Source of the DNA: Dongia deserti
Lineage (GTDB): Bacteria > Pseudomonadota > Alphaproteobacteria > Dongiales > Dongiaceae
Length of the DNA stretch: 64,000 nucleotides
Assembly (NCBI RefSeq): GCF_003574735.1
Contig: NZ_QORW01000001.1
Span: 62,001-126,000, forward strand
Direction: 5' to 3'
The stretch's first letter is position 1. Each line of letters starts with the position of its first letter. The notes under the pieces are model-generated. The model was given only the letters and a program-made list of their open reading frames with translations. It was not told where the DNA came from and searched no databases. The translations under genes and the position numbers were made by a program. Below, one piece after another: positions 1 through 64,000 of this stretch.

Positions 1-960
1 GGCGATCGCGGTCTTGACCAGCGGCGAGTTGGCGATGGCAAGGCCGATGCGCCGCGCGGCGCGTGCGGTCGCGGCCCCGGTCACGTCGATGGTCACCAGC
101 TTGGAGGCGCCTTCGCCATCCTTCACCACCTGGATGGCGAGGTCGGCCAGCAGGTCTTCCAGCGCCACGCGGAACTGCTTCAGCACCGGATCGCCGGCGG
201 ATTTCGGCCTGGGATGCTTCGGCGCCTGGCCGGTCGCCGCCAGCAGAAGCGTGTCGCTGGTCGAGGTGTCGCCGTCGACCGTGATGGAATTGAAGGAGCG
301 ATCGGCACCGCGCGCCAGCAGTTCCTGCAATACCGGCGCCGGAATCGCCGCATCGGTCGCCACGAAGGCCAGCATGGTCGCCATGTCGGGTGCGATCATG
401 CCGGAGCCCTTGCAGAAGCCGTTGATGGTGACCGCGACGTCGCCGATCTTCGCCTGGCGCGTGGCGAGCTTCGGGAAGGTGTCGGTGGTCATGATCGCGG
501 CCGCGCCCTCCGCCCAGCCGCCCGCCTTCAGACCCTTGATCAGCGCCGGCAGGTTGGCGGTGATCCGCTCATCAGGCAGCGGCTCGCCGATCACGCCGGT
601 TGAGGCCAGGAACACCTCGCTCGGCTTGCATTTCAGCGCGGCCATCACCGCCTTGCTGCAGCGGTCGACGGAAGCCACGCCGGCTTTTCCGGTGAAGGCA
701 TTGGCATTGCCGGAATTGACCAGGATGGCGCGCACCTTTCCCGATCTCAGGTTCTTGCGGCAGAGATCGACCGGTGCCGAGCGGGTCAGCGACTTGGTCA
801 GCACGCCGGCGATGGTGGTGCCCGGCGCGAATTCCATCAGCATTACGTCGGTGCGATTCTTGTAGCGGACGTTGCATTCGCGCGCGGCGATCCGCACGCC
901 CACCAGGGCGGGCAAGCGCGGGCTCTCCGCCGGCGCCAACGGCGATACCGGATGCGTCAT
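1..960 (-). CDS. argJ: Glutamate N-acetyltransferase / amino-acid acetyltransferase ArgJ (C-terminus cut by window edge)
   Basis: ArgJ moves the acetyl group from N-acetylornithine to glutamate, closing the cyclic arginine pathway; many versions also acetylate glutamate from acetyl-CoA. The minus-strand frame runs open from an ATG at 960 to the left edge, giving 320 residues of a protein normally near 400. The signature GSGMIAPDMATMLAF is present; autoproteolysis should occur at its Ala-Thr bond, with Thr195 as nucleophile. The GVIGEPL stretch typical of the family is also there. The missing part is the end of the beta chain. It lies 33 nt downstream of the parvulin gene on the same strand, so co-transcription is plausible. 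Confidence 0.95.
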   Translation of the reverse strand, partial: MTHPVSPLAPAESPRLPALVGVRIAARECNVRYKNRTDVMLMEFAPGTTIAGVLTKSLTRSAPVDLCRKNLRSGKVRAILVNSGNANAFTGKAGVASVDRCSKAVMAALKCKPSEVFLASTGVIGEPLPDERITANLPALIKGLKAGGWAEGAAAIMTTDTFPKLATRQAKIGDVAVTINGFCKGSGMIAPDMATMLAFVATDAAIPAPVLQELLARGADRSFNSITVDGDTSTSDTLLLAATGQAPKHPRPKSAGDPVLKQFRVALEDLLADLAIQVVKDGEGASKLVTIDVTGAATARAARRIGLAIANSPLVKTAIA

Positions 961-993
961 CTGTGGCGAATCCCCCCGATTGCCGCCTTCAGG

Positions 994-1950
994 CTATTGC
1001 TGGCCTTCGGCCGGCTTCTGCTCCTCCACCGGCTTGCCGTCCGGACCGAGGATCTCGACGTTTGCCTCCTTGCGGAGATTCTGCACCAGCGTCTGAACGT
1101 TTTCCTCAGACAGCTCCGCGCGGATTTGCTCGCGCTGACTGTCCAGGCTTGGCGCGGGCTGGGTGCGCCGCTCCTCCAGCTTGATCACGTGATAACCGAA
1201 CTGGCTCTTCACGGGAGTCTGGCTGAACTCATCCGGCTTCATTGCGAAGGCAGCATCGGCGAATTCCTTCACCATGACGTCCTTGGTGAACCAGCCGAGT
1301 TCGCCACCATTGGCGCCGCTCCCTTTGTCCTCCGACTTCTCTTTCGCAATCGCTGCGAAATCGCCGCCGCCCTTCAGCTGCTCGATGATCGCCTTCGCCT
1401 CATCCTCGGTCTTCACGAGGATATGGGCCGCGCGCACTTCCTCCGGCGGCGGATTGTCCTTGAGTTTCTTATCGTAGCGCGCCTTGATCGCTTCCTCGGT
1501 CACCTGCTTGTTGAGATAGCGCGTGACATAGACCTGGCGGATCGCCTGGGTCTCGTACTCGCCCATCAGCTTCTTGACCTCGGGATCGTTAGCCAGATCC
1601 TCCGCCCGGCCTTTATCGCCCAACAGCTTCAAGCCGATATAGCGGTTGAGAAGCTGCGGAAAGACGAGGTCGATCTGCGAGCGGATCTGCTCCGGCAGAT
1701 CGGCAGCGGAATCCAGCACTTCCTGGCGCGTGACGTCGGCGCCGTTCACGCGCGCCACCACCTGATTGGGATCGGGCTTGGTCTCGGTGACGGCGGGTGC
1801 CGCCGGATCCTGGGTTTCGGGTGCTGGCGCTTGCGTATCCTGGGCGACGGCAGGGCTCATCCGCGGCGCGATCAGTGGGATCGATCCGGCGAGGATCGCG
1901 GCGATGGCTGCCCCGGCAATCAGGGCGGCGCGAAGTGTGGGTTTGGGCAT
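994..1950 (-). CDS. Secreted parvulin-type peptidyl-prolyl isomerase (PpiC/SurA family)
   Basis: This is a 318-residue periplasmic foldase that should catalyse cis-trans isomerisation of prolyl bonds during envelope protein folding. Residues 1-36 form a signal peptide (hydrophobic run, then SPAVAQ). A helical N-terminal chaperone-like region (about 65-165) is followed by one PpiC domain at about 170-265, with the hallmarks AAHILVKTE, GGELGWF and FGYHVIKLEERR. The C-terminus is a short charged tail. A single PpiC domain and the short length fit PpiC/PrsA-like foldases better than classical SurA, which usually carries two. It diverges from secA across a 250-nt gap, which is sensible for a protein acting on exported clients. 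Confidence 0.92.
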   Translation of the reverse strand: MPKPTLRAALIAGAAIAAILAGSIPLIAPRMSPAVAQDTQAPAPETQDPAAPAVTETKPDPNQVVARVNGADVTRQEVLDSAADLPEQIRSQIDLVFPQLLNRYIGLKLLGDKGRAEDLANDPEVKKLMGEYETQAIRQVYVTRYLNKQVTEEAIKARYDKKLKDNPPPEEVRAAHILVKTEDEAKAIIEQLKGGGDFAAIAKEKSEDKGSGANGGELGWFTKDVMVKEFADAAFAMKPDEFSQTPVKSQFGYHVIKLEERRTQPAPSLDSQREQIRAELSEENVQTLVQNLRKEANVEILGPDGKPVEEQKPAEGQQ

Positions 1951-2131
1951 TGGCTTGGGTGTTCCTGGTCTACGAGAACAGTGTGATCGGGCCGCCGGTT
2001 CCGGCCTTGGCCGATGGCATTGGCAGCAGGCCCGCGAAGGCCGGCATCATGCCCAACAAGCCCCCGTGGCACAAGGAAAAATCCCGTGATCGCGGGTCTC
2101 CAAAACGGCCCAGGATCAGCCTTAAGCCAAG

Positions 2132-2160
2132 TTGACTTCCCGCCCCCCGGCACCTATCTG
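2132..2160 (+). promoter_or_regulatory. Candidate sigma-70-type promoter of secA
   Basis: TTGACT at 2132-2137 and TATCTG at 2155-2160 are separated by exactly 17 nt. They lie about 40 nt upstream of the secA ATG at 2201, which is preceded by a CGAGG ribosome-binding site 5 nt away. The -10 is a weak match, so this is an inference. The rest of the 1951-2200 gap between the divergent genes shows no gene or RNA. Confidence 0.45.
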
Positions 2161-2200
2161 TTGCGGGCAATTCGATTGTATTTACGCCTCCGAGGTCTTC

Positions 2201-4936
2201 ATGTTCGCCGCCTTGGCCAAGCGGGTCTTCGGATCCGCCAATGACCGCTTCATCAAGGGTTTAGGGAAGACGGTCCAGGCCATCAACGCTTTGGAACCCG
2301 AGCTCAAGGAGCTCTCCGACGCCGATCTTGCCGCACGCACCCAGATGCTGCGGGAGCGCCTGGAAAAGGGCGAGACGCTCGACGACATCCTGCCCGAGGC
2401 TTTCGCGACCGTGCGCGAGGCGGCGGTGCGCACGCTGGGCCAGCGCCATTTCGACGTTCAGCTGCTGGGCGGCATGGTGCTCCACCAGGGCAAGATCTCC
2501 GAGATGAAGACCGGTGAAGGCAAGACGCTGGTCGCAACCCTTCCGGTCTATCTCAACGCGCTCGAGGGCAAAGGCGTCCACGTCGTCACGGTCAACGACT
2601 ACCTGGCCCGGCGCGACGCCGACTGGATGGGCAAGATCTATCGCTTTCTCGGCTTGAACGTCGGCGTGATCGTGCACGGCCTCAGCGATGCCGAGCGCCG
2701 CGCCGCGTATGATTGCGACGTGACCTACGGCACCAACAACGAGTTCGGATTCGACTATCTGCGCGACAACATGAAGTTCCGCCTGGAGGACATGGTCCAG
2801 CGCGACTTCAACTACGCGATCGTCGACGAGGTGGACTCGATCCTGATCGACGAGGCGCGCACGCCGCTCATCATCTCCGGTCCGACCGAGGACAATTCCG
2901 AGCTCTACGCCAAGGTCGACAAGCTGATCCCGCACCTGAAAGAGACGGACTACGAGAAGGACGAGAAGACGCGTCACGTCACCTTGACGGAAGAGGGCAA
3001 CGAGAACATCGAGAAGCTGCTGAGGGCGTCGGGCATGCTGCGCCAGGGCGAGCTCTATGACGTGCAGAACGTCGCACTGGTGCATCACGTGAACCAGGCG
3101 CTGCGTGCGCACAAGCTGTTCACCCGCGACGTCGACTACATCGTCAAGGACAACAAGGTCATCATCATCGACGAGTTCACCGGCCGCATGATGGAAGGCC
3201 GGCGCTACTCCGAAGGCTTGCACCAGGCGCTCGAGGCCAAGGAAGGCGTCCAGATCCAGAACGAGAACCAGACGCTCGCCTCGATCACCTTCCAGAACTA
3301 TTTCCGCCTCTATCCCAAGCTCGCCGGGATGACCGGCACGGCGATGACCGAGGCGCCGGAATTCTCAGAGATCTACGGTCTCGACGTGATCGAGATCCCG
3401 ACCAACGTGCCGGTGCAGCGCGAAGACCAGGACGACGAGATCTATCGCACGGCCAAGGAAAAGTACAAGTCGATCGCCCACGATATCCGCCGGGCGCGCG
3501 AGCGCGGCCAGCCGGTCCTCGTCGGCACGGTCTCCATCGAGAAGTCGGAGCAAATCTCCGCCCTGCTCAAGAAGGAGAACATCCCCCACAACGTGCTCAA
3601 CGCGCGCTATCACGAGCAGGAAGCCTATATCATCGCGGAGGCCGGCGTGCCGGGCGCCGTCACCATCGCGACCAACATGGCCGGCCGCGGCACCGACATC
3701 CAGCTCGGCGGCAACTTGCAGATGCGCATCCAGCGCGAACTGGGCGACGTGACCGACGAGCGCGAGCGCGAGCGCCGGATCGAGCAGATCAAGGCCGATA
3801 TTGCGCAGAAGCGCGAGAAGGTGCTGAACGCCTGCGAAGTGTGGGAGGTGGAGCCGGCCAAGGGCAACAAGGCGGCCAAGACCATCACCTTCCCCGGCGG
3901 TCTCTACATCATCGGCACCGAGCGGCACGAGAGCCGGCGCATCGACAACCAGCTGCGCGGCCGCGCCGGCCGGCAGGGCGACCCGGGGCGCTCTAAGTTC
4001 TATCTCTCGCTCGAAGACGACCTGATGCGCATCTTCGCGTCGGAGCGCATGGATTCCATGCTGAAGACCCTCGGCCTCAAGGAGGACGAGGCGATCGCGC
4101 ATCCCTGGGTCAACAAGGCGCTGGAAAAGGCGCAGCAGAAGGTCGAGGCGCGCAACTTCGACATCCGCCGACACCTTCTGCGCTACGACAACGTGATGAA
4201 CGACCAGCGCAGGGTGATCTATTCCGAGCGCAAGGACCTGATGGCGGCCACCGACCTCAGCGGTGACGTCAAGAGCATGCGCGAGGAAGTGATCAACGAT
4301 TTGATCGCACGCTACATCCCGGAGAAGGCCTACCCCGAGCAGTGGGACACGGGCGGCCTTCACGAAGAAGTGCTGCGCCTCTTCGGCATCAACCTGCCGG
4401 TCGCGGATTGGGCCAAGGAAGAAGGCATCGCGGACGAGGCGATCCGCGAGCGCGTGACCGATGCGGTCGAGCGCAAGATGGCGGAGAAGGCCGCGCGCAT
4501 CGGGCCGGAGGTGATGCGCGTCGCGGAAAAGACGCTGTTCCTGCAGATCCTGGACCAGAGCTGGAAGGAGCATCTGCTTGGCCTGGATCACCTGCGCCAC
4601 GGCATCCAGCTACGCGCCTATGGGCAGCGCGACCCGCTGAACGAATACAAGCGGGAAGCCTTCGACATGTTCGAAGGGATGATGGATCGGCTGCGCGAGC
4701 AGGTCACGCAGTTGCTGGCACACATCGAGATCCGGCAGCCAGAGCCGATGCAAGCCCCGCCTGCGTCACAGGCTCAGCCGGCACAGCAGCGCATGCATGC
4801 AGCCATGGCCAGCGGCGACGCACAGTACGGCGGCGACGGTGGCAACCCGGCAGCTTGGAAGAATGTCAGCCGCAACGCGCCCTGCCCCTGCGGCTCGGGC
4901 AAGAAGTACAAGCACTGCCACGGCAAGCTGGGCTGA
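2201..4936 (+). CDS. secA: Preprotein translocase motor ATPase SecA
   Basis: SecA drives post-translational export of unfolded preproteins through SecYEG. The 911-residue product shows Walker [10 protein letters not shown] near residue 102, the [14 protein letters not shown] helicase motif near 210, the preprotein-crosslinking region, the second nucleotide-binding fold with [14 protein letters not shown] and [11 protein letters not shown], the helical scaffold, and a C-terminal zinc finger [14 protein letters not shown] that binds SecB and lipids. The frame is open from 2132, but the ATG at 2201 is chosen because [16 protein letters not shown] matches the usual SecA N-terminus and has a CGAGG site 5 nt upstream. 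Length is normal. A Gln/Pro/Ala-rich linker precedes the zinc finger. Confidence 0.98.
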
Positions 4937-4965
4937 GGCGTTCGCACGTCGGCGTTTTCTGTTTT

Positions 4966-5047
4966 TGTCGCCCGGCCTTGAGCCGGGGTCCATCTCGCAA
5001 GAGCACGTGCGACTGCGGACTGGATTCCGGCCCAAGGCGGGGGTGAC
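4966..5047. repeat. Paired-palindrome intergenic repeat, copy 1 (REP-like)
   Basis: Between secA and creA a GC-rich hairpin (GCCCGGCCTTGAGCCGGGG) is followed by a spacer and a second hairpin beginning GGATTCCGGCCCAAGG and ending GGGGGTGACG. The layout (GTC...CCGG...GGTCCAT / GGATTCCGG...GTGACG) matches copies at 27609 and 43459. This copy is the most degenerate. It may also act as a terminator for secA. Confidence 0.6.
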
Positions 5048-5120
5048 GGGTGCGTGATGCTTGAACCTTCTATTGCGGTCAGCCGACATCACTTCTCAGG
5101 CCAACAATTTCGAGGCTTCC

Positions 5121-5582
5121 ATGCGTAAGCTCGCGGCGGCGTTCATTCTGGCGCTAGGTTTATCATCTCCCGCCCTCGCCCAGGAACGCGTGGGCGAAGT
5201 GTCGACCACCTTCCGGGTCATGGGGCCGAACGACAAGGTCGTGATCGAGCGGTTCGACGACCCGAAGGTGGAGAATGCGAGCTGCTATCTGAGCCGTGCC
5301 GACACGGGCGGGCTCAAGGGGTGGGTGGGCCTCGCCGAGGATCCCAGCCGTTTCTCCATTGCCTGCCGCGCTACCGGGCCGGTCAAGATCATCGACGAGA
5401 TCAACCGCACCAAGAAGGGCGAGGTGGTGTTCAGCGAGGACACGTCGATGCTCTTCAAGGAGATGCGGGTCAGCCGGTTCTACGACGCGGAGAAGAACGT
5501 GCTCGTCTATCTGGTCTGGTCGACCAAGCTGATCGAAGGCTCGCCCTACAACAGCGTGACAGCAATTCCGATCGAGGAATGA
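5121..5582 (+). CDS. creA: CreA family periplasmic protein
   Basis: The 153-residue protein belongs to the CreA family (named after the E. coli cre locus), whose molecular function is unknown. Residues 1-20 are a signal peptide ending SPALAQ, so the mature protein should be periplasmic. Family features seen include VGEVSTTFRVMGPNDK, FDDPKVENASCYLS, and two conserved cysteines (in ASCYLS and IACRATG) that could form a disulfide. The frame opens at 5061, but the ATG at 5121 gives a proper signal peptide. It stops 4 nt before the convergent end of the M20 peptidase gene. Confidence 0.88.
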   Translation: MRKLAAAFILALGLSSPALAQERVGEVSTTFRVMGPNDKVVIERFDDPKVENASCYLSRADTGGLKGWVGLAEDPSRFSIACRATGPVKIIDEINRTKKGEVVFSEDTSMLFKEMRVSRFYDAEKNVLVYLVWSTKLIEGSPYNSVTAIPIEE

Positions 5583-5586
5583 CTGC

Positions 5587-6867
5587 TCAGGCCTTCTCCA
5601 CCCCGCACCATTCGGCGATGAACAGCGCGATGGTCGCAGTCACGCGCTTAACGGAGGGGAGGTATACGCGCTCGTCGAAGCCGTGATAATTCTCGGCCCT
5701 AGGCCCATAGACGAGCGCCGGGCAATCATCGTAGAGCATGAACACGCGGCCATCCACGTACGCCTGCGCGATGCGCGCTTCCACCTTGGCACCGAAGCTC
5801 TTGGCATGTGCGCCGGCCAGCACGCGCTCGGCCTCCGTCCCTTCGCTCAGCACATAGCCCTCAGCGAAGAAGCCATTGTATTCGATGCGCGGCGGCATGT
5901 TGCTGAGGAAGGGGTCGTTGCGCACTGCCTTGGCGATGCAGGCTTCGATCTCGTTCGCGGCATCGCGCGCGGCGACACCGGGATAGAAGGAGATTCGGCA
6001 GTCGAAGCTGCACCAGGCCGGCACCGAGGACGCCCAGTCGCCGCCTTCGATCTTGCCGATGTTGAGATTGACCGGATGCGGCAGGTCCTTGAAGTGCGGA
6101 TGGTCCACGCGCCGCGCGTTCCATTCTTCTTCCAGCCCATGCAGCGCCTGGATCAGGCGATAGCTGGCCTCGATCGCATTGGCGCCGCTGCCCGCAACCG
6201 AGGCATGCACGGGCAGGCCGCGCACGTGCACGCGGAACCAGATCACGCCCATGTTGGCGCGCGTCAGGCAATCGCCGCCGGGCTCCGGGATGATCGCGGC
6301 CTCGGCGCGATAGCCGCGCAGCAGGCAGGCCAAGGCACCGTTGCCGGTGCATTCCTCTTCGGTCACCGACTGCACATAGACCGGCGCTGCGGGCTGCAGC
6401 CCGAGGCGTTTCAAAGCATCGAGCGCGGCGATGTTGGCGACGAGACCCGCCTTCATATCGCCGGCGCCGCGGCCGTACAGCCAGTCGCCTTCGATCGCCG
6501 GCTCGAACGGTGGGCGCTCCCACATATCGAGCGGGCCCAGCGGCACGACATCGACGTGGCCGTTGAGGATCAGCGACTTGCCCTTGGCATCGGTCGGCCG
6601 ATGCGTGCCGACGACATTGAAGGCGTTGCTGTAATCGACCGCAACCGGAGAGAAGCCGGGGTGGTGCTTGATCGCCTCGACATCGATCGCCCAGCGATCC
6701 ATGGTGAGCCCGCGGCGCCCCATTTCGCCGTAGAGGAAGTCCTGCGCGGTATGCTCCTGGCCGCGCAGAGAGGGATAGCGCACCAGATCCTGCGTCAACT
6801 TCACTTGATCGGTGAAGCCGGCATCTACTGCGGCGATGATGTCGTCGGCGAGCTTGGTATCCAGCAT
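5587..6867 (-). CDS. M20 family metallopeptidase (ArgE/DapE-like deacylase)
   Basis: The 426-residue zinc hydrolase should cleave an amide bond of a small substrate such as an N-acyl amino acid. Di-metal site residues are visible: His104 in NGHVDVVPL, bridging Asp137 in GRGAGDMKAG, catalytic Glu171 in VTEEECTGNGA, Glu195 in IPEPGGD, and the late His in GPRAENYHGFDE. The dimerisation lid lies between, at about residues 205-320. The ATG at 6867 is chosen because MLDTKLADD starts the conserved region and lies 2 nt past the upstream pip stop codon. It is the last gene of a four-gene operon. The exact substrate cannot be read from sequence; acetylornithine deacetylase is not favoured because argJ recycles acetyl groups nearby. 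Confidence 0.88.
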   Translation of the reverse strand: MLDTKLADDIIAAVDAGFTDQVKLTQDLVRYPSLRGQEHTAQDFLYGEMGRRGLTMDRWAIDVEAIKHHPGFSPVAVDYSNAFNVVGTHRPTDAKGKSLILNGHVDVVPLGPLDMWERPPFEPAIEGDWLYGRGAGDMKAGLVANIAALDALKRLGLQPAAPVYVQSVTEEECTGNGALACLLRGYRAEAAIIPEPGGDCLTRANMGVIWFRVHVRGLPVHASVAGSGANAIEASYRLIQALHGLEEEWNARRVDHPHFKDLPHPVNLNIGKIEGGDWASSVPAWCSFDCRISFYPGVAARDAANEIEACIAKAVRNDPFLSNMPPRIEYNGFFAEGYVLSEGTEAERVLAGAHAKSFGAKVEARIAQAYVDGRVFMLYDDCPALVYGPRAENYHGFDERVYLPSVKRVTATIALFIAEWCGVEKA

Positions 6868-6869
6868 GG

Positions 6870-8598
<1,729 letters not shown>

Positions 8599-8602
<4 letters not shown>

Positions 8603-9489
8603 TTCTGCTCTGCCTGCTGCGCGATGCGCAGCACTTCACCGAGCGCCGCATGCAAGGCATCGTCGCGCACCCGCGCGCGGAGCTGCGCTAAGCGATCGGA
8701 GATTGGGACATTGCCGCCAGCCGTCGACTGGTCTTGAGACGCCACCGGCAGGCGCGCCAGCAACTGGTCCAAAGCGCGCGTGAATGCAAGATCAGCGAGG
8801 TCGGACGAGGCGCGCAGGGCCTGCAGCTCGGCCGCGATCTCCGCTTCGTCGAGATAGCCGGCATAGGCGTCCGGCGCTTCGGCCAGCGAGCAAGCCGGCG
8901 ACGACAATTCCGTCGACGCCTCCGCGCCCAGGAGCCCGGATTCGGTGACGATCCGGTCCATCGGAATGTCGTGCGGAAGGGGATGGATAGTGTCGATCGC
9001 TTGGGCATCGAAGCCCACGCCGATCACGGTTCGCGGGCCGTGCAATGCGGCCAGTGTCCGGTCATAGAAGGCACCGCCATAGCCGAGGCGATAATGTTGC
9101 GGATCGAAGCCAACCACGGGCGCCACCAGCAGACGCGGCGTGACGCGCTCCTTGGTATCGGGAATGGGAATGTTCCAGACGCCGAGTTCCATGGTGCAGC
9201 CTGGAGTCCACGGGCGGAATTCCAGCGGCTGGCGCTGCTGCACCACCACCGGCAACGCCACGTGCTTGCCGGCAGCGATCATGCGGCGCATCAGCGGCCG
9301 CAAGTTGGGCTCGCCGCGGAACGGCCAATAGAAGCTGACCGGCCCCTCCGCGGCCATCACGATCGGCTCCAGGCTCGCGATGATGCGCCGGGTCCATGCG
9401 TCGCGCGTCGCATCGGGGATCGCGACACGCGCCGGGATGAGCTGCGCGCGCTGCTCCTTGCGCCAGGCGGGGATCTCGGAGGGGGTCAT
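8599..9489 (-). CDS. 5-formyltetrahydrofolate cyclo-ligase with an extra C-terminal domain (DUF6306-like)
   Basis: Residues 1 to about 195 are a 5-formyl-THF cyclo-ligase (MTHFS/YgfA), which uses ATP to convert 5-formyl-THF to 5,10-methenyl-THF. Visible motifs are RAQLIPARVAI, SFYWPFRGEPNLRP, and the ATP/folate loop LGYGGAFYDRTLA. The protein runs on to 296 residues, about 100 more than the stand-alone enzyme. The extension has SPACSLAEAPDAYAGYLDE near 203-221 and VRDDALHAALGEVL near its end; both recall the DUF6306 family, although the middle is shortened and poorly matched. The ATG at 9489 is used; the frame further upstream is made of the inverted repeat. It is the first gene of the operon ending at 5587. 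Confidence 0.85.
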
Positions 9490-9511
9490 CGTAGACTCGC
9501 TCGGCGTCTCT

Positions 9512-9681
9512 CCCCTTGTGGGGGAAGGATGCGCAGGCTCAGCGAGCGCAGCGAGCTTAGCCGAAGCTGGATGGGGGGTGACGCCGCACGAACCGCGAAA
9601 GCAACGCACTCAGAATATTCGGATACAAAGTTCTGGCATCGTGCGGCGGCACCCCCCATCCTTGCCTTCCCCCACAAGGGG
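9512..9681. repeat. Large interrupted inverted repeat
   Basis: CCCCTTGTGGGGGAAGG at 9512-9528 is perfectly inverted at 9665-9681, and an inner arm at 9569-9591 pairs with 9639-9661 with one mismatch in 23. The left side carries about 40 extra bases between the two arms (9529-9568); the right side has 3. The loop is 47 nt. This is the main content of the 275-nt gap between the cyclo-ligase gene and the Imm11-like gene, and I see no gene inside. It could act as a bidirectional terminator or be a non-autonomous repeat element. Confidence 0.75.
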
Positions 9682-9764
9682 GGAAGGGGCGCAGCGTGCA
9701 TGTTGGTGCGATGTGTCTCCATCATTACGTCCGCCCAAAGATCAAATGCAGATGTGTTGCCTTG

Positions 9765-10391
9765 TCACTTCTCGGCAATTGGGTAAGAAACCAATTCACG
9801 CAATCCGGCGTCCTCACAACGCTTCATGAGTTCATCCGAAAAGAAGAGCCGGAGTCGCAAATACGTAAGCCCTCGCCACAGGTGCATTGCGCCAATCTCT
9901 TCCTTCCTTGCAACAAGGTACTTTGGATGACCGTGAAGATCCCACAGGCAAAGTTTCACTACCTCCCCTGACGACTTCTTGACCTCTCTCCAATCCGCAT
10001 ACATGTCGGACTGCTCCGGGATCAGGACGTCTCGTCCTTGAGTGACATTCATCAGGTGGAACAGAACGCCCAAATCCGCTCCGGCTTTGTCGTGCAAGGT
10101 CACCGGAAAGAACTGATTCTGCTGCGGCTCTAGCTGTTGCACCATCGTTCTGAAGCGATCGCTGACGACCCAGACGCCACCGGGCCGGAAGAAATCAAGC
10201 GGCATTGAATTGTTGCGACTGTGTTGGGCGCGCTGCAATCTTAGCGGAGGTACATCGGTCAACGCCTGTGGTCTTGTAAGGAGCTGGCGAATAGCAGACG
10301 TACCTGGACCAACCCATTCGAATCCCAGATTGAACCTCGGATCGATTGGCGTCCCATCAATCAGCCAAGCCACGTTGAATATTCCTCGCAA
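9765..10391 (-). CDS. Imm11/DUF1629-like protein (orphan immunity-protein candidate)
   Basis: The 208-residue product resembles the Imm11 (DUF1629) family: the stretch WVVSDRFRTMVQQLEPQQNQ followed by FFPVTL, a central FHLMNVTQGRDVLI, then HLWRGL and LFFSDELMKRCEDAGLREL are arranged as in that family. Imm11 members are found beside polymorphic toxins, but no toxin gene is adjacent, so an immunity role is inferred only. No ATG starts the frame: the first start is TTG at 10391, and a GTG at 10373 has a GAGGA site 9 nt upstream and may be the true start. Base composition is clearly less GC-rich than its neighbours, which suggests acquisition. It directly follows ubiD on the same strand. Confidence 0.6.
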   Translation of the reverse strand: MRGIFNVAWLIDGTPIDPRFNLGFEWVGPGTSAIRQLLTRPQALTDVPPLRLQRAQHSRNNSMPLDFFRPGGVWVVSDRFRTMVQQLEPQQNQFFPVTLHDKAGADLGVLFHLMNVTQGRDVLIPEQSDMYADWREVKKSSGEVVKLCLWDLHGHPKYLVARKEEIGAMHLWRGLTYLRLRLFFSDELMKRCEDAGLRELVSYPIAEK

Positions 10392-10406
10392 AGCCTCTTT
10401 ACGGCG

Positions 10407-11915
10407 CTAGCGCCAGATCGGCTTGCCGCTGCCCGGCAAGCCGTAACTCGACCATTTGCGCGTGACCAGATCGATTACGTCGTCCGCCATGCTGATCTTC
10501 TGGCCCCATTCGCGCTTGGTTTCGGGCGGCCATTTGTTCGTGGCGTCGAGGCCGATCTTGCCGCCAAGGCCGGATTCCGGCGAGGCGAAGTCGAGATAGT
10601 CGATCGGCGTATTCTCCACCATGGTGATGTCGCGCACCGGATCCATGCGAGTGGAAATCGCCCACATCACGTCCTTCCAGTCGCGCGCGTTGATGTCGTC
10701 ATCCACCACGATTACGAACTTGGTGTACATGAACTGGCGCAGGAACGACCAGACGCCCATCATCACGCGCTTGGCATGGCCGGGATAGGCCTTCTTCATC
10801 GACACCACGGCGATGCGGTAGGAGCAGCCTTCGGGCGGCAGCCAGAAATCCACGATTTCCGGGAATTGCTGCGTGAGCAGCGGCACGAAGACTTCGTTCA
10901 GCGCTTCGCCCAGCACGCTCGGCTCGTCCGGCGGACGGCCGGTGAAGGTGGAGAGATAGATGGGATCGCGCCTCATGGTGATGGCGCTGATCGTGAAAAC
11001 CGGAAACCGCTCCACGGAATTATAGTAGCCGGTGTGATCGCCGTACGGCCCTTCATCGCGGTAGTCATCGAGCGAGACGTGGCCCTCCAACACGATCTCC
11101 GCAGTTGCCGGCACCTTCAGCGGGACCGTCTTGCAATCCACCAGCTCCACCTTGCGGCCACGCAGCATGCCGGCGAACTGATACTCCGAGAGCGTGTCGG
11201 GCACAGGCGTGACGGCGGCAATGATTGTGCCAGGATCGGCGCCGATCACCGCAGCGACCGGCAGCGGCTCCGGCCGCTCCTGCTTCCAGCGCGCGTGGTG
11301 CTGTGCGCCGCCGCGGTGCTTCAGCCAACGCATGAGGGTCTGGTTCTTGTTCAGCACCTGCATCCGATAGATGCCGAGATTGAAATCGTCTTCCTTGCGC
11401 TTGCCGGGGCCCCTGGTCACGACCAGCGGCCAGGTAATGAGTGGCGCCGGCTCACCCGGCCAGCAGCCCTGGATCGGCAGGCGCGCGAGGTCGACCTGAT
11501 CGCCGGTCAGCACGACATCCTGGCATGGTGCGTAGCCGACGGACTTCGGCTGCATGGCGAGCACGGTCTTCACCAGCGGAAACATCTCGACCGCTTCGCG
11601 CCAGCCGCCGGGCGGTTCTGGTTGCTTCAGGAACGCTAGCGTCTCGCCCACCGCACGCAGCGCATCAGGCTCGCGGTCCATGCCCCAAGCAACGCGCTCC
11701 ACCGTGCCGAACAGATTCACCAGCATCGGCATCTCGTAGCGCCGTCCGTCGCGCCCGACCGGCTGCTCGAACAGGATGGCCGGCCCCTGCTCCGCCAGCA
11801 GGCGAGTCTGGATTTCGGTCATTTCCAGATGCGGATCGACCGGCACAGAAACGCGCTTGAGGCGGCCGGCTTGCTCGAGGCGGACGATGAAATCGCGGAG
11901 GGAGTCGTAGGGCAT
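10407..11915 (-). CDS. ubiD: UbiD family decarboxylase
   Basis: The 502-residue enzyme belongs to the UbiD family, which uses prenylated FMN to decarboxylate aromatic or unsaturated acids; in ubiquinone synthesis the substrate is 3-polyprenyl-4-hydroxybenzoate. Family hallmarks are the N-terminal [29 protein letters not shown], the active-site segment [24 protein letters not shown], and [15 protein letters not shown] with RMDPVRD. The ATG at 11915 is preferred over upstream starts because MPYDSLRDF is the family N-terminus and gives the usual length near 500. The UbiX flavin prenyltransferase that supplies the cofactor is not in the window; ubiA is 15 kb away. Confidence 0.93.
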
Positions 11916-11992
11916 GCGGATGAGGGTGCTTGTTCGAGGGCGCATCCTATCGGCTTTGCCGCACCGCGCCAACCGGCCTATGATCCGGCGCA

Positions 11993-12739
11993 ATGCCGCC
12001 CAAAACCGCGATTCCCGCCGAATTCGAAGACCTTTTGACCCCTGCCGGCAAGCGGGTGCTGGCCGGCAACGCGCCGGATGTGTGCGGCGCGCTCGCCGAC
12101 CCCAGGCGGCGCTTCGTGGCCCTGAACGGCATGATCGCGCCCACGAAAGCCGAACGGCTGCGCCGCGTCCTTGAGCGCGAGCTGGCGGGGCTGCTCAGCG
12201 AACTCAACCAGCCGATTCCGCCTGAGACCATCTGGGACATGACGCGGAACTATGACGACTGGCTGCCGAAAAGCGTGCGCTGCCGCACCGCTTATCTCGA
12301 GAACCGCCGCGGCGCGGCTTGGCAACGCGCCAACGAACTCGGTCTCATCGACCTGCTGTCGTCACCGAGCATGATCGCGTTCGCCGAAGCGGTGCTTGGC
12401 CGAAAGCTGAACCCGAAAGGCGGGCAGCAAATCCTGCGCTATGGCCCTAGCGATTATGCCGGCCCGCACACCGACCACACGCCGCAGATCAAGCGCGCGG
12501 CCAAGGGCTATCTCGATTTCCATCTGAGCCTGGTCGGACCGGGCGTTGCGCATCAGTACCTCGTCTATGCCAAGGCCGGGCATTTCACCGAAATGGTCTC
12601 GGTGGCGGAGAGTGGTTGCCTCACGCTCTATCGTCTGCCCTTCTGGCATTACACGACGCCGCTGCAGACCGAACCAAAACAGGAAACAAAAGCGGCGCGG
12701 TGGGTGTTGCTGGGTACTTTCCTGTTCGCACAATCCTAG
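11993..12739 (+). CDS. Putative 2-oxoglutarate/Fe(II)-dependent oxygenase-like protein
   Basis: The 248-residue protein contains what looks like a double-stranded beta-helix oxygenase core. [20 protein letters not shown] provides a possible HxD iron motif (His159, Asp161), and distal His219 (PFWHYTTPL) and Arg236 (ARWVLLG) could be the third iron ligand and the 2-oxoglutarate contact. The N-terminal half is helical with no motif I recognise. It diverges from ubiD over 77 nt and no strong ribosome site precedes its ATG. The oxygenase reading rests on residue spacing alone and could be wrong. Confidence 0.6.
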
Positions 12740-12880
12740 AGCGCGGTCCGATCACTTTTCCGACTCGCGCGCTTGCGGGCGCCGGGCGCCAGTCCTAGAA
12801 TCGATTATCATAATATCGACGCGAGCAACGATGCGCCCCCGCGAGTGCGGGGCGCTTTCCGCTATTCCGAGGAGGCTCTC

Positions 12881-13345
12881 ATGGGCATGCAGATTCAGAG
12901 TTCCGCTTTCAAGGACGGCGATCGCCTGCCGGAACGCTATTCCTGCGACGGCGAAGACATGTCGCCGCCATTGGCCTGGTCCGATGCGCCTGAGGACGCA
13001 CGCAGCTTCGCCGTCTTCTGCGACGATCCGGATGCGCCGAGCGGCACGTTCCATCATTGGGCGGTGTACGACATCCCGAAGACGACGCACGAATTGCCCG
13101 AGAATTTCGCGTCCAACGTGGCGCGCAGTCTGGTCCTGCAGGGAACGAACGATTTCGGCAGGACGGGCTATGGCGGCGCGTGTCCGCCCCAGGGGCATGG
13201 CGACCATCACTATCATTTCAAGGTGATGGCGCTGGATTGCGGCCACCTGGATACGCATGGCCGGGCAACCTGCGCCGACATCGAAGCGATGGCGCGCGAG
13301 CATTGCATCGCCGAGGCGGAGCTGGTCGGCACCTATTCGCGCTGA
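12881..13345 (+). CDS. YbhB/YbcL family (PEBP / Raf kinase inhibitor-like) protein
   Basis: This is a 154-residue cytoplasmic protein of the phosphatidylethanolamine-binding fold. Seen are YSCDGEDMSPPLAW, the DDPDAPSGTFHHWAVYDIP signature of the anion-binding pocket, and GYGGACPPQGHGDHHYHFKVMALD. Family function in bacteria is unknown. The ATG at 12881 is chosen because a strong GAGGAGG sits 6 nt upstream; the frame opens earlier at 12773 without a good site. It stands alone: the 140-nt upstream and 178-nt downstream gaps show no further gene. Confidence 0.92.
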   Translation: MGMQIQSSAFKDGDRLPERYSCDGEDMSPPLAWSDAPEDARSFAVFCDDPDAPSGTFHHWAVYDIPKTTHELPENFASNVARSLVLQGTNDFGRTGYGGACPPQGHGDHHYHFKVMALDCGHLDTHGRATCADIEAMAREHCIAEAELVGTYSR

Positions 13346-13524
13346 AGCCAGCTGCGGCCGCGAGAGCTGGGCCAAGGGCTATCTTGGATACAAGGCCGTG
13401 CATCGGTTCGACCCACGTCCGGCCACGGGCCATTGTGCCGACACGAGTGGCCGTACTCTCACCCGTCGCTGTTGATGAGCCCTGAACTGGTTGACGACCA
13501 GTATCAAGCAAGACGAGAAGCTGC

Positions 13525-13890
13525 GTGATCGAGGTGATGGAGCGAAGCAGCGGAAATGTCCTTGGCCTGCGTGCCAGCGGCCGGCTGAGCGAGGAGGACT
13601 ATCGGCGCGTGCTCGTTCCGTCCCTCGAATCACGCATCGACCCGTCCGGGAACATCCGAATCCTGTTCTTGATGGACGAGGGGTTCGCCGGATGGGACAT
13701 GAGATCAGCCTGGACGAATACCTTGGTGGACTTTCGCTACAGAAGAAAGCTCGAGAAGGTGGCGGTCGTGGGCGGCCCACTTTGGGAGCGCTGGTGCGCG
13801 AAGTTTGCTGGCTTCGCCCTCCTCCGCGGCGAGATCCGCACATTTGACCGCAATCAACTTGCGCAGGCATGGGATTGGCTCCAGGCCTAA
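13525..13890 (+). CDS. SpoIIAA-like (STAS-related) domain protein
   Basis: The 121-residue protein matches the SpoIIAA-like family (STAS/anti-anti-sigma fold, formerly DUF3478): an initial strand NVLGLRASGRLSEEDY, then IRILFLMDEGFAGWDMRSAW, KLEKVAVVGGPLWERWCAKF and FDRNQLAQAWDWL. The conserved Ser/Thr phospho-site of true anti-anti-sigma factors is not evident, so partner-switching cannot be claimed. The GTG start at 13525 is an estimate; an ATG four codons in is an alternative. It is followed 100 nt later by a LysR regulator on the same strand. Confidence 0.78.
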   Translation: MIEVMERSSGNVLGLRASGRLSEEDYRRVLVPSLESRIDPSGNIRILFLMDEGFAGWDMRSAWTNTLVDFRYRRKLEKVAVVGGPLWERWCAKFAGFALLRGEIRTFDRNQLAQAWDWLQA

Positions 13891-13990
13891 AACTGCGCGT
13901 GCGCGCCGCCCAGCAGCCTTGGCTCCTTCCAAAAAGCGATAGTCGATGGCAGCATTTAGGATCCGGCTTTCAGGATCTGAGAGAGTTGCC

Positions 13991-14896
13991 ATGGACCGTC
14001 TGGATGCGATGCGGCTGTTCGTTGCGATCGGCGACGCGGGAAGTTTGTCCGCCGCCGCGCGCAAGCTGAAGGTCCCGTTGCCGACGGTCAGCCGCAAGCT
14101 GGCCCTGCTGGAGGAGCATCTGGGCGTGCGCCTCATCGTGCGCACGACGCGCAAGTTCTTGCTGACCGATCCCGGCCGCACCTATCTCGAATCCTGTCGG
14201 CGCCTGCTGGCCGAGATCGAGGATGCGGAACGGATGGCGGCCGGCGAATACGAAGCGCCGAAGGGCCGGCTTTATATCACCGCGCCCATCGTCTTCGGGC
14301 GGTTGCATGTGCTGCCCGTTGTGCTGGCGTTCCTGAAGGCCTATCCCGAGGTCGATCTGCGCCTGTCGCTGGTCGACCGCATCGCCGACATGATCGAGGA
14401 AGGCATCGACGTAGCACTGCGCATCGCGCACTTGGCCGATTCCTCGCTGATCGCGGCGCGAGTCGGCGCTGTCCGCCTGGTGACGTGCGCGGCGCCGGGC
14501 TATCTGAAAGCGAACGGCACGCCGCGAACGCCGTCGGAGCTCGTGCAGCATCACTGCATCGCTTCGGCCAATTTGTCGGCGACCGATCGCTGGTCCTACC
14601 GCATCGATGGCGAGGATCGCACCGTGCCTATCCGCTCGCGCCTGGCGGTCACGACCGCCGAGGCGGCGATTGATGCTGCGATCGCCGGTATCGGCATCAC
14701 GCGCGTGCTGTCCTATCAGGCGGCGGCCGCGGTCAAGACCGGCAAGCTGAAGCTGCTGTTGCGCCCATTCGAGCTGCCGGAGATTCCGGTCAGCCTGGTG
14801 CATCCCGAAGCCCGCCTGACACCACCCAAGGTCCGCGCCTTCCTCGATTTCGCGGCCCCAAGGCTGCGGCACCGGCTGGATGCGATCCGATTCTAG
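13991..14896 (+). CDS. LysR family transcriptional regulator
   Basis: The 301-residue regulator has an N-terminal winged helix-turn-helix (MDRLDAMRLFVAIGDAGSLS...LPTVSRKLALLEEHLG, residues 1-60) and a periplasmic-binding-like effector domain (about 90-300). It belongs to the common DsdC/PtrR-like group in which a new residue at the promoter controls a divergent gene, but here neighbours are on the same strand and unrelated, so the target is unknown. The ATG at 13991 has GAGAG 5 nt upstream; the longer frame from 13946 lacks a site. Confidence 0.93.
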   Translation: MDRLDAMRLFVAIGDAGSLSAAARKLKVPLPTVSRKLALLEEHLGVRLIVRTTRKFLLTDPGRTYLESCRRLLAEIEDAERMAAGEYEAPKGRLYITAPIVFGRLHVLPVVLAFLKAYPEVDLRLSLVDRIADMIEEGIDVALRIAHLADSSLIAARVGAVRLVTCAAPGYLKANGTPRTPSELVQHHCIASANLSATDRWSYRIDGEDRTVPIRSRLAVTTAEAAIDAAIAGIGITRVLSYQAAAAVKTGKLKLLLRPFELPEIPVSLVHPEARLTPPKVRAFLDFAAPRLRHRLDAIRF

Positions 14897-14917
14897 ATTG
14901 GTGTGGCTGCGGAGGTC

Positions 14918-14948
14918 TTGACAGCACTTTGTTATTGGAATGTTCCAA
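14918..14948 (+). promoter_or_regulatory. Candidate promoter/operator before the sulfotransferase gene
   Basis: A consensus -35 TTGACA (14918-14923) lies 17 nt before TGTTCC, a poor -10. The inverted repeat TTGGAA-TG-TTCCAA (14935-14948) spans the presumed -10. The gene starts at 15037. The palindrome is directly visible; its role as an operator is inference. Confidence 0.3.
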
Positions 14949-15036
14949 CCCGCGCGGTGTTTAATCGACCCTGCCTCGCTTCCTCTGGAAAGGTAGGGGA
15001 ACGAACCCAATCGCACGACGACTGCGGAGATCATGC

Positions 15037-15990
15037 ATGCCACAGCTTGCGCGCGGCCTGGAGGCTGAGGTCCGTATTGATGACATCGCATCGGCGGCGC
15101 ACGAACCGGGGGCTCGGGCACGCTCCGTCCAGCCGGTCACGCCAAGGCTGATCTGCGTGGTGAGCGGCGCAAGATCGGGCACCAATCATCTCTGCTCCGT
15201 GCTGTCGCGGATCTCCGAGATCGACGTTCGCCACGAGATCTTCCATAAAATACGGTGTCAGAAGCTCAACGAGCGCGAGCTCGCCAAGCTCTCCCACCGA
15301 TTGGGAAAGGCGTTTCCGCCTGACTGCGCTAGCCCGGCGACCGTCAGCGCCGTCCGGCGGCACCCGGGCCTTGTCATGGACTGCCTGACCGAACTGATGG
15401 CGCCCGAGAAACGACTGCTCTGTTTCAAGGTTTTCAGGCAGCAGCTGTCCGTTCGCCAGGTCAGGGACGCGTTCATCCGGCGCCCCGATGCCATCATGAT
15501 CTTCCTGCGCCGCAGGCCGATCGACACGTTCGTGTCGGTGCGCAAGGCTCTGCATCTTCAGGATTGGCACGGTCGCGACACGACCGACGTCAAGATCAGC
15601 ATCGATGCCGATGACTTCATTGGCTGGTGGGGCCGGGCCAGTGCGTGGTTCCGCCAGGTGGAGGCCGCCTGCTGGGCCATGAACAAGCCCTTTCATCGGC
15701 TGACCTACGAAGACGATGTCGACGTGCCGGCGGATAAGATCCTCGATCGGTTCCGCGGAATCCTGGCGAGTCACGGCGTGTCGGACCTTACGGTTTCCGA
15801 CAATGAGAAACCAAGCGACATCAAGCGACAGGACCGGAACAAGGAGGTGAGCGACCGGGTCGCGAACTGGTCGGAGTTCGAGCAGCGTCTCAGGGACAAG
15901 GGATTCCTGGAAAGGGCCTTCTCGCCATTCCCGCATTATGTGCCCACGGCGTGGGATCGGCTCCGTCACCGCCTTGGCACTCTAGTCTGA
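15037..15990 (+). CDS. Sulfotransferase family protein (Stf0-like)
   Basis: The 317-residue enzyme should transfer sulfate from PAPS to a hydroxyl or amino group. A 5'-phosphosulfate-binding loop VVSGARSGTNHL (about 41-52) and a 3'-phosphate motif with MIFLRRRPIDTFVS (about 150-165) are in the expected order. The body has the YEDDV and W-rich segments common in Stf0 enzymes. No carbohydrate or lipid gene cluster adjoins it, so the acceptor is unknown. The ATG at 15037 is the first in frame; the 36 residues before the P-loop-like motif could be partly untranslated. Confidence 0.8.
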   Translation: MPQLARGLEAEVRIDDIASAAHEPGARARSVQPVTPRLICVVSGARSGTNHLCSVLSRISEIDVRHEIFHKIRCQKLNERELAKLSHRLGKAFPPDCASPATVSAVRRHPGLVMDCLTELMAPEKRLLCFKVFRQQLSVRQVRDAFIRRPDAIMIFLRRRPIDTFVSVRKALHLQDWHGRDTTDVKISIDADDFIGWWGRASAWFRQVEAACWAMNKPFHRLTYEDDVDVPADKILDRFRGILASHGVSDLTVSDNEKPSDIKRQDRNKEVSDRVANWSEFEQRLRDKGFLERAFSPFPHYVPTAWDRLRHRLGTLV

Positions 15991-16005
15991 GACGAAGAAG
16001 GCCGG

Positions 16006-16758
16006 TCAGAGCCGCAATGTTGCCGTGAAGGTGACTTCGTCGTCCCCGCCCGCGTCCTTGATCGCCTTTCGATATGCCGCCTGCGAGACGTAGGCGCCGA
16101 ACTTAGGCAGGCGGCTGGCCGGCAGCGGCAGGATGCGACCGCTGCGCGGCAAGACCTGGAGGAAGCCGCCTTCGCGCCCAATCAGCGGAATGGCCTGATT
16201 GCGCCGGCTGAACACCCGGCGATGGGCCGCGGAATGCGACTTCATGGTCGCGTATTCCTCCGGGTCTTTCGAGAAGATGTATTCGTAGGCAGCGACGAAT
16301 TCCTGCGCGAACTCCCGCTCCACCACCCGCATGTTGGAGATGAGCCAGCAGCGATCCTCATAAGTCCAATAGGTGCCGAGGCCGACGAACTCGCCCTGGC
16401 GCGTGATGTAGGGATAGAAGGGGAAGGCCCGACAGGCCACCGACCTGTTGTCCCGCTCGCAATGGCGCGCGCCCTTGCATTCGATCGCGCAGCAGGAGTG
16501 ATGCAGCTCTGCCACAATCTGCCGGGTGGCGGCGTCGTACGGCTTGAACGTGTGCCAGAGGTCGGTGCGGGACTTCAGGAACTTGTATTCGGCCTTGTCC
16601 ACCACCGGAACGGCATGCTGGGTCGAGCAGCAGACCGGCGATCCGTCATTCAGCGGAGAGCAGAATTTGCCGCAATCGTAGCGCGAGACGGCGGCCTTGA
16701 ATCTGTCATAAATCACCGCGAAATCCGCGGGCGTCATTCCCGACGAGGGCTTTGGCAA
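16006..16758 (-). CDS. YkgJ-type cysteine-cluster protein
   Basis: The 250-residue protein carries nine cysteines in its first 110 residues (29, 33, 43, 44, 89, 90, 94, 100, 109) in a pattern like the YkgJ family: DCGKFCSPLNDGSPVCC and HHSCCAIECKGARHC, then ACRAFPFYPY. Such proteins are thought to bind zinc or an iron-sulfur cluster; the function is unknown. No ATG begins the frame; the TTG at 16758 is supported by GGGAGG 5 nt upstream, whereas the internal ATG (residue 8) has no site. It ends 15 nt from the convergent sulfotransferase gene. Confidence 0.75.
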   Translation of the reverse strand: MPKPSSGMTPADFAVIYDRFKAAVSRYDCGKFCSPLNDGSPVCCSTQHAVPVVDKAEYKFLKSRTDLWHTFKPYDAATRQIVAELHHSCCAIECKGARHCERDNRSVACRAFPFYPYITRQGEFVGLGTYWTYEDRCWLISNMRVVEREFAQEFVAAYEYIFSKDPEEYATMKSHSAAHRRVFSRRNQAIPLIGREGGFLQVLPRSGRILPLPASRLPKFGAYVSQAAYRKAIKDAGGDDEVTFTATLRL

Positions 16759-16871
16759 AACAACCTCCCTGGCCCCGCCGAGGGGCGGGTATTCCGAATA
16801 TTCATAGAGCGTGAACGCTTTCTAACGTAATATGTTCTGGGTTTCACCACTGACTTACACCGATTTTGATC

Positions 16872-17276
16872 ATGAAGCGCTATTGGGTGATCGGCGGCAT
16901 CTATGCCGACACCAAATTCGACCGCATGCAGGACGGCGGTCCGGAGCAGAGATTCGGTCCCTTCGGGACCTATGAAGAGGCGAAGGCCGAATGGCAACGC
17001 CGCGCGTGGAGCACGGTCGACAACGCGAACGCGCGCTACCGCATCGAGGAGGAATCGGGCGACACGTGGTACTGGGTGGTCGGCGGCCCCTATGCCGACA
17101 CCCGGTTCAAGGAGCCCGCCGACGGTGGTGGCGAAGAATGGCATGGCCCGTTTAAATCCTATGAAGACGCCAAGATCGAATGGTCGCGCCTGGCCTGGTC
17201 CACGGTGGACGACGCCATGTGCCGCTATCGCATCGAAAAGCTCGCCTATGGGGAGCGGCCGCGCAAGGCGTCGTAG
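16872..17276 (+). CDS. Tandem DUF4170 protein
   Basis: The 134-residue protein is two copies of the small alphaproteobacterial DUF4170 domain. Copy 1 runs from about residue 2 to 60 (YWVIGGIYADTKF to RYRIE) and copy 2 from about 66 to 124 (YWVVGGPYADTRF to RYRIE). By hand alignment, 36 of 59 positions are identical, including AWSTVD and GPF. Single-domain versions are the usual form; this is an internal duplication. No function is known. The ATG at 16872 is chosen over the TTG two codons earlier. Confidence 0.85.
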   Translation: MKRYWVIGGIYADTKFDRMQDGGPEQRFGPFGTYEEAKAEWQRRAWSTVDNANARYRIEEESGDTWYWVVGGPYADTRFKEPADGGGEEWHGPFKSYEDAKIEWSRLAWSTVDDAMCRYRIEKLAYGERPRKAS

Positions 17277-17311
17277 CTCCCTGCCCCACTGAAAACTCGG
17301 ACACCCTACCC

Positions 17312-17623
17312 ATGCAACCCGGATCCCTGGCGATCGAGACGCTTGGCTTCGTCGCGGCGATTCTCACGACATTGAGCTTCCTACCCCAGGCGCTACGCAT
17401 CCGCCGCTTGCGCTCGGCGGACGACGTCTCCCTCACCATGTATCTCATGATGGTCACCGGCCAAGGGCTGTGGCTAGCCTATGGCGTCGTGATCGCCAGC
17501 CCATCCATGATCGGCGCCAACGTGGTTGCCATGTTGCTCGTGGCGTGGGTGCTGGTGATGAAGCTGCGTCATCTGCGGCGCATCCGCGACCTGAAGCTCT
17601 GCGCGCCGGCGCCAGCGGAGTAA
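17312..17623 (+). CDS. SemiSWEET family sugar transporter
   Basis: The 103-residue membrane protein has three predicted transmembrane helices (about 8-28, 40-60, 66-86) and the PQ-loop motif TLSFLPQALR in helix 1, as in bacterial SemiSWEETs, which dimerise to move sugars along a gradient. A short cationic tail lies at the C-terminus. Length is typical. It follows the DUF4170 gene by 35 nt on the same strand, so co-transcription is possible. Its end lies 3 nt from the convergent clpS gene. Confidence 0.88.
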   Translation: MQPGSLAIETLGFVAAILTTLSFLPQALRIRRLRSADDVSLTMYLMMVTGQGLWLAYGVVIASPSMIGANVVAMLLVAWVLVMKLRHLRRIRDLKLCAPAPAE

Positions 17624-17626
17624 GCG

Positions 17627-17932
17627 CTATTCTTCCGGCTCGGTCGTGAACATCAGCGGGTAGCCCTTGGCGCGGGCAGCCTCGGTCGCGCGCGTGGCCT
17701 TGGTTTCGGCGACGTCCCGTGTGAAGACCGCCACGACACAGGCGCCTTTCTTGTGCGCCGTGATCATCACGTTGTAGGCGTGGCTCTCGTTCATGTGAAA
17801 CTCGGCCTTGAGGACCATCACGACGAACTCGCGCGGCGTGTAGTCGTCATTGAGCAGAATGACCTTGTGGAGCCGCGGCCGCTCGACCTTCGGCTTGGTC
17901 TTGGTGCGTGGGACGATGACAGTGTCGCTCAT
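17627..17932 (-). CDS. clpS: ATP-dependent Clp protease adaptor ClpS (ClpS2-type)
   Basis: The 101-residue adaptor brings N-degron proteins to ClpAP. The core HKVILLNDDYTPREFVVMVL contains the NDDYT segment for the N-end pocket, followed by AHKKGACVVAVFTRDVAETKA and the end PLMFTTEPEE typical of alphaproteobacterial ClpS2 paralogues. The ATG at 17932 (MSDTVIVPRTK) is the family start; the frame continues to 18115 but that part has no homology I recognise. ClpA is not in the window, unlike loci where clpS and clpA are adjacent. Confidence 0.93.
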   Translation of the reverse strand: MSDTVIVPRTKTKPKVERPRLHKVILLNDDYTPREFVVMVLKAEFHMNESHAYNVMITAHKKGACVVAVFTRDVAETKATRATEAARAKGYPLMFTTEPEE

Positions 17933-18135
17933 CGGAGGAAATGCTCCGAATGACATGGAACGTGCCGGTTCCTGCGCTAACGCCTCAAGGGTAAGTCCGT
18001 TCCGTGGCAAAGTCACGGCCCTCGCCCACTGTATGGCAGACCAACCGGACCTGGTCCGACGGATGACCATGACAAACAAGGAAGGGGGAGGAACCGGTGC
18101 GACACCCACGCGCATGCATTAACCATCGATAGCCA

Positions 18136-18162
18136 TTGACCTCGCTCTTTCCTTTCTATAAT
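18136..18162 (+). promoter_or_regulatory. Candidate promoter of the GbsR operon
   Basis: TTGACC (18136-18141) and a perfect TATAAT (18157-18162) are separated by 15 nt, shorter than the usual 17 but with a consensus -10. Transcription would start near 18169, inside the palindrome described next, 40-50 nt before the regulator's start codon. Confidence 0.55.
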
Positions 18163-18180
18163 TTCTGTCATGACAGAAAT
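18161..18180. promoter_or_regulatory. Perfect 20-bp palindrome, probable operator
   Basis: ATTTCTGTCATGACAGAAAT is an exact 20-bp palindrome. It overlaps the last two bases of the -10 box and spans the predicted start site of the GbsR/MarR operon. Winged-helix regulators of this family bind such dyads as dimers, and the position would block RNA polymerase, so autorepression by the downstream regulator is the natural inference. Confidence 0.7.
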
Positions 18181-18212
18181 AACTGAATACACCAGCATCG
18201 CTGGAGGCCGTG

Positions 18213-18749
18213 ATGAAGCTGAGCCCGGTGATGGAGCGCTACATCCTCCATTGGGGCGAGATGGGCGCGCGATGGGGGATCAACCGGTCCATCGCCCAGA
18301 TCCACGCCCTGCTGTTCCTGTCGCCCCGACCGCTGACCGCCGAGGAGATCGCAGACACGCTCACCATCGCGCGCTCGAACGTCTCCACCAGCCTCAAGGA
18401 ATTGCAGTCCTTCAATCTCATCTCCGTCACCCATGTACTGGGCGACCGGCGCGATCACTTCGAGGCGGAGAAGGATGTGTGGCAGATCGCCTTCCACATC
18501 ATCGAGGCGCGCAAGCGGCGCGAGATCGACCCCACCCTCACCATGCTGCGGCAGTGCCTGATCGATGCACGCTCAGAGAGCGGCGAGGATCCGCAGGTGG
18601 TGGAGCGGCTCGAGAGCATGGTCGATTTCGTGCAGGCCTCCACCACCTGGTACGAGGAGGTGCGCCGCCTGCCGCAGCCCATCCTGGTGAAGCTGTTGAA
18701 GCTGGGCGCCAAGGTCGCGCGCCTCATTCCCTCCCGCACACAGGTGTAA
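18213..18749 (+). CDS. GbsR/MarR family transcriptional regulator
   Basis: The 178-residue protein has a MarR-like winged helix: IHALLFLSPRPLTAEEIADTL followed by the recognition segment ARSNVSTSLKELQSFNLI and the wing VLGDRRDHFEAEKDVW, as in GbsR-type regulators. The C-terminal half is helical and should mediate dimerisation. GTG at 18210 or ATG at 18213 is the start; GGAGG lies just upstream. Its stop is 2 nt before the next gene, so regulator, SDR fusion and DUF4166 gene form one operon, probably controlled through the palindrome over its promoter. Confidence 0.88.
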   Translation: MKLSPVMERYILHWGEMGARWGINRSIAQIHALLFLSPRPLTAEEIADTLTIARSNVSTSLKELQSFNLISVTHVLGDRRDHFEAEKDVWQIAFHIIEARKRREIDPTLTMLRQCLIDARSESGEDPQVVERLESMVDFVQASTTWYEEVRRLPQPILVKLLKLGAKVARLIPSRTQV

Positions 18750-18751
18750 TC

Positions 18752-20248
18752 ATGCCCGTCGCGTATTGGCTGCTCGCTGCGCAAGGGCTCTTGGGCGGCA
18801 TCGACAACATCTGGAATCACGAATGGCGCGCCAAGCTGCCCTCGAGCCCCAGCGCGCGGCGCGAGCTGCAATTGCATGCGGCGCGCGGCCTGATCTACGG
18901 GCCGGTGTTCCTCGCCTTCGCCTGGGCGGAGTTGCGCGGCCTGTTCGCGGTGGCGCTCCTCACCATTCTGGCGATCGAGCTCGTCATCACGCTGGCGGAC
19001 TTCGTGGAAGAGGATCGCTCGCGCGCCTTGAGCCCGCAGGAGCGGATCCTGCACGGGCTGCTGACCCTGAACTATGGCGCGTTCCTGGCGCTTATCCTGC
19101 CTGACTTGCTGACGCACGCGACCACGGAAAGCGCGATCATCCCCGCCGATCACGGCTGGATGTCGTGGCTGCTGACCCTCTATGCCGTCGGCTCGAGCGG
19201 GTTCGGCCTGCGCGAAGCGATTGCGGCGCACGGGCTGAGGCCGGTTGTGCAGCGGCCAGCGATCCAGGTTCGCCCGAACCTGCAGCCACAGAGCATCCTG
19301 GTGACTGGCGGTACCGGCTTCATCGGCACGGCCCTGGTGCGGCGGCTGATCGCGCGCGGCGACAAGGTCTACGTGATCGCGCGCTCACCAGCCAAGGCCG
19401 TGCGGCTGTTCGGCAACCAGGCGCTGATCGCGCCCTCGCTGCAGGCCTTGCCGGAGACGGTGAAGATCGACGCCGTCGTGAACCTCGCCGGTGCGCCAGT
19501 GTTCGGCCGGCCCTGGACCGATGCACGCAAGGTGGCGCTCGTGCGCAGCCGCGTCGACACCACCCGCGCGCTGGTGGACTGGATCGCGGACCACGCCGTG
19601 AAGCCGCGGGTGCTGGTGAGTGCGTCGGCAATCGGCTGGTATGGCGCGGATCGCGGCGATCAGCCTTTGACCGAGAATGCGCGCAGCGGCAGCGACTTCC
19701 CCGCCATGCTGTGCGGCGCCTGGGAGAAGGGGGCCGAACGCGCCAAAGGCATAGTGCCGCGCGTTTGCCGGCTGCGCATCGGGCTGGTGCTTGGGCGCGA
19801 CGGCGGCATGCTGCGGCCGATGATGCGCGCCTTCAGGCTCGGTCTTGGCGGACGCGTCGGCAACGGCCGGCAATGGATGTCGTGGATCCATCTCGAGGAC
19901 CTGCTGGCCCTCATCATCCGTGCCATCGACGATCCGACCTTCCAAGGCGCGATCAATGCCGTCGCGCCGCACCCGGTCACCAACGCGGCATTCACCCGCG
20001 CGCTCGCGGCCAGCGTGCACCGACCGGCCATCCTGCACGCGCCCGCATTCGTCCTGCGCCTGATGCTGGGCGAGATGGCGACGCTGCTGCTGGATGGGCA
20101 GCGCGCATTGCCGGAGCGCGCGGATCAGCTCGGGTTCCAGTTCCGCTATCGCAGGCTGCCCGCCGCGCTGGCGGAGATCGTCGCGCGCAAATCGGACAAG
20201 GGGGCACAGCATGACCATCCTGTCGGACTTCGCACTGCCGCGCGATAA
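18752..20248 (+). CDS. Fusion of an N-terminal membrane domain with a TIGR01777-type SDR epimerase
   Basis: The 498-residue protein has two parts. Residues 1 to about 165 are hydrophobic with three or four predicted membrane helices and conserved-looking polar motifs GGIDNIWNHEW and LADFVEEDRSR; I do not recognise this domain. From about 180 it is an atypical SDR of the YfcH/SDR39U1 group: SILVTGGTGFIGTALVRRLI (NAD(P)-binding), VVNLAGAPVFGRPW, SASAIGWYGADRGDQPL (catalytic Tyr region) and MSWIHLEDLLALI. Stand-alone members are about 300 residues. The last 38 nt overlap the DUF4166 gene. The substrate is unknown; the membrane anchor hints at a lipid or quinone. Confidence 0.85.
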   Translation: MPVAYWLLAAQGLLGGIDNIWNHEWRAKLPSSPSARRELQLHAARGLIYGPVFLAFAWAELRGLFAVALLTILAIELVITLADFVEEDRSRALSPQERILHGLLTLNYGAFLALILPDLLTHATTESAIIPADHGWMSWLLTLYAVGSSGFGLREAIAAHGLRPVVQRPAIQVRPNLQPQSILVTGGTGFIGTALVRRLIARGDKVYVIARSPAKAVRLFGNQALIAPSLQALPETVKIDAVVNLAGAPVFGRPWTDARKVALVRSRVDTTRALVDWIADHAVKPRVLVSASAIGWYGADRGDQPLTENARSGSDFPAMLCGAWEKGAERAKGIVPRVCRLRIGLVLGRDGGMLRPMMRAFRLGLGGRVGNGRQWMSWIHLEDLLALIIRAIDDPTFQGAINAVAPHPVTNAAFTRALAASVHRPAILHAPAFVLRLMLGEMATLLLDGQRALPERADQLGFQFRYRRLPAALAEIVARKSDKGAQHDHPVGLRTAAR

Positions 20249-20801
20249 GCGCCTGCTCAAAGGGTTGATGGGGCGCAGCTTCGATCGCCTCGCCAGCGCG
20301 GTGCGCGATGTCCATGGCACCGAGCAGATCGGCTATTGGCGCGGCCTGTGCCAAGTGAAGCGCGGGCGCTCGCTGCTCTCGAAGCTGGTCGGCTGGTGGT
20401 TCCAATTCCCGCCGGCGGGCTTCTATCCGCGCATGTCGGTGACGGTGCTGCGCGACCGGGTGGGCGAGGTGTGGATGCGCGCCTTCGGCAGCCACGACAT
20501 CAAGACGCGCCTGCTGCCGACCGCGCCCGGCGCGCGAATCGTGCGCGAGTGTTTCGGGCTGGTCGAGTTCGACCTCAAGACCGGAATCCAGGACGGCGCC
20601 TTGACACTCGATGTGGTGGGCATGCGCACGCTGGGCATCCCGACACCACGCTTCCTGTGGCCGCACCTCACCGCCGAGGAAGCGAACGAGGGAGGCTGGT
20701 TCCGCTTCGACATCAAGATCGACCTGCCCGGACGCGTGCCGCTGATCCACTATCTCGGCTGGCTGGAAGGCAGTGCGGGCAAGGCGGAACGCGCGATCTA
20801 G
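20211..20801 (+). CDS. DUF4166 domain protein
   Basis: The 196-residue product matches DUF4166, a domain often encoded beside or fused to saccharopine-dehydrogenase-like or SDR enzymes. It has a basic N-terminal part (residues 1-60), WFQFPPAGFYPRMSVTV, WMRAFGSHDIKTRLL, then ECFGLVEFDLKT and the terminal RFDIKIDLPGRVPLIHYLGWL. No signal peptide or membrane helix is seen. It overlaps the SDR fusion gene by 38 nt, so the two are translationally linked and may act in one reaction. Confidence 0.8.
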   Translation: MTILSDFALPRDKRLLKGLMGRSFDRLASAVRDVHGTEQIGYWRGLCQVKRGRSLLSKLVGWWFQFPPAGFYPRMSVTVLRDRVGEVWMRAFGSHDIKTRLLPTAPGARIVRECFGLVEFDLKTGIQDGALTLDVVGMRTLGIPTPRFLWPHLTAEEANEGGWFRFDIKIDLPGRVPLIHYLGWLEGSAGKAERAI

Positions 20802-20913
20802 GTAGCCTGCTGAGTCATGAAGTTTTGGGACGGCCTCTCCGTTCCGACACCAAGGTCGGCCGCCTGGATGGGTGCCAGTACCGGATTGAGGCAGAAGACA
20901 CGACCGGTCGCCC

Positions 20914-21906
20914 TCAATCTGCCCTGCGTTCACCCAATACGGTCACGGCGGTCTTGCGGCCCTCGCCATCGGCCTGCATCGCGAACCCCATATGGCTCGC
21001 GGCGCTTTGCAGCACGTATGGCCTGTCGTTCGGATTGTTCGTCCACTGGTCGGCAAAATAGCGGATGTCCGCTGCAGTCGGCTGTGTTCCGCAGCCGCCG
21101 CAGGCCGCGGCCATGACCTGCAGTCGGCGCCAGCTCAGTCCGGTGTCCCCCGGCAGAAGCGCAAACAGGTCGTCCGGCCGATCGATCAAGTGATCACCGG
21201 TGCCGTTCTCCGGAATGAGTTTCTTCGCCACCTCGCTCAAGACCGCGCTGTGCTCAAGCGGATCGAGCCCCTCGCGTTCTCTTGCGCGATTGATCGCCTG
21301 CACCGCCCTTTGCATCTGCTCGTCGGTGGACAGCGCGACCGGCTCCTCGCCGTCGGCAAGGTCCAGCGGCATGCCCGGCCCGGCGAAGGTCTGCACCGCG
21401 TAGACCCTGCCGTCCTTGCCGGCGACTCCGAAGCCGAAGTTCTGCACCCCTCTCATCAGGATATTCTCGCGGTGTCCCGGACTTTTCATCCAGCCTTCGT
21501 GAAACCGGGCGACCCGGTCCAGCGTAGCTGGCATCTTGCACTCCTTGCAGGTGGCGATGTTCTCGGCGACCCGCTTCCAGCGGCTACCGCCTTGGTCACG
21601 ATAGCGGTCCTCCACGGTCTCGCCGTCGGGCGAAACGTGCGAGTAGTAGCCGCGGGCGAGCATATCCTCGGCGTGCGCCTGCGCCGCCTTGTCGAGGCGT
21701 TCGCCGGATTGCAGTGGTTCAAGTCCATGTTGCTTGCGCGCATCGTTCACCAGCGACAGAGCCCGATGCCGCATCTCCTCAAGCGCCGGAGCGGGGGCCG
21801 CAGACTGCTCAGAGGATTGCTCACCCGGCTGGACCGAGTCTTGCGCGAGGGTCGCTGCGGATATCGCAAGTACGCTCGCAATTCCAGCAATCGCGGTTCG
21901 CAGCAT
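20914..21906 (-). CDS. Secreted CAP-domain (SCP/PR1) protein with a second degenerate CAP-like repeat
   Basis: The 330-residue protein has a signal peptide (residues 1-21, ending ATLAQ) and a Gln/Ser/Glu linker. A CAP domain at about 45-175 shows LVNDARKQHGLEPL, ARGYYSHVSPDGETVEDRY, VAENIATC and WMKSPGHRENIL. A second, weaker CAP-like unit begins near 205 (QAINRAREREGLDPLEHS) and lacks the His/Glu motifs. Cysteines in TCKECKM and CGGCG may form disulfides. Function is unknown; extracellular or periplasmic. No operon partner. Confidence 0.85.
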   Translation of the reverse strand: MLRTAIAGIASVLAISAATLAQDSVQPGEQSSEQSAAPAPALEEMRHRALSLVNDARKQHGLEPLQSGERLDKAAQAHAEDMLARGYYSHVSPDGETVEDRYRDQGGSRWKRVAENIATCKECKMPATLDRVARFHEGWMKSPGHRENILMRGVQNFGFGVAGKDGRVYAVQTFAGPGMPLDLADGEEPVALSTDEQMQRAVQAINRAREREGLDPLEHSAVLSEVAKKLIPENGTGDHLIDRPDDLFALLPGDTGLSWRRLQVMAAACGGCGTQPTAADIRYFADQWTNNPNDRPYVLQSAASHMGFAMQADGEGRKTAVTVLGERRAD

Positions 21907-21970
21907 GGCGTTGCTCTTGTCATTGTGTTCCGAGATACAACAGCCAAGCGGGCGGGCCGTGGCGGCTCCG

Positions 21971-22702
21971 CTAACCGTTCAAGCGCGCGACGTCTCCGAT
22001 CCGCACCGTGCCCGGCGCGCTGATCTCCGCATAGATCCCAACCCGGTTCTCATTATGCTGTTGGGCCGTATGGAGGATTCCAGGATCCTTGGGCAGTTCC
22101 CCTTGTGGCCGCGTGGTGAGCGCGCAGCGCAGACAATGCTCCACGGCTTTCATGGCGACTGGTCCAACTGTCAGTGATTGGTGCAGCCAGCCCGTCTCGA
22201 TAAAGCCGGCCTGATCACCGCAACCGAGCAGAACATTGGGGCGGAAGCGCTGCGATACGAACCGGCCGTTCGGATAGGCGGCGCTCAGTGCCTTGAGCGT
22301 GGCGCTGGTCAGCAGGTGACAGGGCGACGCGACATAAGGACGTTTCACATCAGGCGCCATGGTCACGGCCAGCCGACCGCGCCGGCCAAGGCGCACAGAG
22401 ATCGCGTCGCCAAGCCGCGCATCGTCGGAGACCATCTGCGTGCCGTCGTCGAAGGTGATCTCGACCTTCGGCAGATCGGCGCCGGCCGCGGGCTCGGCCA
22501 GATAGCGGGCGCGCCAGCCGATGAGTGCCTTCCATTGGGGGCGCGCGGCGGTGCCGCCTTCGCCGGTGTCATCGACGATGCTGTAGCCGCGATCGCCGAC
22601 CACACCCTGTGCAGTGAATTGCAACGCCGGAAGCGATTCGCCCTGCAGACTCTGTACGGGATAGCGCCAGAGTTCCGAAACCGTCCCAACTTCAGATGCC
22701 AT
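21971..22702 (-). CDS. MOSC domain protein
   Basis: The 243-residue protein has the MOSC N-terminal beta-barrel (ELWRYPVQSLQGESLPAL and GDRGYSIVD) and MOSC core, with the conserved cysteine in VEHCLRCALTT and the end NRVGIYAEISAPGTVRIGD. MOSC proteins handle molybdenum cofactor sulfur chemistry or reduce N-hydroxylated substrates. The ATG at 22702 has GAGG 9 nt upstream and is preferred to a TTG three codons earlier. The adjacent molybdenum hydroxylase operon upstream makes a cofactor-related role attractive, but this is inference. Confidence 0.88.
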   Translation of the reverse strand: MASEVGTVSELWRYPVQSLQGESLPALQFTAQGVVGDRGYSIVDDTGEGGTAARPQWKALIGWRARYLAEPAAGADLPKVEITFDDGTQMVSDDARLGDAISVRLGRRGRLAVTMAPDVKRPYVASPCHLLTSATLKALSAAYPNGRFVSQRFRPNVLLGCGDQAGFIETGWLHQSLTVGPVAMKAVEHCLRCALTTRPQGELPKDPGILHTAQQHNENRVGIYAEISAPGTVRIGDVARLNG

Positions 22703-22874
22703 TTTCCCCAACCTCGTGGATTGCGCAATGCCGACCGGCTTCGCGCATCGCGTTGTTTCTGGCTTTCGGCTTGCGCTCTCTTAGCGCAGCGGGCTCAACT
22801 TGGCCAGAGCGGGTCGGCTGGCAGAAGCGCTCTCCCTGCCCCATTCGGCACGGGGCAGGGAGATGCGAGAGCGA

Positions 22875-25166
22875 TCAGGTCGCCAACTGGTCGCGAATCG
22901 GCAGGCGGCGGATGCGCTTGCCGGTGGCGGCGAAGATGGCGTTGGTGAGCGCCGGCGCGATGGGCGGCACGCCGGGTTCACCGACGCCGCCGAGCGGCAG
23001 GTTGTAGTCGCTTGCCGGCATCAGATGCACGTGGATCTCCTTCGGCGCGGCGTCGATGCGGGTCACTTCGAACGTGTCGAAGTTGGCCTGCTCGGTCCGG
23101 CCGTTCTTGAACGTGATCTCGCCCAATGTCGCGAGACTGACGCCCATCACGACCGCGCCCTCCATCTGCGAGCGGATGCGATCGGGATTGATCTGCGGCC
23201 CGCAATCGACGGCGATGTCGACGCGCGGAATGGTGAGGGCACCGTTCTCGCTCACCTCGACCTCGACCGCGGCCGCCACGTAGGTGACGAAGCTGCGATG
23301 CGCGGCGATCCCGAGGCCGCTTCCCTTGGGCATGCTGCGGCCCCATTGGATCGCCTCCGCTGCAGTCTCGACCACGCCGCGCAGGCGCTTGGTTTCGAGC
23401 AGATAGACGGCCGGGTCCTCGCCATAGTTCCACGTGACCGCGAGCTTGCGCGTGTCGACCTGGCGCGGCGGGCCGATCAGCTCCAGCAGGTAGTCCTTCT
23501 GGTCGCGTCCCGCGGCTGCGGCGAGCTCGGCCGCAAAGGACTGGACCGCGAAGGCATGCGGGATGTTGTAGACGGAGCGGAACCAGCCGATGCGCGTGTG
23601 CGCTGCGGCCTGCGGATTCTCCACCCGGACATTGGGGATGTCGAACGGCATGTCGATCAGCCCCATGGCCAGCTCGAAATCCGCTTCCTGCTTGGGATCG
23701 GGCGCGAAGATCGAGAGGATGGTCGGTGCCGCGCTGCGATGCAGCCATGCCACCGGCTTGCCGGATTCGTCGAGACCGGCTTCGATCCGCTCCATCGACA
23801 CCGCGTGGAAATAGTCGTTGGTGATGTCGTCTTCGCGGGTCCAGGTCACCTTGACCGGCTTGCCGTCCATCCCCTTGGAGATGAGAGCGGCCTCCACCAC
23901 ATAGTCCGGTTTGGACTTGCGGCCGAATCCGCCGCCGAGCAGCGTGACGTTGACGGTCACGTTCTCCACCGGAATGCCGAGCCGCTGCGAGAGATGGTCG
24001 CGGGTCGCTTGCGGCGACTGCACGCAGGCCCACGCCTCGCACTTGCCACCGGCGATCCGCACCACGGCGGCCGGCGGTTCCATGGTCGCGTGCGCCAAAT
24101 GCGGAATGTAATATTCCGCCTCCACCCGTTTCGCTGCGCTGCCGAGCGCCTTGTCCGTGTCGCCATCCTCGCGCACGACGGTGCCCGGGTTGCGCACCGC
24201 GGTTTCGAGGGATGCCTTGTGCTCCTCGGACGAGTAGGAGGCGTTCGGACCGTCATCCCATTCGATCTTCAGCGCCTCGCGCCCCTTGATCGCGGCCCAG
24301 GTGTTGGTCGCGACGACGGCGACGCCGCCGAGCGGCTGGAACACCGCCGGAGCCGGCGTCGGCTCGATGGCGACGGTCTTGAGCACGCCCGGCACCTTGA
24401 GCGTCTCGGCATCGTCGTAGGATTTGACCGTGCCGCCGAATACCGGCGGACGCGCGACCACGGCATAGACCATGCCGTCGAGCTGGGTGTCGATGCCGTA
24501 CTGGGCCTTGCCGGTGGTAATGTCGAACCCGTCGATCAGCGGCGTCTCGCTCTTGCCGATGTAGCGGAACTCGCTTGGGTGCTTGAGCGCCAGGCTCTCG
24601 CGCGGCGGCACCGGCAGATCCGCCGCGGCCTTGGCCAGTTCGCCATACCCGAGGCGACGGTTCGACGCCTTGTGCACGACTTCGTGGTTGGTTGCCTTCA
24701 CCTCCGCGACCGGTACGCCCCATTGGTTGGCAGCCGCCTGCTCCAGCATCTGGCGCGCCGCAGCACCCATCCGGCGCAACGTCATGAAATGATGGCGCAT
24801 GCTGCGCGAGCCATCGGTATCCTGGTTGCCGAAGCGCGCCTCATCACCGGGCGCCTGAGCCACCTTGACGCGCGACCAGTCGGCGTCGAGCTCATCGGCC
24901 ACGACCAGCGGCCAGCTGGTGCGCACGCCCTGCCCCATCTCGGAACGATGGCAGAGCACCGTCACGGTGCCGTCCTCGGCGATGGCGATGAAGATCTTGG
25001 GATCTTCGCGCAGGCCGTTCGGCATGCCGTCGCCGGCATATTTCTGTTCCTCTGCGCGCACGGGAAGGCCGACGCTGAGGATGAGGCTGCCAGCGGCGAT
25101 TCCGGTGAGGAAGGCACGGCGGCTGACGTTGGCGATTGTCGCGCCAAATGTTGGATCATGTCTCAT
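22875..25166 (-). CDS. Molybdenum hydroxylase large subunit (isoquinoline 1-oxidoreductase beta-like)
   Basis: The 763-residue subunit binds molybdopterin cytosine dinucleotide and hydroxylates an aldehyde or N-heterocycle. It begins with a twin-arginine-like signal ([20 protein letters not shown]), implying periplasmic export as in IorB/AldH types. Family segments seen are [43 protein letters not shown], and the C-terminal [10 protein letters not shown] with the catalytic glutamate. It overlaps the small subunit gene by 4 nt (ATGA). No medium FAD subunit is present; IorAB-type enzymes pass electrons to cytochromes instead. The substrate cannot be inferred. Confidence 0.93.
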
Positions 25167-25630
25167 TGCGCACCTGCCATTTTCTGGGCAGCCGCCTTGA
25201 TGGCAGCGCGGATGCGGGGATAGGTGCCGCAGCGGCAGATGTTGCCGCTCATCGCGGCGTCGATGTCGCTATCGGTGGGGTTCGGCGTGTCCTTGAGCAG
25301 CGAGGCGGCCTGCATGATCTGGCCGCCCTGGCAATAGCCGCATTGCGGCACGTTGGCGTCCCGCCACGCAATCTGCACCGGATGATTACCGTCCGGTGAC
25401 AAGCCTTCGATGGTGGTCACAGCGACACCGACCGCATCACTGACCAAGGTCTGACAGGACCGCACCGCGATTCCGTCGAGATGCACGGTGCAGGCGCCGC
25501 ACAGCGCCTGGCCGCAGCCGAACTTGGTGCCGGTCATCCCGAGCACGTCACGCAGCACCCACAAGAGCGGCGTCTCACTGTCGACATCGACGTCGTGATC
25601 CGCTCCATTGATTTTGAGTGTGAAAGCCAT
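25163..25630 (-). CDS. Molybdenum hydroxylase (2Fe-2S) small subunit (IorA-like)
   Basis: This is a 155-residue electron-transfer subunit. The N-terminal plant-type ferredoxin cluster motif is [20 protein letters not shown] (about residues 34-53), and the C-terminal helical cluster domain has [12 protein letters not shown] and [13 protein letters not shown]. It should carry two 2Fe-2S centres between the molybdenum site and an external acceptor. It has no signal peptide and would be co-exported with the Tat-targeted partner it overlaps. It is the promoter-proximal gene of the pair. Confidence 0.95.
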
Positions 25631-25959
25631 GGTCCCTCCACTGGTTCACGTCAGGGCTAGCAGTTGGTGCGGGCACGCACATGCGTGCCTCGAAAGGGGA
25701 AAGCACAGATGTCTGACTTTGCTTCGGTTGACCGCGTTGTTATTGGCGTAAACTAAAGACACGATGCTTCGATCAAAGCCAGATGCGCATCGTGCTTATT
25801 GGCCGCCAGCTGCCGCACGAAACGCGTTTTGTCGAAGACTTTTCAGTCTAGCGCGCGAGCCTCATGCAAGAAAAGCGCGAGATGAGCGATCAGTCGAATT
25901 TGCAAGAATCGATCAACTGCGTGTGTCATTGCCTTATCACTTGCCCACGCGATCCGTCA
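25631..25959. other. 329-nt gap holding two inverted repeats and no gene
   Basis: This is the upstream region of the molybdenum hydroxylase operon and the downstream side of the methyltransferase gene. GGCACGCA-CA-TGCGTGCC (25672-25689) is an 18-bp dyad 42 nt upstream of the small-subunit ATG. CACGATGC (25760-25767) is inverted at 25787-25794 with a 19-nt loop. The composition is less GC-rich than the flanking genes. I find no convincing open frame or RNA. Confidence 0.6.
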
Positions 25960-26622
25960 TCACGGCATCAGCCGCCAGACAATAGTCTCGCGCTGAGTGC
26001 GGTCTTCCAGCTCGAGGCTGGTCGGCACTTGGTAGCGCGCGAGTTCCACCAGGCCCGATTGCGGGAGGTAGGCGCGGCCGGGATCGCCCATCAGAATGGC
26101 GACACCGCGACCTGCCATCGCGCGGAACCACGCGATGACACGCTCCGCCATCGGGCGTTCGTAGCAGACGTCGCCGGCGAGCACGACATCCCAGCGCGGC
26201 TCGACGCCGATCTGATCCTCGCGCACCAAATCGATGGCCACATTATTGATGCGGGCATTGAGCGTGATCGCGGCCATCGCGAAGTCGTCGATCTCCGCCG
26301 CCTGAACGTTCGCGGCGCCGGCCTTGGCGGCGCCGATCGCCGACAGGCCGCTGCCGGCGGCGAAATCCAGCACGGTCTTGCCGTTCACCCAGTCGCGATG
26401 ATCCATGAGGAAGCGGGTCAGCGCCTGGCCGCCGGGCCAGGCGAACGCCCAGTAGGGCGGCGGCAGGTTCATCTCTGTCAGCGTGACTTCGGTCGCTTCC
26501 CAGATCGGCGTGATCTCAGTGGCGAGATGGAGCTTGATCTCCGGTGTCAGCGGCGGCGTTGCGATCGTGGTCTGCGCTAGAATGAAGGCGGCGGGATCGG
26601 TCGCAGGCGAAGATCGGATCAC
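25960..26622 (-). CDS. Class I SAM-dependent methyltransferase (ETFB-lysine / NNMT-like group)
   Basis: The 220-residue enzyme has the SAM-binding motif TVLDFAAGSGLSAIGAAKAG, then EIDDFAMAAITLNA and WDVVLAGDVCYERPMAERV, as in the ETFB lysine methyltransferase/PrmA-like group. The preceding PPYWAFAWPGGQALTRFL is also characteristic. The GTG at 26622 overlaps the ubiA stop in GTGA, so the two genes are coupled. A protein-lysine substrate (electron-transfer flavoprotein beta) is the family precedent, not something the sequence proves. Confidence 0.85.
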   Translation of the reverse strand: MIRSSPATDPAAFILAQTTIATPPLTPEIKLHLATEITPIWEATEVTLTEMNLPPPYWAFAWPGGQALTRFLMDHRDWVNGKTVLDFAAGSGLSAIGAAKAGAANVQAAEIDDFAMAAITLNARINNVAIDLVREDQIGVEPRWDVVLAGDVCYERPMAERVIAWFRAMAGRGVAILMGDPGRAYLPQSGLVELARYQVPTSLELEDRTQRETIVWRLMP

Positions 26623-27614
26623 GACCCGAGGCGCCCGAGCACGATGCCGGCGAGCAGGATCCAACCGATGAAGCGATTGCTCCGGAACTTAGCGAGACAG
26701 TCCTTGGGATTGTCGAGATTGACGTCCACTAGCTGCCATTTGAGATGGATCGCCACGCCGAGCACGCCGAGAAAGTAGATCCATGACATGCCGGCCTGCG
26801 CACCGGTCGCGACCAGCAGCACGAGCATCGCCGCATCGAAGCCCAGCAGCCACGCCTTGGTATCCTTGCCGAGCTTCAGCGCCGTGGACTTGACGCCGAT
26901 CAGCATGTCGTCGCTCTTGTCCTGGTGTGCATAGATGGTGTCATAGCTCAGGGTCCAAAAGAAGCCGGCGATGTAGAGCAGGACCGCCGGCCACGCGACC
27001 TCGTCCCGCACCGCCGCCCAGCCCATCAGCGCGCCCCAGTTGAAGGTGAGGCCGAGGAACGCCTGCGGCCACCAGGTGATGCGCTTCATAAAAGGATAGG
27101 CCGCAACCAGGATCAGCGAGGCCACACCGAGCCAGATCGCGGTCGCCGATAATTGCAACAGAATGACAAGCCCGAAGGCAAGCTGCAGCCCAAGGAATGT
27201 GAAAGCCTGGGTGAGGCTGAGCCGGCCGCTAGCAAGCGGCCTGCTTGCCGTGCGCGCCACCTTCGCATCGATGTCGCGATCAATGATGTCGTTGAGGGTG
27301 CAGCCGGCACTCCGCATGATCACCGCGCCGATGCCGAACAGGATCATCAGCCAGAGGTCCGGCCAATGATCCGGCTCCGCCGCCAGTGCGATTGACCACC
27401 AGCAGGGGAACAGCAGCAGCCAGATGCCGATCGGCCGATCGAGCCGCGCGAGCCGGGCATAGGGCCTGAACTCGGCCGGCAGGTGCCGGTCGATCCAGTC
27501 GCCCACTTGAATGTCTGCCGCGCTGCTCATATTGGTGGCAGAAGCCTGCTGCTGGGTTTCGTCAGGGACAAGGTCGTTGAAGCTGCGCCGAGAGTCAATT
27601 TTCTCCGCCGTCAT
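26619..27614 (-). CDS. ubiA: 4-hydroxybenzoate polyprenyltransferase UbiA
   Basis: This membrane enzyme attaches the polyprenyl tail to 4-hydroxybenzoate in ubiquinone synthesis. About eight transmembrane helices follow the N-terminal YARLARLDRPIGIWLLLFP, and both Asp-rich motifs are present: AGCTLNDIIDRDIDAKVART and DTIYAHQDKSDDMLIG. The start is uncertain: the ATG at 27614 gives 331 residues, but its first codons lie at the edge of an intergenic repeat; the ATG at 27530 gives 303 residues, closer to the family norm. Neither has a strong ribosome site. It is divergent from rsmE, with gshA beyond, an order seen in other alphaproteobacteria. Confidence 0.93.
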   Translation of the reverse strand: MTAEKIDSRRSFNDLVPDETQQQASATNMSSAADIQVGDWIDRHLPAEFRPYARLARLDRPIGIWLLLFPCWWSIALAAEPDHWPDLWLMILFGIGAVIMRSAGCTLNDIIDRDIDAKVARTASRPLASGRLSLTQAFTFLGLQLAFGLVILLQLSATAIWLGVASLILVAAYPFMKRITWWPQAFLGLTFNWGALMGWAAVRDEVAWPAVLLYIAGFFWTLSYDTIYAHQDKSDDMLIGVKSTALKLGKDTKAWLLGFDAAMLVLLVATGAQAGMSWIYFLGVLGVAIHLKWQLVDVNLDNPKDCLAKFRSNRFIGWILLAGIVLGRLGS

Positions 27615-27700
27615 CACCGGGCGAAGACCCGGTGATCCCAATTTTCGGCACGCGCACCAGAGCGCATTTGGATTGCCGGGTCTTCGCCCGGCAATGACGT
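27609..27700. repeat. Paired-palindrome intergenic repeat, copy 2 (REP-like)
   Basis: Two hairpins face each other: CACCGGGCGAAGACCCGGTG (27615-27634) and TTGCCGGGTCTTCGCCCGGCAA (27673-27694). The element begins CGTCAT and ends ATGACG, so its ends are also inverted. It fills the space between ubiA and rsmE and may overlap the N-terminal codons of ubiA. Confidence 0.8.
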
Positions 27701-27711
27701 GAGGGGGACTC

Positions 27712-28503
27712 ATGATCCCCCGCCTCTTCATCGAGCAGCCGCTCAGCACCGGCTCGACGATCGCGGCCGACGAGCGCGCGCAGCATTATCTCCGCAACGT
27801 GATGCGGCGATCGGCGGGCGATCCGCTGGTGCTGTTCAACGGGCGCGACGGCGAGTTCGAGGCGGAGATCGCCGCGATCGATAAGCGCAAGGCGGAGATG
27901 AAGGTCACGCGGCTGCGGCGCGCGCAGGACGGCGTGCTGGACATCATTCTTTGTTTCGCGCCGCTCAAGAAGGACGCGATCGACTTCCTGATCGAGAAAG
28001 GGACCGAGCTGGGCGCTGCCGCCTTTCAGCCGGTGATCACGCGGCGAACGGTCGCAAGCCGCCTCAACCTGGATCGCCTGCGCGCTAATGCGATCGAGGC
28101 GGCGGAACAGAGCGAGCGATTGACGGTTCCCGAAATCCGAGCGCCGCTGACACTCGAGGCGCTGCTGAGCGGCTGGCAGCCTTCGCGGCATATGATCCTG
28201 TGCGCGGAAGCAGGGCCCGCCCTCCCGATTGGCGAAGCGTTCAAGGCGCTCACAGCGCGTGTGAGCTGCCCTAACACATGGGCTATATTTTGCGGGCCAG
28301 AGGGCGGTTTTCATGTGAGCGAGCTTGACCGGTTGCGCGATCTGCCCTTTGTTACGCCGGTCGGGCTGGGACCCCGTATTCTGCGCGCCGACACGGCGGC
28401 GCTGACCGCGCTGGCCGTCTTTCAAGCGATCCTGGGCGACGGCACGCTGCGACCGCCGCATCCGATGACGCCGTTCGGCACTGGGGCCGGGGGCGAGGAA
28501 TAG
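27712..28503 (+). CDS. rsmE: 16S rRNA (uracil-1498-N3)-methyltransferase RsmE
   Basis: RsmE methylates U1498 in the 30S decoding region. The 263-residue protein has an N-terminal PUA-like domain (HYLRNVMRRSAGDPLVLFNG) and a C-terminal SPOUT knot with KKDAIDFLIEKGTELGAA, IFCGPEGGFHVSELD and LGPRILRADTAALTAL. The ATG at 27712 has GAGGGGG 6 nt upstream. It is followed 8 nt later by gshA, so the two are probably co-transcribed. Confidence 0.96.
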   Translation: MIPRLFIEQPLSTGSTIAADERAQHYLRNVMRRSAGDPLVLFNGRDGEFEAEIAAIDKRKAEMKVTRLRRAQDGVLDIILCFAPLKKDAIDFLIEKGTELGAAAFQPVITRRTVASRLNLDRLRANAIEAAEQSERLTVPEIRAPLTLEALLSGWQPSRHMILCAEAGPALPIGEAFKALTARVSCPNTWAIFCGPEGGFHVSELDRLRDLPFVTPVGLGPRILRADTAALTALAVFQAILGDGTLRPPHPMTPFGTGAGGEE

Positions 28504-28511
28504 GAGCATCG

Positions 28512-29876
28512 ATGTCGGCACCACCGAAGGCAGGCGGCTTACCCATCACCAGCAAGCGGCAGCTGATCGAGTATTTCGAGGCGGGCTGCAAGCCGCGCGC
28601 CGATTGGCGAATCGGCACCGAGCACGAGAAGTTCGTGTTCGACCTCAGGACCTTACACACCGTCAGCTATGAGCAGGCGAACGGCATCGGCGCAGTGCTG
28701 CGCGGCCTGCAGCGCTTCGGCTGGCAGCCGGTCGAGGAGCACGGCAACGTCATCGCCCTCACCATGGACGGCTGCAACATCACGCTCGAACCAGGTGGGC
28801 AGTTCGAGCTGTCGGGCGCGCCCTTGCGCTCCATCCACGAGACCTGCGCCGAGGTCGGAAGTCACCTGCAGCAGGTGAAGGAGGTGGGCGGCGAGCTGGG
28901 CATCGGCCTGCTCGGCATGGGCATGAACCCGAAGTGGCCGCGCGAAGACACGCCCTGGATGCCGAAGGACCGCTACAAGATCATGCGCAAGCAGATGGAG
29001 CGCAAAGGCAAGCTCGGCATCGACATGATGAACCGCACCTGCACGGTGCAGACCAACCTGGATTTCGCCAGCGAAGCCGACATGGTCAAGAAGCTGCGCG
29101 TGTCGCTGGCGCTGCAGCCGATCGCGACCGCCTTGTTCGCCGATTCCCCCTTCACCGACGGCAAGGCGAACGGCTTCATGAGCTACCGCAGCCATATCTG
29201 GACCGATACCGATCCCGACCGCTGCGGCACCCTGCCCTTTGCGTTCGAGAACGGCATGGGCTTCGAGCGCTATGTCGACTACATGCTCGATGTGCCGATG
29301 TATTTCGTCTATCGCGACGGCGAATACGTCGACGCCGCCGGCCAATCCTTCCGCGATTTCATGCAGGGCAAGCTGCCAGCACTGCCCGGCGAGATTCCGA
29401 CCATGGGCGACTGGTCCGATCACGTCACCACCGCGTTCCCGGAGGTGCGTCTGAAGCGCTATCTCGAGATGCGCGGCGCGGACGGCGGCCCGTGGGATCG
29501 CCTGTGCGCCTTGCCGGCCCTGTGGGTCGGCCTCCTTTATGACGACCAGGCACTGGACGCCGCCTGGGACCTGGTGAAGGATTGGACAGCGGAGGAGCAC
29601 GCCTTCCTCCGCCGAGAGGTGCCGAAGCAGGCGCTGCACGTGGACTTTCGGGACCGCAAGCTGCAGCAATGGACGCTGGAAGTGATCGCCATCGCGCGGG
29701 CCGGATTGCAGCGCCGCGCCGCATTGGACCGCATCGGCGGCGACGAATCCGGATTCCTGAACGTGCTGCAGGAGATCGCAGAAAGCGGCAAATGCCCGGC
29801 GGAGGAGAAGCTGGAACTCTATAACGGCCGCTGGAACCGCAGCGTCGATCCGGTGTTCGTTGAATTCGCTTATTAG
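28512..29876 (+). CDS. gshA: Glutamate-cysteine ligase GshA (alphaproteobacterial/plant type)
   Basis: This enzyme catalyses the first step of glutathione synthesis, joining glutamate and cysteine with ATP. The 454-residue length and motifs RIGTEHEKFVFD, NVIALTMDGCNITLEPGGQF, LLGMGMNPKWPREDTPWMPK, MMNRTCTVQTNLDF and ALFADSPFTDGK match the group shared by alphaproteobacteria and plants rather than E. coli GshA. The C-terminus carries EEKLELYNGRWNRSVDPVF. The stop codon lies in the loop of a 10-bp hairpin. gshB is not in the window. Confidence 0.97.
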   Translation: MSAPPKAGGLPITSKRQLIEYFEAGCKPRADWRIGTEHEKFVFDLRTLHTVSYEQANGIGAVLRGLQRFGWQPVEEHGNVIALTMDGCNITLEPGGQFELSGAPLRSIHETCAEVGSHLQQVKEVGGELGIGLLGMGMNPKWPREDTPWMPKDRYKIMRKQMERKGKLGIDMMNRTCTVQTNLDFASEADMVKKLRVSLALQPIATALFADSPFTDGKANGFMSYRSHIWTDTDPDRCGTLPFAFENGMGFERYVDYMLDVPMYFVYRDGEYVDAAGQSFRDFMQGKLPALPGEIPTMGDWSDHVTTAFPEVRLKRYLEMRGADGGPWDRLCALPALWVGLLYDDQALDAAWDLVKDWTAEEHAFLRREVPKQALHVDFRDRKLQQWTLEVIAIARAGLQRRAALDRIGGDESGFLNVLQEIAESGKCPAEEKLELYNGRWNRSVDPVFVEFAY

Positions 29877-29884
29877 CGAATTCA
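29861..29884 (+). terminator. Hairpin enclosing the gshA stop codon
   Basis: TGAATTCGCT (29861-29870) and AGCGAATTCA (29875-29884) form a perfect 10-bp stem with a 4-nt loop; the TAG stop (29874-29876) sits at the loop's edge. No T-run follows, so intrinsic termination is uncertain; it may protect the mRNA 3' end. Confidence 0.45.
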
Positions 29885-29897
29885 GAAGATAGGGATC

Positions 29898-29960
29898 AGG
29901 AATCAGGTATCAGAAGAGGTCGGCTCCGCTTTCCTTTCTGATTACTGATACCTGATTCCT
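29898..29960. repeat. Inverted repeat between gshA and the pcaD-like gene
   Basis: AGGAATCAGGTATCAG (29898-29913) is perfectly inverted at 29945-29960 around a 31-nt loop. The left arm itself repeats the unit ATCAGG (AATCAGGTATCAG), and a further related ATCAGG precedes it at 29895. It could be a terminator or a mobile-repeat remnant; the flanking gene starts 24 nt later. Confidence 0.7.
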
Positions 29961-29983
29961 GGAGCGAAGCGGAGCGGAGCGAA

Positions 29984-30778
29984 ATGCACGTCACGATCAA
30001 CGGGATCGATCTGGTTTGCCAGGTGGACGGGCCCGATGAGGGGCCGGTCCTTTTGCTCTCCCACACGCTGGCGACCAGCCGGGCAATGTGGCGGCGGCAG
30101 ATCCCGCATTTCGCCCAGCGCTATCGCGTCGTCAGTTATGACATGCGCGGCCATGGCGAGAGCGCGGCGCCGGACTATCCCTATAGTCTGGAGATGCTGA
30201 GCGAAGATGTGATCGGTGTGCTCGATAGCCTGGGTGTCGAGCGGCCAGCGATCTTTCTCGGCATTTCGATCGGCGGCATGATCGGCCAGGCCCTGGCCTT
30301 GCGCCATCCGGCGCGTTTCCGCGCGTTCATTCTGTGCAACACAGTGAGCCGCACACCGTCGGAGGGCCGCGCGATGTGGGACCAGCGCATCGAAGCAATC
30401 CGCAAGGACGGCGTTGAAGGCCAGGTGCAGTCGACGCTGGAGCGCTGGTTGTCACCCGAATTCCGCGCACGCGACCCCGAGACCACCCAGTGGGTTGCGG
30501 ACATGATCCGCACCACGCCGGCCGCGGGGATGGTCGGCTGCGCCAGGGCGATCCAGAAGCTGGATTACACCGAGCAACTTGCGCAGATCACTGCACCAAC
30601 CCTCATCATCGCTGGCGAGAAGGACCCCGGCGCGCCGGTCGCTGCATCGGAGGTGATCCACGAGCGGATCAAGGGCTCGCGCCTCGAAGTCATCCCGAAT
30701 TGCCTGCACCAAACGCCGGTCGAAGCACCCGACCGCTTCAACCAGATCATCGACGAATTTCTCGGGCGGTTGAGATAG
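29984..30778 (+). CDS. Alpha/beta hydrolase, 3-oxoadipate enol-lactonase (PcaD)-like
   Basis: The 264-residue hydrolase has LSHTLATSRAMW, YDMRGHGESAAPDYPYSLE, the nucleophile elbow LGISIGGMIGQALA, the acid in IAGEKDPGAPV and the catalytic His in NCLHQTPVEAPDRFN. This order and length match PcaD/3-oxoadipate enol-lactonases, but no other protocatechuate genes are near, so the substrate should be treated as unknown. It is joined to the following methyltransferase-like gene by TAGTG, a one-base overlap. Confidence 0.82.
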   Translation: MHVTINGIDLVCQVDGPDEGPVLLLSHTLATSRAMWRRQIPHFAQRYRVVSYDMRGHGESAAPDYPYSLEMLSEDVIGVLDSLGVERPAIFLGISIGGMIGQALALRHPARFRAFILCNTVSRTPSEGRAMWDQRIEAIRKDGVEGQVQSTLERWLSPEFRARDPETTQWVADMIRTTPAAGMVGCARAIQKLDYTEQLAQITAPTLIIAGEKDPGAPVAASEVIHERIKGSRLEVIPNCLHQTPVEAPDRFNQIIDEFLGRLR

Positions 30779-31620
30779 TGCCCGGCGATCCGCTTGCGAG
30801 CACTCGACGGCGTTTCGCGGAAGAAATCGCGAAGCAGCGCAAGATCACGGACCAGCGCCTGATCGACGCTTTTGCCAATGTGCCACGTGAAGATTTCCTA
30901 GGCCCCGGCCCATGGCACGTCCTGGACAACACGCCCGACTATGTCGTAACCGCCAGCGACGATCCGGCGCTGGTGTATGTCAATGCGCCGATCGCGCTCG
31001 ATGCTGCACGACGGATCAACAACGGCGAGCCGGCGTTGCACATCGGGCTGCTGGCCCAGCTCGCCCCTCAAGCGGGTGATTACGTGGTCCAGGTCGGCGT
31101 TGGTGGCGGATACTATACGGCGATCATCGCCCGCCTCATCGGGCCAAGCGGCCGTGTGACGGCCATCGAATACGACGCGGCGCTGGCGCAGCGCGCAACC
31201 GCGAACCTTGCCGGCGAGCGGAACGTTGAAGTCATCCATGCGGACGGAACGAGCTACGATTTCGATCCGGCCGACGGCATCTATGTCAATGCCGGCGCAA
31301 CGCAACCCAGCCCACTTTGGCTCGACAAGCTCAAACCATCGGGCCGGCTGATCATGGTGCTGACGGCAGCCGATCGCTGGGGCCGGATTCTGAAGGTGCA
31401 GCGTGCGGATATCGGCTACGCGGCAGCTCTGCTTGGGCCCTGCGGCATCATTCCGTGCATCAACGGCCGCGATGCAGCAAGCGAAGCCGCATTCGCCGCC
31501 GCGCTCGCCACCGGCGGCATAGGAGACGTCAGATCGCTCCGCCGCGACGCGCACGATGCCGACGACACCTGCTGGATGCATTGCGACGGCTTTTGCCTGT
31601 CGCGGCTTGAAGTCGAATAG
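30778..31620 (+). CDS. Divergent PCMT-like (protein-L-isoaspartate O-methyltransferase family) methyltransferase
   Basis: The 280-residue protein starts at a GTG overlapping the preceding stop. Its N-terminus, RRFAEEIAKQRKITDQRLIDAFANVPREDF, has the spacing of PCMT proteins, and a Rossmann region follows with VVQVGVGGGYYTAIIARLIG and VTAIEYDAALAQRATANL. The TISQP-type segment that holds the isoaspartyl substrate in true PCMTs is replaced by VYVNAPIALDAARR. It therefore probably methylates something else. The last 90 residues have no motif I know. Confidence 0.72.
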   Translation: MPGDPLASTRRRFAEEIAKQRKITDQRLIDAFANVPREDFLGPGPWHVLDNTPDYVVTASDDPALVYVNAPIALDAARRINNGEPALHIGLLAQLAPQAGDYVVQVGVGGGYYTAIIARLIGPSGRVTAIEYDAALAQRATANLAGERNVEVIHADGTSYDFDPADGIYVNAGATQPSPLWLDKLKPSGRLIMVLTAADRWGRILKVQRADIGYAAALLGPCGIIPCINGRDAASEAAFAAALATGGIGDVRSLRRDAHDADDTCWMHCDGFCLSRLEVE

Positions 31621-31718
31621 AACGAGCGGCTGCGATCGAGCGGTGGCCGGTCCGTCAGCACCCGGCAAAGCTCGATCGCGCCGCCCATCAAGCCGGCGCT
31701 CAAGCGCCGCGCCTCGAT

Positions 31719-32177
31719 TCAATCCGGCGGGGACACCTTGCGGAAGCGGTCCTTGGCCCAGCGGTCGGCCATCTCGCGCCGCAGATCGGGCGGCAGTTTC
31801 TGCGCGACCTCGACCAGTACCTGGTGGCCGAACTGGTGCAGCGACTGGGTCTGTCGCATGAGTTCGTCCAGCGCCTGATTGAGCTGCGCCTGGTCGATCG
31901 GATCCTTCTTCAACACGTCCGCCACTTTCATGCGGGCCTGCTCGATCGCCGCGCGATGGCCGTCGAATTCCGCCTTGTGAAACTTGAACACCTCTCGCAT
32001 CAGCGGCCGTGCTTCCTCCGGCACGCTGCCCATCATGGGGCCACCGAAGAACCGATGATGGCGCGGGCCATCGTGCCACCGGCTGCCAACCATGAACCCT
32101 GCCAGCAGCAGATTGACGCACAGCGAAACGACCAGGGCGACGATGGCCACCGTGCCGGTGCGACCGGTCAAAGTCAT
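31719..32177 (-). CDS. Spy/CnrR-like periplasmic heavy-metal sensor family protein
   Basis: The 152-residue protein has one N-terminal membrane anchor (about residues 8-30) and a periplasmic helical domain of the heavy-metal-sensor/Spy-CpxP kind: RHHRFFGGPMMGSVPEE, ARPLMREVFKFHKAEFDGHR, QARMKVADVLKKDPID and LDELMRQTQSLHQFGH. The His/Met content suggests metal binding. It overlaps the anti-sigma gene by 4 nt. In CnrYXH-like systems such a protein is the sensor that controls release of an ECF sigma; that role is inferred. Confidence 0.75.
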   Translation of the reverse strand: MTLTGRTGTVAIVALVVSLCVNLLLAGFMVGSRWHDGPRHHRFFGGPMMGSVPEEARPLMREVFKFHKAEFDGHRAAIEQARMKVADVLKKDPIDQAQLNQALDELMRQTQSLHQFGHQVLVEVAQKLPPDLRREMADRWAKDRFRKVSPPD

Positions 32178-32500
32178 TCCACGTCTCCCATCGTCGGCAC
32201 GCTGGGGAACACCAGGGAGACCAGGGCTTCATCCGCGCTGGCCGAAGCGGTGCTCGTGGTTTCAACGAGTCCGCTGAAGCCCAGCCAGAAACCGATCGCC
32301 AGCGAGGCCAAGGCGGCCGTCATGCTGACGGCCCAGGGCGCCGAGACGGCGTCCAGCCAGCGCCGCCAAAAGGGCGCAGCGCCCGCCGGACGCCGATGCT
32401 CCAGCGGGATCCGCCCAATCCGCCGCCGCAAATCCGCTGGCGCGGGGCGCGGGGCCATCGCTCGCTGCAACTCCTGTTCAAAAGGATCACGTTCCATCAT
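32174..32500 (-). CDS. Small single-span membrane protein, probable anti-sigma factor
   Basis: The 108-residue product has a cytoplasmic N-terminal half (MMERDPFEQELQRAMAPRP to about 55) and one transmembrane helix (about 56-80). It lacks the zinc-binding motif HxxxCxxC of ZAS-type anti-sigma factors. Its position between the ECF sigma gene and the metal-sensor gene, with 4-nt overlaps on both sides (start ATGA at 32500), is what supports the call. Start assigned at 32500 rather than 32512 for this reason. Confidence 0.65.
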   Translation of the reverse strand: MMERDPFEQELQRAMAPRPAPADLRRRIGRIPLEHRRPAGAAPFWRRWLDAVSAPWAVSMTAALASLAIGFWLGFSGLVETTSTASASADEALVSLVFPSVPTMGDVE

Positions 32501-33123
32501 GGCTGTATCCATCCTTGCCCAGCCAGGTGATCGCGCAGCTCGCGCTTGGCGCGCACCAGCAGGGCCTCAAAGGCCTTGACCGATATATCCATCGCCGAAG
32601 CCGCCTCGGCATTGCGCAGGCCGGCGGTGTAGGTGAGCACGATCGCCGTCCGCTGCCGCTCCGGCAGTTGGGCCACCGCGCCGTCGAGTGCACGGTTGCG
32701 TTCCGCGTCCAGCAGGCTCTCCTCGGCATTCGCATCGGGGGCCTGCGGCTCCTCGACCGATTCCAGATCGGTCCCTTTCGGACGGCGCTTCAGGTCAAGG
32801 CAGCGATTGACCACCACGCGATAGAGCCAGGTCGAGAATTGCGCCTGTCCCGGCCGCCAGGCGTCCGGCCTTGTCCACAGCCGCAGGAACACCTCCTGCA
32901 CCACGTCCTCCGCGTCGGCACGGCTGCCGGTCATGCGCAAGGCCACGCCATAGGCACGATCGAGATGGCGCCGCGACATTCGATCGAAGGCCAAGCGATC
33001 GCCATGCGCGATCGCCCGCAACAGCTCCGCGTCGCCATCGACCAGTTCCGCCGCTTGCACGCTTCGCGCCCCCGTCGCTGTCGCCAACGCCATCTCGTTT
33101 ACCATGATCGCCCGCGCCATCAT
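32497..33123 (-). CDS. ECF-type RNA polymerase sigma factor
   Basis: The 208-residue sigma factor has region 2 (FDRMSRRHLDRAYGVALRMTGSRADAEDVVQEVFLRLW, in pieces) and region 4 (LPERQRTAIVLTYTAGLRNAEAASAMDISVKAFEALLVRAKREL). The first codon ATG at 33123 has GGGGGA 7 nt upstream. The product should be held inactive by the overlapping membrane protein and released by an envelope signal. It lies 24 nt after an EF-hand protein gene in the same direction, so that gene may be part of the same transcript. The target promoter motif could not be identified. Confidence 0.93.
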   Translation of the reverse strand: MMARAIMVNEMALATATGARSVQAAELVDGDAELLRAIAHGDRLAFDRMSRRHLDRAYGVALRMTGSRADAEDVVQEVFLRLWTRPDAWRPGQAQFSTWLYRVVVNRCLDLKRRPKGTDLESVEEPQAPDANAEESLLDAERNRALDGAVAQLPERQRTAIVLTYTAGLRNAEAASAMDISVKAFEALLVRAKRELRDHLAGQGWIQP

Positions 33124-33147
33124 GGCGCGATCCCCCTCCGTCCTGCG

Positions 33148-33633
33148 CTACTGCGCCGGGGCTTCACTGCCGGCCGGCGCGTCATGCGGCCGCTTGTGAC
33201 GCTGCGGCAGCTCGTCCTTCGCGATCTTGCCGTCGCCATTGTCATCCAGGCGCGCGAACATCTTGTCGCCGGCCGCGGCAAATTCGTCGGCTGTGACCTT
33301 GCCATCGCTGTTGGCATCGATCCGCTGCATGAAGCCGCCATGCTTCCTGCCTTTGCCGTCCGCGTGCGCCTGGTCCGCAGGCTTATTCATGCGGTGGTGC
33401 CATGCTTCGCGCGCCTTGTCGATCTCGGCCTGATCGATCGTGCCGTCGCTATTGGCGTCGAGTTTGGTGAACATCGTGTCGCGGCCGGCGGCGAACTCTT
33501 CCTTGCTCACGAAGCCGTCGCCATTAGTATCCGAGCGCTCGAACAAACCAGGCCCTCTCTCGGACAGTGCGGCACCAGCGAACGCGGTCAGGCCAAGGGC
33601 AGTGGAAATGGCGAGTGCAAAAGTTCTACGCAT
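33148..33633 (-). CDS. Secreted EF-hand protein (four calcium-binding loops)
   Basis: The 161-residue protein has a signal peptide (residues 1-23) and four EF-hand loops: DTNGDGFVSKEE, DANSDGTIDQAE, DANSDGKVTADE and DDNGDGKIAKDE. All have Asp at positions 1 and 5 and Glu at 12, so calcium binding is expected. The C-terminus is Pro/Glu/Ala-rich. The ATG at 33633 is preceded by AAGGA. It sits directly upstream of the ECF sigma gene and is a plausible Ca2+ sensor or target of that system. Confidence 0.88.
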   Translation of the reverse strand: MRRTFALAISTALGLTAFAGAALSERGPGLFERSDTNGDGFVSKEEFAAGRDTMFTKLDANSDGTIDQAEIDKAREAWHHRMNKPADQAHADGKGRKHGGFMQRIDANSDGKVTADEFAAAGDKMFARLDDNGDGKIAKDELPQRHKRPHDAPAGSEAPAQ

Positions 33634-33655
33634 TTGGGTTCCTTCTTTGACTGCG

Positions 33656-33678
33656 GGTCGAAAACGACCGTCTGTCAA
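33656..33678 (-). promoter_or_regulatory. TTGACA and GGTCG-TTTT-CGACC dyad upstream of the EF-hand gene
   Basis: On the minus strand a consensus TTGACA (33678-33673) is followed 3 nt later by the perfect dyad GGTCGTTTTCGACC (33669-33656), about 25 nt before the EF-hand ATG. No clear -10 is present at the right distance. The dyad would fall in the promoter spacer. Confidence 0.35.
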
Positions 33679-33728
33679 ATCTAACGAACCCGAAGAGGAA
33701 ACCCTGCGAAGCGCCTAAGGTATTGATA

Positions 33729-34091
33729 TTATTGAACTTCCTCGACGCTCAAGCGGCCATCGCCGTCAATGTCACGTTCATCGAAGACCTTCTGGCCGGA
33801 ATTCAGAAACTCCATGTAGCTGCAGAGGCCGTCGCCGTCCTCGTCCCAGCATTCGAACAGCCCCGCGTCGGCGGCGCCGACCGCGCTCACCTGTTCCTCG
33901 CTCGATAGAGCGAAGTCACCGTCGCTGTCCGCCGATTGGAAGAACTTGTCCCGCTCCGCTTCCAGATCAAGGATGCTCATGCTGCCGAAAGATTGCGCCG
34001 CGGCTTGCGGCACATTCCCCAACAGAGCGCACCCGAACATGAGCGCCACCGCCAAGGCAGGCGTTCCTTTCCCGATCTGCTTGAACCCCAT
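33729..34091 (-). CDS. Small secreted EF-hand protein
   Basis: The 120-residue product has a signal peptide (residues 1-32, ending PQAAAQ) and up to three EF-hand loops: DSDGDFALSSEE, DEDGDGLCSYME and DIDGDGRLSVEE. The middle loop contains a cysteine and ends with Glu; a second Cys (in FECWDED) could pair with it. The protein ends in the last loop, so its final helix is short. The ATG at 34091 has GAGGA 5 nt upstream. It lies between accA and the four-loop EF-hand gene, same strand. Confidence 0.82.
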   Translation of the reverse strand: MGFKQIGKGTPALAVALMFGCALLGNVPQAAAQSFGSMSILDLEAERDKFFQSADSDGDFALSSEEQVSAVGAADAGLFECWDEDGDGLCSYMEFLNSGQKVFDERDIDGDGRLSVEEVQ

Positions 34092-34134
34092 GTCGTCCTC
34101 TGCCTGTTGTGTGACGGACGGGCAGGTTCGAAAC

Positions 34135-35094
34135 CTATGCGCTGAGCCCGCGCCGCCCCATCTCCAGAAACTTATCGCGCCGCTGCTCGCGCAGCGTCGG
34201 CCCGTCCTGGTTATGCATGGATTGTAGCGCACGCTCTATCGCGTCGCCTAGTGCCGCAATCGCCTGGTCCTTGGCGCGGTGGGAACCACCGAGCGGTTCG
34301 GGTACGATCTCGTCGATCACGCCAAGCGCCTTCAGATCCGCGGCCGTCAGCTTCAAGGCCTCGGCCGCCTCCTGCGCATTGGTCGCGCTGCGCCAGAGAA
34401 TCGAGGCGCACCCTTCGGGCGAGATCACGGAATAGACCGAATATTCCAGCATGATGACATGATTCGCGGCGGCCAGCGCGATCGCACCGCCGCTGCCGCC
34501 CTCGCCGATGATCGCGGAGACGAAGGGCGCCTTGACCTTGAGGCACGCTTCGATCGAGCGGGCGATGGCCTCGGCTTGGCCGCGCGCTTCGGCATCGACA
34601 CCGGGATAGGCACCGGGCGTATCGACCAGAGTCACCACCGGCAGCGAGAAGCGGTCGGCCAGCTCCATCAGGCGCACGGCTTTGCGGTAGCCTTCCGGCT
34701 TCGCCATGCCGAAATTGTGCTTCACGCGCGTGGTGGTGTCGGTGCCCTTCTCGTGCCCCATAATGACAATGGGCGTGCCGCGAAACCGCCCGAGGCCGCC
34801 CTGGATCGCCTTGTCGTCGGCGAACGACCGGTCGCCAGCCAGCGGTACGAAGTCTTCGACCAGCGCGCCGACGTAATCGTAGAAGTGCGGCCGTTCCGGA
34901 TGGCGCGCGACCTGGGTCTTCTGCCAGGCGGTGAGCTTGGAATAGGTCTGGCGCAGCAGCTTGTCCGCCTTGACCTGCAGGCGCGAGATCTCTTCGGCGA
35001 TGTTCATGTCATCGGCGTTCGACAGATGCCGCAACTCGGCGATCTTGCCTTCCAGCTCGGCGATCGGTTTTTCGAAGTCGAGAAAGGTCGGCAT
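34135..35094 (-). CDS. accA: Acetyl-CoA carboxylase carboxyltransferase subunit alpha AccA
   Basis: AccA, with AccD, transfers the carboxyl from biotin-BCCP to acetyl-CoA to make malonyl-CoA for fatty-acid synthesis. The 319-residue protein begins [18 protein letters not shown] and carries [47 protein letters not shown] and [13 protein letters not shown] (quoted in pieces of the crotonase-like core). Length is standard. It follows the malyl-CoA lyase-family gene by 23 nt on the same strand. accD and the biotin carboxylase genes are elsewhere; biotin synthesis genes are at 55-62 kb. Confidence 0.97.
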
Positions 35095-35117
35095 GAAATG
35101 CGCCCAGACCGCCGATC

Positions 35118-36098
35118 CTACCGCGCGCCGGCGATCTGCTGCGCCTTGGCCACCAGGACCTCAGCCTGACGGATCGAAGCCAAGTCAATGAGGCGGCCGT
35201 CGAGCGCCACGGCGCCGCGGCCTTCCTTCTGCGCCTGCACCATGGCTTCGAGGATGCGCTTTGCCTTGGTCACCTCCGCCTCGCTGGGTGAAAAGATTTC
35301 GTTGGCCAGCGCGACCTGGCTGGGATGGATCGCCCACTTACCTTCGCATCCCAATACGCCGGCGCGGTTGCCGCCGGCGCGATAGCCGTCCGGATCGGAG
35401 AAGTCGCCGAACGGACCATCGATCGGCCTGAGGCCGTTGGCACGCGCCGCCACAACCATGCGCGCAATCGCATAGTGCCACATGTCGCCCCAATGCGTGT
35501 CGCGGTGACCGGCATCGTCCTTGTCGGTCAGGATCGCATAGCTGGGATTGGCGCCGCCGATATTAGTGGTGCGCGCCTTGGTCGATGCGGCGTAATCCGC
35601 GACGCCGAAATGCAGGCTCTCGTTGCGCTTCGACGCGCCGGCGATCTCGTGCACGTTCTGCATGCCGAGCGCGGTCTCGATGATCATCTCGAAGCCGATG
35701 CGCTTCTTGCGGCCGACTGCCGCCTCGCACTGCGTCACCAGCATGTCGACGGCATAGACGTCAGCAGCGGTGCCGACCTTCGGAATCATGATGAGGTCGA
35801 GGCGCTCGCCCCCTTGCTCGATCACGTCAACCACGTCGCGGTACATGTAATGGGTGTCGAGCCCATTGATGCGCACGGAGATGGTCTTGCTGCCCCAGTC
35901 GACATCGCGCAGCGCCTGGATGACGTTTTTGCGCGCCTGCGGCTTGTCGTCCGGCGCAACTGCGTCCTCGAGATCCAGGAAGACGACGTCGGCCGCGGAC
36001 TTGGCGGCCTTCTCGAACAATTGCGGTTGAGAGCCGGGGACCGCCAGCTCGCTGCGATTCAACCGGGCCGGCGCCTGCTCGATGATCTTGAAGCTCAT
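35118..36098 (-). CDS. mcl: HpcH/HpaI-CitE family lyase, malyl-CoA / beta-methylmalyl-CoA lyase type
   Basis: The 326-residue TIM-barrel lyase has [34 protein letters not shown] (metal-binding Asp), [47 protein letters not shown] (catalytic Glu) and [20 protein letters not shown]. This arrangement matches the Mcl1 group that cleaves malyl-CoA or beta-methylmalyl-CoA in the ethylmalonyl-CoA pathway. No other gene of that pathway is present, so the physiological role is inferred. The ATG at 36098 ([12 protein letters not shown]) is preferred to one four codons earlier. Confidence 0.88.
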
Positions 36099-36123
36099 TG
36101 GGGTCCCCAAAACTGGTTAACGC

Positions 36124-36192
36124 GGCGGGGTGGGTGCCCCGCCGGCATCATTAATGATATCCGCTGGTTTATTGGCGGCCTAAAGGCGGCCT
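36124..36192. repeat. Cluster of small repeats between xerD and the lyase gene
   Basis: Three structures lie in this 120-nt gap: hairpin GGCGGGG-6 nt-CCCCGCC (36124-36143), the perfect 12-bp palindrome ATCATTAATGAT (36147-36158), and the direct repeat GGCGGCCT at 36174-36181 and 36185-36192. The hairpin could end xerD transcripts; the AT-rich palindrome is well placed to be an operator for the lyase gene. Confidence 0.55.
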
Positions 36193-36231
36193 GTCAATCC
36201 CGCGAACCTCCAGGGAGCCATTCCCGCTCCA

Positions 36232-37191
36232 TCACGGCTTGCGGGATCGCGACGCCTTTGCGAGCGGATGCGCTTCTGAAACCAGGGCGGCGAGCCGGCC
36301 GGTCGCGACATGGGTGTAGATCTGCGTGGTGGCGATGTCGGCATGGCCCAGCATCTTCTGCAGGGCGCGCAGGTCGGCACCGTGATCCAAGAGATGCGTT
36401 GCAAAAGCGTGGCGCAGTACGTGGGGCGAAACGCGCGTGGGGTCGATGCCGGCCTTTACGGCCGCGTCCTTCAGCAGCTGCCCGAGTCGTTGGCGCGTGA
36501 GATGACCGCTCTCCCCGCTTGAGGGGAACAGCCACGGTGACGCCTTGATGGAGCGCGGCAGGAACCGGTCGCGAACCGCAAGATAGGCGGTGAGTGCGTG
36601 CTTGGCGGCCTCGCCCAGAGGCACCAGCCGTTCCTTGGCGCCCTTGCCGCGCACCACCAGGACCGGCTGATCGCGCTTGGCGGCCGCGAGCGGGAGGCTG
36701 ACCAGCTCCGAGACGCGCAGCCCGCTGCCATAGATCAGCTCCATGAGCGCGCTGAGCCGGAGCGCCGCAGCCTTGTCCTCGCGCGCGACCACGGCGATCA
36801 TTGCCGCGACTTCGGTCTCGGAGAGAACCTTCGGCAAAGGCCGGCCGCGCTTCGGCGCATCCAGGGCGGCGGTCGGATCGTCGGCACGCAATCCTTCCGT
36901 CACCAGGAACTTGAAATACTGCCGGAGCGCGCTCAGGCGGCGCGCCGCCGTTGCCGGCCTCAGCTTCTGGCGGCTGAGCGACTCCAGATACCCGCGCAGA
37001 CCGTCGATCGATGCGTCGGCCAGATCACACTGTGCTGCGAGGAAAGCTTCTGCGTGCTTCAGATCCTGGCGGTAAGCATCGCGCGTATTGGCGGAGGCGT
37101 TGCGCTCCGCCATCAACATTTCGTGGAAGATTTCCCAATAGCGAGTTGCCGGCCTGGTGTCGTCCAGCGGCAAAGCGCGCTGCCGGCCCAA
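36232..37191 (-). CDS. xerD: Site-specific tyrosine recombinase XerD
   Basis: XerD with XerC resolves chromosome dimers at dif. The 319-residue protein has the SAM-like N-terminal core-binding domain (about 15-105) and a catalytic domain with Arg159 (YGSGLRVSEL), Lys183 (RGKGAKERLVPL), His257/Arg260 (PHVLRHAFATH), His283 (MLGHADIATTQ) and nucleophile Tyr292 (IYTHV), all intact. Arrangement next to the aroK region is conserved in alphaproteobacteria. It is separated by 3 nt from the large secreted protein gene upstream, so they may share a transcript. Confidence 0.94.
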   Translation of the reverse strand: MGRQRALPLDDTRPATRYWEIFHEMLMAERNASANTRDAYRQDLKHAEAFLAAQCDLADASIDGLRGYLESLSRQKLRPATAARRLSALRQYFKFLVTEGLRADDPTAALDAPKRGRPLPKVLSETEVAAMIAVVAREDKAAALRLSALMELIYGSGLRVSELVSLPLAAAKRDQPVLVVRGKGAKERLVPLGEAAKHALTAYLAVRDRFLPRSIKASPWLFPSSGESGHLTRQRLGQLLKDAAVKAGIDPTRVSPHVLRHAFATHLLDHGADLRALQKMLGHADIATTQIYTHVATGRLAALVSEAHPLAKASRSRKP

Positions 37192-37194
37192 TTT

Positions 37195-39066
37195 TTATAG
37201 TCCTGACACGATGGCCGCTTCGATGCCGATGCGCCGTGCTTCCTCTTCCAGCCCGACGGCCCTGAGGCCGCCCAGCGCTTGCGCGAGCGTGGCGCTGTCC
37301 GCATTCGCGAGACCGCGGCCGCCAAGCGCGACCAGGCAGAGAAGCACTGTTTCGCCCCGCCGTCCGGCTTGGGCCGCGCTGCCGATGGCGGCCGCCTCTC
37401 CGCTTGCCACCGGCGCGATGCCGCCGGATAAGCCCAATCCGGCCTTGATTCCGCGTAGGCGCTCGGCGATCGCGGGATTGCCGCCCGCTTGCTGCCAGGC
37501 CAGCACCGGATCTGCATCGTAGTTGCCGGTGAGGCCGGCCATCTGAGCCAGGATCTGCAAGCTTGGGACAGCGCGCGCGACATCGGGCTGAGCGACAGAG
37601 GCACCCTGTGCCAGATTGAGCCAGAAACCACCGCGTTCGACGTTGCCGGACCAGAACATCAGGCGCGCGGCCTCCGGCGCGAACCACGCGAGGTTCTGCG
37701 CCGGCGTGATCCGATCGGCAATCGGCTGATAGAGAGCCGCGAGCGAGAAGTAGCTGCCGCGCGCCCGCGCGTTCAGCAGCGCACGCTGCACGAACTGGGC
37801 GCGGCGCACCGGATCGAACGCCTGATCGGCCGCTTGATACAGTTGCGCGCGCATCAGCGGCGAGTCCGGCATGGTCAGCGGATCGCCGCCGACCTTGGCC
37901 TGGCGATAAAGCTGGACCAATTCATCTACGCTGACCAGCCCGCCGGCAAAGGCGAGCTCGGCCGCTTCGATCCGCTTGTCCAGGGGAAGCGACGGGTCGC
38001 GTGCCGCCGCCGCGTTGCCGGCGAGACCGGGCGGCTTCGGCGGTTGCGCGGCCTGCGCGGTCACGGCGGGCAATCCCGCCTTCTGCATCATGGCCGTCAG
38101 CAGTGGATCGGGGCTACCGGCCAGCTTCGGCTTCTTCACCTTGCTCTCGCCGAGCAGCATCGAGGCGAGCGTGATGAAATCCTTCGTGCCGGCATCCTTG
38201 TCCGGCGTTTCGCGAATGAGATCGAGGCCGAGGCTTGCCTGCTCATTCTGCTCGCGCTGGATCTGGCAGAACAGCAGGGCCTTGCGCCAGTAGAGATCGA
38301 GAATCTGCTGGCTGTTGGCGACTTCATCAACCTTGCCGCAGGCGGTGTCCGGATCCTGCGCGCCTAGCGCCTTTTCGAATGCGCCCTTGGCATCGGCCGG
38401 TGCGGCATTGGCGGCACCCCGGGTCAGCAGCAGAGCTTCAGTGCTGAAGCCCATGGCATGCAGCCGCTCCGCACGCAGCGGCACCAGCGGGTCGATGCCG
38501 ATGGTCGCGGTCGGGCCTGGCGCCTTGGTCAACAGCAGGCGCAGCTGGAGGTCGCGCAAGGAGGGCTGGGTCTGCGGCGCGGGCAGCTTTGGCAGCAGCG
38601 AGATCAGCTGCGCGCCGCTCGAGCCCTGCCAGATGTTGGCGCCGAGGCCGCTGTTGCTGTCGTCCAGCAGGCCGGGGGCGCCGGCATCCACCGCGGGCAG
38701 CGGCTGCCCACCGCCGATGGCAGCCGGCTGCATGTCCTGCTGGGTCGACGGCGCCGCCTGATCGCCAGGCAGTTGACCGCCGGGCAGTTGACCGCCAGGT
38801 AGCTGACCGTCTGGCAGCTGACCGTCGGGCGGCGGCGCCGGTAGCGGCGGCAAGGGCGCACCGCCAATGCCGCTCTGGCCCAGGGGCGGATTTGTCTCCG
38901 GAGGCGGTGACGCGGGCTGGCCGGTCGGCTGCTCGCCGGGAAGGCCAATCGGCGTCGGGTCCGACAAGGCAAGCAGGGGCGCCGGCCACATGCCCAGTAG
39001 CAACGCGCCGCATACGGCGGCGCCAAGAGCGGTGCGCGCGCCGCTATTGAATCGAGAGGCGGTCAT
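37195..39066 (-). CDS. Secreted hypothetical protein with Pro/Gly/Gln-rich repeat region
   Basis: I do not recognise the function of this 623-residue protein. Residues 1-34 look like a signal peptide. Residues 40-115 are low-complexity, rich in Pro, Gly and Gln, with a tandem unit GQLP(D/G) repeated four times. From about 150 it is an all-alpha, Ala/Leu-rich domain that could be a TPR-like solenoid (RERLHAMGFSTEALLLTRG-like helices, YWRKALLFCQIQREQNEQASL). Two cysteines (TACGKVDE and LLFCQIQ) may pair. It is downstream of the 47-residue membrane protein with a 23-nt overlap, and upstream of xerD. Confidence 0.75.
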   Translation of the reverse strand: MTASRFNSGARTALGAAVCGALLLGMWPAPLLALSDPTPIGLPGEQPTGQPASPPPETNPPLGQSGIGGAPLPPLPAPPPDGQLPDGQLPGGQLPGGQLPGDQAAPSTQQDMQPAAIGGGQPLPAVDAGAPGLLDDSNSGLGANIWQGSSGAQLISLLPKLPAPQTQPSLRDLQLRLLLTKAPGPTATIGIDPLVPLRAERLHAMGFSTEALLLTRGAANAAPADAKGAFEKALGAQDPDTACGKVDEVANSQQILDLYWRKALLFCQIQREQNEQASLGLDLIRETPDKDAGTKDFITLASMLLGESKVKKPKLAGSPDPLLTAMMQKAGLPAVTAQAAQPPKPPGLAGNAAAARDPSLPLDKRIEAAELAFAGGLVSVDELVQLYRQAKVGGDPLTMPDSPLMRAQLYQAADQAFDPVRRAQFVQRALLNARARGSYFSLAALYQPIADRITPAQNLAWFAPEAARLMFWSGNVERGGFWLNLAQGASVAQPDVARAVPSLQILAQMAGLTGNYDADPVLAWQQAGGNPAIAERLRGIKAGLGLSGGIAPVASGEAAAIGSAAQAGRRGETVLLCLVALGGRGLANADSATLAQALGGLRAVGLEEEARRIGIEAAIVSGL

Positions 39067-39187
39067 TCGAGATCGGGATCTCCATTGTGCCGGGCGGCAT
39101 CGGTGGTTCCCAGATCGCCAGGAACACGGCCATGCCCCCGGCCCCGACCAGAAGCAGCAGCACCAGAACCATCACCAGCTTGCTCAT
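39044..39187 (-). CDS. Small single-span membrane protein (47 residues)
   Basis: The frame starts at ATG 39187 (MSKLVMVLVLLLLVGAGG) and ends at TAG 39046-39044. Residues 3-25 form one hydrophobic helix; the rest, WEPPMPPGTMEIPISNDR, is short and Pro/Met-rich, probably periplasmic. The 3' end overlaps the start of the secreted protein gene by 23 nt, which suggests coupled translation. Function is unknown; the pairing with a signal-peptide protein suggests a shared envelope role. Confidence 0.6.
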   Translation of the reverse strand: MSKLVMVLVLLLLVGAGGMAVFLAIWEPPMPPGTMEIPISNDRLSIQ

Positions 39188-39300
39188 AACCTATGGCTTT
39201 GCCCTATGGAGGTCGATCATTTGTCTCATGATATCCGCGACATAAGCCCGAGTCGGGCCCGCCGCGGACGGGCTGTAACTTGCCACAGGGCTTTCGATTC

Positions 39301-39990
39301 ATGCTAGTGTTCAAATATGGCCAAAACACGTCAAAACTCTGCGAGGCAGCGGTGATCCCGGGCGGCAACGCACAGCCGAAGGACGATGGACGACCATCGC
39401 CAGGCCCCCGCGCGCGTGCCAAGAACGCTGCCCCTGCGCACATGCTTGCCCAGCGCCTGAACAGGACGATCGTTCTGGTCGGCTTGATGGGTGCCGGCAA
39501 GAGCTGCGTCGGCAAGAGGCTGGCCGCCTGCCTTGGCCTGCCCTTCGTCGATGCCGACCGCGAGATCGAAGCGGCCGCCGGCGGCTGTTCGATCCCCGAC
39601 ATCTTCGCCATTCATGGCGAGAAGGTGTTCCGCGACGGCGAGCGGCGCGTGATCCAGCGGCTGCTCGGCAATCCGATGCATGTGCTGGCGACCGGCGGCG
39701 GCGCGTTCATGGACCCCTCGACCCGCGCGCTGATCAAAGAAAAGGCGCTGTCGATCTGGCTGAAGGCCGAGCTCGATCAGTTACTGAAGCGCGTAGGCCG
39801 GCGCAACGACCGGCCGCTGCTGCAGAATGTCGATCCGCGCGCCAAGCTCTCCGAGCTGATCGAGGTGCGCTATCCCGTCTATGCCGAGGCCGACCTGACA
39901 GTCGAGAGCGCGGACGGACCCCCGGACGTGACGGTGCAGCGCGTGCTGCACGCGATTGAAGCGGGACTCGACCAGGCCACACAGCCATGA
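39301..39990 (+). CDS. aroK: Shikimate kinase AroK
   Basis: AroK phosphorylates shikimate in the chorismate pathway. The kinase core starts near residue 52 (LNRTIVLVGLMGAGKSCVGK, Walker A), with the shikimate-binding VDADREIE, FRDGERRV, ATGGGAFMD and the lid RRNDRPLL. The start is uncertain: ATG at 39301 gives 229 residues; GTG at 39352 has GAGG 5 nt upstream; ATG at 39442 gives the bare 182-residue enzyme. The N-terminal extension is not conserved-looking. It ends in ATGA with aroB, the usual alphaproteobacterial pair. Confidence 0.94.
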   Translation: MLVFKYGQNTSKLCEAAVIPGGNAQPKDDGRPSPGPRARAKNAAPAHMLAQRLNRTIVLVGLMGAGKSCVGKRLAACLGLPFVDADREIEAAAGGCSIPDIFAIHGEKVFRDGERRVIQRLLGNPMHVLATGGGAFMDPSTRALIKEKALSIWLKAELDQLLKRVGRRNDRPLLQNVDPRAKLSELIEVRYPVYAEADLTVESADGPPDVTVQRVLHAIEAGLDQATQP

Positions 39991-41117
39991 CCATCATCGA
40001 TCGTTCGGCGGTCGACGTGGTTCGCGTCGATCTGGGATCGCGCAGCTATGAGATCAAGATCGGCGGCGGATTGGTAGCGCGCGCAGGTGAACTGGTAGCG
40101 CCCGTGCTGAAGCAAAAGCGCACCGCGATCGTGACCGATTCACACGTTGCACGGTGGTATCTAGACGAGTTGCAGCAATCGCTGCGCAGCGCCGGAATCG
40201 CCAGCGAAGCGATCACCCTGCCGCCGGGTGAAAGCGCCAAGAGCTTCAGCCAGCTGGAATCGCTGTGCGATCAGCTTCTCGATCTGAAGGTAGAGCGATC
40301 GACCACGTTGATCGCGCTGGGTGGCGGCGTGATCGGTGACCTGACCGGCTTCGCAGCGTCCATCCTGCTGCGCGGCATCGATTTCATTCAGGTTCCCACG
40401 ACCCTGCTGGCTCAGGTCGATTCCTCTGTTGGCGGCAAGACCGGCATCAATTCCGCGCAGGGCAAAAACCTGATCGGCAGCTTTCACCAGCCGCGCCTGG
40501 TGCTGGCGGATATCGAGGTGCTGGACACGCTGCCGCGGCGCGAGCTGCTCGCCGGCTATGCCGAAGTGGTGAAATACGGCCTCATCAACGATCCTGCTTT
40601 CTTCACCTGGTGCGAGGGCCACGGCGCGGGAATCATCTCCGGCGATGCCGGCGCGCGGCGCCACGCCATCGCCGCCAGCTGCCGCGCCAAGGCGGCGATC
40701 GTCGGCGCCGATGAACGCGAATCTGGCGCGCGGGCGCTGCTCAATCTCGGTCACACCTTTGGTCACGCGCTGGAGGCGGAGTGCGGCTATTCCGACGACC
40801 TGCTCCATGGTGAGGCGGTCGCCATCGGCATGGTGATGGCGTACGATCTGTCGGCGCGGCTGGGGCTCTGCCCGCTCGAAGATGCGGCACGGGTGCAGCG
40901 GCACCTCGCCAGCCTTGGCCTGCCAACCTCCCCCACCTGGATTGACGGGCGGAGCTGGTCGTCGGCGCGCCTGGTCGAGCACATGTCCCAGGACAAGAAA
41001 GTGAAGGACGGGCGCATCGGCTTCGTCCTGACGCGCGGGATCGGCCAGGCCTTCACGCCTGCCTACGTGGAGCTAGCCGATGTTGCCGCCATGCTGGACG
41101 AAGCCATCGCCGCCTGA
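39987..41117 (+). CDS. aroB: 3-dehydroquinate synthase AroB
   Basis: AroB cyclises DAHP to 3-dehydroquinate using NAD+ and zinc. The 376-residue protein shows LPPGESAKSFSQLE, ALGGGVIGDLTGFAASI, RGIDFIQVPTTLLAQVDSSV, GGKTGINSAQGKNLIGSF, and zinc ligands in AEVVKYGLI (Glu), NLGHTFGHALE and LLHGEAVAIGM. All key residues are intact. It overlaps aroK by 4 nt; together they cover steps 2 and 5 of the shikimate pathway. Confidence 0.97.
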   Translation: MTIIDRSAVDVVRVDLGSRSYEIKIGGGLVARAGELVAPVLKQKRTAIVTDSHVARWYLDELQQSLRSAGIASEAITLPPGESAKSFSQLESLCDQLLDLKVERSTTLIALGGGVIGDLTGFAASILLRGIDFIQVPTTLLAQVDSSVGGKTGINSAQGKNLIGSFHQPRLVLADIEVLDTLPRRELLAGYAEVVKYGLINDPAFFTWCEGHGAGIISGDAGARRHAIAASCRAKAAIVGADERESGARALLNLGHTFGHALEAECGYSDDLLHGEAVAIGMVMAYDLSARLGLCPLEDAARVQRHLASLGLPTSPTWIDGRSWSSARLVEHMSQDKKVKDGRIGFVLTRGIGQAFTPAYVELADVAAMLDEAIAA

Positions 41118-41164
41118 CCCTGTCCGTTACTCTCACAGACTGACCGGATGATCGGATCACGACC

Positions 41165-42490
41165 ATGATCGTCGAACTTCAATTGCTTCTCTTGCTGGTG
41201 CTGCTCTGCTGCTCGGCATTCTTCTCCGGAACCGAGACCGCCATCACGGCCGCATCGCGCGCCAGGATCTATGCTCTATCCGCGCAGGGCGATCACCGCG
41301 CCGCGCGGGTCGAAAGGCTGCATAGCCAGATGGAGCGCGTGATCGCGACCATCCTGCTCGGCAACACGTTCGTCAACAACTTCGCGGCAGCCCTCACGGC
41401 GGTAATCTTCGCGACCTATTTCGGCACCAGCGGCGGGATGGTGGTGGTTGCTTCGATCTGCATTACCGCCGCGATCTTCATTTTCAGCGAAGTGCTGCCC
41501 AAGACTTATGCGGTCAACAATCCGGAGCGCGTCTCGATGGCGATGGCGCCGGTGCTTTCCGCCATCGTCGCCATCACCTATCCCCTCACGCACGTGACGC
41601 AGATCATCATCAGCGGCGTTCTCCGGCTGGCCGGCGTGCGGGTGGAACGTGAGCCGGGCGCGGAGGAAAGCATCGAGGAGCTGCGCGGCGCGATCGACCT
41701 GCATTCGGAATCGGCGGAGGAGATCCGTGAAGCCGGCGCGATGCTGCATTCGATCCTGGACCTGGACGAGGTGCCGGTTTCCGACATCATGGTCCACCGG
41801 CGCAACATGACCATGATCGATGCCGATCTGCCGCCGGAGCAGATCGTGCGGCAGGTGCTGGACAGCCCGCACACGCGCATCCCGATCTGGCGCAAGGAGC
41901 CGGACAACATCATCGGCGTGCTGCACGCCAAGGGCCTCTTGCGCGCGCTGCACAACAGCGGCTGGCGCCTGCAGGGAATCGACGTGGTCGCGCTGTCGGG
42001 CAAGCCGTGGTTCATTCCCGAAGGCACCACGCTGCTCAGCCAGTTGGAGGCGTTCAAGACCCGCCGCGAGCATTTCGCCATTGTGGTCGACGAATATGGC
42101 GCGCTGATGGGCGTGGTGACGCTGGAAGACATCCTGGAGGAGATCGTCGGCGATATCGCGGACGAGCACGACAAGAAAGTCGAAGGCGTGGTGCCGGAGG
42201 AGGAAGGCAGCTACATCGTGGACGGCAGCGTGACCCTGCGCGACCTCAACCGCGAGCTGGACTGGGACCTGCCGGACGAGCACGCGTCGACCCTGGCGGG
42301 ATTGATCCTCTACGAGGCACGGCAGATCCCGCTGCAGGGGCAGGTCTTCACCTTCTACAATCTGCGTTTCGAGATCCTGGAGCGGCAGCGCAACCAGATC
42401 CGCAAGATCCGCGTGACGCCGCTGGAGCCGAAGGAGCCGCACGCGGACAAGGACGCGCCCGCCCAGCGCCATGCCGGAGGACAGGCATGA
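41165..42490 (+). CDS. HlyC/CorC (CNNM) family membrane protein with CBS domains
   Basis: The 441-residue protein has a DUF21/CNNM transmembrane domain (about 1-190; motif SAFFSGTETAITAASRAR), a cytoplasmic CBS pair (about 205-325; VDEYGALMGVVTLEDILEEI) and a CorC_HlyC domain (about 340-425; GSYIVDGSVTLRDLNRELDW). The family includes the Mg2+/Co2+ efflux-related CorB/CorC and MpfA. Transport substrate is inferred only. It lies between aroB and ybjQ in an order conserved in alphaproteobacteria. Confidence 0.92.
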   Translation: MIVELQLLLLLVLLCCSAFFSGTETAITAASRARIYALSAQGDHRAARVERLHSQMERVIATILLGNTFVNNFAAALTAVIFATYFGTSGGMVVVASICITAAIFIFSEVLPKTYAVNNPERVSMAMAPVLSAIVAITYPLTHVTQIIISGVLRLAGVRVEREPGAEESIEELRGAIDLHSESAEEIREAGAMLHSILDLDEVPVSDIMVHRRNMTMIDADLPPEQIVRQVLDSPHTRIPIWRKEPDNIIGVLHAKGLLRALHNSGWRLQGIDVVALSGKPWFIPEGTTLLSQLEAFKTRREHFAIVVDEYGALMGVVTLEDILEEIVGDIADEHDKKVEGVVPEEEGSYIVDGSVTLRDLNRELDWDLPDEHASTLAGLILYEARQIPLQGQVFTFYNLRFEILERQRNQIRKIRVTPLEPKEPHADKDAPAQRHAGGQA

Positions 42491-42501
42491 AGGAGGCGGG
42501 C

Positions 42502-42825
42502 GTGATCGTCACCACCACGAACGCCATTGAAGGACAGCGCGTCACAGAGTATCTGGGAGTCGTTCATGGCTGCGCCGTCATGGGCAGCAATGTGTTCCGG
42601 GATTTCTTCGCCGGCATCCGCGATGTGGTCGGCGGGCGGGTCGGTTCCTATGAGACGGTGTTGGCGGATGCGAAGGATGCGGCCCTTGCCGACCTGATGG
42701 AGCGCGCCAAGGCGATGCGCGCGGATGCCGTGATCGGCATCAGCTTCGACCACGATTCGATCGGCGGCGACAGCAAGACCATCTTGATGGTGAGCGCGAC
42801 CGGGACGGCGGTCCGCCTCGGCTGA
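42502..42825 (+). CDS. YbjQ family (UPF0145) protein
   Basis: This 107-residue protein of the YbjQ family probably forms a pentamer; function unknown. It contains VTEYLGVVHGCAVMGSNVFRDF, AKAMRADAVIGISFDHDS and a C-terminal strand. The start is decided by the ribosome site: an ATG at 42487 overlaps the CorC stop, but AAGGAGG lies 5 nt before GTG 42502, and MIVTTTNAIEG is the family N-terminus, giving the same length as E. coli YbjQ. Confidence 0.88.
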   Translation: MIVTTTNAIEGQRVTEYLGVVHGCAVMGSNVFRDFFAGIRDVVGGRVGSYETVLADAKDAALADLMERAKAMRADAVIGISFDHDSIGGDSKTILMVSATGTAVRLG

Positions 42826-42837
42826 TTGGAGATCATC

Positions 42838-43446
42838 ATGGCGAATTCCACGAGCGCCGAACTGAGCGCGCCGGTGGCGCGCGAGGCGCAGCATTTCCGG
42901 AACTACCAGTTCGCGGGCTACCGTCGCACCGATGACCTGTTCGACATCGAAGGGCGGATGACGGACACCAAGAGCTATGCTTTCCCCAATGAGTGGCGCG
43001 AGACCATCGACGCGGGCGAGCCGATCCACGACATGCGCATCCGCCTGACGTTGGACGAGCACTTCGTCATCCGGGATGTCGAATGTGTGACAGCGGCTGG
43101 CCCGTACGAGATCTGCCCGGCGATCACACCGGCCTTCGCGGCGTTGAAGGGCGAGCGCGTGGGCCGCGGCTGGTCGCGCATCCTGCGCGAGAAATTCGGT
43201 GGGCGGAACGGCTGCGTACATCATGTCGAGATGCTGCGCGCGATGGCGACCGTCGCCTTCCAGACGATCTACGGCTGGCAGGAGCGCCGGAAGCGCGAAG
43301 CGGGCTTGAGCACGAGCGAGGGCCCGCCGGACCGCGAGACTGCGCCAGGACGCAGGCCCGGCTTCATCGATTCCTGCCACGCGCTGGCGAGCGACGGTGA
43401 AATCGTGCAGACGCACTTTCCACAGTTCTACGAAGAGCGAAAGTAG
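42838..43446 (+). CDS. DUF2889 family protein
   Basis: The 202-residue protein matches DUF2889, which is of unknown function. Visible are FRNYQFAGYRRTDDLFDIEG, IHDMRIRLTLDEHFVIRDVE, CPAITPAFAALKGERVGRGW and GGRNGCVHHVEMLRAMATVAFQT. Conserved Cys and His residues in the last segments may bind a metal. No signal or membrane segment. Starts 13 nt after ybjQ, likely the same transcript. Confidence 0.82.
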   Translation: MANSTSAELSAPVAREAQHFRNYQFAGYRRTDDLFDIEGRMTDTKSYAFPNEWRETIDAGEPIHDMRIRLTLDEHFVIRDVECVTAAGPYEICPAITPAFAALKGERVGRGWSRILREKFGGRNGCVHHVEMLRAMATVAFQTIYGWQERRKREAGLSTSEGPPDRETAPGRRPGFIDSCHALASDGEIVQTHFPQFYEERK

Positions 43447-43458
43447 TCACTTATTCTT

Positions 43459-43550
43459 CGTCACCCCGGCCAAGCGCAGCGCGAGGCGGGGTCCATCCAT
43501 CAACCGCTCGTGCGGCGGAACAATGGATCCCGGCTCAGGGCCGGGATGAC
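43459..43550. repeat. Paired-palindrome intergenic repeat, copy 3 (REP-like)
   Basis: The left half reads CGTCACCCCGGCC...GAGGCGGGGTCCAT and the right half has ATGGATCCCGGCTCAGGG then CCGGGATGACA. The outer ends GTCA/TGAC and the inner GTCCAT/ATGGATC are inverted. The sequence repeats the design seen at 4966 and 27609. It lies between DUF2889 and bolA (convergent 3' ends). Confidence 0.8.
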
Positions 43551-43578
43551 AGAACGGAGACTATGGCGAGAGCACGGC

Positions 43579-43848
43579 TCACGTCGCCGGCGCGTTTGCG
43601 GTCAGCGCGAGCGCATGCACCGGACCGGCGAGTTCTTCCGCCAGCACCTCGTAGACTGCGCGCTGGCGTTCGACGCGGGACTTGCCGGCAAACGCGCTTG
43701 CAATGATCTCAACACGGAAATGCGTCTCGCCGCTTTCGCGCCAGCCAGCATGACCGTGATGCTGGTTTGTTTCATCGATGACGTCCAGCGATTCCGGCTG
43801 GAATGCCATGCGCAATTTGCGTTCGATCCGGTCGGCAACCTGGCCCAT
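43579..43848 (-). CDS. bolA: BolA family protein
   Basis: The 89-residue BolA protein (MGQVADRIERKLRMAFQPES) has ESLDVIDETNQHHGHAGW, the conserved His pair and FRVEIIASAFAGKSRVERQRAVYEVL, EELAGPVHALAL. BolA proteins bind Fe-S clusters with monothiol glutaredoxins. The ATG at 43848 is preceded by GAGGG 7 nt upstream. Its divergent neighbour is the EamA transporter gene. Confidence 0.94.
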   Translation of the reverse strand: MGQVADRIERKLRMAFQPESLDVIDETNQHHGHAGWRESGETHFRVEIIASAFAGKSRVERQRAVYEVLAEELAGPVHALALTANAPAT

Positions 43849-43921
43849 AGTGCGGCCCTCAAAACTGGAAACCATAGTACGATTGCCTAGCAGGCAGTCC
43901 AGCCAATACGCAAGACAGCCT

Positions 43922-44848
43922 TTGAACGATTCAGCGATTTCTTCCGTCAAGACCAGTGTTCCCCTGTCCCGCGGCACGGCCTATGCGGTGCTGGCCGCGC
44001 TGGTGCTGATCTGGGGCGCCAACTGGCCGATCATGAAGATGGTCGTGCAGGCGATGCCGCCGCTCTGGTTCGTGGTCACGCGGCTTGCAGTCGGCGCCAT
44101 CTGCCTGTTCGCGCTGCTGCTGGCAACCGGGCGCCTGGAGAAACCGACGCGCGCCGACTGGCCGGTCATCTGCTCGGTCTCGGTGTTCCAGATGTGGCTG
44201 TTCATGGGCTTGACGACCATTGGCCTGCAGTTCGTGCCGGCTGGCCGATCCGCGATCCTCTCCTACACCACACCTTTGTGGGTGCTGCCGGCAGCGATCC
44301 TGGTGTTCGGCGAGCGATTGACACGCTGGAAGCTGCTCGGCATGGCGCTGGGGCTTGTCGGCCTGGTCGTGCTCCTCAATCCCGCCAGCATCGACTGGTC
44401 GGATCGAAATGTGCTGATCGGGAATTTTCTGCTGCTGATCGGCGCCGGCATGTGGGCGATCGCGATTCTGCATACGCGGCGGCACCGCTGGCATTTGTCG
44501 CCGCTGCAGCTCGCGCCATTTCAAATGGCGCTCTTGATCGTGCCGGCCTGCTTCGTTGCATGGGCTCTTGAAGGGCCGTTCCGCGCCGAATGGTCGTGGC
44601 AATTGGTCGCCATGCTCGTGTATAATGGGCCGCTTGCAACCGCGTTCGCGTTCTGGGCGTCGGTGAGCATTCAGCGTGCGTTGCCCTCGACCACGGTATC
44701 GCTGTCCTTCCTTGCCGTGCCCGCGTGGGGCTTGATCGCATCGACTCTGTGGCTCGGCGAAGCATTGCCGGTGAGCCTCATTCTTGGGGGCGTTCTGATC
44801 CTGCTTGGTGTGGCCGCGATCGTGATGGGCGACGCGCGGCGCCGCTGA
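43922..44848 (+). CDS. EamA/DMT superfamily transporter
   Basis: The roughly 308-residue protein has ten predicted transmembrane helices and two EamA repeats, starting YAVLAALVLIWGANWPIMK and GNFLLLIGAGMWAIAILH. Likely a small-molecule exporter or importer of unknown substrate. No ATG or GTG starts the frame within reach; TTG at 43922 is used, GTG 43985 would give a truncated first helix. The C-terminus is basic (GDARRR). Confidence 0.85.
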   Translation: MNDSAISSVKTSVPLSRGTAYAVLAALVLIWGANWPIMKMVVQAMPPLWFVVTRLAVGAICLFALLLATGRLEKPTRADWPVICSVSVFQMWLFMGLTTIGLQFVPAGRSAILSYTTPLWVLPAAILVFGERLTRWKLLGMALGLVGLVVLLNPASIDWSDRNVLIGNFLLLIGAGMWAIAILHTRRHRWHLSPLQLAPFQMALLIVPACFVAWALEGPFRAEWSWQLVAMLVYNGPLATAFAFWASVSIQRALPSTTVSLSFLAVPAWGLIASTLWLGEALPVSLILGGVLILLGVAAIVMGDARRR

Positions 44849-44907
44849 CCTGCGGCCAGTTGCGCCTTTTCCTTGCTTGTGGCGCGGTCAATTCCCATAC
44901 TGTGACG

Positions 44908-45567
44908 ATGAGCAGAGTTGGCACTCAAAATGTGCGGCAAGGCGCGGCGACGCAATCGGCGCCCGGCGAGGGCGCGCGCAAGCGGCGGCCGCGCTTCTAT
45001 GAGCCGGAGACGCCGCCGCAGCCGACCCATTGTCAGCATCCCGATTGCGAGCTGCCCGGCGTCTATCGCGCGCCGAAATCGCGCACGCAGCTCAACGAGT
45101 ATTTCTGGTTCTGCCTGGACCATGTGCGCGACTACAACAAGGCGTGGGACTATTACGCGGGCATGAGCCAGGCGGAGATCGAGCGCCACGTGCGCAACGA
45201 CGTGGTCGGCGGACGGCCCACCTGGCCGCTGGGCAAGTGGGGCTCTCATGGGCCGCGCGGGCGACCCTATACAGTGCATTCGGAGTTCATTCCGGAGGAC
45301 GTCGCGGAAGCGCTGAATGGGGCCCATGCCAAGGCGCAGCGCGAACGCGAGATGCGCCGGCGCAATGCCAAGCTCAGCAAGGAAGAGCAGGCATTGGGGG
45401 TGCTGGACTTGACCGCGCCGGTCACCATGCAGGAGATCCGCGCCCGCTACCGGGCGCTGGTCAAGAAGCTGCATCCAGACGCCAATGGCGGCGACAAATC
45501 CGCCGAAGAGCGGTTGAAGGTGGTGAACCAGGCCTACAGCACGCTGAAAGCCGCGGCACTTGGTTGA
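44908..45567 (+). CDS. DnaJ-domain protein (J domain at the C-terminus)
   Basis: The 219-residue protein has an N-terminal zinc-ribbon-like pair (THCQHPDCELPG with a later Cys in WFCLDHV), a central region with PRGRPYTVHSEFIPEDV, and a C-terminal J domain (LGVLDLTAPVTMQEIRARYRALVKKLHPDANGG). The HPD motif is present, so it should stimulate an Hsp70. It lies next to bolA and cobS in many alphaproteobacteria. Upstream of cobS by 134 nt, same strand. Client unknown. Confidence 0.9.
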   Translation: MSRVGTQNVRQGAATQSAPGEGARKRRPRFYEPETPPQPTHCQHPDCELPGVYRAPKSRTQLNEYFWFCLDHVRDYNKAWDYYAGMSQAEIERHVRNDVVGGRPTWPLGKWGSHGPRGRPYTVHSEFIPEDVAEALNGAHAKAQREREMRRRNAKLSKEEQALGVLDLTAPVTMQEIRARYRALVKKLHPDANGGDKSAEERLKVVNQAYSTLKAAALG

Positions 45568-45650
45568 ATCGGGACGATTTCGGCCCATATTCGCATTGCA
45601 GGGTTGACGCTGGCGCAATTCCCCACGTCGGCTGTGGCCTAGCCGGATTG

Positions 45651-45663
45651 ACCGGAATCCGGT
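45651..45663. promoter_or_regulatory. Inverted repeat upstream of cobS
   Basis: ACCGGAATCCGGT is a 13-bp dyad with arms ACCGGA/TCCGGT, 39 nt before the cobS ATG. There is no cobalamin riboswitch signature in the 134-nt gap. Regulator unknown. Confidence 0.35.
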
Positions 45664-45701
45664 AAAACCAACCCGCAATCAAGGAAATCAGGATTTTGGA
45701 G

Positions 45702-46697
45702 ATGGCGAATATAACCGCCGCGCCAGCGGAAACTTCAACGTTGCCCGACATCACCATTTCGGTGCGTCAGGTCTTCGGGCTCGATTCCGAGATGCAGGTG
45801 CCCGGCTTCAGCCAGAAGACCGAGCATGTGCCGGATGTCGATGAGAGCTATCGCTTCGATCATGACACCACGATGGCGATTCTGGCCGGCTTTGCCTACA
45901 ACCGCCGTGTCATGATCCAGGGCTATCACGGCACCGGCAAGTCGACCCACATCGAACAGGTGGCGGCGCGCCTCAACTGGCCGTGCATCCGCGTCAATCT
46001 CGACAGCCACATCAGCCGCATCGACCTGATCGGCAAGGACGCGATCGTGCTGCGCGACGGCAAGCAGGTGACGGAATACCGCGAAGGCCTGCTGCCCTGG
46101 GCGCTGCAGCACCCGACCGCCCTGGTATTCGACGAATACGATGCCGGCCGGCCGGACGTGATGTTCGTGATCCAGCGCGTGCTGGAGGTCGAAGGCAAGC
46201 TGACGCTGCTCGACCAGAACCGCGTCATCCGCCCGCATCCCGCCTTCCGCTTGTTCTCTACCTCGAACACGGTGGGGCTTGGCGACACCACCGGCCTCTA
46301 TCACGGCACCCAGCAGATCAACCAGGGCCAGATGGACCGCTGGAACATCGTCGCGACGCTGAACTATTTGCCACACGACGATGAGGTCGGCATCGTTCTG
46401 TCGAAGTCGCCGACCTACGACAACGACACGGGCCGCAAGACCATCAAGGCGATGGTCAGCTGCGCGGAGCTGACGCGGGCCGGCTTCATCAACGGCGACA
46501 TCTCGACCGTCATGAGCCCGCGCACTGTCATTACCTGGGCCGAGAATACGCGCATCTTCGGCGATATCGGCTTCGCATTCCGCGTCTCGTTCCTCAACAA
46601 GTGCGACGAGCTGGAGCGCCCGGTCGTGGCCGAATACTTCCAGCGCTGCTTCGGCACCGACCTGAAGGACGTCGTGGGCAAGGTGCAGCTCGCCTGA
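45702..46697 (+). CDS. cobS: Cobaltochelatase subunit CobS
   Basis: CobS is the AAA+ ATPase subunit of the aerobic cobaltochelatase CobNST, which inserts cobalt into hydrogenobyrinate a,c-diamide. The 331-residue protein has Walker [19 protein letters not shown] near residue 75, [16 protein letters not shown] (Walker B), and [21 protein letters not shown] (sensor). The ATG at 45702 is preceded by a purine-rich TTGGAG. Only 13 nt separates it from cobT; cobN is not in the window. Confidence 0.96.
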
Positions 46698-46710
46698 CGC
46701 GGTTGGTGCA

Positions 46711-48582
46711 ATGACGAACAAGCCGGCCAACGCGATCGAGGAGTTCCGCCGCGCGACGGGCGCGACGATGCGCGCGATCGCGGAACGCAACGACCTGCAG
46801 GCGACCTTCGCCCCCGGCCCGGCCGCCTTGCTGGGCAGCGAGGCGCGGCTGCCTCTGCCCTCCAAGGCCCTGCCCGCCGGCGAGATGGCGCAGACCCGCG
46901 GCGAAGCAGATGCGATCGCGCTGAAGCTCAAGCATCACAATGCGCGGGTCCATGCCAAGGAATGCCCGAAGACGCCATTGGCGCGCGACGTGTTCAACGC
47001 GGTCGAGCAGGCGCGCTACGAGGCGATCGGCTCCCGCAAGATGGCGGGTGTGAAGCAGAACCTGCGCGCCGCCCTCGAGGAGCAGTGCCGGATCAAGGGC
47101 TATGCCCGCGTCAACACGCGCGAGGAAGGCAACCTGGCCGAGGTCATGCGCCTGATGGTGCGCGAGGCCTTGAGCGGCGATGCCGTTCCGGACTCCGCGC
47201 GCGCCATGGTCAATGCCTGGCGCACCGATTTCGCGCAGAAGGTCCTGGACGATGTCGCGGGGCTCAAGGACAAGCTCTCCAACCAGCGCAATTTCGCGAA
47301 GGCCGTCCGGCGCCTGCTCGCCGATATGGAGCTTGAGCAGACCGACGAGGAGCTGGAGAGCGAGCGCGACGACCAGGAGGACCAGGACCAGCAGGACCCG
47401 AACAAGCAGCAGCAGCCGCAACAGAAGAGCGGCAAGCAGCAGCAATCCGAATCCACGACCGAGATGGACGCCCAGCAGGAGGCGGAAGCCGAGGCCGAGG
47501 AGATGGATTCGGGCGAGCAGGAAATGGAGATGCCGGCCCAGGGCGGCGAGGAGCAGCCCGGCAATCCCGGCCGTCGCAATGACGAGCCGATCCACAAGCG
47601 CCGCAACGAGCCGGCCTACAAGAGCTTCACCACCCAGTTCGACGAGCAGGTGGAGGCGCAGGAGTTGTGCGATCCGGACGAGCTCACGCGCCTGCGCGCG
47701 CTGCTCGATCAGCAGCTGCATGCGTTGCAGACGGTGGTGGCGAAGCTCGCCAACCGGCTGCAGCGCCGTCTGCTCGCCAAGCAGAACCGCTCCTGGATCT
47801 TCGATCTCGAGGAAGGTTTGCTCGACAGCAAGCGCCTGCCGCGGGTGATCGTGAACCCGGACCTGCCGCTCTCCTACAAGCGCGAGACCGATACGGAGTT
47901 CCGCGACACGGTCGTCACGCTCCTCATCGACAATTCCGGCTCCATGCGCGGCCGGCCGATCACGGTTGCCGCCATGACCGGCGATATCCTGGCGCGCACC
48001 TTGGAGCGCTGCGGCGTGAAGGTCGAGATCCTCGGCTTCACCACGCGCATGTGGAAAGGGGGGCAGTCGCGCGAGGCCTGGATCAATGCCGGCAAGCCGG
48101 CCAATCCCGGGCGGCTCAACGATCTGCGCCACATCGTCTACAAGGCCGCCGACGCGCCGTGGCGGCGCGCGCGCAAGAACCTGGGCCTCATGCTGCGCGA
48201 GGGCATCCTCAAGGAGAACATCGACGGCGAGGCGCTGCTCTGGGCGCACAACCGCCTGATCCAGCGCACCGAGCAGCGCCGGATCCTGATGGTGATCTCC
48301 GACGGCGCGCCGGTGGACGATTCAACGCTCTCGGTCAATCCGGGCAACTACCTGGAGCATCACCTGCGCGAAGTGATCGACTGGATCGAGACCAAGTCAC
48401 CGGTCGAGCTGCTCGCGATCGGCATCGGCCACGACGTCACGCGCTACTACCGCCGAGCCGTCACCATCGTCGACGCCGAGCAACTGGGCGGCACCGTGCT
48501 GGAACAGCTCGCCGCCCTGTTCGAAGAAGACGCCGGCGCCAAGGGCCGCCAGGCCGCGCGGCGCTGGGTGATGGCGCACTGA
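46711..48582 (+). CDS. cobT: Cobaltochelatase subunit CobT
   Basis: CobT is the partner of CobS in the CobNST chelatase. The 623-residue protein has an N-terminal region ([22 protein letters not shown]), an acidic/Gln-rich middle (about 215-295) that is typical, and a C-terminal von Willebrand A domain with the MIDAS motif [20 protein letters not shown] and [21 protein letters not shown]. Length is standard for alphaproteobacteria. No stop or frameshift. Co-transcribed with cobS. Confidence 0.97.
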
Positions 48583-48633
48583 TATCAGCAGCGCCGGTAA
48601 CGCGCGCTGCGCTTCAAGTTTGGGGGATTGCCA

Positions 48634-49044
48634 ATGGCCCGCATGTCTGATGCCGCATGGCTCATGGGAGCAGTCGCGGCAGCCCTGCTCAGCGGCTGCG
48701 CTTCATCACAGAACGCGGGAACGGGCTTTCCGGAGGTTTCCTCCACGACTGCCGTTTGCCGCGGCAATCTCCGTGCATTCGGAGAAGAGCCGTCACAAGC
48801 CGCCTCGCTGAGTTGCTCCGGTGTCGAGCGCCGTTATGTCGCCCATGCAGACAGCATCGCCCACCGCTATTCGCGCTGTGCGCATACATTCGAATCGTCG
48901 GGCAGCACGGGCAGCGGCACGATGACCTGCAGCAACGGCAGGTCCGGCCCGCTCACCTACGACAGGACGGACCCGGCGAACATCAAGGTAGCCGCGATCC
49001 TTGATGACGGACGAGAGATGGCCTTCACACTGCGGCAGGAGTGA
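48634..49044 (+). CDS. Putative lipoprotein
   Basis: The 136-residue protein carries a lipobox LLSGC (Cys at residue 21 counting from the ATG at 48634) after a hydrophobic segment, so the mature form should be lipid-anchored. Four further cysteines (VCRGNL, LSCSG, RCAHT, MTCSN) suggest two disulfides. No family recognised. The ATG at 48634 has GGGGGA 6 nt upstream. It is 51 nt after cobT on the same strand, but its link to cobalt is unclear. Confidence 0.7.
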   Translation: MARMSDAAWLMGAVAAALLSGCASSQNAGTGFPEVSSTTAVCRGNLRAFGEEPSQAASLSCSGVERRYVAHADSIAHRYSRCAHTFESSGSTGSGTMTCSNGRSGPLTYDRTDPANIKVAAILDDGREMAFTLRQE

Positions 49045-49168
49045 GACTGGCCAAAGGCCGCCAGGCAGTTGCCGGCTCGCGCCGTTGCGCGGTTCGGCCG
49101 AGATGACAAACCTTGTAGTGCGCAGGTAGTCGATGACCCGGCGCTGGCGTTCGGGTAATCTCCGCGCC

Positions 49169-50962
49169 ATGACGACTTCCGCCCAAATCCTCCATGACAT
49201 CTTCGGCTATACATCCTTCCGCCCAGGGCAGGAGGAGATCATCGATCTCATCCTCGCGGGCGAGAATGTGCTGGCGGTGATGCCGACGGGATCCGGCAAG
49301 TCGTTGTGCTACCAGATCCCAGCCCTGATCCTCGAGAAGCCGACCATCGTGGTGTCGCCGCTGATGGCGCTGATGGACGACCAGGTCGCCGGATTGCGCG
49401 CGGATGGCGTGGAGGCGGCGTGCATCCATTCGGGCATGAACCGCGAGGTGCAAATTGCGGAGTGGCGCAAGGTCACGTCCGGCAACGCCAAGCTGCTCTA
49501 TCTGGCGCCAGAGCGGCTGATGACGGACAACATGCTCGCGGCCTTGCACCGGCTCGATCCACATCTCTTCGTCGTCGACGAGGCGCACTGCATCTCCAAA
49601 TGGGGGCCGAGCTTCCGGCCCGAGTACGAACAGCTGTCGCGCTTGAAGGACCTGTTCCCGGATGCGCGCATCGCCGCCTTTACGGCTACGGCCGACAAGG
49701 CGACGCGCGCGGACATCGCGCGGAAGCTGTTCAAGGGCGAGAGCCGCACCATTGTGCACGGATTCGACCGGCCGAACCTGCGCCTGGGCGTCGCGCACAA
49801 GACTCATTGGTCGCGCCAACTGCTGGCATTCCTGGCCGACAAGAAGGGGCAGTCGGGCATTGTCTATTGCCTGTCGCGCAAGTTCACCGAAGAGGTCGCC
49901 GAGTTCCTCCAGGAGCAGGGATGGAATGCCATCCCCTATCACGCCGGCCAGGACGCCAACGTGCGCAAGCGCAACCAGGACCGCTTCATGAGCGAGAACG
50001 AGGCGGTGATGGTGGCGACCATCGCCTTCGGCATGGGGATCGATAAGCCGGACATCCGCTACGTCTGCCACTTGAACCTGCCGGCCAGCATGGAGGCCTA
50101 TTACCAGGAGATCGGGCGCGCGGGGCGCGACGGCGAGCCGGCGGAGACGATGCTGCTCTACGGCTATGACGATCTCCGCCTGCGCCGGACCTTCATCGAG
50201 GAGGAAGGCAAGGACGAAGAACACCGGCGGCGCGAGCATCGGCGGCTGGATGCGCTGATCGCCTATTGCGAATCGGCGGAGTGCAGGCGCATCGCGTTGC
50301 TCGGCTATTTCGATGAGAAGACGGGACCGTGCGGGAATTGCGACAATTGCCTCAGCCCGCCGACTCTCGTTGACGCGACGCGGCAGGCGCAGATGCTGCT
50401 CTCCGCCATCTATCGCACCGGGCAGGCTTTCGGCGCCGGCCATGTCGTCGACGTGCTGCTCGGCGCCGAGACCGACAAGGTGCGCGAGCGCGGCCATGAC
50501 CGGCTGCCGACCTATGGCGTGGGCAAGGAGTTTCCGAAGCAGTACTGGCAGTCTCTGGTGCGCCAGGCGGTGGCGGGCGGGCAGATCGCCATCAACATCG
50601 CGAAATATGGCGGGCTCGAGATCACCGAGCGCGGACGCGCGATCCTCAAAGGCGAGATGCCGTTCTTCTTTCGCGAGCCGGGCAAGAAAGCCGCGCGCGC
50701 ATCGCGCCGTGCTGCGCGCGCTGCAGCCGGCATCGGCGGCGATGTCGATCCAGCGCTGTTGGCCAGACTGAAGGCTCTGCGCCTCGATCTCGCCCGCACC
50801 CAGCAGGTGCCGGCCTATGTGGTGTTTCCGGACGCGACACTGATCGAGATGGCGCGGGTCCGCCCGACCTCACTGGACGAAATGCGCCAAATCGGCGGCG
50901 TCGGGCCGCGCAAGCTGGAGCAGTTCGGCGCGGCCTTCCTGACAATCACCCGACCAAGCTGA
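49169..50962 (+). CDS. recQ: ATP-dependent DNA helicase RecQ
   Basis: RecQ unwinds DNA 3' to 5' in recombination and repair. The 597-residue protein contains the helicase core (VLAVMPTGSGKSLCYQIP, VDEAHCISKWGPSFRPEY, AFTATADKATR, GIVYCLSRKFTEEVA, ATIAFGMGIDKPDIRYV), the RQC zinc site (GPCGNCDNC) with winged helix, and a C-terminal HRDC domain (YVVFPDATLIEMARVRPTSL). The start at 49169 (MTTSAQILHDIFGY) fits the family. Length and residues are normal. Confidence 0.97.
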   Translation: MTTSAQILHDIFGYTSFRPGQEEIIDLILAGENVLAVMPTGSGKSLCYQIPALILEKPTIVVSPLMALMDDQVAGLRADGVEAACIHSGMNREVQIAEWRKVTSGNAKLLYLAPERLMTDNMLAALHRLDPHLFVVDEAHCISKWGPSFRPEYEQLSRLKDLFPDARIAAFTATADKATRADIARKLFKGESRTIVHGFDRPNLRLGVAHKTHWSRQLLAFLADKKGQSGIVYCLSRKFTEEVAEFLQEQGWNAIPYHAGQDANVRKRNQDRFMSENEAVMVATIAFGMGIDKPDIRYVCHLNLPASMEAYYQEIGRAGRDGEPAETMLLYGYDDLRLRRTFIEEEGKDEEHRRREHRRLDALIAYCESAECRRIALLGYFDEKTGPCGNCDNCLSPPTLVDATRQAQMLLSAIYRTGQAFGAGHVVDVLLGAETDKVRERGHDRLPTYGVGKEFPKQYWQSLVRQAVAGGQIAINIAKYGGLEITERGRAILKGEMPFFFREPGKKAARASRRAARAAAGIGGDVDPALLARLKALRLDLARTQQVPAYVVFPDATLIEMARVRPTSLDEMRQIGGVGPRKLEQFGAAFLTITRPS

Positions 50963-50970
50963 CCACAAAC

Positions 50971-51017
50971 TGCGTGAACTCGCACAATTTCTTCCAGTTA
51001 CTGTGATAGTTCGCACA
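50971..51017. promoter_or_regulatory. Two similar sites, TGCGTGAACTCGCACA and TGTGATAGTTCGCACA, 31 bp apart
   Basis: The sites at 50971-50986 and 51002-51017 share the form TG(C/T)GTGA-...-TCGCACA and sit 31 bp apart, about three helical turns. The second resembles a CRP/FNR-type dyad (TGTGA-N6-GCACA). The region is AT-rich and about 80 nt upstream of a secreted protein gene. Binding by a CRP-like factor is inferred. Confidence 0.4.
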
Positions 51018-51096
51018 TTTTATTAGCATTTTTCGTGTTACCTCCAACAACGCCAGATCCTACTGGCTTTCGGCCGATGGCCGTATGGAGGAACGC

Positions 51097-51471
51097 ATGA
51101 CGCTATCCACAGCACGCGTGATCGGGCTGCTGACCTGTGTCGCCGGCATTGCGGGCGTGACTGCACCCGCTTTGGCGAAACCGGGCTTCGCGATCGTCAG
51201 CCTGTCGCCCCAGAAGTTCGTCAGCAATTGCCAGAGCATGGGCGGGACCAGCTCGCAAGCACCGGGCGGCGGCATCCGCTGCACGCTCCCGAGCGGTCAA
51301 ACGGTCGACTGCTCGTTCAACACGAATGATGGCAGTGCGGTCTGCCAGTGGACCAAGGATCTGCCGCCGAAATCCGCCAAGGCCCTGATGGGCGATGTGC
51401 CGCCCGACAGCCTCGCTCCCACCACCAGCAAGCCGCCCAAAGCGACCGACGCACCGAGTACCGTGAACTGA
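51097..51471 (+). CDS. Small secreted hypothetical protein
   Basis: The 124-residue protein has a signal peptide (residues 1-26, ending APALAKP). The mature part has four cysteines (SNCQS, IRCTLP, VDCSFN, AVCQW) likely in two disulfides, then a Pro/Ser/Thr-rich tail. No family is recognised. ATG 51097 has GGAGG 5 nt upstream, better than ATG 51085. Possibly controlled by the two CRP-like sites upstream. Confidence 0.7.
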   Translation: MTLSTARVIGLLTCVAGIAGVTAPALAKPGFAIVSLSPQKFVSNCQSMGGTSSQAPGGGIRCTLPSGQTVDCSFNTNDGSAVCQWTKDLPPKSAKALMGDVPPDSLAPTTSKPPKATDAPSTVN

Positions 51472-51477
51472 AGACGG

Positions 51478-52269
51478 CTAGAACGGATACGGTCCATCGT
51501 ATTCGCCGACATAGCTGAAATGCGTGACCAACCCGGCGCCAGGCCGCCACTGGTGCAGGGCGACCGCTGGCGGATCCATCGAATACATCAAGGGCGCATC
51601 AGGCGAGAGGTCGAGCGTCGCCTGGTGCGCCGTGCTCGGCGCGACCGAAGCGATGGTGCCGGCCCAGCGCATCTGGATCGGCCGATGGACGTGGCCGCAT
51701 AGGATGCGCTCGATATTGGGATGATCGCTCACGATCGCCGCCAACCGATCGGCGCCGACATTGAGACGTGCCTCGTCGAATTCCTTCATGCCGCATTCGA
51801 ACGGCGGGTGATGCATGAAGAGAATAGTTGGCCGATCGGATTCGCCGAGCCGAGCTTCCAGCCAGTCGAGCCGCTCTTCGCACAATTCGCCGTGCGGTGC
51901 GCCCGGCGTCAGCGTGTCCAGCGCGATCAGGCGCACTGGCTTGTCATCGACGACGTATTGGATAAAGTCGCCGGACGGCAGATAGCGGTGCTCCGCGAAG
52001 ACAGCGCGCAGTGGATCGCGCAGATCGTGGTTGCCAGGGATGAGATAGACCGGCATGCGGAGCGGCGCCAGCAGCTCGCGAAAATGCGCGTATTCCTCCG
52101 CCATGCCGGCATCGACCAGGTCGCCAGTCACCAGCACGACGTCGGGCGCGGGACGCAGCGCGGTGAGATGCGCAACGGCCCGCGCGAGGTGACCGGCTGT
52201 ATCCACGCGGCCCATCGCCAGCACGCCCTTGGGCCGGATATGCGTGTCCGAAATCTGTGCGATCAGCAT
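51478..52269 (-). CDS. Metallophosphoesterase, CpdA-like (cAMP phosphodiesterase family)
   Basis: The 263-residue class III phosphodiesterase has the di-metal motifs IAQISDTHIRPKG, LVTGDLVDAG, LIPGNHDLRDPLR, ILFMHHPPF and ILCGHVHRP in the expected order. CpdA hydrolyses cAMP; related enzymes act on other phosphodiesters. The ATG at 52269 is the family start. It is 5 nt after the dienelactone hydrolase stop, so the two are probably one transcript. The substrate is not determined by sequence. Confidence 0.88.
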   Translation of the reverse strand: MLIAQISDTHIRPKGVLAMGRVDTAGHLARAVAHLTALRPAPDVVLVTGDLVDAGMAEEYAHFRELLAPLRMPVYLIPGNHDLRDPLRAVFAEHRYLPSGDFIQYVVDDKPVRLIALDTLTPGAPHGELCEERLDWLEARLGESDRPTILFMHHPPFECGMKEFDEARLNVGADRLAAIVSDHPNIERILCGHVHRPIQMRWAGTIASVAPSTAHQATLDLSPDAPLMYSMDPPAVALHQWRPGAGLVTHFSYVGEYDGPYPF

Positions 52270-52274
52270 CGACG

Positions 52275-53063
52275 CTATCCAAGTGTCGATTTGAGGAAGG
52301 CGACGGTGCGGTCCCATGCTGTGCGCGCATCGGCGGCATCGTAGTGATCGCCGGTGGGATTGGCGAAAGCGTGGTCGGCGTCGTAGCGGTGCACCTCCAG
52401 CACCTTGCCGGCCTGCTTCATCGCCGCCTCGAAGCCGTCCACCATCGCAGGATTGATCCACTGATCCTGGTTGGCGAACTGGCCGAGGACGGGCCCCTTC
52501 AGGGACTTGAGCTCATCGGGAGAGCGCGCGACATTGCCGTAATAGATCACCGCGGCATCCAGCGGGCGATCGAGCGCGGCCTGCAGCGCCATGCCGCCGC
52601 CGAAGCACCAGCCGATCGACGCGACCTTGCCGGTGCAATCGGGATGCTGGCGCAGCCAATCGATCCAGGTCGACATGGCCTCGCTCGCCTCCGCCGGCAC
52701 CACCCCCTTCATCAGTTTCTCCGCATCCGCCGGCGTGCTTGCGGATTTGCCGCCATAGAGATCGACGGCGAGCCCGAGATAGCCCTGCTTGGCGATCTCC
52801 GAAGCAACCGACTTGATCTGGTCGTTGAGGCCCCACCACTCGTGGACCAGCATGACTGCCGCGGCCGGTTTCTGGTCCGGCACCGCAAGCGCGGCGGAGA
52901 CAGATCGCCCCGATGGCGTCTTGGTGGTGACGGTCTGCAGCGACGCGGCTGCCCTGGCGACTTTCGCCGGATCGGCGAGCAGCGCGGCCAGCGATAGCCC
53001 GGCGAGGCCGACCACGACCTGCCGGCGCGAGGAAGACTGGATGGAACTGGATTGCGGTTTCAT
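52275..53063 (-). CDS. Dienelactone hydrolase family protein
   Basis: The 262-residue alpha/beta hydrolase has a twin-Arg-like signal (SSRRQVVVGLAGLSLAALL) and should be periplasmic. The family motifs are LVHEWWGLNDQIK, the nucleophile Cys in GWCFGGGMALQ, an Asp in ANQDQWINP and His in ADHAFANPTG. Such proteins hydrolyse dienelactone or other small esters; the natural substrate is unknown. ATG 53063 is preferred over one four codons upstream. Followed by the CpdA-like gene. Confidence 0.88.
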   Translation of the reverse strand: MKPQSSSIQSSSRRQVVVGLAGLSLAALLADPAKVARAAASLQTVTTKTPSGRSVSAALAVPDQKPAAAVMLVHEWWGLNDQIKSVASEIAKQGYLGLAVDLYGGKSASTPADAEKLMKGVVPAEASEAMSTWIDWLRQHPDCTGKVASIGWCFGGGMALQAALDRPLDAAVIYYGNVARSPDELKSLKGPVLGQFANQDQWINPAMVDGFEAAMKQAGKVLEVHRYDADHAFANPTGDHYDAADARTAWDRTVAFLKSTLG

Positions 53064-53167
53064 GACATGCCCCATCTCGCGGGTTTTGCAGCGGCGGCAT
53101 GGTAGTGCCGTCAGCGCAATGCGGCCAAGAGGATCATTGTCGGCGTGCAATCATGCACGCGCGCGGC

Positions 53168-53623
53168 TCAGGCATTCTCGGCGGCCGCAGCCTCGATGCG
53201 GTCCATGTCCTCGTCGGAGAATCCAAAATGATGCCCGATCTCGTGGATCAGGACGTGACGCACGACGGCGCGCAGGTCGTCATCCCCCTCGCACCAGTAG
53301 TCCAGGATCGGACGGCGGTAGAGATGGATGATGTCGGGCTGATGGCGGATATCCATCGTGCTCTGCTGGGTCAGCGGGATGCCCTGATAGAGGCCCATGA
53401 GATCGAACGGCGATTCGATGTCCATGTCATCGAGGATCTCGTCGTCCGCGAAATCCTCCACCCGGATCGCGACACCGACACAGCGGCTGCGCAGCTCTTC
53501 GGGGATGTGCTCGAACTCCTGATAAGCGATCGATTCCATCTCCGCCAGGCTGGGCGGTGACCCCAAGTCGCGCGGCTCGTCATAACGGTCGGTCAAGCGG
53601 CGTTCCCGTCCCTTGATGTACAT
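53168..53623 (-). CDS. Zincin-like metallopeptidase (DUF1025 family)
   Basis: The 151-residue protein has the zinc-binding motif LIHEIGHHFGFSDEDMD near the C-terminus (HExxH plus a third ligand) and the family segment DDILDDMDIESPFDLMGLYQ-like region with IIHLYRRPILDYW. No signal peptide; cytosolic protease or regulator of unknown function. The ATG at 53623 is the first in frame. It stands alone on the minus strand between dienelactone hydrolase and the solute-binding protein genes. Confidence 0.88.
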   Translation of the reverse strand: MYIKGRERRLTDRYDEPRDLGSPPSLAEMESIAYQEFEHIPEELRSRCVGVAIRVEDFADDEILDDMDIESPFDLMGLYQGIPLTQQSTMDIRHQPDIIHLYRRPILDYWCEGDDDLRAVVRHVLIHEIGHHFGFSDEDMDRIEAAAAENA

Positions 53624-53696
53624 TCCGTCATCCTCGTGCCTGCCATGCGTGGCACGGTCATGACGTCAGGAGCGTAGGCTGGGGAGGCGTACCCGT

Positions 53697-54458
53697 CTAG
53701 CGGAACGTGACGTGGTACCGATCGAGGATGAGCTGGATCGAGCCGTCCTTCGCCATCGCGGACAGGCTCTGGTTGAAGCCTTGCATCGCCGCTTCGGCGC
53801 CTGGCATGGCGCGGCTGAGGCAGAAGTAATAGGGATTGTGGCGGATTTCCTTGTAGGCGATGCGGCCGGTATGCGGATCCGACGCGATGAAGTGCTTGGT
53901 CGTGAGTTCGTAGCCGTAGAACAGATCGACATTGCCGGCAACCAGCATGTCGAGCGCATTCTTGTCGCTCGAGGTAGCCTCAACATCGGCGCCAGCGTCA
54001 ATCAATTCAGACTCCAGATTGTAGCCGCCGACGGTCGCCACTTTGTGACCCCTGAGATCGGCGATCGCCGCGATACCGGACAACACATCCTCATTGCGGG
54101 CGAACAGCCCCACGGAAACCGCGCCTAATCTGTCGCTGAACAGGAGCTTGGCCTCGCGCTCCTTGGTGTAGGAGCAGGAGCAAAGCCCGTCATAGGTTCC
54201 GCGTTCGGCCATCTCCAAGGCGCGCTTCCAGGGCATGAACGAGACCTCAACGGACTGTCCCATGCGCTTCAGCGCCTCGGAAATGATGTCGACGTCGAAG
54301 CCGGCGAGGCCATCGTCGACCGGATGGGCGATCTTATGCGGCGGGAAATCGTTGCAGGCGAGGCGCAGGCTCGACTGGCTTGCCAAGCCCTCCGCCACCC
54401 AGGCGCCTGCGCCCAGGATGAAGCCAAGCAGTCCAATCATGAATGTCGCGTAACGCAT
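53697..54458 (-). CDS. Periplasmic amino-acid-type solute-binding protein
   Basis: The 253-residue protein has a signal peptide (residues 1-28) and a type II periplasmic-binding fold: SLRLACNDFPPHKIAH, LAGFDVDIISEALKRMG, DGLCSCSYTKEREAKLLFS, GHKVATVGGYNLESELI, YYFCLSRAMPG and ILDRYHVTF. Cysteines in LCSCSY and FCLSR may pair. Such orphan proteins (no permease nearby) may be receptors for signalling. ATG 54458 is used, 2 codons after a GTG. It diverges from the Rieske gene. Confidence 0.85.
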   Translation of the reverse strand: MRYATFMIGLLGFILGAGAWVAEGLASQSSLRLACNDFPPHKIAHPVDDGLAGFDVDIISEALKRMGQSVEVSFMPWKRALEMAERGTYDGLCSCSYTKEREAKLLFSDRLGAVSVGLFARNEDVLSGIAAIADLRGHKVATVGGYNLESELIDAGADVEATSSDKNALDMLVAGNVDLFYGYELTTKHFIASDPHTGRIAYKEIRHNPYYFCLSRAMPGAEAAMQGFNQSLSAMAKDGSIQLILDRYHVTFR

Positions 54459-54576
54459 CTGCACCCCGCAAGCAGCTGACCGGGCGATCTTGTCCCGAGA
54501 TGGTTAAGGAAGACCTTCCTGCGTACCTTCCAAGGCCTTGAATCGCTGCGGCAAATCGACAGAGGCGATCCGCGTC

Positions 54577-54615
54577 TTGACCTTCGGCAGGGACCTATGT
54601 TAAATGATCGTTCAA
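54577..54615 (+). promoter_or_regulatory. Candidate promoter and TetR-type operator of the Rieske gene
   Basis: TTGACC (54577-54582) and TTAAAT (54600-54605) are 17 nt apart. The -10 overlaps the imperfect dyad TTAAATGATCGTTCAA (54600-54615), centred on GATC with 12 of 16 positions symmetric, a shape common for TetR-family operators. The start codon is at 54667. No TetR gene is in the window. Confidence 0.5.
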
Positions 54616-54666
54616 TCAATATATCCGTAATTAATAAACAATAACAACTGCATAGGCGGACCCACA

Positions 54667-55905
54667 ATGAACAGCTTCATCGACATTCGCCACCCGGAAC
54701 GGATCTACGAGACCGAGCCGCTGCCGGCCTGGACCTACCTCAATGCAGAACTGCTGGAGCTGGAATATGAGCGGGTGATCCTGCCCTCCTGGCAGTTCGT
54801 CTGCCATCAGAACCAGGTGCGAGAGGCTGGCGATTTCGCGACGCTCGATCTGTGGCGCGACAGCATCATCGTGATGCGCGGCAAGGACGGTGTGCTGCGC
54901 GCGTTCCAGAACGCCTGCCGTCATCGCGGTGCGCGCCTGCTGGACGGCGATGGCACCTGCAAGCATCGCATCACCTGCCCCTATCACGCCTGGTCCTATC
55001 AGTTCGACGGAAAGCTGGCGGCAGTACCGTCGGAGAAGACCTTCCCCGGCCTCGACAAGTCGCAGCTTGGCCTCAAGGAGTTGGAGCTGGAGATTTTCTG
55101 CGGCCTCGTCTTCGTGCGCATCGCGGGCGGCGGTCCATCGATCAGGGAGCAGTGGGGCGAGCTTGCGCAAGAACTGGCACCCTATCGCATCGAGGAAATG
55201 GTGCCGGCCGTCGGCGTGCAGATCTCCGAGGAGTGGGCGTGCAATTGGAAGGTCGCGCTCGACAACTACCTCGACAACTACCATGTGCCGTTCGGCCATC
55301 CCGGCCTCAACCGACTGATGGACAATGAGCTTGCCTGCACGATCAATCGGCACGGCATCTCTTTTTCGAAGAGCGCGATCCGCGCGCGCGAATCACATGT
55401 GTGGTCGGAACGCATGTATCAGCGCCTGGCGCCTCGCGCCTTTGCCAACTTGCCGGAAGACGTGCGCACGACGTGGCTGTTCGGCTTCATGCCGGTCAAT
55501 ATCGGCTTCGACGTGTTCCCCGACAGCATGGACATTTTCCAGATCCTGCCCAAGGGCGCGACGCGTTGCGTCATTCGCACGCCTTTGTTCGTGCGGCCGG
55601 ATGTGCGGCGGGAAGCACGAGCGATGCAGTTCCTCGCCAACCGGATCAATGCCCAGATCGGCCACGAGGACAAGGCGCTTTGCGAGCGCGTTCAGGCCGG
55701 CCTTTCCAGCTATCAGTATCAGGCGGGACCGCTCAGCGAGTATGAGATGCCGGTGAAGGACATGCATGCACGCCTGCGCGCCGCCTGCCCGATCGTGACC
55801 CTGAAAGAGCGGCCGATGGATGGGACGTTGTGCCGCTTGAACCAGCAGATGATCGAAGGTGCTCAGCCGGCCAGCAGCGTATCCGCGATGATGCCGGTGG
55901 CTTGA
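54667..55905 (+). CDS. Rieske non-heme iron oxygenase, alpha subunit
   Basis: The 412-residue protein has the Rieske motif (Cys84-x-His86 in NACRHRGAR; Cys104-x2-His107 in TCPYHAWSY) and the catalytic iron site with bridging Asp203 and ligands His206 and His211 (LDNYHVPFGHPG). It should hydroxylate or demethylate an aromatic or quaternary-amine substrate. No reductase or ferredoxin gene is adjacent. Its last 43 nt overlap the convergent bioD gene. The AT-rich upstream region differs from its neighbours. Substrate unknown. Confidence 0.92.
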   Translation: MNSFIDIRHPERIYETEPLPAWTYLNAELLELEYERVILPSWQFVCHQNQVREAGDFATLDLWRDSIIVMRGKDGVLRAFQNACRHRGARLLDGDGTCKHRITCPYHAWSYQFDGKLAAVPSEKTFPGLDKSQLGLKELELEIFCGLVFVRIAGGGPSIREQWGELAQELAPYRIEEMVPAVGVQISEEWACNWKVALDNYLDNYHVPFGHPGLNRLMDNELACTINRHGISFSKSAIRARESHVWSERMYQRLAPRAFANLPEDVRTTWLFGFMPVNIGFDVFPDSMDIFQILPKGATRCVIRTPLFVRPDVRREARAMQFLANRINAQIGHEDKALCERVQAGLSSYQYQAGPLSEYEMPVKDMHARLRAACPIVTLKERPMDGTLCRLNQQMIEGAQPASSVSAMMPVA

Positions 55906-56537
55906 GGCGAGGCTCCGCGCGGCAGGAAATAAACCGGTACGGCCGCCCATCGCCGGGTCAGGGCGAGGGCGTTTTCCGCCAGCGGGACAGTGGCGCCCTC
56001 GGTTTCACTCATCACGACGAGACGCACGTGAACCCGTCGCGCGTCCAGCACGCTGAGGGCCGTCAGCGAATGGCTGATGGTTCCGAGATAGGAGCCGGTC
56101 GCCAGGATCACGGGCAAACGGAGATCGGCCATCCAGTCCAGCATCGTGCGATCTTCGGAGAGTGGCGACATCACGCCGCCCGCCCCTTCGATCAGCGCCA
56201 CATCGTGATCGCCGCGCAGGAAGCGGCGGCAGGCAGCGAGCACCGCCCCGTAATCGACGCGCTTGCCTTCCTTCTCTGCGGCCGCATCCGGCGACAGCGG
56301 CGCTGCGAAGCGCCAGGGTGAAATAGCATCAAGGGACTGTGGCGAGATCGGCTGGTCCAGGGCCGCCAGCAGCTGTCCCGCATCGCTCTCCGCCGCCTTG
56401 GCGGGGTCGAATCCGGAGAGGACGGGCTTGAAGGCGCCAACCTTCAGCCCCTCCGCGCGCCAAGCCCGGATGAGGCTGCAGGCCAGATAGGTCTTGCCGA
56501 TGTCGGTGCCCGTGGCAGTGATGAAAAAGGCGCGCAT
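55863..56537 (-). CDS. bioD: Dethiobiotin synthase BioD
   Basis: BioD closes the ureido ring of dethiobiotin using CO2 and ATP. The 224-residue protein starts MRAFFITATGTDIGKTYLAC (P-loop), then AFKPVLSG, IEGAGGVMSPLSE and TGSYLGTISHSLTAL. Residues match the family. It is separated from the other bio genes and on the opposite strand, with its 3' end overlapping the Rieske gene by 43 nt and its 5' end diverging from the GFA gene. Confidence 0.95.
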   Translation of the reverse strand: MRAFFITATGTDIGKTYLACSLIRAWRAEGLKVGAFKPVLSGFDPAKAAESDAGQLLAALDQPISPQSLDAISPWRFAAPLSPDAAAEKEGKRVDYGAVLAACRRFLRGDHDVALIEGAGGVMSPLSEDRTMLDWMADLRLPVILATGSYLGTISHSLTALSVLDARRVHVRLVVMSETEGATVPLAENALALTRRWAAVPVYFLPRGASPQATGIIADTLLAG

Positions 56538-56615
56538 GGCTCTGCATCCTAGACCTTCACCCGTCTGTCAAGTTTGCTAATGTCTCGAACCGCGACTTCA
56601 GCGAGGATGGCTTGC

Positions 56616-57041
56616 ATGAGCAAACCCGTCACCGGCCGCTGTTTCTGTGGCGCCGTGCGATTTGAATTCGACCATGCGCCGATCGCGGTGCGCGCCTGCT
56701 GGTGCCGGGACTGCCAGTACCTGGCCACCGGCAATGCCTCGGTCAACGCGATCTTCAGGACCGAGGGTTTCAACGTGACAGGCGAAGTCGGCGAGTATGT
56801 CAGCACGGCCGAGAGCGGGAACATCATGCGCCGGCGATTCTGCCCCAGATGCGGGACGCACCTTTTCAGCCAGTCATCGGCCCGGCCCGAACTGATGGTG
56901 GTCCGGGTCGGCGCGCTGGATGATCGCGAGGTCGGCGGCCCGCAGAGCGTCATCTGGACGAAATCGGCGCCGAGCTGGGGTTTCGTGGATCGGGACCTGC
57001 CGCACAGCGCCGGTCAACCCGCCTCGATCCCCCGCAAATAG
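56616..57041 (+). CDS. GFA family protein (glutathione-dependent formaldehyde-activating fold)
   Basis: The 141-residue protein has the conserved zinc-binding cysteines: GRCFCGAVRFEF, ACWCRDCQYLATGNAS and RRFCPRCGTHLFSQ. Members bind two zincs; only a few act on S-hydroxymethylglutathione, so function is open. GAGGA lies 8 nt before ATG 56616. It is upstream of bioB by 76 nt on the same strand but has no evident role in biotin synthesis. Confidence 0.93.
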   Translation: MSKPVTGRCFCGAVRFEFDHAPIAVRACWCRDCQYLATGNASVNAIFRTEGFNVTGEVGEYVSTAESGNIMRRRFCPRCGTHLFSQSSARPELMVVRVGALDDREVGGPQSVIWTKSAPSWGFVDRDLPHSAGQPASIPRK

Positions 57042-57058
57042 GACTATTGCCGGCTTGC

Positions 57059-57087
57059 TTGACAGGGTGGGACCCCGCCGATAGCGT
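57059..57087 (+). promoter_or_regulatory. Candidate promoter of the bioBAFHC operon
   Basis: A consensus -35 TTGACA (57059-57064) is followed after 17 nt by TAGCGT (57082-57087), a weak -10, and by the bioB ATG at 57118 with CAGGGAGC upstream. The BioR box TTATCTATAA known from some alphaproteobacteria is absent. Confidence 0.35.
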
Positions 57088-57117
57088 CCGGCCAAACGCA
57101 CTCACAGGGAGCATCCG

Positions 57118-58107
57118 ATGGCCGACGCATCCGCACTTCCGGCGGAGATCCGCCACGATTGGTCGGTGGCCGAGGTCGAGCAACTGTTCGCCTTGCCGTT
57201 CAACGATCTGATGTTCCGTGCGCAGACCGTCCACCGCGCGCACTTCCCGGCCAACCAGGTGCAATTGTCGACCTTGCTCTCCATCAAGACCGGCGGCTGC
57301 CCAGAGGATTGCGCCTATTGCCCGCAAGCGGCGCGCTATGACACGGGCGTCGAGGCGCAGAAGCTGATGCAGGTGGAGACGGTGATCGCGGAGGCCAAGC
57401 GCGCCAAGGAAGCCGGCGCCTCGCGCTATTGCATGGGTGCCGCCTGGCGCGAGCCCAAGGACCGCGATCTCGATGCGATCTGCGATATGGTGCAAGGAGT
57501 AAAGGCACTGGGGCTCGAGACCTGCATGACGCTCGGCATGCTGACAGAGCCGCAGGCGCAGCGCCTAAAGCAAGCCGGGCTCGACTACTACAACCACAAT
57601 ATCGATACCTCGCCCGAGTACTATGGCGAGATCATCACCACCCGTACTTACCAGGAGCGACTGGATACGCTCGCGCATGTGCGCGACGCTGGCATGAAGG
57701 TGTGCTGCGGCGGCATCGTCGGCATGGGCGAAAGCGCGCGCGACCGCGCCGGCATGCTGGTGACCCTCGCCAACCTGCCGCACCATCCGGAGTCGGTGCC
57801 GATCAATATGCTGGTGCAGGTGCATGGCACGCCACTCGATGGCACCAATGCACTCGATCCGATCGAGTTCGTGCGCACGATCGCGGTAGCGCGCATCATG
57901 ATGCCGAAGAGCATGGTGCGCCTGTCGGCCGGCCGCGAGGAGATGAGCGACGAATTGCAGGCGCTCTGCTTTCTGGCCGGCGCCAATTCAATTTTCTGCG
58001 GCCCGAAGCTGTTGACGACGCCGAATCCGGGCCGCGACCACGACAGCCAATTGTTCGACCGCCTCGGCATCGAGCCGATGCCGCTCGAAACCCACGCGCA
58101 TGGCTGA
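57118..58107 (+). CDS. bioB: Biotin synthase BioB
   Basis: BioB is the radical-SAM enzyme that inserts sulfur into dethiobiotin. The 329-residue protein has the SAM cluster motif [12 protein letters not shown] (CxxxCxxC), [38 protein letters not shown] and the second-cluster Arg in [10 protein letters not shown]. Length is typical. It is the first gene of the operon and overlaps bioA by 8 nt. Confidence 0.98.
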
Positions 58108-59410
58108 GGCCGCTGCAGGTCGCGCATCCCCTGCTCCCGACTGGCTGACCAGCGGTTTCCCGCATCTCTGGCTGCCTTATGCCCAGATGAAGACGGCGCC
58201 GACGCCTATCGCGGTGGTCGGTGCGGATGGGGCGCGGCTGCAGCTGGCGGATGGGCGCGCGCTGATCGATGGCGTGTCGTCCTGGTGGACGGTTTGTCAC
58301 GGCTATAACCATCCGCACATCCGTGCGGCCGTCGCGACGCAAGTGCAGGCGGTGCCGCATGTGATGCTGGGTGGGCTGGCGACCGAACCGACCTTGCGTC
58401 TTGCCAAGCGATTGGCCGATCTGCTGCCCGGCGACCTCGATCACGTGTTCTTCTCCGAATCCGGCTCGGTCTCGGTCGAGATCGCGATGAAGATGGCGGT
58501 GCAATACTGGATCAACCATGGGCAGACGGGCCGGCATCGGTTCGTATCGTTCCGCTTCGGGTATCACGGCGACACGCTCGCCGCCATGTCGGTGTGCGAT
58601 CCAGAGGAAGGCATGCATGGCCTGTTCAAAGGCTATTTGCCGCAGCAGATCATCGCCGACGTGCCGCGCACAAAAGAGCAGCAGTCGGAATTCACGCAGC
58701 TCCTGCAAGCGCGTCGCGATGAGGTCGCAGCGGTGATCATCGAGCCGCTCGTGCAGGGTGCCGGTGGCATGAAGTTTCATGAGGCGGAGGTGCTGCGCTT
58801 CCTGCGCAAAGCCTGCGATGACGCTGATTGCCTGCTGATCCTGGACGAGATCATGACCGGCTTCGGCCGCATTGGCCCGATGTTCGCCTGCCGGGAGGCG
58901 GAGATCGTGCCGGATATCATCACGCTTTCCAAGGCGCTGACCGGAGGCACGCTGCCCCTGGCCGCGACCATCGCGCGCCAGCATGTGTTCGCGGCGTTCC
59001 TATCGGATGATCCGTCCAAGGCGCTGATGCATGGCCCGACCTACATGGGCAACGCGATGGCGTGCGCGGCGGCTAATGCCTCGCTCGACCTGTTCGAAAG
59101 CGAGCCGCGGCTCCAACAAGTGCGTGCGATCGAGGCGCAATTGCGTGCGGAACTCGAGCCCTGCCGACGCCTGACTGGCGTCGTCGATGTGCGCGTGCGC
59201 GGCGCGCTCGGCGTGGTGCAGTTGAACCGCGCCGGCGAAGGAGCGTGGTTCCGGCCGCGCTTCCTGGAAGATGGCGTGTGGATCCGCCCCTTCGGCGACA
59301 TCGTCTATGTCGCGCCACCCTTCGTCATTTCGAGCGACGAGCTCGCGCGGTTGACACAGGCGATCGTGCGCCACGTTTCGGCCTGGTCGCAGCAGCGCGC
59401 GGCCGCCTGA
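58100..59410 (+). CDS. bioA: Adenosylmethionine-8-amino-7-oxononanoate aminotransferase BioA
   Basis: BioA converts KAPA to DAPA using SAM as amino donor and PLP. The 436-residue protein has [83 protein letters not shown] and the PLP lysine in [13 protein letters not shown]. Overlaps bioB by 8 nt; bioF starts 7 nt later. Confidence 0.97.
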
Positions 59411-59417
59411 TCGCATC

Positions 59418-60593
59418 ATGCCAAGCCGATTGGATGAACTGGCGGAAGCGCGCCTGATGGAACTGGCAGAGGCCGGTCGACTGCGTCGTCTGCGTCCCTA
59501 TCGGCGCGAGGGTGTACATCTCGTCACAGCGGACGGCACGCGCCTCCTTGACTTTTCCGGCAACGACTATCTGGGCCTGAGCCGCCATCCGCACTTGATC
59601 GCACGTGCACGGGAGTGGACGGAGCGCTACGGCGCCGGCGCCAGCGCTTCGCGGCTGGTGACGGGAACCTTTGATGCCTATGTTGCGGTGGAGAAGAAAC
59701 TCGCTGCCTTCAAGGACGCAGAAGCGGCGCTCGTGTTCAACGCCGGATTCCAGGCCAATGCCACCATCCTGCCGGCCTTGGCGGAACTACTCGGCGAAAC
59801 CCTGATCTATTCCGACCGCCTCAACCATGCCAGCCTGCATCACGGCATCGCAGCGGCGGGGCTGCGCCAACAACGTTTCCGGCACAATGACCTGGAGCAT
59901 CTGCGCACATTGCTGACGCGCGACAAGGAGAAGCCAGGCCGGCGCCTGATCGTGACGGAATCGGTGTTCAGCATGGATGGCGACCGCGCGTCGCTTGCCG
60001 ATCTGATCACGCTCTCGGAGGAGTTCGGTGCGCACCTCTACGTCGACGAGGCCCACGCGACGGGTGTCTTGGGGCCGCAAGGGCGCGGCCTGACTGCCGA
60101 GCATCCCGGCCGCATCGACATCGTCATGGGTACAGTGGGCAAGGCGTTGGGCGGCTTCGGCGCCTATGTCGCCGGGTCGCGGAAGCTGATCGACTTCCTC
60201 ATCAACCGCTGCGCCGGGTTCATCTATTCGACGGCATTGCCGCCGTCAGTGTTCGGCGCGCTCGATGCCGCGTTGGATCTGGTGCCGACGATGGAGCGAG
60301 AGCGCATGCGGGTTCGCGATCACGCGGAACGATTCCGTCAGGCGGCGAAGCGCCATAACTTCTCGACCGGTGCATCGGACACGCAGATCGTGCCGCTGCT
60401 GATCGGTGGGAACGACGCAACGCTGACGGCGCAGGCGCGCCTGGAGGAGGAGGGCCTGGTCGCCATCGCCATCCGTCCACCAACGGTTCCCGACGGCGAG
60501 GCGCGCTTGCGCCTGTCGTTGAGCGCCGCGCATCATGAAACCGATGTCGCGCGCCTGTGCGATGCACTCACTGGTTTGGAGCCGCCGCGTTGA
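59418..60593 (+). CDS. bioF: 8-amino-7-oxononanoate synthase BioF
   Basis: BioF condenses pimeloyl-ACP (or -CoA) with alanine. The 391-residue PLP enzyme has DFSGNDYLGLSRHP, YGAGASASRLVTGTFDAY, YVDEAHATGVLGPQGRG, and the PLP lysine in MGTVGKALGGFGAYVAG. The last bases overlap the start TTG of the following hydrolase gene. Confidence 0.96.
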   Translation: MPSRLDELAEARLMELAEAGRLRRLRPYRREGVHLVTADGTRLLDFSGNDYLGLSRHPHLIARAREWTERYGAGASASRLVTGTFDAYVAVEKKLAAFKDAEAALVFNAGFQANATILPALAELLGETLIYSDRLNHASLHHGIAAAGLRQQRFRHNDLEHLRTLLTRDKEKPGRRLIVTESVFSMDGDRASLADLITLSEEFGAHLYVDEAHATGVLGPQGRGLTAEHPGRIDIVMGTVGKALGGFGAYVAGSRKLIDFLINRCAGFIYSTALPPSVFGALDAALDLVPTMERERMRVRDHAERFRQAAKRHNFSTGASDTQIVPLLIGGNDATLTAQARLEEEGLVAIAIRPPTVPDGEARLRLSLSAAHHETDVARLCDALTGLEPPR

Positions 60594-61192
60594 TCCTGTT
60601 CGTCCACGGCTGGGGCTACGATGCCGGCTTCTGGGATCCGCTGCGCGATGCGCTGCAGGTTCCGAGTGTGGCGCTCGATCTCGGCTATTTCGGCGCCGCG
60701 AAGACGGTTATTCCAGACGGCGTAACGCTGCTGGTCGGCCATTCGCTTGGATTCCTATGGCTGGCGCGGGAACAGACGCTGCGCCATCTGCCGCTGATCG
60801 GCATCAATGCGTTTCCGCGCTTCCTCGAAGCAGAGGACTACACTCCAGCCATCGCACCGCGCGTGCTGGACCGGATGAAGCGGCGCCTCTCCGTCGATCC
60901 GGCGGCTGTGCTCGCCGAGTTCTGGCAACGTGCCGGCGCACCAGGCCCCGCCGCAACGCCCCAGACGGCGGCCCTGGCAGAAGGGCTCGATCACCTCGCC
61001 ACCTGGAACGCGCGCGAAAATCTCGCGACCCGCGCAAGCTCCCTGCGCTTGATCGCTGGAGAGGAGGATGCCATCGTTGCGCCCGCAATGACCCGCATGG
61101 CTTTCAAGGATCTTGCAATCGACTGGCTGCCCGGCGGCCACGCCTTGCCGCAAACCCATCCGGCGAAAGTGGCGAGGCTGATCCGCCCATGA
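60590..61192 (+). CDS. BioH-like alpha/beta hydrolase (pimeloyl-ACP methyl ester esterase candidate)
   Basis: The 200-residue hydrolase begins at TTG within the bioF stop (TTGA) with LFVHGWGYDAGFWDPL. It has the nucleophile elbow LLVGHSLGFLWLA, an Asp in GEEDAIVAP and His in GGHALPQTHP. Located between bioF and bioC, it should free pimeloyl-ACP from its methyl ester, the BioH role. It is about 55 residues shorter than E. coli BioH; the lid region seems reduced. Family assignment is by position and motifs. Confidence 0.8.
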   Translation: MILFVHGWGYDAGFWDPLRDALQVPSVALDLGYFGAAKTVIPDGVTLLVGHSLGFLWLAREQTLRHLPLIGINAFPRFLEAEDYTPAIAPRVLDRMKRRLSVDPAAVLAEFWQRAGAPGPAATPQTAALAEGLDHLATWNARENLATRASSLRLIAGEEDAIVAPAMTRMAFKDLAIDWLPGGHALPQTHPAKVARLIRP

Positions 61193-61956
61193 GCGATCGC
61201 AAGCAGCAGATTGCGCGGCATTTCGGGGCAGCGGCGCCGACCTACGACCATGCGGCGCGCATCCAGGCACGGATCGCCGAGCAATTCGCCGGCGAGATTG
61301 CGGCGCTGACGCAGCCGGCGCGGATCCTTGAATTCGGCTGCGGCACCGGCAATCTGACGCTCGCGCTGACATCACGGTTCCCGAATGCCCATCTGATCGC
61401 GACCGACCTGACGCCGCCGATGACGGCATTGTGCCGCAAGCGGCTGGGCACTTCGCCGCGCCTCTCGTACGCCGCGATGGATGCCGAGCTGCCGGCCTCT
61501 GCGCCAGCGCAATTCGATCTGGTCGGCGGCAGCCTGGCCGCGCAATGGTTCGCCAAGCCGGCGCATGCCTTTGCCGCCCTCGGCACGCTGTTGCGGCCGG
61601 GCGGCGTGCTAGCCCTGACGACCCTCGGCTCCGATACGTTCCAGGAATGGCGCGCTGCGGCCGCGATGCTGGGCCTCGATGCGGCGATCCCCGCCTATCC
61701 ATCGCTGGCGGAGCTGGACTGGCAAAGGCCGCGGGGCTTCCTCGTGGAGACCGCGCACGAGCAAAGGCTGTGGGACGAGCACCCCTCGGCGCTCGATTTC
61801 CTTCAATCGTTGCGCAGGATCGGCGCCGACCTGCCGGCCGACGATGCGCGCCCACTTTCGCCTGGTGCATTGCGGCGCATCCTGCGCCAGGTCGATGCGA
61901 AGGGGCACGTCAACGCAACCTATCACGTGCTGACGGTGCTCTGGCGCAAGAGCTAG
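61189..61956 (+). CDS. bioC: Malonyl-ACP O-methyltransferase BioC
   Basis: BioC methylates malonyl-ACP to start pimelate synthesis. The 255-residue protein has RKQQIARHFGAAAPTYDHAA, the SAM motif ILEFGCGTGNLTLALTSRF, LVGGSLAAQWFAKPAHAFAA and LLRPGGVLALTTLG, with a C-terminal region matching BioC. ATGA overlap with the hydrolase gene. It completes the pathway in this locus together with bioB, A, F, H-like and D. Confidence 0.93.
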   Translation: MSDRKQQIARHFGAAAPTYDHAARIQARIAEQFAGEIAALTQPARILEFGCGTGNLTLALTSRFPNAHLIATDLTPPMTALCRKRLGTSPRLSYAAMDAELPASAPAQFDLVGGSLAAQWFAKPAHAFAALGTLLRPGGVLALTTLGSDTFQEWRAAAAMLGLDAAIPAYPSLAELDWQRPRGFLVETAHEQRLWDEHPSALDFLQSLRRIGADLPADDARPLSPGALRRILRQVDAKGHVNATYHVLTVLWRKS

Positions 61957-62036
61957 GCGTCGGCACGTCCGACCAGTATCGTTAAGAATCCGGAAAGAAC
62001 TGGCATCCAAGATGACGCCCTTCATCGGGGGCGTTC

Positions 62037-64000
62037 ATGCTTGGCAATCTCAGCCTAAAAACCAAGATCATTCTGTCCGTGTTCCTGGCTTCCGCCACGA
62101 CGGCGTCGGTCGTGACCGCTTTGGTGCTGTGGTTCGCGGTCGAGGACGCACAGAAATCCGCCAAGGCGTTCGTGTTCGAGACGGCGGAACGCAATGCACA
62201 GCAAATCACTATCCAGCTCGAGCGCGCCATGACGGAAGCGCGAGGGATCGGCAGCGCATTGGTGGGCCTCAAATCGGCCGGCAATTTCGACCGCAAGCAC
62301 TACACGAGTCTGGTGAAAGGCGCCCTGGAAGCCGATGCAAGCCTGTTCGGCACGTGGACGGGTTGGGAACCGAAGGCGCTCGACGGCAATGACGATGCTT
62401 TCGTCGGCAAGCCGGGGCATGACGACACCGGTCGCTTCATCCCCTATTGGTTCCGCCAGGATGGCAAGCCTGTGCTCGAGCCACTGAAGGACTATGCGGT
62501 CGAGGGCAACGGCGACTACTACCAGATTCCGTTCAAGACCGGGCAACAGGCGGTGCTCGAGCCCTACTCCTACCGCGCCGGCGACCGCGACGTCCTGATG
62601 ACATCGCTGGCCGTGCCGCTGTTTCACAAGGACAAGATCGTCGGTGTTGCGGGTGTCGACCTTGAGTTGACCGGGTTGCAGACGATCGTTGCCGGGATCA
62701 AGCCGTTCGAGACCGGCTTCGGCACGCTGATCTCAAACGGCGGCACCTACGCCGCGCATCCGGATTCCGCCCTGTTGACGAAGGGATTGGCCGATGTCGG
62801 CGATCTCGACGCGGTCAAGCGTGCGATTGCCGCCGGCAAAACCTATTCGACCATCGAATCATCGGCACGGGTGGGCGGCGAGGCGTTCAAGGTCTACGTG
62901 CCGATCCACATCGGCAGCGCACCGACGCCGTGGGCGCTCGAAGTGGTCGCGCCCATGGACAAGGTGATGGCGCCGGTCAACGCCCTGATGTGGAATTGCG
63001 TGCTGGCTTCGCTCAGCGTACTCGCCGTCAGCGTGCTGGGCGCCTGGATGGTCGGCAGCTCCATCGGCAAGCCGATCCGGAGAGCAACGGAGACCCTGGC
63101 GAGACTCGCGCAGGGCGATACCGACATCGCTATTCCGAACACGGCGCGCAAGGACGAGATTGGCACCCTGCGCAAAGCCATGAGCGATCTGAAGCAGGCT
63201 GTCGCCAATGCCGCTAGGCTGGGCCAGATCGTCGAGGATCTGCCGCTGCCGGTCGCGGCGGTCGATCCGATGACAGGCTACAGAATCGGCTATGTCAACG
63301 CGGCCGCACGCGCGCTGCTGGACAAGCTCGCGCCCACCATCGGGTTCGGCGGCAACGATGCTGTCGGCAAGCGCAGTGCCGTTCTGTTCGGTGATACGGC
63401 GGAATTGAAGGCGGTGCTCGATGATTCCTCGCGACTGCCGGCTACTGGCCTCGCGCATGTGGGCGCCGAGGCGCTGCGAATCAGCCTGTCCCCCGTCAAG
63501 AACCGGTCCGGCGAAATCATCGATGCCGTGATGAGCCTGGACGTGGTGACGCAACAGGAACAGCTGGCCAGGGATTTCGAGGCCCAGGTGAAAGCCTTGG
63601 TGGAGACGGTCGCCAAGTCCTCCAGCGACGTGGAAAGCAGTGCGCAAACCATGGCGAGCACGGCCAGCGAAACGGAATCGCGAGCCAATGCGGCGGCGGA
63701 TGCCGCCGCCCATGCCAGCGGCAACGTCCAGGCGGTGGCGGCCGCCAGCGAAGAACTGTCCCTGTCCATCGCGGAGATCGGCAAGCAGATCGAGCAATCG
63801 GCCGTCATCGCGCAGCGTGCGGTCGAAGAGGCCAAATCGACCGACGCGACGGTCCAGGGCCTCGCCCAGGCCGCGGAGCGAATCGGCGACGTGGTGCGGC
63901 TGATCAACGAGATCGCCAGTCAAACCAACCTGCTGGCGCTCAATGCCACCATCGAAGCGGCCCGCGCCGGCGATGCCGGCAAGGGATTCGCGGTAGTCGC
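62037..64000 (+). CDS. Methyl-accepting chemotaxis protein (3' end cut by window edge)
   Basis: The frame runs open from ATG 62037 (GGGG upstream) to the right edge, 654 residues. Order of parts: N-terminal transmembrane helix (about 10-32), a periplasmic dCache-type sensor domain (about 35-310; the [18 protein letters not shown] and [15 protein letters not shown] segments), second helix (about 320-345), HAMP (about 346-400), a PAS-like region (about 405-510; [17 protein letters not shown]), then the signalling coiled coil ending at [20 protein letters not shown], the hairpin tip. The extra PAS-like unit between HAMP and the signalling domain is unusual. Ligand unknown. Confidence 0.95.

Follow-up and report, generated by a model that had tools for sequence, protein, structure and literature searches.

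The GbsR/MarR-type regulator, the membrane-domain–SDR fusion and the DUF4166 protein encoded side by side in the window—the 64,000-nucleotide stretch of Dongia deserti DNA analyzed here—belong to a real, conserved operon family and not to a chance cluster, as judged by sequence comparison. A regulated operon with a predicted operator of its own is supported by the recurrence of both motif and gene set in many alphaproteobacterial families and in some betaproteobacteria (Burkholderia, Cupriavidus), which bears out the self-contained GbsR-regulated unit proposed in the initial annotation. The best reading, with a probability of roughly 0.55, is that the regulator represses its own operon and thereby controls an enzyme that uses NAD(P)H to act on a membrane lipid or isoprenoid. 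Apparently, and provisionally, this operon family is undescribed: in the open-access literature searched there is no mention of DUF4166 and no pairing of these domains, and the TIGR01777 papers found there are unrelated. The earlier claim of novelty holds within this literature, and a survey of the GbsR family recognizes no groups besides osmostress, cytochrome bd, other-transporter and unknown (PMC6207618). Through this operon, DUF4166, a TIGR01777 subgroup and an unnamed membrane domain are placed in a clearly delimited gene set with a defined, conserved operator–regulator pair. Since the regulator appears to control its own operon only, it may offer a way to identify the inducer and, through it, the substrate.

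Gene set, promoter and candidate operator

The gene set is flanked on its 5′ side by the divergent clpS (17627–18115) and on its 3′ side by a convergent CAP-domain gene (20914–21906). Coordinates and family profiles confirm the three same-strand genes initially annotated, including the 38 nt common to the fusion and DUF4166 genes (20211–20248; Table 1). The regulator likely starts at ATG 18213, because GGAGG at 18203 precedes it and the product MKLSP resembles the MKLTP of relatives. A 692-aa frame opening at 18170 inside the palindrome and running out of frame through the regulator into the fusion was rejected as a chance frame in GC-rich DNA; the close relative L002 does not hold it in frame with the SDR. 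Further upstream, at 16866–17276, a DUF4170 protein is tandemly duplicated.

Table 1. Features of the operon (window coordinates)
Feature	Coordinates	Strand	Remarks
-35-like element, TTGACC	18136–18141	+	sequence
Extended operator (candidate), outer half-sites TTTC (18153–18156) and GAAT (18185–18188)	18153–18188	.	
-10-like element, TATAAT	18157–18162	+	sequence; overlaps palindrome by 2 nt
Core operator (candidate), perfect 20-bp palindrome TTTCTGT-N4-ACAGAAA	18161–18180	.	conserved upstream of relatives
Regulator gene, GbsR/MarR-type, 178 aa	18213–18749	+	alternative start GTG 18210
Fusion gene, membrane domain::TIGR01777 SDR, 498 aa	18752–20248	+	
Membrane domain, family unrecognized, aa 1–165, approximately five TM helices	18752–19246	+	topology from charge distribution
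TIGR01777-type SDR domain with C-terminal DUF1731, aa 182–476	19295–20179	+	
DUF4166 gene, 196 aa, clade B type	20211–20801	+	

The perfect palindrome reported upstream of the three genes is present and reads ATTTCTGTCATGACAGAAAT. Neither the window nor the entire 6.13-Mb genome contains it more than once, and no other perfect palindrome of at least 16 bp is present in the window. Composition alone predicts 0.14 palindromes of 20 bp for the window and approximately 13 for the genome, so that length alone is weak evidence and the weight is carried by conservation. The outer half-sites lie about one helical turn to either side of the core, symmetric about its center; the downstream one is GAAT in the window and GAAA in most relatives. 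These columns, which lie beyond the search pattern, are conserved at symmetric positions (C in 22 and G in 21 of 23 operons). The overlap of the palindrome with a -10 box stands as annotated, but the promoter is weakly consensus: TTGACC and TATAAT are spaced by 15 nt, and a strict sigma-70 scan with a 16–18 nt spacer found no promoter here. TTGAC is located 25–28 nt 5′ of the TTTCTGT core in 18/23 related operons.

Conservation of the palindrome and affiliation of the regulator

Eighteen operons besides that of the window were located without use of the motif—via DUF4166, a genome-contig scan or the membrane domain—and all 18 carry TTTCTGT-N4-ACAGAAA at the regulator start with 0–1 mismatch; hence, the palindrome is found upstream of orthologous operons, where its absence would have spoken against an operator. 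The close relative L002 (PNKY01000001) features the same three genes, an identical 20-mer and a DUF4166 protein that is 84 percent identical. When DUF4166 was sought in 385 genomes of the class irrespective of the motif, every locus with a GbsR-type gene of the window's kind beside DUF4166 had the motif at the regulator start with 0–1 mismatch. DUF4166 loci lacking the regulator lack the motif too, except for L036, which has the motif and whose genome carries the regulator on a separate contig. An equally motif-independent search with the membrane domain yielded eight more operons, from a Bradyrhizobium-like genus (this label is a guess from sequence) and from replicons of Methylobacterium, Novosphingobium, Burkholderia and Cupriavidus; the motif is present in all of these whose sequence extends to the regulator. 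In 11/23 operons, a second copy lies 3′ of the regulator gene, ahead of the next gene. When 12 genomes or records were scanned, nearly all occurrences of the motif fell at this operon, against 0 for a reversed control. One genome (G341) bears two separate operons, GbsR with membrane-SDR and DUF4166 with a saccharopine-dehydrogenase-like gene, and the motif is found at both; another (G045) has membrane-SDR and DUF4166 with neither regulator nor motif. Viral contigs gave no match.

A regulator-profile scan of the 385 genomes, run independently of the motif, placed the window's group at 268 bits or more and its relatives at 198–260 bits. The exact motif occurs in 14/16 genomes of this group versus 9/369 others (Fisher p = 7e-18, kinship uncorrected). 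The nine were dismissed as chance matches, the reversed control also matching approximately five genomes. One of the two exceptions within the group (G001) carries TTTCAGT-N4-ACTGAAA, both at the regulator and at a saccharopine-dehydrogenase-like target. The membrane domain occurs in eight of the 385 genomes and is fused to TIGR01777 in 8/8, accompanied by DUF4166 in the genome in 8/8 and by the regulator group in 7/8. The suggested co-occurrence of regulator, fusion and DUF4166 is found: motif, membrane domain and DUF4166 all track one GbsR protein group. Among further GbsR-type genes, a close relative in L130 (G065) has no recognized palindrome and is followed by crotonase- and NUDIX-like genes, as read from the sequence; L034 holds a second, very divergent paralogue (5873–6613) between DUF4166 and a saccharopine-dehydrogenase-like gene; and in L089, the palindrome accompanies a GbsR gene that has a weak fatty-acid-desaturase-like gene downstream (approximately 5699–6475) and no DUF4166.

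In 12/23 operons, the central ATG of the palindrome is the in-frame regulator start, with the right arm coding for an MTE- start (L034, L035, L037–L039, L044, L109–L113 and L115). The palindrome might accordingly be a conserved element marking where transcription or translation begins, and not an operator. We consider this very improbable: an in-frame ATG is missing from this position in the remaining 11 operons, the second copies 3′ of the regulator gene lack such a start, and binding of a protein would agree with both the symmetry of the outer half-sites and the parallel with CydE. In the 12 operons with the MTE- start, the start codon falls together with the candidate operator and the probable start of transcription, and their mRNAs may be leaderless.

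As to family, the regulator matches MarR_2 (7e-8, 32.9 bits, above the cut-off of 27) and Mj223 (1ku9; E 4e-12). It thus exceeds the winged-helix cut-off and has an inverted repeat, its predicted operator, at its own operon—in line with the GbsR/MarR family. The closest studied relatives are CydE proteins; CydE of Alishewanella is a GbsR-type autorepressor of cydAB that is released by sulfate, and the core of its footprinted site is TTTCAGAAATTTCTGAAA (PMC6096048). Like CydE, the window regulator features a GbsR-type winged helix, lies in the same operon as its targets and has a palindromic TTTC..GAAA at its own promoter, with repression being a prediction here. This kinship, together with the recurrence of DCC1 thiol-disulfide proteins in related operons, raises the possibility of a CydE-like sensor whose operon serves a respiratory or a sulfur/oxidative stress response, with membrane-SDR and DCC1 handling quinones or disulfides. 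We regard it as rather doubtful. The CydE proteins form a clade of their own (100/100), and the group surrounding the window regulator is not recovered as a single clade. Lower-scoring GbsR relatives beside cydA (L139, L143) feature TTTCAGAAATTTCTGAAA, exact in L143, or a close variant of it, whereas the window carries TTTCTGTCATGACAGAAA—TTTCTGT-N4-ACAGAAA compared with TTTCAG-N6-CTGAAA. No cydAB genes adjoin the window regulator; its neighbors are clpS, membrane-SDR, DUF4166 and the CAP protein. That the sister CydE clade beside cydA has the published CydE site instead supports the palindrome as the probable operator of the regulator and shows that operator sequences diverge between the two groups within one family.

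The best NCBIfam match of the regulator is CudC (NF047500; 1e-14), and it shares the family fold with GbsR, OpcR, OpuAR and CudC of Bacillus and Staphylococcus. Its repeat has a 4-bp spacer, as does the inverted-repeat operator of B. subtilis GbsR; OpcR works by occluding the promoter (PMC7396694). A sensor of choline-like osmoprotectants, as in B. subtilis GbsR or CudC, with an operon remodeling membranes in osmotic stress, is nevertheless unlikely: the CudC score of 54.6 bits is far below the cut-off of 218, choline and Opu genes are absent, the operator sequence differs, and the GbsR survey infers other effectors outside the osmostress clade (PMC6207618).

Membrane-SDR fusion and modular gene content

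Residues 1–176 of the fusion match no Pfam or NCBIfam model, and a profile of the membrane domain finds no match in the PDB and only stray weak Pfam matches in single members. A relationship to DUF2269 was rejected, since profile comparison shows the two to be unrelated. Among 16 alpha- and betaproteobacterial sequences, the polar residues Q11, D18, H23, E24, E38, H42, R45, Y49, E76, T80, D83, E87, D88, R91, E97, R98 and H101 never change, and 14 of these—all except Q11, Y49 and T80—are Asp, Glu, His or Arg; the position before H23 is a second His in most relatives and Asn in the window. The invariant residues sit where predicted helices 1 and 3 end and helices 2 and 4 begin, therefore on one membrane face. 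Positive charges in the loops bearing them place this face, by the positive-inside rule, in the cytoplasm, so that polar cluster and SDR are both predicted at the cytoplasmic face.

The SDR half is a full-length TIGR01777 member (5e-100, 334.9 bits, cut-off 207; residues 182–473, model positions 1–292), with the solved relatives 3oh8 and 4b4o. It features a TGGTGFIG nucleotide-binding motif at aa 185, and NAD(P) binding is predicted; the YxxxK motif was not found in the SDR domain. In contrast to TIGR01777, YfcH, SDR39U1 and ThyD proteins, it carries the additional N-terminal five-helix membrane domain with its invariant polar cluster and scores below the ThyD cut-off. AlphaFold models from two sequences each have a mean pLDDT of 38 for the fusion and 37 for the DUF4166 protein and were set aside.

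The DUF4166 protein matches PF13761 over positions 1–184 (1e-16, 61.6 bits, cut-off 23). DUF4166 proteins split into clades A and B (support 100/99), and the window protein is in clade B alongside stand-alone and saccharopine-dehydrogenase-fused proteins. Like DUF4166 fused or adjacent to saccharopine-dehydrogenase-like proteins, it has an NAD(P) enzyme of the Rossmann type as its partner, in this case the membrane-SDR. Two further DUF4166 genes of the same genome (C3:37750–38223, L054; C6:136955–137407, L055) lack the palindrome, and one of them is fused to a saccharopine-dehydrogenase-like domain.

The three-gene neighborhood originally described recurs, although its content is modular and not fixed at three, and the DUF4166 protein of the window is not of the usual operon type but of a second one, to which the first is distantly related. 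The commonest order is regulator, DUF4166, membrane-SDR (L035, L041, L043, L109–L113). L039 has regulator, DUF4166 and a saccharopine-dehydrogenase-like gene, as does L034 with its second regulator in between; L040 has regulator, DUF4166-A, membrane-SDR-DCC1 and DUF4166-B. In Burkholderia and Cupriavidus, the order is regulator, SDR-DoxX_3, DUF2269, DCC1 and membrane-SDR, with DUF2269 assigned via 53 percent identity to the L060 protein, which itself matches in Pfam. A C-terminal DCC1 domain is present on three alphaproteobacterial fusions; redox partners of the relatives comprise DCC1, fused or adjacent, SDR-DoxX_3 and DUF2269. The window operon lacks DUF4166-A, the type usually following the regulator, and tree and gene order show its displacement by DUF4166-B in this lineage, in a presumed order of events. 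L040, with both types, is possibly an intermediate state; its B copy falls into a different subclade, and the B gene may therefore have been recruited more than once.

Elsewhere, ArsR-type small regulators lie beside clade-B DUF4166 (L048 6517–6843, L058 4928–5263), a second kind of DUF4166–regulator pairing. DCC1-like genes (PF04134) overlap or adjoin DUF4166 in loci without GbsR (L049 5367–6382, L061 4919–5919, L062 4913–5966).

Proposed mechanism and substrate

In the preferred reading of an autorepressed membrane enzyme, a regulator dimer would bind ATTTCTGT-N4-ACAGAAAT over the -10 box and the transcription start and block RNA polymerase, until a small ligand frees it from the DNA and the operon is expressed. 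The product would be a membrane-anchored NAD(P)-dependent enzyme with a cytoplasmic SDR domain, beside which the five-helix domain would hold its invariant Asp/Glu/His/Arg cluster. DUF4166 would assist the fusion on a hydrophobic substrate; in relatives, the DCC1 thiol-redox domain, SDR-DoxX, DUF2269 or a saccharopine-dehydrogenase-like protein may play the same role. In the window lineage, the usual DUF4166-A was presumably lost, with DUF4166-B now at the operon end.

The earlier proposal of a pathway on a membrane-linked substrate is plausible in view of the conserved membrane domain with its polar cluster and of the redox and membrane partners; the substrate itself is a suggestion. A membrane lipid or isoprenoid is most likely because of the membrane location and of single neighbors in two relatives: the desaturase-like gene of L089, which scores below its Pfam cut-off, and an MPAB/Lcp-type oxygenase gene in L110.

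More tentatively, residues 1–165 might constitute a new family of membrane metal-binding enzymes, a possibility to which we give limited credence. Two E-x3-H motifs (E38..H42, E97..H101) together with D18, H23, E24, D83, E87 and D88 would form the site at the cytoplasmic face, electrons would come from the fused SDR (in relatives, also from DCC1), and a membrane lipid or isoprenoid would be modified, with the GbsR-type regulator sensing that substrate and switching the operon on. Comparison with diiron-like metalloenzymes is consistent with this at the sequence level, as invariant Asp, Glu and His are located on several predicted helices at one face. The oxygenase gene of L110, encoding an MPAB/Lcp catalytic domain (7473–8351), overlaps the end of the membrane-SDR gene on the Novosphingobium plasmid pTHN.
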